Positions 1-18,281 of a stretch of 18,281 nucleotides of DNA are shown here, piece by piece. Made by a program: the position numbers and the translations under genes. The notes below the pieces were generated by a model. The model did no database searches. It worked only from the letters and a program-made list of their open reading frames with translations, and was not told where the DNA came from. The number at the start of each line of letters is the position of its first letter. Positions within the stretch are counted from its first letter, which is position 1. Origin of the DNA: Bacteroidota bacterium (GTDB taxonomy: Bacteria > Bacteroidota > Rhodothermia > Rhodothermales > UBA10348); NCBI GenBank assembly GCA_018623785.1, contig JAAZVD010000003.1, forward strand, positions 1-18,281, given 5' to 3'.

Positions 1-573
1 ACACAGCAGTCTGATCGGGATATTGAGCGACGACTACCGGGCTCGTCCGCTGACTTCATGGGAGCCCTCCTGCAGGCGTCTATGGATAGGGTGGCTGCCG
101 ACCATGGGACATTCAATCTTACGATTGACCCTACCATAATGGGGGATTCTGACAATCTGCCGATCCTGCGATCACTGGTTACAGAGGCGAAGCGCCGGAA
201 TTTTTGGATTACCCAGGCGGATTCCGTGGCTGCTTGGTGGCGTTTGAAAAGGGCCGTGAATGTGTCCGTGGATCAGCGAAGTCCTTCGCGGCTTTATGTC
301 AATGTGTCCAATGACAACGGGGTCAATGCTGAGGAGATTACCATCAGCATTGCCTTGGGGCATCCAGCTTCGGATGTCGAAATTCAGTCTGAGCTTTTCA
401 ACGTACTTCGCCCGCAAGCAAAAGATATTGGTAATCCACCATATCGCCTCGTGGACAACGGTAACGTTCTGGAACTGACCATTAAGCGTCTCAGGCCGCA
501 GCAGTATCGAATTTATCATATCGATCTTCTCAGATCGTATGCAGATGCATCACCGGAAGTCACGGCGCCCTGA
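1..573 (+). CDS. Polysaccharide-deacetylase-like protein, C-terminal part (5' truncated by window edge)
   Basis: The frame is open from base 1, with no stop before the TGA at 571-573, so this is the last 190 residues of a longer gene; the ATG at 58 is probably internal. The C-terminal layout matches that of the next gene. A helix-rich stretch is followed by FWITQADSVAAWWRLK, which lines up with AWIATPSEVVRWWAQR downstream, and then by a beta-rich tail of about 100 residues. That pattern is the end of a NodB-like deacetylase barrel (the segment before 'W' in many family members) plus a C-terminal beta-sandwich. The enzymatic motifs would lie upstream and cannot be judged. Only 6 bases separate its stop from the next ATG, so the two are probably cotranscribed. 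Inference: a tandem paralogue pair of extracytoplasmic carbohydrate-related proteins. The substrate is unknown. Confidence 0.6.
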   Translation, partial: TQQSDRDIERRLPGSSADFMGALLQASMDRVAADHGTFNLTIDPTIMGDSDNLPILRSLVTEAKRRNFWITQADSVAAWWRLKRAVNVSVDQRSPSRLYVNVSNDNGVNAEEITISIALGHPASDVEIQSELFNVLRPQAKDIGNPPYRLVDNGNVLELTIKRLRPQQYRIYHIDLLRSYADASPEVTAP

Positions 574-579
574 GTAAGT

Positions 580-2487
580 ATGAGACCCTTGTATCCCGTT
601 TTTTCAGCTCTGGTGCTCTGTCTACTGCTGGTCGTCCCCGCCTCGGGACAGCCCGTCCAGCGGTACGTCTCATTTCAGCAGCCCTCACGAAGTGTTGCAG
701 CCGATTTGACACCGTTTTTCGGAGGCAATGACCGCATCAAAAAGGTGGCATTGTTTCGGAGCATGCTGACGGAAGAGCGTACGGGTACAGGACAAGAAAT
801 CATTCCTGTAGCCGTTCGGCAATGGGAATTGCTGCTGCTTGGATTGCGAATTCCCTTCCGGTGGATTGACGAGAGGGATCTCAACGGAAAAATAGATCCT
901 GATTTCAGCGTGGTCATCATGCCATCCGCTGAGTTACTGTCGGAGCGTCACAGACGCAGAATTGAGTCGTATGTGATGAATGGTGGTAGTTTGATTGTAT
1001 CGGGTCGGTTCGGCTTGTTTGACGAAGTGGGAATGCGGGTAGATGAGGCTTGGACCAACAAAATGCTCGGCGCTGATATGGTGATTGATGTCAAGCAGCA
1101 GCCATCCGGTTTCATGCATTCCATAGACGGCAATATACCCTTGGGTGATGGCATAGCGCCGGGGTTTCAGTTCAACGTGGCAGCCCAGAATCCACTCGTG
1201 CTGGCGCGTCCCAGGGTAGCCAGCTCGGGTGGACGTTTCTTCCCGTACTCGCCGTTGCAGGTACCCTTGTACGAGGGGCTTACCTCCATCCTGTACAGTC
1301 ACTACGGCACAGGCCGTGTTGTCTGGTTCGGTTTCAACCCGCAGGATGTACCTCGTATGCGTCAGGAACAGGAAAATTATCAGCGACTCGTGGTCAATGC
1401 CTTGACCCTGCTCGGCCGTGCCACGTCGGTGGCCTTGGCGCCGTGGCCCGAGGGAAAGCCGCTTGCATTCAGCGTTGCAGCCATGGCTGCAGTTGGATTT
1501 GATGCCATTACCTATGCCGAGGGCATGAATATGATGCTTACGGTGCTGGAGAAGTATAATGTGCCTGGTAGTTTCTTTCTCTCTTCGAGCGAAGTCCGGG
1601 TCTTCCCCGAAGTCCTGGATCGGATGAAAGAGGCCGGTGAGATAGGCTTGACGGCGGATGAGGACTATCTACTGGTCGAGCAGCCGATGGAAATACAGGC
1701 CAGCCGGATACGAGCGTCCCAAGAGCAGCTTGGTGTGCAGAATATCCACGGGATCTACCCACCGGCTGGACTTTTTGACGCAAATACCATCCGAGCCATG
1801 GAGGAGATCGGTGCTGATTATCTCCTTCAGGGGTACCAGACTGTCATGGCACCTCGTCCGGTCGAGTGGTGGGACTATGCCGATTACCGCGAGTCGCTGG
1901 ATTTAGCGGATCTGATGCCGGCACTGGAGGCGGACATGCCATTGTTCATTCCGGGAGAAGAGCGGGTACCCTCCGACGCATTATCGAGTCAGCAAGTAAA
2001 AGCGCTGCCGGACCCACCATTCATTGTCCCGGTATCGGAGGGCATTGCAGATACCCAGCAGGCAACCTACGAGCGAATCAAGAAGGCAGGGGGATACCAC
2101 GTGGTTCCCTTCTATCCAGAGACCTATGCCTCGCGTTCGGACGGAGCATCCGATTTTGAATCAACGGTGAGGCGGGCAAAAGAAGAGGGTGCGTGGATAG
2201 CCACTCCATCTGAAGTTGTACGGTGGTGGGCTCAGCGCGGCCAGGTGCGCCCTGTCATCGTCTCTCTGAGTGCCAACGAAATGCATATCGACATGGTGCA
2301 TGACGGGACGGATCTGGTAGAGGGCCTGGTATTGCAGGTGCGTGGTCCCGACAATGCCTATCAGGAGCTGCGGATTTCGGGGATGGAGGGTGATGTTGAG
2401 TACGATGACGATCGTCAGCTGGCGCGCGTTCGCTTGCCGGGAATTTTGCCCGGCACCACGCGCATCGTGCTGGTCTGGAGTCAGTAG
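580..2487 (+). CDS. Secreted protein with a glutamine-amidotransferase-like domain and a degenerate polysaccharide-deacetylase-like domain
   Basis: 635 aa. Residues 1-23 form a Sec signal peptide (hydrophobic LVLCLLLVVPASG ending before QPVQ), so the protein is exported. Residues about 55-275 look like a class I glutamine-amidotransferase-like flavodoxin fold (VVIMPSAELLSERHRRRIESY, then GGSLIVSGRFG, then GTGRVVWFGF). No catalytic Cys is evident, so it probably binds rather than catalyses. Residues about 290-555 resemble a NodB/polysaccharide deacetylase barrel: GKPLAFSVAAMAAVGFD, then VPGSFFLSS, then GIYPPAG at about 391-397, and AWIATPSEVVRWW near the end. The usual Asp-Asp of motif 1 and the HxxxH metal ligands of motif 2 are not seen; residues 355-362 read IGLTADED. 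Residues 560-635 are a beta-rich tail. The start codon is an ATG 6 bases after the upstream paralogue, and the stop is TAG. A role in envelope polysaccharide handling is inference; it may be a pseudoenzyme. Confidence 0.7.
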   Translation: MRPLYPVFSALVLCLLLVVPASGQPVQRYVSFQQPSRSVAADLTPFFGGNDRIKKVALFRSMLTEERTGTGQEIIPVAVRQWELLLLGLRIPFRWIDERDLNGKIDPDFSVVIMPSAELLSERHRRRIESYVMNGGSLIVSGRFGLFDEVGMRVDEAWTNKMLGADMVIDVKQQPSGFMHSIDGNIPLGDGIAPGFQFNVAAQNPLVLARPRVASSGGRFFPYSPLQVPLYEGLTSILYSHYGTGRVVWFGFNPQDVPRMRQEQENYQRLVVNALTLLGRATSVALAPWPEGKPLAFSVAAMAAVGFDAITYAEGMNMMLTVLEKYNVPGSFFLSSSEVRVFPEVLDRMKEAGEIGLTADEDYLLVEQPMEIQASRIRASQEQLGVQNIHGIYPPAGLFDANTIRAMEEIGADYLLQGYQTVMAPRPVEWWDYADYRESLDLADLMPALEADMPLFIPGEERVPSDALSSQQVKALPDPPFIVPVSEGIADTQQATYERIKKAGGYHVVPFYPETYASRSDGASDFESTVRRAKEEGAWIATPSEVVRWWAQRGQVRPVIVSLSANEMHIDMVHDGTDLVEGLVLQVRGPDNAYQELRISGMEGDVEYDDDRQLARVRLPGILPGTTRIVLVWSQ

Positions 2488-2508
2488 CGCACGGGCAGTG
2501 GCAGTAGA

Positions 2509-2526
2509 TGTCCCTGCCGAGGGACA
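2509..2526. terminator. Candidate bidirectional hairpin between convergent genes
   Basis: TGTCCCT and AGGGACA form a perfect 7-bp stem around a GCCG loop, in the 68-base gap between the TAG of the deacetylase-like gene (2487) and the TAG of bshB1 (2556-2558). The position suits a shared transcription terminator, but neither strand has a clear T tract directly after the stem, so the assignment rests on location and symmetry. Confidence 0.35.
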
Positions 2527-2555
2527 CCTGTTGATTGGCGCCGGGGTAAAAAGAT

Positions 2556-3332
2556 CTACCGAAACGGCTTTTCTTTTTTTAGCATGCCCACCAAGTCGTT
2601 GGTCCCGATGGGGCCATGATGGTAGAGGAAGGGTTCTCCGAAGGCAGCCCCGATCCGAAACCCATAGGTGCGGGCACGTGCATCGTGCCAGTCCATGAAG
2701 GCCGGATTGGAGATGAACGTCTCCGGAGTCTGGTCCGTGATGGCATCCGTCTGGGGGTTACCGGTGTGGAACTGGGTTGCAAAGGCGCGGACCGCTTCGT
2801 TGCGTGTCTCCCAGAACTCGCTGACGTCCACGACGAGCGTGGGTTCGAACGGAATGGACTGCATGTAGTGCAGCACGTGCGGCGGGCGCCAGGGCTCCTG
2901 CGGGGCGCCAGAAGCATCGGTGGTCTCGATCTTGATCAGTCCCGACTGGAACACGGCTTCGATGATGAGCCGGGCGCCCGCCGGATGATCCGGATGGCGA
3001 CAGTCGGGCGCCGGAATGAGCAGGATGTTCGGCCGTGTGGTCCTGAGCTCGCTAATGACCTTCAGGCGGTTCTTTTTGCTGTTCTTGATGTTGCCGTCGG
3101 GAATCCCAAGATTGACCCGTCGTTCGACGCCCAGGATCCGGGCTGCCTTCTCGGCTTCCATCTCACGTACCTCAGGTGTTCCCCGTGAGCCCAGTTCTCC
3201 ACGTGTCAGGTCCGCGATGCCGACACGTCGTCCGGCTGCAACCATCGAGGCCAGCGTACCACCACAGCCGAGCTCGACATCGTCTTGATGGGAGCCGAAC
3301 GCCAAGACATCGAATTTGGGAAGCTGGGACAT
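2556..3332 (-). CDS. bshB1: Bacillithiol biosynthesis N-acetylglucosaminyl-malate deacetylase (BshB1, PIG-L/LmbE family)
   Basis: About 258 aa; cytoplasmic zinc-dependent deacetylase of the LmbE/PIG-L family. In bacillithiol synthesis BshB removes acetate from GlcNAc-malate to give GlcN-malate, the acceptor for BshC. Visible motifs are FDVLAFGSHQDDVELGCGGT (metal-site His15, Asp17, Asp18), LTRGELGSRGT typical of BshB1, and the second metal/catalytic motif RHPDHPAG at about 112-119. The first motif is HQDD rather than the common HPDD; His and both Asp are kept. I chose the ATG at 3332 (MSQLPKFD), because family members begin just before the first beta strand; a TTG two codons upstream (3338) is possible. 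It lies 63 bases after leuS and is the last gene of the minus-strand array. bshC sits on the other side of leuS, which supports the pathway call. A generic PIG-L deacetylase is the alternative. Confidence 0.85.
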   Translation of the reverse strand: MSQLPKFDVLAFGSHQDDVELGCGGTLASMVAAGRRVGIADLTRGELGSRGTPEVREMEAEKAARILGVERRVNLGIPDGNIKNSKKNRLKVISELRTTRPNILLIPAPDCRHPDHPAGARLIIEAVFQSGLIKIETTDASGAPQEPWRPPHVLHYMQSIPFEPTLVVDVSEFWETRNEAVRAFATQFHTGNPQTDAITDQTPETFISNPAFMDWHDARARTYGFRIGAAFGEPFLYHHGPIGTNDLVGMLKKEKPFR

Positions 3333-3381
3333 GATCAAGGGACAATAAGTACGAGGAAACGAAGGTCTCTGCAGAACGGGT

Positions 3382-3398
3382 GACGCCGGAAAGGCGCC
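3382..3398 (-). terminator. Weak hairpin just after the leuS stop
   Basis: Read on the minus strand, GGCGCC and GGCGTC can pair over 6 bp (one G-T) around a TTTCC loop, starting 3 bases after the leuS TGA. No T tract follows. It could act as a partial terminator or mRNA end between leuS and bshB1, or mean nothing. Confidence 0.18.
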
Positions 3399-3401
3399 GA
3401 C

Positions 3402-3707
3402 TCAACCTACGACAATATTGACCAGGCGTCCCGGAACGTAGATTTCGCGCCGGATTTCTTTACCCTCCATGTGACGGGCTACGTTCTCGTCGGCCTTTGC
3501 CGCATCCAGGATGGACTCCTTCGAGGCATCGGCTGGTACCGAGATAGTGGTACGTACCTTTCCGTTGACCTGCACGGCCAGCTTGAGGGCGTCGTCTACC
3601 AGCCATTTCTCTTCGGCTTGTGGCCATGGTTCGTAGGCCAATGACTGCTCGTTCCCAAGGCGCTGCCAGAGCTCTTCGGCCATATGTGGAGCCAGTGGCG
3701 CCAACAT
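3402..3707 (-). CDS. leuS: Leucyl-tRNA synthetase, C-terminal segment (separated from the main ORF by an in-frame TAA)
   Basis: 101 aa from an ATG at 3707 to TGA at 3402. This is the missing end of LeuRS. MLAPLAPHMAEELWQRLG is the conserved helix of the anticodon-binding domain, and AVQVNGKVRTTISVPAD followed by GRLVNIVVG is the typical C-terminal domain that contacts the tRNA-Leu elbow. It is in exactly the same frame as the 795-aa ORF upstream (start-to-start distance 2400 bases), so the break is one nonsense codon and not a frameshift. Four sense codons (PFVL) lie between the TAA and this ATG. No convincing ribosome-binding site precedes the ATG, so independent translation is doubtful. It should be read together with the upstream ORF as one gene of about 901 codons. 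Alternatives are a sequencing error, readthrough, or a true two-piece enzyme. Confidence 0.8.
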   Translation of the reverse strand: MLAPLAPHMAEELWQRLGNEQSLAYEPWPQAEEKWLVDDALKLAVQVNGKVRTTISVPADASKESILDAAKADENVARHMEGKEIRREIYVPGRLVNIVVG

Positions 3708-3719
3708 CAGGACAAACGG

Positions 3720-3722
3720 TTA
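3720..3722 (-). other. In-frame TAA stop codon interrupting leuS
   Basis: The minus strand reads ATT CCG CGA GTC CTG GCC TAA CCG TTT GTC CTG ATG, giving IPRVLA-stop-PFVLM. LeuRS homology continues without a frame change on both sides. As I recall the family, this column often holds Glu, so a single G-to-T change in GAA would explain it. All 14 gene-terminal stops in the window are TGA or TAG. Confidence 0.85.
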
Positions 3723-6107
3723 GGCCAGGACTCGCGGAATCGTATCCAGGGAAACCCATTCAGAGAGCAGCTCAATCAGACCCGCAATGGCCGTGTTGAA
3801 GGAGAGCCGCTCCATGTCCGTGGTCACACGCTCAATGGTTCGGTGCAGACCGCGCATCTGCTCGTCGCTCGGCGCGTCGTCCGACACCAGCAATACGTCG
3901 GAATCCTCGTTCACGAAGTTGCGCCAGATCCTTCGCAAGAACCGGTTCACGCCCACGATGTCGCGGGTATTCCATGGCTTGGATGCTTCCAGCGGTCCCA
4001 TGTACATCTCGTAAAGGCGTAGCGTATCGCAGCCGTAGGCATCGTTGATTTCGTCGGGGGAGACGGCATTCTTCAGGCTCTTGCCCATCTTTCCGTACTC
4101 CTGCGTGACGGGTTGCCCCTCGTAGAAGAACTCGCGGCCTTTCTGGTCCTGCACCTCCATGGCCGGGCGGCCATCCTGATCCACGACTTTGGTGGCATCC
4201 ACGGCAATGCCGCGTTCATCCCGGTAGGCGTAGGCCTGGATATACCCCTGGTTGAACAGGCGACCGAAGGGCTCCTTGGTGGACACGTGGCCCAGATCGT
4301 AGAGCACCTTGTGCCAGAAGCGGGCATACAAGAGGTGCAATACGGCGTGCTCCACGCCACCGATATATAGATCCACGCCATTGTCGCCCATCCAGTAGGA
4401 TTCCCTGGACGGATCGGCAAAGACGCTGTTGTTTTTATTGTCGATGAACCGGAGATAGTACCAGCACGAGCCCGCCCACTGCGGCATCGTATTCAGTTCG
4501 CGCTCGTAGCGTTTACCGTCGATCTCGACGATACGCCACGCTTCGTCGGCACGTGCCAAGGGTGGTCTCGGCGGCGCATCGGGGTCATCTGCCGCTGTTG
4601 GCTTGAAGTCCTCCATCGGTGGCAAGGCCACCGGTAATTCGCTCTCCTCCACTGCGCGCACGCTGCCGTCTTCGCCACGTAGGATGGGGAAAGGTTCGCC
4701 CCAATAACGTTGCCGGCTGAAGAGCCAGTCGCGCAGTTTGTAGGTAACCGTGCCTTCACCGTGGCCGTTTTCGTTCAGCCACTCTATCATCCGGGCTTTG
4801 GCCTCCTTGACGCTCAAGCCGTTCAGGAAATCGGAGTTGATGGCCGGACCGTCGCCCGTGTACGCATCGCCTTTCCAGCCATTGGGAGGCTGTACGGTAC
4901 GGATGATGGGCAGGTCAAAGACCTTGGCGAATTCCCAGTCCCGCTCGTCTTGGGCCGGCACGGCCATGATGGCGCCTGTACCGTATCCCATCAGGACGTA
5001 ATCGGCAACCCAGATCGGGATGCGGCTGCCGCCCGCGGGGTTGATAGCGTAGGCACCCGTAAAGACGCCCGTCTTGGTTTTGGAGTCAGCCATCCGGTCG
5101 ACGTCGGTCTTTCCAGCGGCTTCCTTACGATAGGCTATCACGGCCTCGCGTTGCTCGGCCGTAGTCAGCACATCCACCAATTCGTGCTCAGGCGCGAGCA
5201 CCATGTACGTGGCCCCGAAAAGCGTATCAGGCCGCGTTGTGAACACACGGATCGTGGCGTCGTGGCCGTCAACCTTGAAGTCGACGTTGGCGCCTTCGCT
5301 GCGGCCCACCCAGTTGCGCTGCATGAGCTTGACGGGCTCTGGCCAGTCTACGTCGTCCAGGTCGCCAATCAGTCGATCGCCATATTCGGTGATACGCAGC
5401 ATCCACTGTTTGAGCGGACGCCGGAATACTGGATGGTTGCCGCGTTCGCTGCGGCCTTCGTTCGTGACTTCCTCGTTGGCCAGCACCGTCCCCAAGGCCG
5501 GGCACCAGTTGACGGGTACTTCGGATAGGTAGGCTAGGCGATGCTCGGAGAGCACGGCCTCGCGCTCGGCTTCGGGGAGCGATGACCAGTCGTCCCGCTC
5601 AGCGGCAAAACGCGCTTCCAGTTCGCTGATCGGCCGCGCCTTGTCCGCCTTCTCGTCATACCAGGAATTGAACAGCTGCAGGAAGATCCACTGCGTCCAC
5701 TTGTAATAGTCGACGTCCGTCGTAGCTAGCTTGCGGTCCCAGTCGTAGCTCAGACCCAGGGCCTTGAGCTGACGCAGCATGTTGTCGATGTTCTTTTCCG
5801 TCGTGACCCGCGGGTGTACGCCGTGCTCCACGGCAAACTGCTCGGCCGGCAAGCCGAAGGCATCGAAGCCCATGGGGTGCAACACGTTGAAGCCCTTCAT
5901 CCGCTTGTAGCGGGCCACGATATCCGTAGCAATATACCCGAGTGGGTGCCCTACGTGCAGACCGACCCCTGAAGGGTAGGGAAACATATCGAGCACGTAG
6001 TACTTCGGCTTCGAAATGTCCGGATTATCCGGAGAGCGGAAGGTGCGCTCGGTTTCCCAGAAGTGCTGCCACTTCTGTTCGATGTCCTGGAAGGGATAGT
6101 CAGCCAT
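3720..6107 (-). CDS. leuS: Leucyl-tRNA synthetase, catalytic and editing part (truncated by an in-frame TAA)
   Basis: 795 aa of class I LeuRS, which charges tRNA-Leu with leucine in the cytoplasm. The HIGH signature is HVGH at 51-54 (in [16 protein letters not shown]), and the KMSKS signature is KMGKS at 673-677. The CP1 editing domain shows TTRPDT at 290-295 and [15 protein letters not shown] with the expected editing Asp at 387 (the preceding His of many homologues is Gln here). [18 protein letters not shown] is typical of the catalytic core. The ORF stops after IPRVLA, inside the anticodon-binding domain, and LeuRS sequence resumes in the same frame right after the TAA. The 795-aa product would lack about 105 C-terminal residues, including the C-terminal tRNA-binding domain, and would be expected to be impaired. 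The start is an ATG at 6107, 50 bases after bshC. All signatures are intact, so it does not look like an old pseudogene. Confidence 0.9.
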
Positions 6108-6157
6108 GCCGAAATGAGGGATTGAACGAGCGGGAAAGGGGACGGATGAACGGGAAA

Positions 6158-7771
6158 TCAGATATCGAGGACCTGGTGTTCAGACGTATCGATGTCCATC
6201 CGCTCCGTCATGCCGGAAAAGAAATCCGGACCGTATTTATTCAGGAAATATACGGGCGAGAGAAAGCGCTCTTGGGGGATTCCCATGGGAAAAAGAGCCG
6301 AAGACGCGCGCTTCAGCTGTCCGCGAAGTACGTCGTGCTGCTGCTTTTCGGATTTCAGGACCTTGGCCTTCAGCTGATTCCACTCTTTCATGAAGGCGGC
6401 ACGGGTAGCCTCGGCCGACCCCACCAGGGAACGGTCCACGCCTTCGATGACGGGTTTGATTTGGTTGATGGCCTGGTGGATGCCGGTGGAGGACTCCTTG
6501 AAGGCCTCGTCCAGGTCGGTCTCCATGTTCGAGAGCACCATCTCCCGGAACAGCTTGTCCACCTGCTCCTCGAAAGCCGGCAGCGCCACATCATTCTTTG
6601 CGAGGACCTTACCTATGCGCCGTTCCATGAGGGTCAGTGACGCCCGCGGGTAGATGACGGGCATATGCACCCCGGCCCAGTCGTAAAGCCCCTTGAACTG
6701 AGCGAAATACGCGACTTCGCCTGGACCGGCCACATAGGCGGCTGTCGGCAGAAGCCAGTCCTGCATGAGGGGGCGCGTGACGACGTTGGGTGAGAAGGAT
6801 CCCGGGTCCGTATCCAGTCGGGCCAATGCCTCCCCCAGCGAGAGCTCCTCGCCATCGCGTGTCCGGAAACCGCCGTCTACTGCATCGATAGCCGTACGAC
6901 GGCCATCCCCGTGCAGAAAGAGGTTGGTAGGCTCGGTTTGCACCTGGGCGTGCCAGGTGCCTTCCAGCTTGGCGCTGGTATCCTTCAGGCGGCGAGACGA
7001 GGTCGCAAACTCTTCCAGCTCCTTCCGGAAGAGTGGGGCAACGGCTTTCTTCAGGCCCTCATCGTCCGGAGATATATAGGCAATCCGGCCAGGGCCGAGG
7101 ATGTACTCCATCATGGCCACAAAGGCCGTGATCATGGGCGTTCCGGGCGCATAGGCGCTCCGGACTACAGCCATCAGCCCATCCTTGAAATCCGTCGGGG
7201 GTAATATCCGCTCCAGCTCCTCGAATACCGAGCTGATGCCATCAGTGACCGTCATGCGGCCTACCGCGGTTCCCTTCTCTGCATCGTCTGACGGCGTGTA
7301 GATCACAGAAACCGCGTCATCTCCCTGCAGAAAGCCCGCCGAGGCAATTTCTTCGAAGTCATGATCCTCGCCCTCCAGCCAGAATACGGGGACGACGGGC
7401 GCGCCGGTCTCTTTCTCCAGCAACTCCGCCAACTGGATGGTGCTCAGGGCCTTGTACGCGGTATAAAGCGGTCCTCCAAGCAATCCCAGTTGTTGACCCG
7501 TCACTACGACCGATGACGAGGGGTCGGCCAGTTTATCGATCAGATGACTGCTGGCGCTTGCCACACCGAGCGTGTCTGCCTGTCGCCGCATGGCTTCGAT
7601 CAGGGAGGATCGGTCCGGGTGCGCCTCCGCTGCGCGCGTGCAGGAGGCGGCCAGCACTACCGGATCCCGGTAGTCTCCATTGAAAAAGGGAGCCAGGCTG
7701 ACTGCCGATTCGGCGTAGTCCCTGAAAAGCGGGGAGAAGGAAGAAAGGGACGAAAAGGGGAGGCGGGTCAA
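6158..7771 (-). CDS. bshC: Bacillithiol biosynthesis cysteine-adding enzyme (BshC)
   Basis: 537 aa, the usual BshC length. BshC is thought to add cysteine to GlcN-malate, the last step of bacillithiol synthesis. Diagnostic motifs are [20 protein letters not shown] at about 89-107 and [16 protein letters not shown] at about 127-142. There is a Rossmann-like core, then a long C-terminal helical region (about 400-500) likely to be the coiled coil described for the family. I chose the TTG at 7771 because family members begin with a [22 protein letters not shown] stretch; no upstream Met exists in frame, and the next Met is more than 60 residues in. The TTG overlaps the upstream stop in TTGA, implying translational coupling with the nuclease-domain gene. 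With bshB1 two genes downstream it marks a low-molecular-weight thiol cluster; bshA is not in the window. Confidence 0.92.
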
Positions 7772-8367
7772 TTCTGTTCGCTTTTTAATCGCGTGATGTC
7801 GTCGCGAAGCTTGGCCGCCAACTCATAGTCCTCGTCCGCGATCGCTTTATCCAGGTCCTCTTCCAACTGCTGGAGCGGGCTTTTGGCTTCATCAGGCTCC
7901 GGTGAGGGCTCTTGCGCCTGCGTGCTGGCGTCGAGCGTTCCTGCATCGCTGTCTTCCTCCTCCGTTGGGATCCCTGCTTCGTCCAGAACGGAGGGCGCTA
8001 CGAAAATGGGTGCGCCAGCCCGAACAGCCAGCGCAACCGCATCGGAGGGGCGGCAATCCAATTGCGCATGTGACCCACTCACGGAATAGCGGATCTTCGC
8101 AAAAAAGGTACCCTCACGAAGTTCATCGATCAAAATATCCGTGACGTCAGCGGCTACCGAGTCGAACAGATCCCGCAAGAGGTCATGCGTCATCGGCCGG
8201 GGAGGCTGAATCTTTTCCAATTCGAGGGCAATGGCCTGGGCTTCGAAGGCACCAATGATGATAGGTAGACGACGGTTACCGTCCACCTCTCCCAGGACGA
8301 GGGCATAGGCACCACCACTGGAAGGGCTGGTCGACAATCCGACGATGTCTACCTGGATCAGATCCAT
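7768..8367 (-). CDS. Bifunctional nuclease-domain (DUF151) protein with C-terminal UVR motif
   Basis: 199 aa, predicted cytoplasmic. Residues 1-133 are a BFN/DUF151 domain: a start of the form MDLIQVDIVGLSTSPSSGG, then LPIIIGAFEAQAIALELE, RPMTHDLLRDL, and CRPSDAVALAVRAGAPIFVA. Some family members have been reported with DNase/RNase activity, but the general role is unsettled. An acidic, Pro/Ser-rich linker (134-165) leads to a helical UVR motif at about 166-197 (LEEDLDKAIADEDYELAAKLRDDI), the UvrB/UvrC-interaction-type hairpin. The BFN-UVR fusion is common in Bacteroidota-type genomes. The ATG at 8367 matches the conserved family start. It sits 68 bases after hisC and overlaps bshC by 4 bases, so it is probably coexpressed with bacillithiol synthesis. 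A link to nucleic-acid repair is inference from UVR only. Confidence 0.85.
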   Translation of the reverse strand: MDLIQVDIVGLSTSPSSGGAYALVLGEVDGNRRLPIIIGAFEAQAIALELEKIQPPRPMTHDLLRDLFDSVAADVTDILIDELREGTFFAKIRYSVSGSHAQLDCRPSDAVALAVRAGAPIFVAPSVLDEAGIPTEEEDSDAGTLDASTQAQEPSPEPDEAKSPLQQLEEDLDKAIADEDYELAAKLRDDITRLKSEQN

Positions 8368-8435
8368 GAGGGCTGGAGATGTTCGATTAAGTAACGGCGG
8401 GATGGGGCGGATGTCCGGGTGCCGGGGGGCAAGAA

Positions 8436-9524
8436 CTATCCGACGGCAGATGTCAACGCGTCCAAAAATGCCTTGTTCTCAGAAGGCGTTCCGCTGGTAA
8501 CACGCAGGAATCCCTGCAGCTCATCGTATCCTCCCATATTTCGGACCAGTACATCGCGCTCGGTAAGTTTCCGGAGCAGCGCATCGGCATCCACTCCCGC
8601 ACGGAACAGGACAAAATTGGTGTCCGTGGGAAGCACTTCGATTTCGTCCATGGAAGACAGTGCCTGGTGCAGCGCTGCCGTATATACCTTGATCTGCTCC
8701 ACCCGGTCGCTCACAAGCTCCTCGTGTCGCAACAATAGCAGACCTACCTGCTCAGCCAGCCGATCCACCATGAAAGGAAGTCGGGATTTCATCATCTCCG
8801 CAACGACCTCGGGTCGGGCAATGAGATATCCCAGTCGCAGGCCGGCCAGACCGAAGGCTTTGGAAAGGGTACGCAGGATGATGACATTCGGATACTTCAT
8901 CTGGAGGTCCAAGGCTGAGCCCTCAGGGTTGAACTCATGGTAAGCTTCATCGACCACCACGAATCCGCTCGACGCTTTCACGATCCGTTCGACGTCTTTC
9001 TTGGGGATGGCCAGTCCCGTCGGATTGCTGGGCGTGGTCAAGATTGTGAGCTTGGGTTCGTGCTCTTGTATGGCCGCGATGATGGCATCTACGTCCACTT
9101 GGTAGGTATCCGTACAGTTCACTCGCACCGGTATTCCGCCGTGCAAGCGGACCATGGACGCATACAGGGAGAACATGGGTGAAGGCGTGATTACAGGCGT
9201 TCCATTCGTAATCAGACACATCCCCAAGGTGTAGGTCAGTTCGTTGGAACCGTTACCAACCAGCACACTCCCTGCTTCAACACCACAGTGGCTTTCGATG
9301 GCCTGAATCAGACGGATTGGTTGTTCAGACGGATAGCGATTGAAGTCAATCTGAAAAAAAGCCTCCAGCAACTCTCGCTTCATGGCCGGCGGCAGATCGA
9401 AGGGGCTTTCGTTCTGATTGAGCTTGACCGACACCGGACGTGCGCCGGGTACCAGGTATGGTTTCTCGGCTCGAACAGTGGGCCTGAACAGATTCAGGAG
9501 CTGCTCGGGAAAGGATTTACTCAT
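8436..9524 (-). CDS. hisC: Histidinol-phosphate aminotransferase
   Basis: 362 aa, class I/II (fold type I) PLP aminotransferase. HisC converts imidazole-acetol phosphate plus glutamate to histidinol phosphate in histidine biosynthesis. Seen are KLNQNESPFDLPP at about 35-47, RYPSEQPIRLIQAI, VGNGSNELTYTL, TPSNPTGL at about 164-171, VDEAYHEF at about 191-198 (PLP-contacting Asp and Tyr) and the Schiff-base lysine in TLSKAFGLAGLRLGY (Lys222). Length and order are normal. The start is an ATG at 9524, 28 bases after the DUF3276 gene. No other his genes are visible, so it stands apart from a his operon here. Because HisC-like enzymes also act on aromatic amino acids, another aminotransferase specificity cannot be excluded. 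Confidence 0.88.
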   Translation of the reverse strand: MSKSFPEQLLNLFRPTVRAEKPYLVPGARPVSVKLNQNESPFDLPPAMKRELLEAFFQIDFNRYPSEQPIRLIQAIESHCGVEAGSVLVGNGSNELTYTLGMCLITNGTPVITPSPMFSLYASMVRLHGGIPVRVNCTDTYQVDVDAIIAAIQEHEPKLTILTTPSNPTGLAIPKKDVERIVKASSGFVVVDEAYHEFNPEGSALDLQMKYPNVIILRTLSKAFGLAGLRLGYLIARPEVVAEMMKSRLPFMVDRLAEQVGLLLLRHEELVSDRVEQIKVYTAALHQALSSMDEIEVLPTDTNFVLFRAGVDADALLRKLTERDVLVRNMGGYDELQGFLRVTSGTPSENKAFLDALTSAVG

Positions 9525-9552
9525 GAAAGCCGGCTGGACACGTCAATAGGAC

Positions 9553-10035
9553 TCAATAGGAGCCTTCTTCATCGGACCAGTCCTCGCCCTGTTCCCCGTC
9601 TGGCCTGGAAACCTCGGGAAGACCGCGAAATTCATAGTCGGGAAGACATTCTTCCTTGACGTAGTCCACTACATCGTGCATCGCTGATACGAATTTGCCG
9701 AAGTCCTCCTTGTAGAGGAACAACTTGTGCTTTTCGTACCGATTCTCTCCGACCTTTTTGCTTTCCGTGATGGTCAGGAAATAATCCTCTCCCGAGCGGG
9801 TAGACTTGACGTCGAAGAAATAGGTCCGCTTGCCGGCAGGCACCCTTTTGGAGAAGACCTCGTCCCGATACCGTCCCCGTCGACCCTGGCGGCGTCCCTC
9901 ATCGGAGGAGAAAAAGGCACTCTGATCATCCTCCTCGTAATAGTCGGCTCCCTCGAAATCCTCGTCCCCGTAATCGGCGTCGACTGCCTCATCGTCAAAC
10001 GCTTCGTCCTCGTATTCCAGCTCGTCCTGGCTCAT
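9553..10035 (-). CDS. DUF3276 family PUR-alpha-like nucleic-acid-binding protein
   Basis: 160 aa from the ATG at 10035. The conserved block at about 57-136 (RDEVFSKRVPAGKRTYFFDV, then DYFLTITESKK, then KHKLFLYKEDFGKFVSAMHD) is the DUF3276/PUR domain typical of Bacteroidota, a Whirly-like fold that binds DNA or RNA in characterised relatives. The first about 45 residues are strikingly acidic (many D, E and Y), followed by a basic RRQGRRGRYR patch; the C-terminus is acidic again. The reading frame extends 31 codons further upstream to an ATG at 10128, but that stretch runs across the perfect hairpin at 10087-10117 and does not resemble the family. The ATG at 10035 is preceded by GAGGG at a suitable distance. 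It is followed by hisC after 28 bases. A role as an RNA/DNA chaperone or regulator is inferred from the family. Confidence 0.85.
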   Translation of the reverse strand: MSQDELEYEDEAFDDEAVDADYGDEDFEGADYYEEDDQSAFFSSDEGRRQGRRGRYRDEVFSKRVPAGKRTYFFDVKSTRSGEDYFLTITESKKVGENRYEKHKLFLYKEDFGKFVSAMHDVVDYVKEECLPDYEFRGLPEVSRPDGEQGEDWSDEEGSY

Positions 10036-10038
10036 CGT

Positions 10039-10043
10039 ACCCT
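10039..10043 (-). promoter_or_regulatory. Ribosome-binding site that supports the DUF3276 start at 10035
   Basis: On the minus strand GAGGG precedes TACG-ATG, a Shine-Dalgarno-like match with short but acceptable spacing. It favours the 160-aa product over the 191-aa extension. Confidence 0.45.
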
Positions 10044-10086
10044 CGGGCCCCGACCCGGTGCAGACTGTGTTGGGTGGTAACGTATA

Positions 10087-10117
10087 CAGCGCCCCGGCGC
10101 TTTGCGCCGGGGCGCTG
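10087..10117 (-). promoter_or_regulatory. Perfect 14-bp hairpin in the leader of the DUF3276 gene / after pnp
   Basis: CAGCGCCCCGGCGC and its exact reverse complement flank a 3-base loop, giving a very stable GC-rich stem of 14 bp. It sits in the longest intergenic gap of the window (10036-10210), about 94 bases after the pnp stop and about 51 bases before the DUF3276 ATG. No T tract follows on either strand, so it is not a classical intrinsic terminator. It may end pnp transcription, stabilise mRNA, or regulate the DUF3276 leader. The rest of the gap shows no recognisable promoter or small gene. Confidence 0.6.
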
Positions 10118-10210
10118 GAAATATGCATACATCGTCAGCAAAAACGCAAAGGGCAGATTCAACGTTCGCCCGTCGGGCCTTCGCAACGATTCCCGGTGCC
10201 TTGTTGCAAT

Positions 10211-11056
10211 TCAACGTCCGGCCCCCGTCTGCTTCACGATGGATCTGACAAGACGTTGCAAGTCATGCCGCACCCGCCGACCGACCTCCAGTACCTCTTG
10301 ATGATCAAGGGTCTCTTGCCCAAGACCCGCCGCAAAGTTGGTAATCGTGGACAGTCCGAGGACTTTCATTCCCAGCGAACGGGCAACGATTACCTCTGGC
10401 ACGGTGCTCATACCCACCGCATCCGCTCCCATCGTGGCAAACATGCGGATTTCGGCCTTTGTCTCGTAGCTGGGACCGAGCGCCCAGAGGTAGGTCCCGC
10501 TTCGGGTGGTTATCCCCAACGCATCAGCCACAGACCGCGCAGTCTCGGTCCAGGCTCGATCATAGGGTATGCGGTCTTTTTCCACGGGTGCGGAGGAAAT
10601 CTTCTTGGGCGTCGGTATCTGGCGGAAGGCAAATGCAATATGGTCCGTAATCCACATGAGGGTTCCAGGAACACACTCCGGGTGAATACCACCGGCGGCA
10701 TTCGTTATGATCAGCTTCTTGACGCCCAATCCTGCCAGTAGACGGATCGGATACGTGGCGTTTTCAACGGTATGCCCCTCGTAGACGTGTAATCGTCCCT
10801 GCACAAAAACGATAGGGATCTCTTCCAGAAATCCGAAGATCAAACGGCCTTCATGACCTTCAACGGTCGATTCGGGATAGCCCGGAATGTCCGATGTTGA
10901 GACAACAACAGGATTCTCCATGACCGCGGCCAATTCCGCCAACCCGGATCCAAGTACAAGCCCGATCCGTGGGCGATCCAGGGGGCTTTTCACGACGCTC
11001 CCGAGAAAGGTCAGGGCATCTGGATGAAGGTTCAGATGGTCAGTGGATTGGTCCAT
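10211..11056 (-). CDS. Purine-nucleoside phosphorylase (trimeric PNP/MTAP family)
   Basis: 281 aa. It phosphorolyses purine ribo- and deoxyribonucleosides to the base and (deoxy)ribose-1-phosphate in purine salvage. Motifs are IGLVLGSGL (phosphate-binding loop, about 31-39), VQGRLHVYEGH at about 85-95, ITNAAGGIHP at about 117-126, GPSYETKAEIR with the base-binding Glu198, GMSTVPE at about 215-221, and STITNFAAGL with Asn240. These are the residues of the low-molecular-mass trimeric class, so inosine/guanosine are the likely substrates. The start chosen is the ATG at 11056, which overlaps the phosphatase stop as TGATG; a GTG one codon upstream (11059) is equally open. Tight overlap implies translational coupling to the membrane phosphatase, an odd pairing with no obvious functional logic. 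MTA phosphorylase is the nearest alternative. Confidence 0.88.
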   Translation of the reverse strand: MDQSTDHLNLHPDALTFLGSVVKSPLDRPRIGLVLGSGLAELAAVMENPVVVSTSDIPGYPESTVEGHEGRLIFGFLEEIPIVFVQGRLHVYEGHTVENATYPIRLLAGLGVKKLIITNAAGGIHPECVPGTLMWITDHIAFAFRQIPTPKKISSAPVEKDRIPYDRAWTETARSVADALGITTRSGTYLWALGPSYETKAEIRMFATMGADAVGMSTVPEVIVARSLGMKVLGLSTITNFAAGLGQETLDHQEVLEVGRRVRHDLQRLVRSIVKQTGAGR

Positions 11057-13707
11057 CACGCCCTTCGCTTGATGACAGCCATCGTCATATCGTCTGTTCT
11101 TCCCATGCCCTCGATAAAGTGATGTACGTCTTCGGTCATGAGGCGAAGAATCGTTGCAGCGGAGCGTTCTCCAATGTCATTAACCTTGGTCACAAGTCTG
11201 TCGTCTCCGTACAGGGATCGTGCACGATTCATGGCCTCTGAGAATCCGTCCGTATAGAAGATGAGGGCGTCACCGGGCTCCATCGTAATGGTCTGCTCCT
11301 CAATCGAGGTGTCAAATTGGGAACCCGTTGTAAACCCGATTGCCATACCGCGGGGGCGCAGTGCCTCGGAAGTTTTGTGCGCGGAACGGTACCAGATTAC
11401 GGGGTTGTGGCCTGCCCGTGCAAAGGTAAACGTGCCTGTCGATGGATCTATTTCACCATAGACTACCGATATGAACGTTCCAGAAGGGGCATTTTGGTAG
11501 AAAAGGGTATTGAGCCGGCGCATCACATCGGCTGGTGACAGACCAAGGCGCGTCAGAGTCTGCACGATACCCTTGACCAGCGTCATGAAGAAAGCAGCCT
11601 GTATACCTTTGCCACTGACATCTCCCAGGATGAAAGCCAGGCGTCCGTCCTCCCGCTCGATGAAGTCATAGTAATCGCCGCCCACCTCGTTGGCCGAAAG
11701 GCACATCCCGGCTATATCGAGCCCATCGATCTCCGGCATGGCTCGTGGTAGGAAGAACGACTGTACCTGATGAGCAATTTCCAGCTCCCCGCGAACACGT
11801 TCCTCCTTTGCCATCTCGCTTACGTATTCCGGTACATAGGTTGTTGCTTGTAAGCCCGTCTGACGGCTCGAAATACCGACGAAGCCCACTATCAGGAGCG
11901 ACATCAGAAAGAGTCCCCCCAAAAGAACATCGATCCAGGCAGGGGTACCTCCGACCAGGTACCCTTCGTTCAACTGCCACATCACTTCTGAGATGAAAAG
12001 CGCTGTCAACACCGTCAGGATATCATAGCGAATCCAGGCAATAGCTAGCACAAGCGCCGAAAAACCGCCCCATAACAGCCCCAGTATTTGGGTTTCAAAA
12101 GTGACTGGGCCGGCACCGATAAATGCTCCTGTCACGGTCAGGAGGGCAACGGTCACGACTGTTCGATCACTCATGTGACGGACAACCGAGCTTACGCCTA
12201 CGACCCACAAGAGCGTCAGGAAATAGGCTGTCTCCAAGCCTCCAAAAACACCGCTCAAGACAGGGCGGAATACTGCGTTGCTCAGAAAATCAGGTCCGAG
12301 ATCGAGATGGAGATGTTCAAAGAGTGCCAGCGCCGCAGCTCCCAGACCCAGCAAAATACCCCCCAAGGCCGCACCCCGCACAAGAGCCGCCCCGGTTGGC
12401 TTGTTATGGAAATCTCCGTGCCGCAGCAGGATCAGCGTGCCCAGCTTTCCCTCCTCGTTTTCGCGAACCACGGAATCCGTTACACCCGCCAGCATGAAGA
12501 CAAACAGGGAGATAGCACCTGCAACGATAGAAAAAACGATCAGTCGGATGAGAAATTCGCCCCAGAGCGGAGCGTAAAAGAATACATCGGACAGAAACGT
12601 CGTGGAGGTAGCTGTTACGATGCCGCCCAGGATGCCAATGATCATGGCATCCACCAGTGCGGCCTTGAGATCCAAAAGCTGTGCGGATAGTCGTCTCAGG
12701 AAAACCACTACGAAACCAAGCGCTAATAGCGCAAACAGAACCACCTTAACGGCCTGAAGAGCACGAGATGCGGTGTCTACAATGGGCTGTGCGGTTTCAA
12801 ACGAAGGAGACATCCTGGTCAGTATCCCGGTAGAAGAGACCGTAATGTCCACTCGGATTCGCTGGCCAGCAATCGGTCGCTCTGCCTCAAACCCGATCCT
12901 GGCCATGCGGCCCCTGCTGCCGTTGGGTACCTCCACCGAGTCAACTCTCAAGCCCACGTTCCTGAATGCTGAGTTCCGGAGATGATACGTCCCGATAAGG
13001 GCCACATCTGTTGAATCAAGGGTAGTCCTGCGACCCTGCTGCAGTGCGTTCAGAGTCTCTTGCGCAGCTACCGAGTTGGTTTGGGACAGGTCAAAGGAAA
13101 GAGCCTTCTGGAAAACAGAATCGGCAATCTGAGCCAGCACAGTACGAGCTGCCTCATCGGCTATGCTGTCTGCGTGGGTTACTCGTGCCAGCGCAGCCCG
13201 GTTCACGCGCAGCTCCTGCGAGCCGTCGCGCATACCCGTTCGGCTTCCCAGATTGCGTAAAGCGAGGCGAGTACCGTCTTGAGCGAGTTCGACTTCGAGG
13301 ACGGCCCCCTGTTCGCTGATCAGCAGGGATTGGTCTGCGTCGGGCGCTGGACGGTACTTTACGAGCCAGTAATAAGCAGGCACCACATACCGGTTTCCCG
13401 TGGATAAGAATTCCACAGTCGAATTGCGTCCGAGGACATGCTGCAAGCTGAACAGGAGATCTTCCCGGCGGGTCAATGCTGCACTCGGGAGCAGATCACT
13501 TATCTCATGTCCTTGGGAGATGAGAAACGCATCTGCGGCATTGATGGCTTCCTCCTTCGATATCTCGTAGTCAGCGGTTGCATCCGGATGAACACGGGGT
13601 AACAGCCAAAGGAATACTACCACGCCCAAGACTCCAAGCAGGAGAAGCGCCCGGTCCCAGCCGGAAAAAAGAAAGGGAGTAGGAAGATCGTGTCGTTCCT
13701 TGGCCAT
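11056..13707 (-). CDS. Membrane SpoIIE/PP2C-type serine phosphatase with extracytoplasmic sensor and multi-spanning region
   Basis: 883 aa. Residues 19-37 are a first membrane helix. Residues 40-315 are a predicted extracytoplasmic region with two alpha/beta stretches that may be PepSY-like (low certainty). Residues about 318-612 hold around eight further hydrophobic segments. A helical linker follows (VRGELEIAHQVQSFFLP, about 638-654), then a PPM/SpoIIE (RsbU-like) catalytic domain at about 660-880. Metal-site motifs are all present: GGDYYDF (Asp678), GDVSGKG (Asp696), YTDGFSEA (Asp820) and TDDMT (Asp872-Asp873). Such phosphatases usually dephosphorylate an anti-sigma-factor antagonist (STAS protein) in partner-switching control. 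No STAS protein or serine-kinase anti-sigma gene lies in the window, so the partner is unknown. The start is an ATG at 13707, and the stop overlaps pnp by one base. The ligand or stress sensed is not evident. Confidence 0.85.
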   Translation of the reverse strand: MAKERHDLPTPFLFSGWDRALLLLGVLGVVVFLWLLPRVHPDATADYEISKEEAINAADAFLISQGHEISDLLPSAALTRREDLLFSLQHVLGRNSTVEFLSTGNRYVVPAYYWLVKYRPAPDADQSLLISEQGAVLEVELAQDGTRLALRNLGSRTGMRDGSQELRVNRAALARVTHADSIADEAARTVLAQIADSVFQKALSFDLSQTNSVAAQETLNALQQGRRTTLDSTDVALIGTYHLRNSAFRNVGLRVDSVEVPNGSRGRMARIGFEAERPIAGQRIRVDITVSSTGILTRMSPSFETAQPIVDTASRALQAVKVVLFALLALGFVVVFLRRLSAQLLDLKAALVDAMIIGILGGIVTATSTTFLSDVFFYAPLWGEFLIRLIVFSIVAGAISLFVFMLAGVTDSVVRENEEGKLGTLILLRHGDFHNKPTGAALVRGAALGGILLGLGAAALALFEHLHLDLGPDFLSNAVFRPVLSGVFGGLETAYFLTLLWVVGVSSVVRHMSDRTVVTVALLTVTGAFIGAGPVTFETQILGLLWGGFSALVLAIAWIRYDILTVLTALFISEVMWQLNEGYLVGGTPAWIDVLLGGLFLMSLLIVGFVGISSRQTGLQATTYVPEYVSEMAKEERVRGELEIAHQVQSFFLPRAMPEIDGLDIAGMCLSANEVGGDYYDFIEREDGRLAFILGDVSGKGIQAAFFMTLVKGIVQTLTRLGLSPADVMRRLNTLFYQNAPSGTFISVVYGEIDPSTGTFTFARAGHNPVIWYRSAHKTSEALRPRGMAIGFTTGSQFDTSIEEQTITMEPGDALIFYTDGFSEAMNRARSLYGDDRLVTKVNDIGERSAATILRLMTEDVHHFIEGMGRTDDMTMAVIKRRA

Positions 13708-13744
13708 GAGAAACAGGCTGAGTCAGCAGACGGCAGGTCGGTGG

Positions 13745-13775
13745 AATCCGGAATATCGGTTTTTTGATCCGGATT
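13745..13775. repeat. 8-bp inverted repeat between recX and the phosphatase gene
   Basis: AATCCGGA (13745-13752) and its exact complement TCCGGATT (13768-13775) are separated by 15 bases in the 107-base gap between the recX stop and the phosphatase ATG. Each arm also contains a small self-complementary TCCGGA core. It could be an operator for a dimeric regulator or a weak hairpin terminating recX; a GC-rich imperfect hairpin at about 13788-13804 lies closer to the recX stop. Confidence 0.3.
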
Positions 13776-13814
13776 ATGTGGGTTTTCCGGGGTCGGCCCC
13801 TGGATTACCACCAG

Positions 13815-14489
13815 CTACGACCGTCGCTGGCGAAGCGCCTCCCGAATTTCACCCGCTTCAAATCCTCTGCGCGACAAGAACCCGATTATTTTTTGCTCCT
13901 GTTTCCGAGCGTCCCCCTCATGGCGGTATCGGTGCTGAGCCTTGCTCAGTTGGGTGGCCAATTGATCAGCTACCTCCTCCTGGGTGCAGACCTGAGCGAC
14001 GACTCCACGGGCCATATCAGGGGAGATACCTTTCTGTATAAGCTCCATCTCCAGACGCCGTGGGCCGAATCCTTTGGATCGTTGCCGGGATGCCGCCCAT
14101 TGTTCAGCAAAGCGCTCATCATTGAGGTATCCCAACCCACTCAGCCGATCCATGACCTGTTCCGCAACGGCCTCCGTTACCTGCAATTCGTGTAAGCGCT
14201 GCCTGATTTCAGAGGACGATCTCGGGCGATAGGCCAGGTAATCCGCACACCGCTTCATGGCTTTGTAGTACTGGTCTCCCGCGAGAAGGGTACGACAGGT
14301 TTCCTCATCTAGCTGCATTCCCTTCTTGAGGCCGTGGTCGGCCACTAGGTTCATGTGGATACCGAACGCAAATGCGTTGTCCAGATAGAGACTGCATCGC
14401 TCCTGGTCCTTTTTCTGCACCTGGATAGCAGTGATGGTACCGCCTCCGGGGGGCGGTGTCGGCTGTTCTAGAGGGCGAATGGATCGCAT
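13815..14489 (-). CDS. recX: RecX-family regulatory protein
   Basis: 224 aa, cytoplasmic. RecX binds RecA filaments and modulates recombinase activity. The three-helix RecX repeats are visible: CADYLAYRPRSSSEIRQRL at about 81-99, then GLGYLNDERFAEQWAASRQR and KGFGPRRLEMELIQKGI at about 118-155, and KIIGFLSRRGFEAGEIREAL at about 200-219. The N-terminal 70 residues are a beta-rich extension (ITAIQVQKKDQERCSLYLD), common in Bacteroidota-type RecX. The start is an ATG at 14489; a later start would lose this extension. It lies 30 bases after the lipoprotein gene and is not next to recA here. The stop is TAG, followed by a 107-base gap. The family assignment is secure; functional coupling to neighbours is not evident. 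Confidence 0.9.
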   Translation of the reverse strand: MRSIRPLEQPTPPPGGGTITAIQVQKKDQERCSLYLDNAFAFGIHMNLVADHGLKKGMQLDEETCRTLLAGDQYYKAMKRCADYLAYRPRSSSEIRQRLHELQVTEAVAEQVMDRLSGLGYLNDERFAEQWAASRQRSKGFGPRRLEMELIQKGISPDMARGVVAQVCTQEEVADQLATQLSKAQHRYRHEGDARKQEQKIIGFLSRRGFEAGEIREALRQRRS

Positions 14490-14519
14490 ACGCGTGTGTT
14501 TTGGGTGGAAGCTTTAGGA

Positions 14520-15416
14520 CTATCGAAGAACATCGACGCGTATGGAATCGGTGGATACACCACCAATGAATCCAAGCCCTCCGTTAACGTTCATGACAGG
14601 CTCTCGTCGGTCGGGGGCCTCCGTGCTTGTGATGAAGCGGGCAAACCGATCATCGCCCCGACGAAGTACGACTCGCAATGAATGAGCCGGCAGCGGGCTG
14701 TCGGGAGAGCCTACCGGGACGGCATACACGCCTTCCCATTGTAAGGACCCATTATCAAGATTCTGAGCCGATGATTCGGTAAATACTTCTGAGGGCAGCA
14801 GGAAGAAATCAATCAGGGATGAAGAAAAGGCATTTTCGGGTTGCAGTCGTGTCTCCATCCAACCATCGAAGGAATCATCTTCCCAGGTAAGTGACACCTG
14901 GACCGGATAAATGTACCCGGTTGTTGCATTAACGGCCAGATTGAGGGAGTCCAATCCGACATTGAGCGAGTCGATCAGAACGGCCGAAATAGGGCGATCA
15001 GGTGCGGAAACACGGATATCCTGCAGTGTGACTTTCGGTGGCATCACGCCAGAAGCCCTGAGTGATGTTTCCGGAGCCTCCACCCTCACATCGAATAGGG
15101 CTCCCTCAGTAGCAGGCACACCGCCAGAATCGACCGGTAGAAACCACAAAGGGGCGTCCGGATTGCGCTCGTACGCGATGATGCGATCGTCTATGACGAC
15201 TTTCAATTGTGTCCCGGCGGGCGCCGGCTCCGGAATAAGCGCATCCGTCAGGCTACGGGTTGTGCTGATACGTACGGGAGGCATGGGGGCGGCCGTGTCA
15301 AACCAGGCCTCGACTACCAGGGACCTGTCGTACGATGGAGATACTGCATCGCACCCAGCCACCAGGGAAATCAGTACCAGGACAAGCGGAAAGATATGTA
15401 TCCTGAATGGGTTCAC
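14520..15416 (-). CDS. DUF4249-type outer-membrane lipoprotein, partner of the TonB-dependent receptor
   Basis: 298 aa. It has a type II signal peptide with lipobox LVAGC (Cys22), so it is a lipoprotein. The mature part begins with a strand like SLVVEAWFDTAAPMPPVRIS, then TLR-like turns, VVIDDRIIAYERN, and a Thr/Ser-rich beta pattern followed by MPPKVTLQDIRV. This fits DUF4249 proteins, which are commonly encoded directly after STN/carboxypeptidase-regulatory-like TonB-dependent receptors in Bacteroidota. The start is a GTG at 15416 that overlaps the receptor stop in GTGA, so translation is probably coupled and roughly stoichiometric. Its likely role is to work with the receptor at the cell surface, for example as a lid or ligand-binding partner; that is inference. 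The ligand is unknown. The DUF4249 assignment is by pattern and not certain. Confidence 0.72.
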   Translation of the reverse strand: MNPFRIHIFPLVLVLISLVAGCDAVSPSYDRSLVVEAWFDTAAPMPPVRISTTRSLTDALIPEPAPAGTQLKVVIDDRIIAYERNPDAPLWFLPVDSGGVPATEGALFDVRVEAPETSLRASGVMPPKVTLQDIRVSAPDRPISAVLIDSLNVGLDSLNLAVNATTGYIYPVQVSLTWEDDSFDGWMETRLQPENAFSSSLIDFFLLPSEVFTESSAQNLDNGSLQWEGVYAVPVGSPDSPLPAHSLRVVLRRGDDRFARFITSTEAPDRREPVMNVNGGLGFIGGVSTDSIRVDVLR

Positions 15417-18049
15417 TGGAGGTCTACGATCACATCAATCATGGGCAGAATAGGCAGGCCAAGGCGGTTTTCGGGTCGTCCTCCGGGCACCGATGGATCC
15501 CAGGATTGGCTGGTCACGTTCCGCCGATTCAGCACGTTGTACAACGAAAGGCCTGTGGACCACGAAGCGTCGGCAAACGTGAACCGGTAGGCGCCCTGGA
15601 TATCTACACGCAGGTAGTAGGGCAGGCGGCCATTATTGATCGTGGGTCGATGGAAATACCACGTAGCCTCTCCGGACACAGGATCCTCAAGCTGATAGCG
15701 CGCCGTGGGTACGGATACGGGGTATCCACTTCGCCAGTCGACCGATGAACCCAGGTTCCAACGGGCTTTCCGGAAGGAAAGGACGACGCTGAAGGCGTGG
15801 GGGGTGTCAAAACGGGCGGGTCTAAAGGATGCCTTGGGAGATGCTGCGATCCTGTTTTCTGAGCGCGCTCGTGTGTAGGACGTCATTATCAGCCATCGAT
15901 CGGTTCGTGTCTGTGTCCCCACCTCGATGCCACGTGATCGCTCTTCTCCCCTGTCGTATTGGCCCAGTAGAGTGGCTACTTCGATACCCGGACCCAGCAG
16001 CCCATTCTTCGACTGGAAATTGTCCTCCGGAAGCAGCGTCCCCGAGCCTTCGCGTACGAAGCCATCCACATGCAAGACGGTACGCGGAATGCCGTGTGAC
16101 TCCCACCCGAGAGATACCTGGCGGGAGCGTGCAGGGGGTGCATCCGCCTGAGCCGGAATCCACCGGCTCGAAACCAGGTCGTAGAGATAGGCATTACGAT
16201 CGCGAATCCGCTGGAGGTACTGCACATGAGAGCTGGCGGCAGCACGCAGAATAACCCACGTCGGTTCTGCAGCCCATTGCACCGACAGCCGCGGTACAAC
16301 CCGCAGGAAGGGTTCGCTGCCGAACCAAGATGCGCGGATTCCCGGCAGTACGCGAACGGTAGGACCGGGGGACCAGGTATCCTGAATGAACAGGGAGACT
16401 TCAGCAGCCTGGGTTCGACTTGCTTCCTCGAGTGGTTCGACCAACGTCGGGGTGTATGCTATACGAGCATCAATCCCGGAGTCGAATCGATGTTGTACGG
16501 CTTCTGCGCCAAAGCGCACTTGATGGGAGAGGGAAGGGTACCAATCTAGCACCACCCGGGCTCCCGTATCTTCCAGGTCGACGCGATAGGCCGAGGCCAC
16601 GCGAGAGGCCTGGCTGGGCCGGATCAGCGCGTTCTCCCGGGCCCGATACCGTGAGTAAAAGAGCGTTCCTGTCAGGAACAGACGACTGGAAAGCAGCCGC
16701 TGATATCGGGTACTCAAGATCCTGTTACCCCATTCCTGGTCCACCTCAAAGAACAAGTCCGCCGGACGCAGCCAGGAGGAGAAGTCGAGGGAGAGATCAA
16801 AGGGCAGCCGCAGATCGAGCGCATCCCGTCCGGAATACCACGATATGGAAACAGAGGAGCGGGCGTCGGGCCGGAAAGAATATTTCGCGCTCCAGTCATA
16901 GAAGTGGTAGCCGGTCCGTAGCGTGTCTTTACGACCAAAATCATCCTCCACCGGGTGGGAGCGGCCGATAATCCTATCGATATAAGATCGGCGCCCTGAA
17001 AGCATGAAGGAACTCCGCTTGGAAAGGGGGCTCTCCATGATGAACGAGGCATTCAGACCCGAAATACCCAGGGTCGCGCTCGCATCCGAGTGCGACCCGT
17101 CTCTGAGTTGGGCATTGAGCACCGACGAAAGGCGTCCACCGAACTCGGCGGGGAAAGCCCCCCGATATATGGAGACATCCTTGAACGTATCTGTCTGAAA
17201 TGTTGAAATCAGACTGAATGCATGCCACGGGTGATATACTGGCGCACCATCGATCAGATAGAGATTCTGATCCGGCCCACTTCCTCGGACGAGCAGTCCG
17301 CCCGTCGCCTCGCCGGCACGCTGGATGCCCGGCATCCACTTCAGGGATTCCAATACGTCTGTATTTCCCAGCGTTCCGGGCATTTGCTGCAGTTCCCGTC
17401 CGGAGAGAGACACCAGTCCCGGCGTAATGATGGCGTCTGCCCGGCGTTCGGCATCTTCTTCCACCACGACGCCGGCTACCTCGAAGGCAACCGGGACAAG
17501 CGGGAAGGTACCCGATTCCGCCCTGCTGACTACGGTTGTGTCAAGCCGACTGTATCCCAGGTATGTGATGGCTACGGAAACCGGCTGTTCTCCGATTCCG
17601 GGGAAGGCAAAAAAGCCCGCCTCATTGGTCGTGGTGCCTGCGCCTACGCCAGGAAGGATGACATGCGCACCGCGAAGGGACTCGCCGGTTTCAGCATCCC
17701 GCACAAAGCCGGTCAGGACCCGGTTAGCATCGGAGGGATTGCGCCGGACCGTAGACGAAAGGGGAATCAGTACGGCCTGGTTGCTGGAAATCGGCTCGAC
17801 ACGAAAATCATGGCCCGACATGATGCAGATCAACGCATCCCGCTTGGAGGTGCCGCGATAGCGGCATGAAGTGCGTAACGAACGCACCAGAACCGGGCTG
17901 TGAACCACATCCACCCCGGTATGCCGAGCGTAGGTCTCGAGCGCTTCCGAAACGGGCGTATCCGAGAATTCGAGACGGATGGTTTGTGCCGATCCGACCG
18001 TGGCACCTATCAGGGAAACCAGGAAAAATGTACAGATCAGCGTGCGCAC
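15413..18049 (-). CDS. TonB-dependent outer-membrane receptor with STN signalling domain and carboxypeptidase-regulatory-like domain
   Basis: 878 aa. Signal peptide 1-21 (cleavage near GSAQ). Residues about 24-96 are an STN domain (IRLEFSDTPVSEALETYAR, then GVDVVHS), the signalling domain that contacts a FecR-type anti-sigma factor. Residues about 112-190 are a carboxypeptidase-regulatory-like beta-sandwich (VLTGFVRDAETGESLRGAHV). A VVVEE stretch near 195 could be the TonB box. The plug is at about 215-315 (MPGTLGNTDVLESLKWMPGI, then GLLVRGSGPDQNLYLIDGAP, then EFGGRLSSVLNAQLRDGS), followed by a beta-barrel ending DVIVDLQ. It imports a ligand energised by TonB-ExbBD and reports occupancy inward. 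The start is a GTG at 18049, preceded by GGAG; an in-frame stop lies upstream and no ATG is available. It follows a fecR-like gene and overlaps the lipoprotein gene. The substrate could be a siderophore, a peptide or a glycan; nothing in the sequence decides. Confidence 0.9.
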   Translation of the reverse strand: MRTLICTFFLVSLIGATVGSAQTIRLEFSDTPVSEALETYARHTGVDVVHSPVLVRSLRTSCRYRGTSKRDALICIMSGHDFRVEPISSNQAVLIPLSSTVRRNPSDANRVLTGFVRDAETGESLRGAHVILPGVGAGTTTNEAGFFAFPGIGEQPVSVAITYLGYSRLDTTVVSRAESGTFPLVPVAFEVAGVVVEEDAERRADAIITPGLVSLSGRELQQMPGTLGNTDVLESLKWMPGIQRAGEATGGLLVRGSGPDQNLYLIDGAPVYHPWHAFSLISTFQTDTFKDVSIYRGAFPAEFGGRLSSVLNAQLRDGSHSDASATLGISGLNASFIMESPLSKRSSFMLSGRRSYIDRIIGRSHPVEDDFGRKDTLRTGYHFYDWSAKYSFRPDARSSVSISWYSGRDALDLRLPFDLSLDFSSWLRPADLFFEVDQEWGNRILSTRYQRLLSSRLFLTGTLFYSRYRARENALIRPSQASRVASAYRVDLEDTGARVVLDWYPSLSHQVRFGAEAVQHRFDSGIDARIAYTPTLVEPLEEASRTQAAEVSLFIQDTWSPGPTVRVLPGIRASWFGSEPFLRVVPRLSVQWAAEPTWVILRAAASSHVQYLQRIRDRNAYLYDLVSSRWIPAQADAPPARSRQVSLGWESHGIPRTVLHVDGFVREGSGTLLPEDNFQSKNGLLGPGIEVATLLGQYDRGEERSRGIEVGTQTRTDRWLIMTSYTRARSENRIAASPKASFRPARFDTPHAFSVVLSFRKARWNLGSSVDWRSGYPVSVPTARYQLEDPVSGEATWYFHRPTINNGRLPYYLRVDIQGAYRFTFADASWSTGLSLYNVLNRRNVTSQSWDPSVPGGRPENRLGLPILPMIDVIVDLQ

Positions 18050-18089
18050 TGCGGCTCCAGTCCCGTCCTCGAGAATCGAAAGCCGTTAT

Positions 18090-18110
18090 AAACGCCCGGC
18101 AACGGGGCGT
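18090..18110 (-). promoter_or_regulatory. Hairpin between the fecR-like gene and the receptor gene
   Basis: On the minus strand AACGCCC and GGGCGTT form a 7-bp stem with a 7-base loop, directly followed by TTATAA. It sits in the 76-base gap between the FecR-like stop (18126) and the receptor GTG (18049). It may be an attenuator or partial terminator that sets different levels of regulator and receptor mRNA. The following T stretch is too short for a confident terminator. Confidence 0.4.
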
Positions 18111-18125
18111 TCCTCAGCCGTGTGA

Positions 18126-18281
18126 TCAGCGCGACAGGTGTATTCCTCCGTCTGGGCGCTCCGTTAACGTGGCACCTAGGGCAGAGGCGATGATTTCCAG
18201 AATAACCTTGCTGCCCCGATCAGACTCGAACGTGCCGGTCAGTGGTGCTTCCCTGAGTTCTTCGCTGACAGTAATCGGAAC
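18126..18281 (-). CDS. FecR-like anti-sigma factor, C-terminal end (5' truncated by window edge)
   Basis: The last 51 codons of a gene enter from the right edge and end at TGA (18126-18128). The frame reads VPITVSEELREAPLTGTFES, continues with a helix (KVILEIIASALGATLTE), and ends GGIHLSR. LTGTF followed by a helix and a final short strand is the pattern of the DUF4974 domain at the C-terminus of FecR-type transmembrane anti-sigma factors, whose periplasmic part meets the STN domain of the receptor. Its position directly before an STN-bearing TonB receptor strongly supports this. The membrane helix, the N-terminal anti-sigma domain and the expected ECF sigma factor gene would lie beyond the window. 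The fragment has no start codon here and is easy to miss. Confidence 0.78.
   Translation of the reverse strand, partial: VPITVSEELREAPLTGTFESDRGSKVILEIIASALGATLTERPDGGIHLSR

Follow-up and report, generated by a model that had tools for sequence, protein, structure and literature searches.

An isolated in-frame TAA in the leucyl-tRNA synthetase gene of a Rhodothermales-like draft genome, probably an error in the assembled consensus

The leucyl-tRNA synthetase (LeuRS) gene leuS of a Rhodothermales-like bacterium is interrupted in the draft assembly by a single TAA at codon 796, within a frame of 901 codons. Comparison with relatives suggests that this leuS is probably ordinary, and the TAA most likely reflects one wrong base in the assembled consensus. 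Such an error would have turned a sense codon into TAA in the draft assembly, and the cell would make the full 901-residue LeuRS. We infer that a sense codon stands at position 796 in the reads or in the living population.

The leuS frame and its surroundings

The window (the whole 18,281-nucleotide stretch of DNA that was analysed) is the entire contig C230 of a draft genome of 1,873,938 bases spread over 327 contigs, with a completeness of 62.58% and a contamination of 0.07%, and the TAA lies 3.4 kb from the contig end. ORF and translation analysis placed leuS in a single frame of 901 codons closed by a TGA stop, in which the TAA at codon 796 is the sole internal stop and no frameshift occurs. 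The 795-aa and 101-aa ORFs share this frame and are separated only by the TAA and four codons (P F V L; Table 1).

Pfam analysis of the N-terminal piece identified the class I core and the LeuRS editing domain (PF13603, E 2.2e-64, profile positions 1-184 of 185), and the HIGH- and KMSKS-type motifs of a LeuRS are both present and intact, as HVGH at residue 51 and KMGKS at residue 673. The TAA splits the anticodon-binding domain PF08264 as the sequence stands, with both halves in frame: the C-terminal piece carries the second half (positions 71-146 of 148), and a profile search of the genome matched positions 7-146 across the break with one TAA inside the match. An intact congener LeuRS is 92% identical to the window protein over 901 residues, which excludes a chance origin of the frame. 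The first-pass annotation had described two ORFs in one frame with HVGH, KMGKS and the editing motifs intact and a C-terminal part free of decay beyond the stop. Its coordinates and arithmetic are right, the motifs stand with a nearly full editing domain, and the preservation of the C-terminal part is borne out by the lack of any other lesion and by nonsynonymous divergence (dN) within the congener range (see below).

Genes with PIG-L and BshC domains lie on either side of leuS (Pfam). These are a bshB1-like gene and a bshC gene, both of bacillithiol synthesis, and the DNA flanking leuS on both sides matches the loci of all six congeners. The sources of close LeuRS relatives bear names that include Rhodothermales and Bacteroidetes Order II. 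Elsewhere in the window, an 883-aa protein has a SpoIIE phosphatase domain at its C-terminal end (residues 687-881) and no other Pfam match; its middle appears, by eye, to be rich in hydrophobic segments.

Table 1 Coordinates of leuS, its parts and other features of the window
Feature	Position	Strand
leuS, complete frame including the TGA stop	3402-6107	minus
795-aa ORF	3720-6107	minus
101-aa ORF	3402-3707	minus
N-terminal part of leuS (795 codons), with the class I core (HVGH, KMGKS), the editing domain and the first half of the anticodon-binding domain	3723-6107	minus
TAA, codon 796, in the middle of anticodon-binding domain PF08264	3720-3722	minus
Four codons (P F V L) after the TAA	3708-3719	minus
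Internal ATG, codon 801; restart candidate of the first-pass annotation	3705-3707	minus
leuS last 105 codons and TGA: second half of anticodon-binding domain, C-terminal domain	3402-3719	minus
Stretch of about 40 residues in LeuRS (residues 147-188)	5544-5669	minus
PIG-L domain gene (bshB1-like)	2556-3329	
bshC gene	6158-7771	
883-aa protein with SpoIIE phosphatase domain	11056-13707	

Codon 796 and the sequence beyond it in relatives

A search of 114 genomes of the order was performed using P0001, the intact LeuRS of congener G004 (100% identity). A match spanning residue 796 was listed in 110 of the 114 genomes, own genome included (counted by eye), and none across this residue was listed in G010, G093, G102 and G113. 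Only one of the 110 genomes, the window's own, has a stop in its leuS match. The alignment of close relatives at the stop column that had been proposed on first reading gave a sense codon in 108 of 108 relatives (Glu 92, Asp 8, Lys 3, Gly 2, Ser 2, Arg 1; no stops), after leaving out L023, which ends before codon 796, and L034, which repeats L011. Codon 796 encodes Glu in three, Gly in two and Lys in one of the six congeners, and the aligned residue of Thermus thermophilus LeuRS is Arg; judged by this range of residues, the column is tolerant of substitution. The leuS genes of the congeners (G001-G006) equal that of the window in length (901 codons, 902 with the stop) and have the same neighbours, but carry a sense codon where the window has TAA. 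P0001 shares 85-92% identity with the window protein and those of the five other congeners.

The last 105 codons show no decay, because their dN between the window and the six congeners (0.070-0.191) falls inside the range found in the same region among the congeners themselves, which lack the stop (0.061-0.250 in 15 pairs). Against the nearest congener, L005, dN was 0.045 before the stop and 0.085 after it; dN was higher after codon 796 than before it in all 21 pairs and, on these comparisons, the last part of LeuRS is simply faster-evolving. Because dS reached saturation (infinite values) in 4 of the 21 pairs for the part preceding the stop and in 8 of the 21 for the part following it, neither dS nor the ratios were relied on. 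A decayed gene or pseudogene was rejected on this dN range and on the lack of any further lesion, and a chimera or bad join on the profile of identity to L005, which lies between 0.77 and 0.92 in segments of 150 bases and does not shift at the TAA.

The C-terminal 101 residues were also searched against 5.8 billion clustered proteins, and among the best 120 of 2381 matches the sole one above 86% identity was P0121, a record from a contig of 18,281 bases, as long as the window. P0123 (93 residues, 86%) was considered as a second broken leuS and rejected, being the exact end of the intact P0008. The 795-residue protein was not among the 120 listed matches of its own protein search, perhaps owing to the clustering of the proteins at 90%, and this search is therefore uninformative on the frequency of the broken form.

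A separate difference concerns a stretch of about 40 residues, present in the window protein at about 148-187, that T. thermophilus LeuRS (PDB 1h3n and others) lacks. The stretch is missing in 9 of the 110 leuS loci, including two from Balneolaceae (L093 and L105), and is full length in the other 101, many of which come from Actinobacteria. Actinobacteria are also prominent among the best named LeuRS matches, and the leuS of this group may have been transferred.

Stops in the rest of the genome and the origin of the TAA

Stops in conserved genes were surveyed in a 14% sample of the own genome, made up of 41 stretches that total 256,680 bases and include the window. The ORFs of 61 stretches of congener G003 (1,209,925 bases) were compared with this sample, using a cut-off of 55% identity for gene matches. 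The 98 resulting gene matches, none of them split over two frames, fell in 21 of the 41 own-genome stretches and comprise 32,890 aligned residues. Fourteen rows contained a stop, and leuS was the only one in which 10 or more of 20 residues matched on each side of it; a smaller run of 49 pairs gave the same leuS result. The other 13 rows were rejected because, on one side or both, fewer than 10 of 20 residues matched, and in several of them the alignment begins within 10 residues of the stop. Stops at L152 and L114 were judged from the listed ORFs to fall outside true genes, and the remaining 11 were judged from the rows alone. Among 83 placed gene ends, 58 were TGA, 14 TAG and 11 TAA. Among the genes sampled, TAA neither recurs in conserved sequence nor is avoided as a terminator. 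UAA is very probably not recoded in this genome, since the leuS stop is the only one of its kind in 98 matches and TAA is in use as a terminator.

A consensus error is favoured because the stop is single, with no other lesion in 901 codons; because it is found in one of 110 genomes, against a sense codon in every relative counted; because dN beyond it shows no decay; because the genome is fragmentary; because leuS alone of the 98 gene matches has a stop in conserved sequence and none is frame-split; and because there are no signs of recoding. Such an error had been called the simplest of four options in the first-pass annotation; the evidence favours that choice, the miscalled base itself being what we infer from it. 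Against it stand the scarcity of such errors in the sampled genes (one in 98 gene matches) and the absence of any sign of a bad join at the TAA. With 1e-5 errors per base, a genome this large would be expected to contain about 0.6 false nonsense codons (taking a 3.8% nonsense share and an assumed 88% coding), and one event in 32,890 codons corresponds to about 2.7e-4 changes per base (with a wide interval, 7e-6 to 1.5e-3); the event was found by selection, and these figures therefore serve only as a plausibility check. A literature search on false stops in assembled genomes found no papers.

Next after a consensus error ranks a real nonsense allele that is not fixed, an unlikely alternative in which the TAA is present in some cells or DNA, the assembler took the TAA branch and most of the population is intact. 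An isolated nonsense codon free of decay has the look of a very young mutation, and the C-terminal fragment was seen only from this contig among the best 120 of 2381 matches. Under this reading, cells with the TAA would have no normal LeuRS; leuS is essential in bacteria, and such an allele is therefore expected to be rare in the reads and seldom to win the consensus.

Readings with a fixed TAA and comparison with known systems

It is improbable that the TAA is both real and fixed in the species, with leucyl-tRNA still made through UAA readthrough or with a separate C-terminal subunit whose boundary lies within the anticodon-binding domain. If it were, leuS would offer a rare example of an essential synthetase that functions despite an ordinary stop codon, by reading through or bypassing it. 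As an artefact, the TAA would matter only as a warning: reads should be consulted before a single nonsense codon in a fragmentary draft genome is treated as biological.

Functional readthrough, with an amino acid inserted at codon 796 often enough to give full-length LeuRS, is very improbable. The frame downstream is conserved, and a column that accepts Glu, Asp, Lys, Gly, Ser and Arg is where readthrough would be least harmful, but TAA terminates 11 of the 83 placed genes, two release-factor family genes are present and the stop is common to no relative. No UAA-reading tRNA was found among the 14 tRNAs detected, a set that is incomplete in a genome of this completeness. Folding of the RNA around the stop and beyond it is no better than that of shuffled sequence (z +0.84 and +0.64; matched by 158 and 143 of 200 shuffles), and no Rfam match was found in the window. 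Readthrough, raised on first reading, thus gains no positive support.

The same applies to the suggestion of a restart at the nearby ATG, which would give a two-piece LeuRS with a 795-residue body and a C-terminal subunit of about 93-101 residues; this is slightly less credible still. An ATG lies four codons beyond the TAA, the 93-residue database record P0121 starts at a later Met, and a two-subunit LeuRS exists in Aquifex aeolicus (by the title of a paper cited in PMC3436685). Against this, the cut falls within the anticodon-binding domain instead of at a domain boundary, five of the six congeners have the ATG of codon 801 as an internal Met codon of an unbroken frame, and the one similar short record examined, P0123, is just the end of an intact protein. 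No ribosome-binding motif was seen before this ATG, the 20 bases upstream of it containing no purine-rich motif. Truncation of the LeuRS C-terminus is harmful; a literature search found no passage on the effect of losing the C-terminal part of bacterial LeuRS. PMC5059758 describes contact between the C-terminal domain and the variable loop of the tRNA.

That this leuS is a decaying copy, backed by an intact second one in the missing part of the genome, is as doubtful as the two-piece enzyme: the incompleteness of the genome makes the search for a second copy weak, but no other LeuRS body or C-terminus was found in the draft assembly, one full-length leuS is listed in each of the six congeners, the window leuS has no lesion beyond the TAA and its neighbours match those of the congeners. 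The second leuS envisaged on first reading was sought with both the 795-aa body and the C-terminal piece, and none was found in the 62.58%-complete assembly, where the body gave three other matches, all weak (18.6-24.1 bits). PF08264 matched three further places in the genome, none of them matched by the LeuRS C-terminal search. The best of these, C275:1-411, is an anticodon-binding domain at a contig end and probably belongs to another class I synthetase, because the LeuRS C-terminal search did not match it.

The two-subunit LeuRS of A. aeolicus resembles the leuS of the window in being encoded in two open frames, but the smaller Aquifex subunit carries the KMSKS motif and the Aquifex split point is elsewhere than codon 796; in the window KMGKS lies in the first piece, the break falls in the anticodon-binding domain and the split is conserved in no relative, occurring in the own genome alone of 110. 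Two adjoining pieces in one frame with a single stop between them do not by themselves make a split gene. Bacterial stop-codon reassignment resembles this leuS in that a critical gene contains a stop in frame; according to the introduction of PMC8629427, the bacterial stop changes described up to that time concern UGA, whereas here there is one TAA in one gene and TAA is still a terminator.
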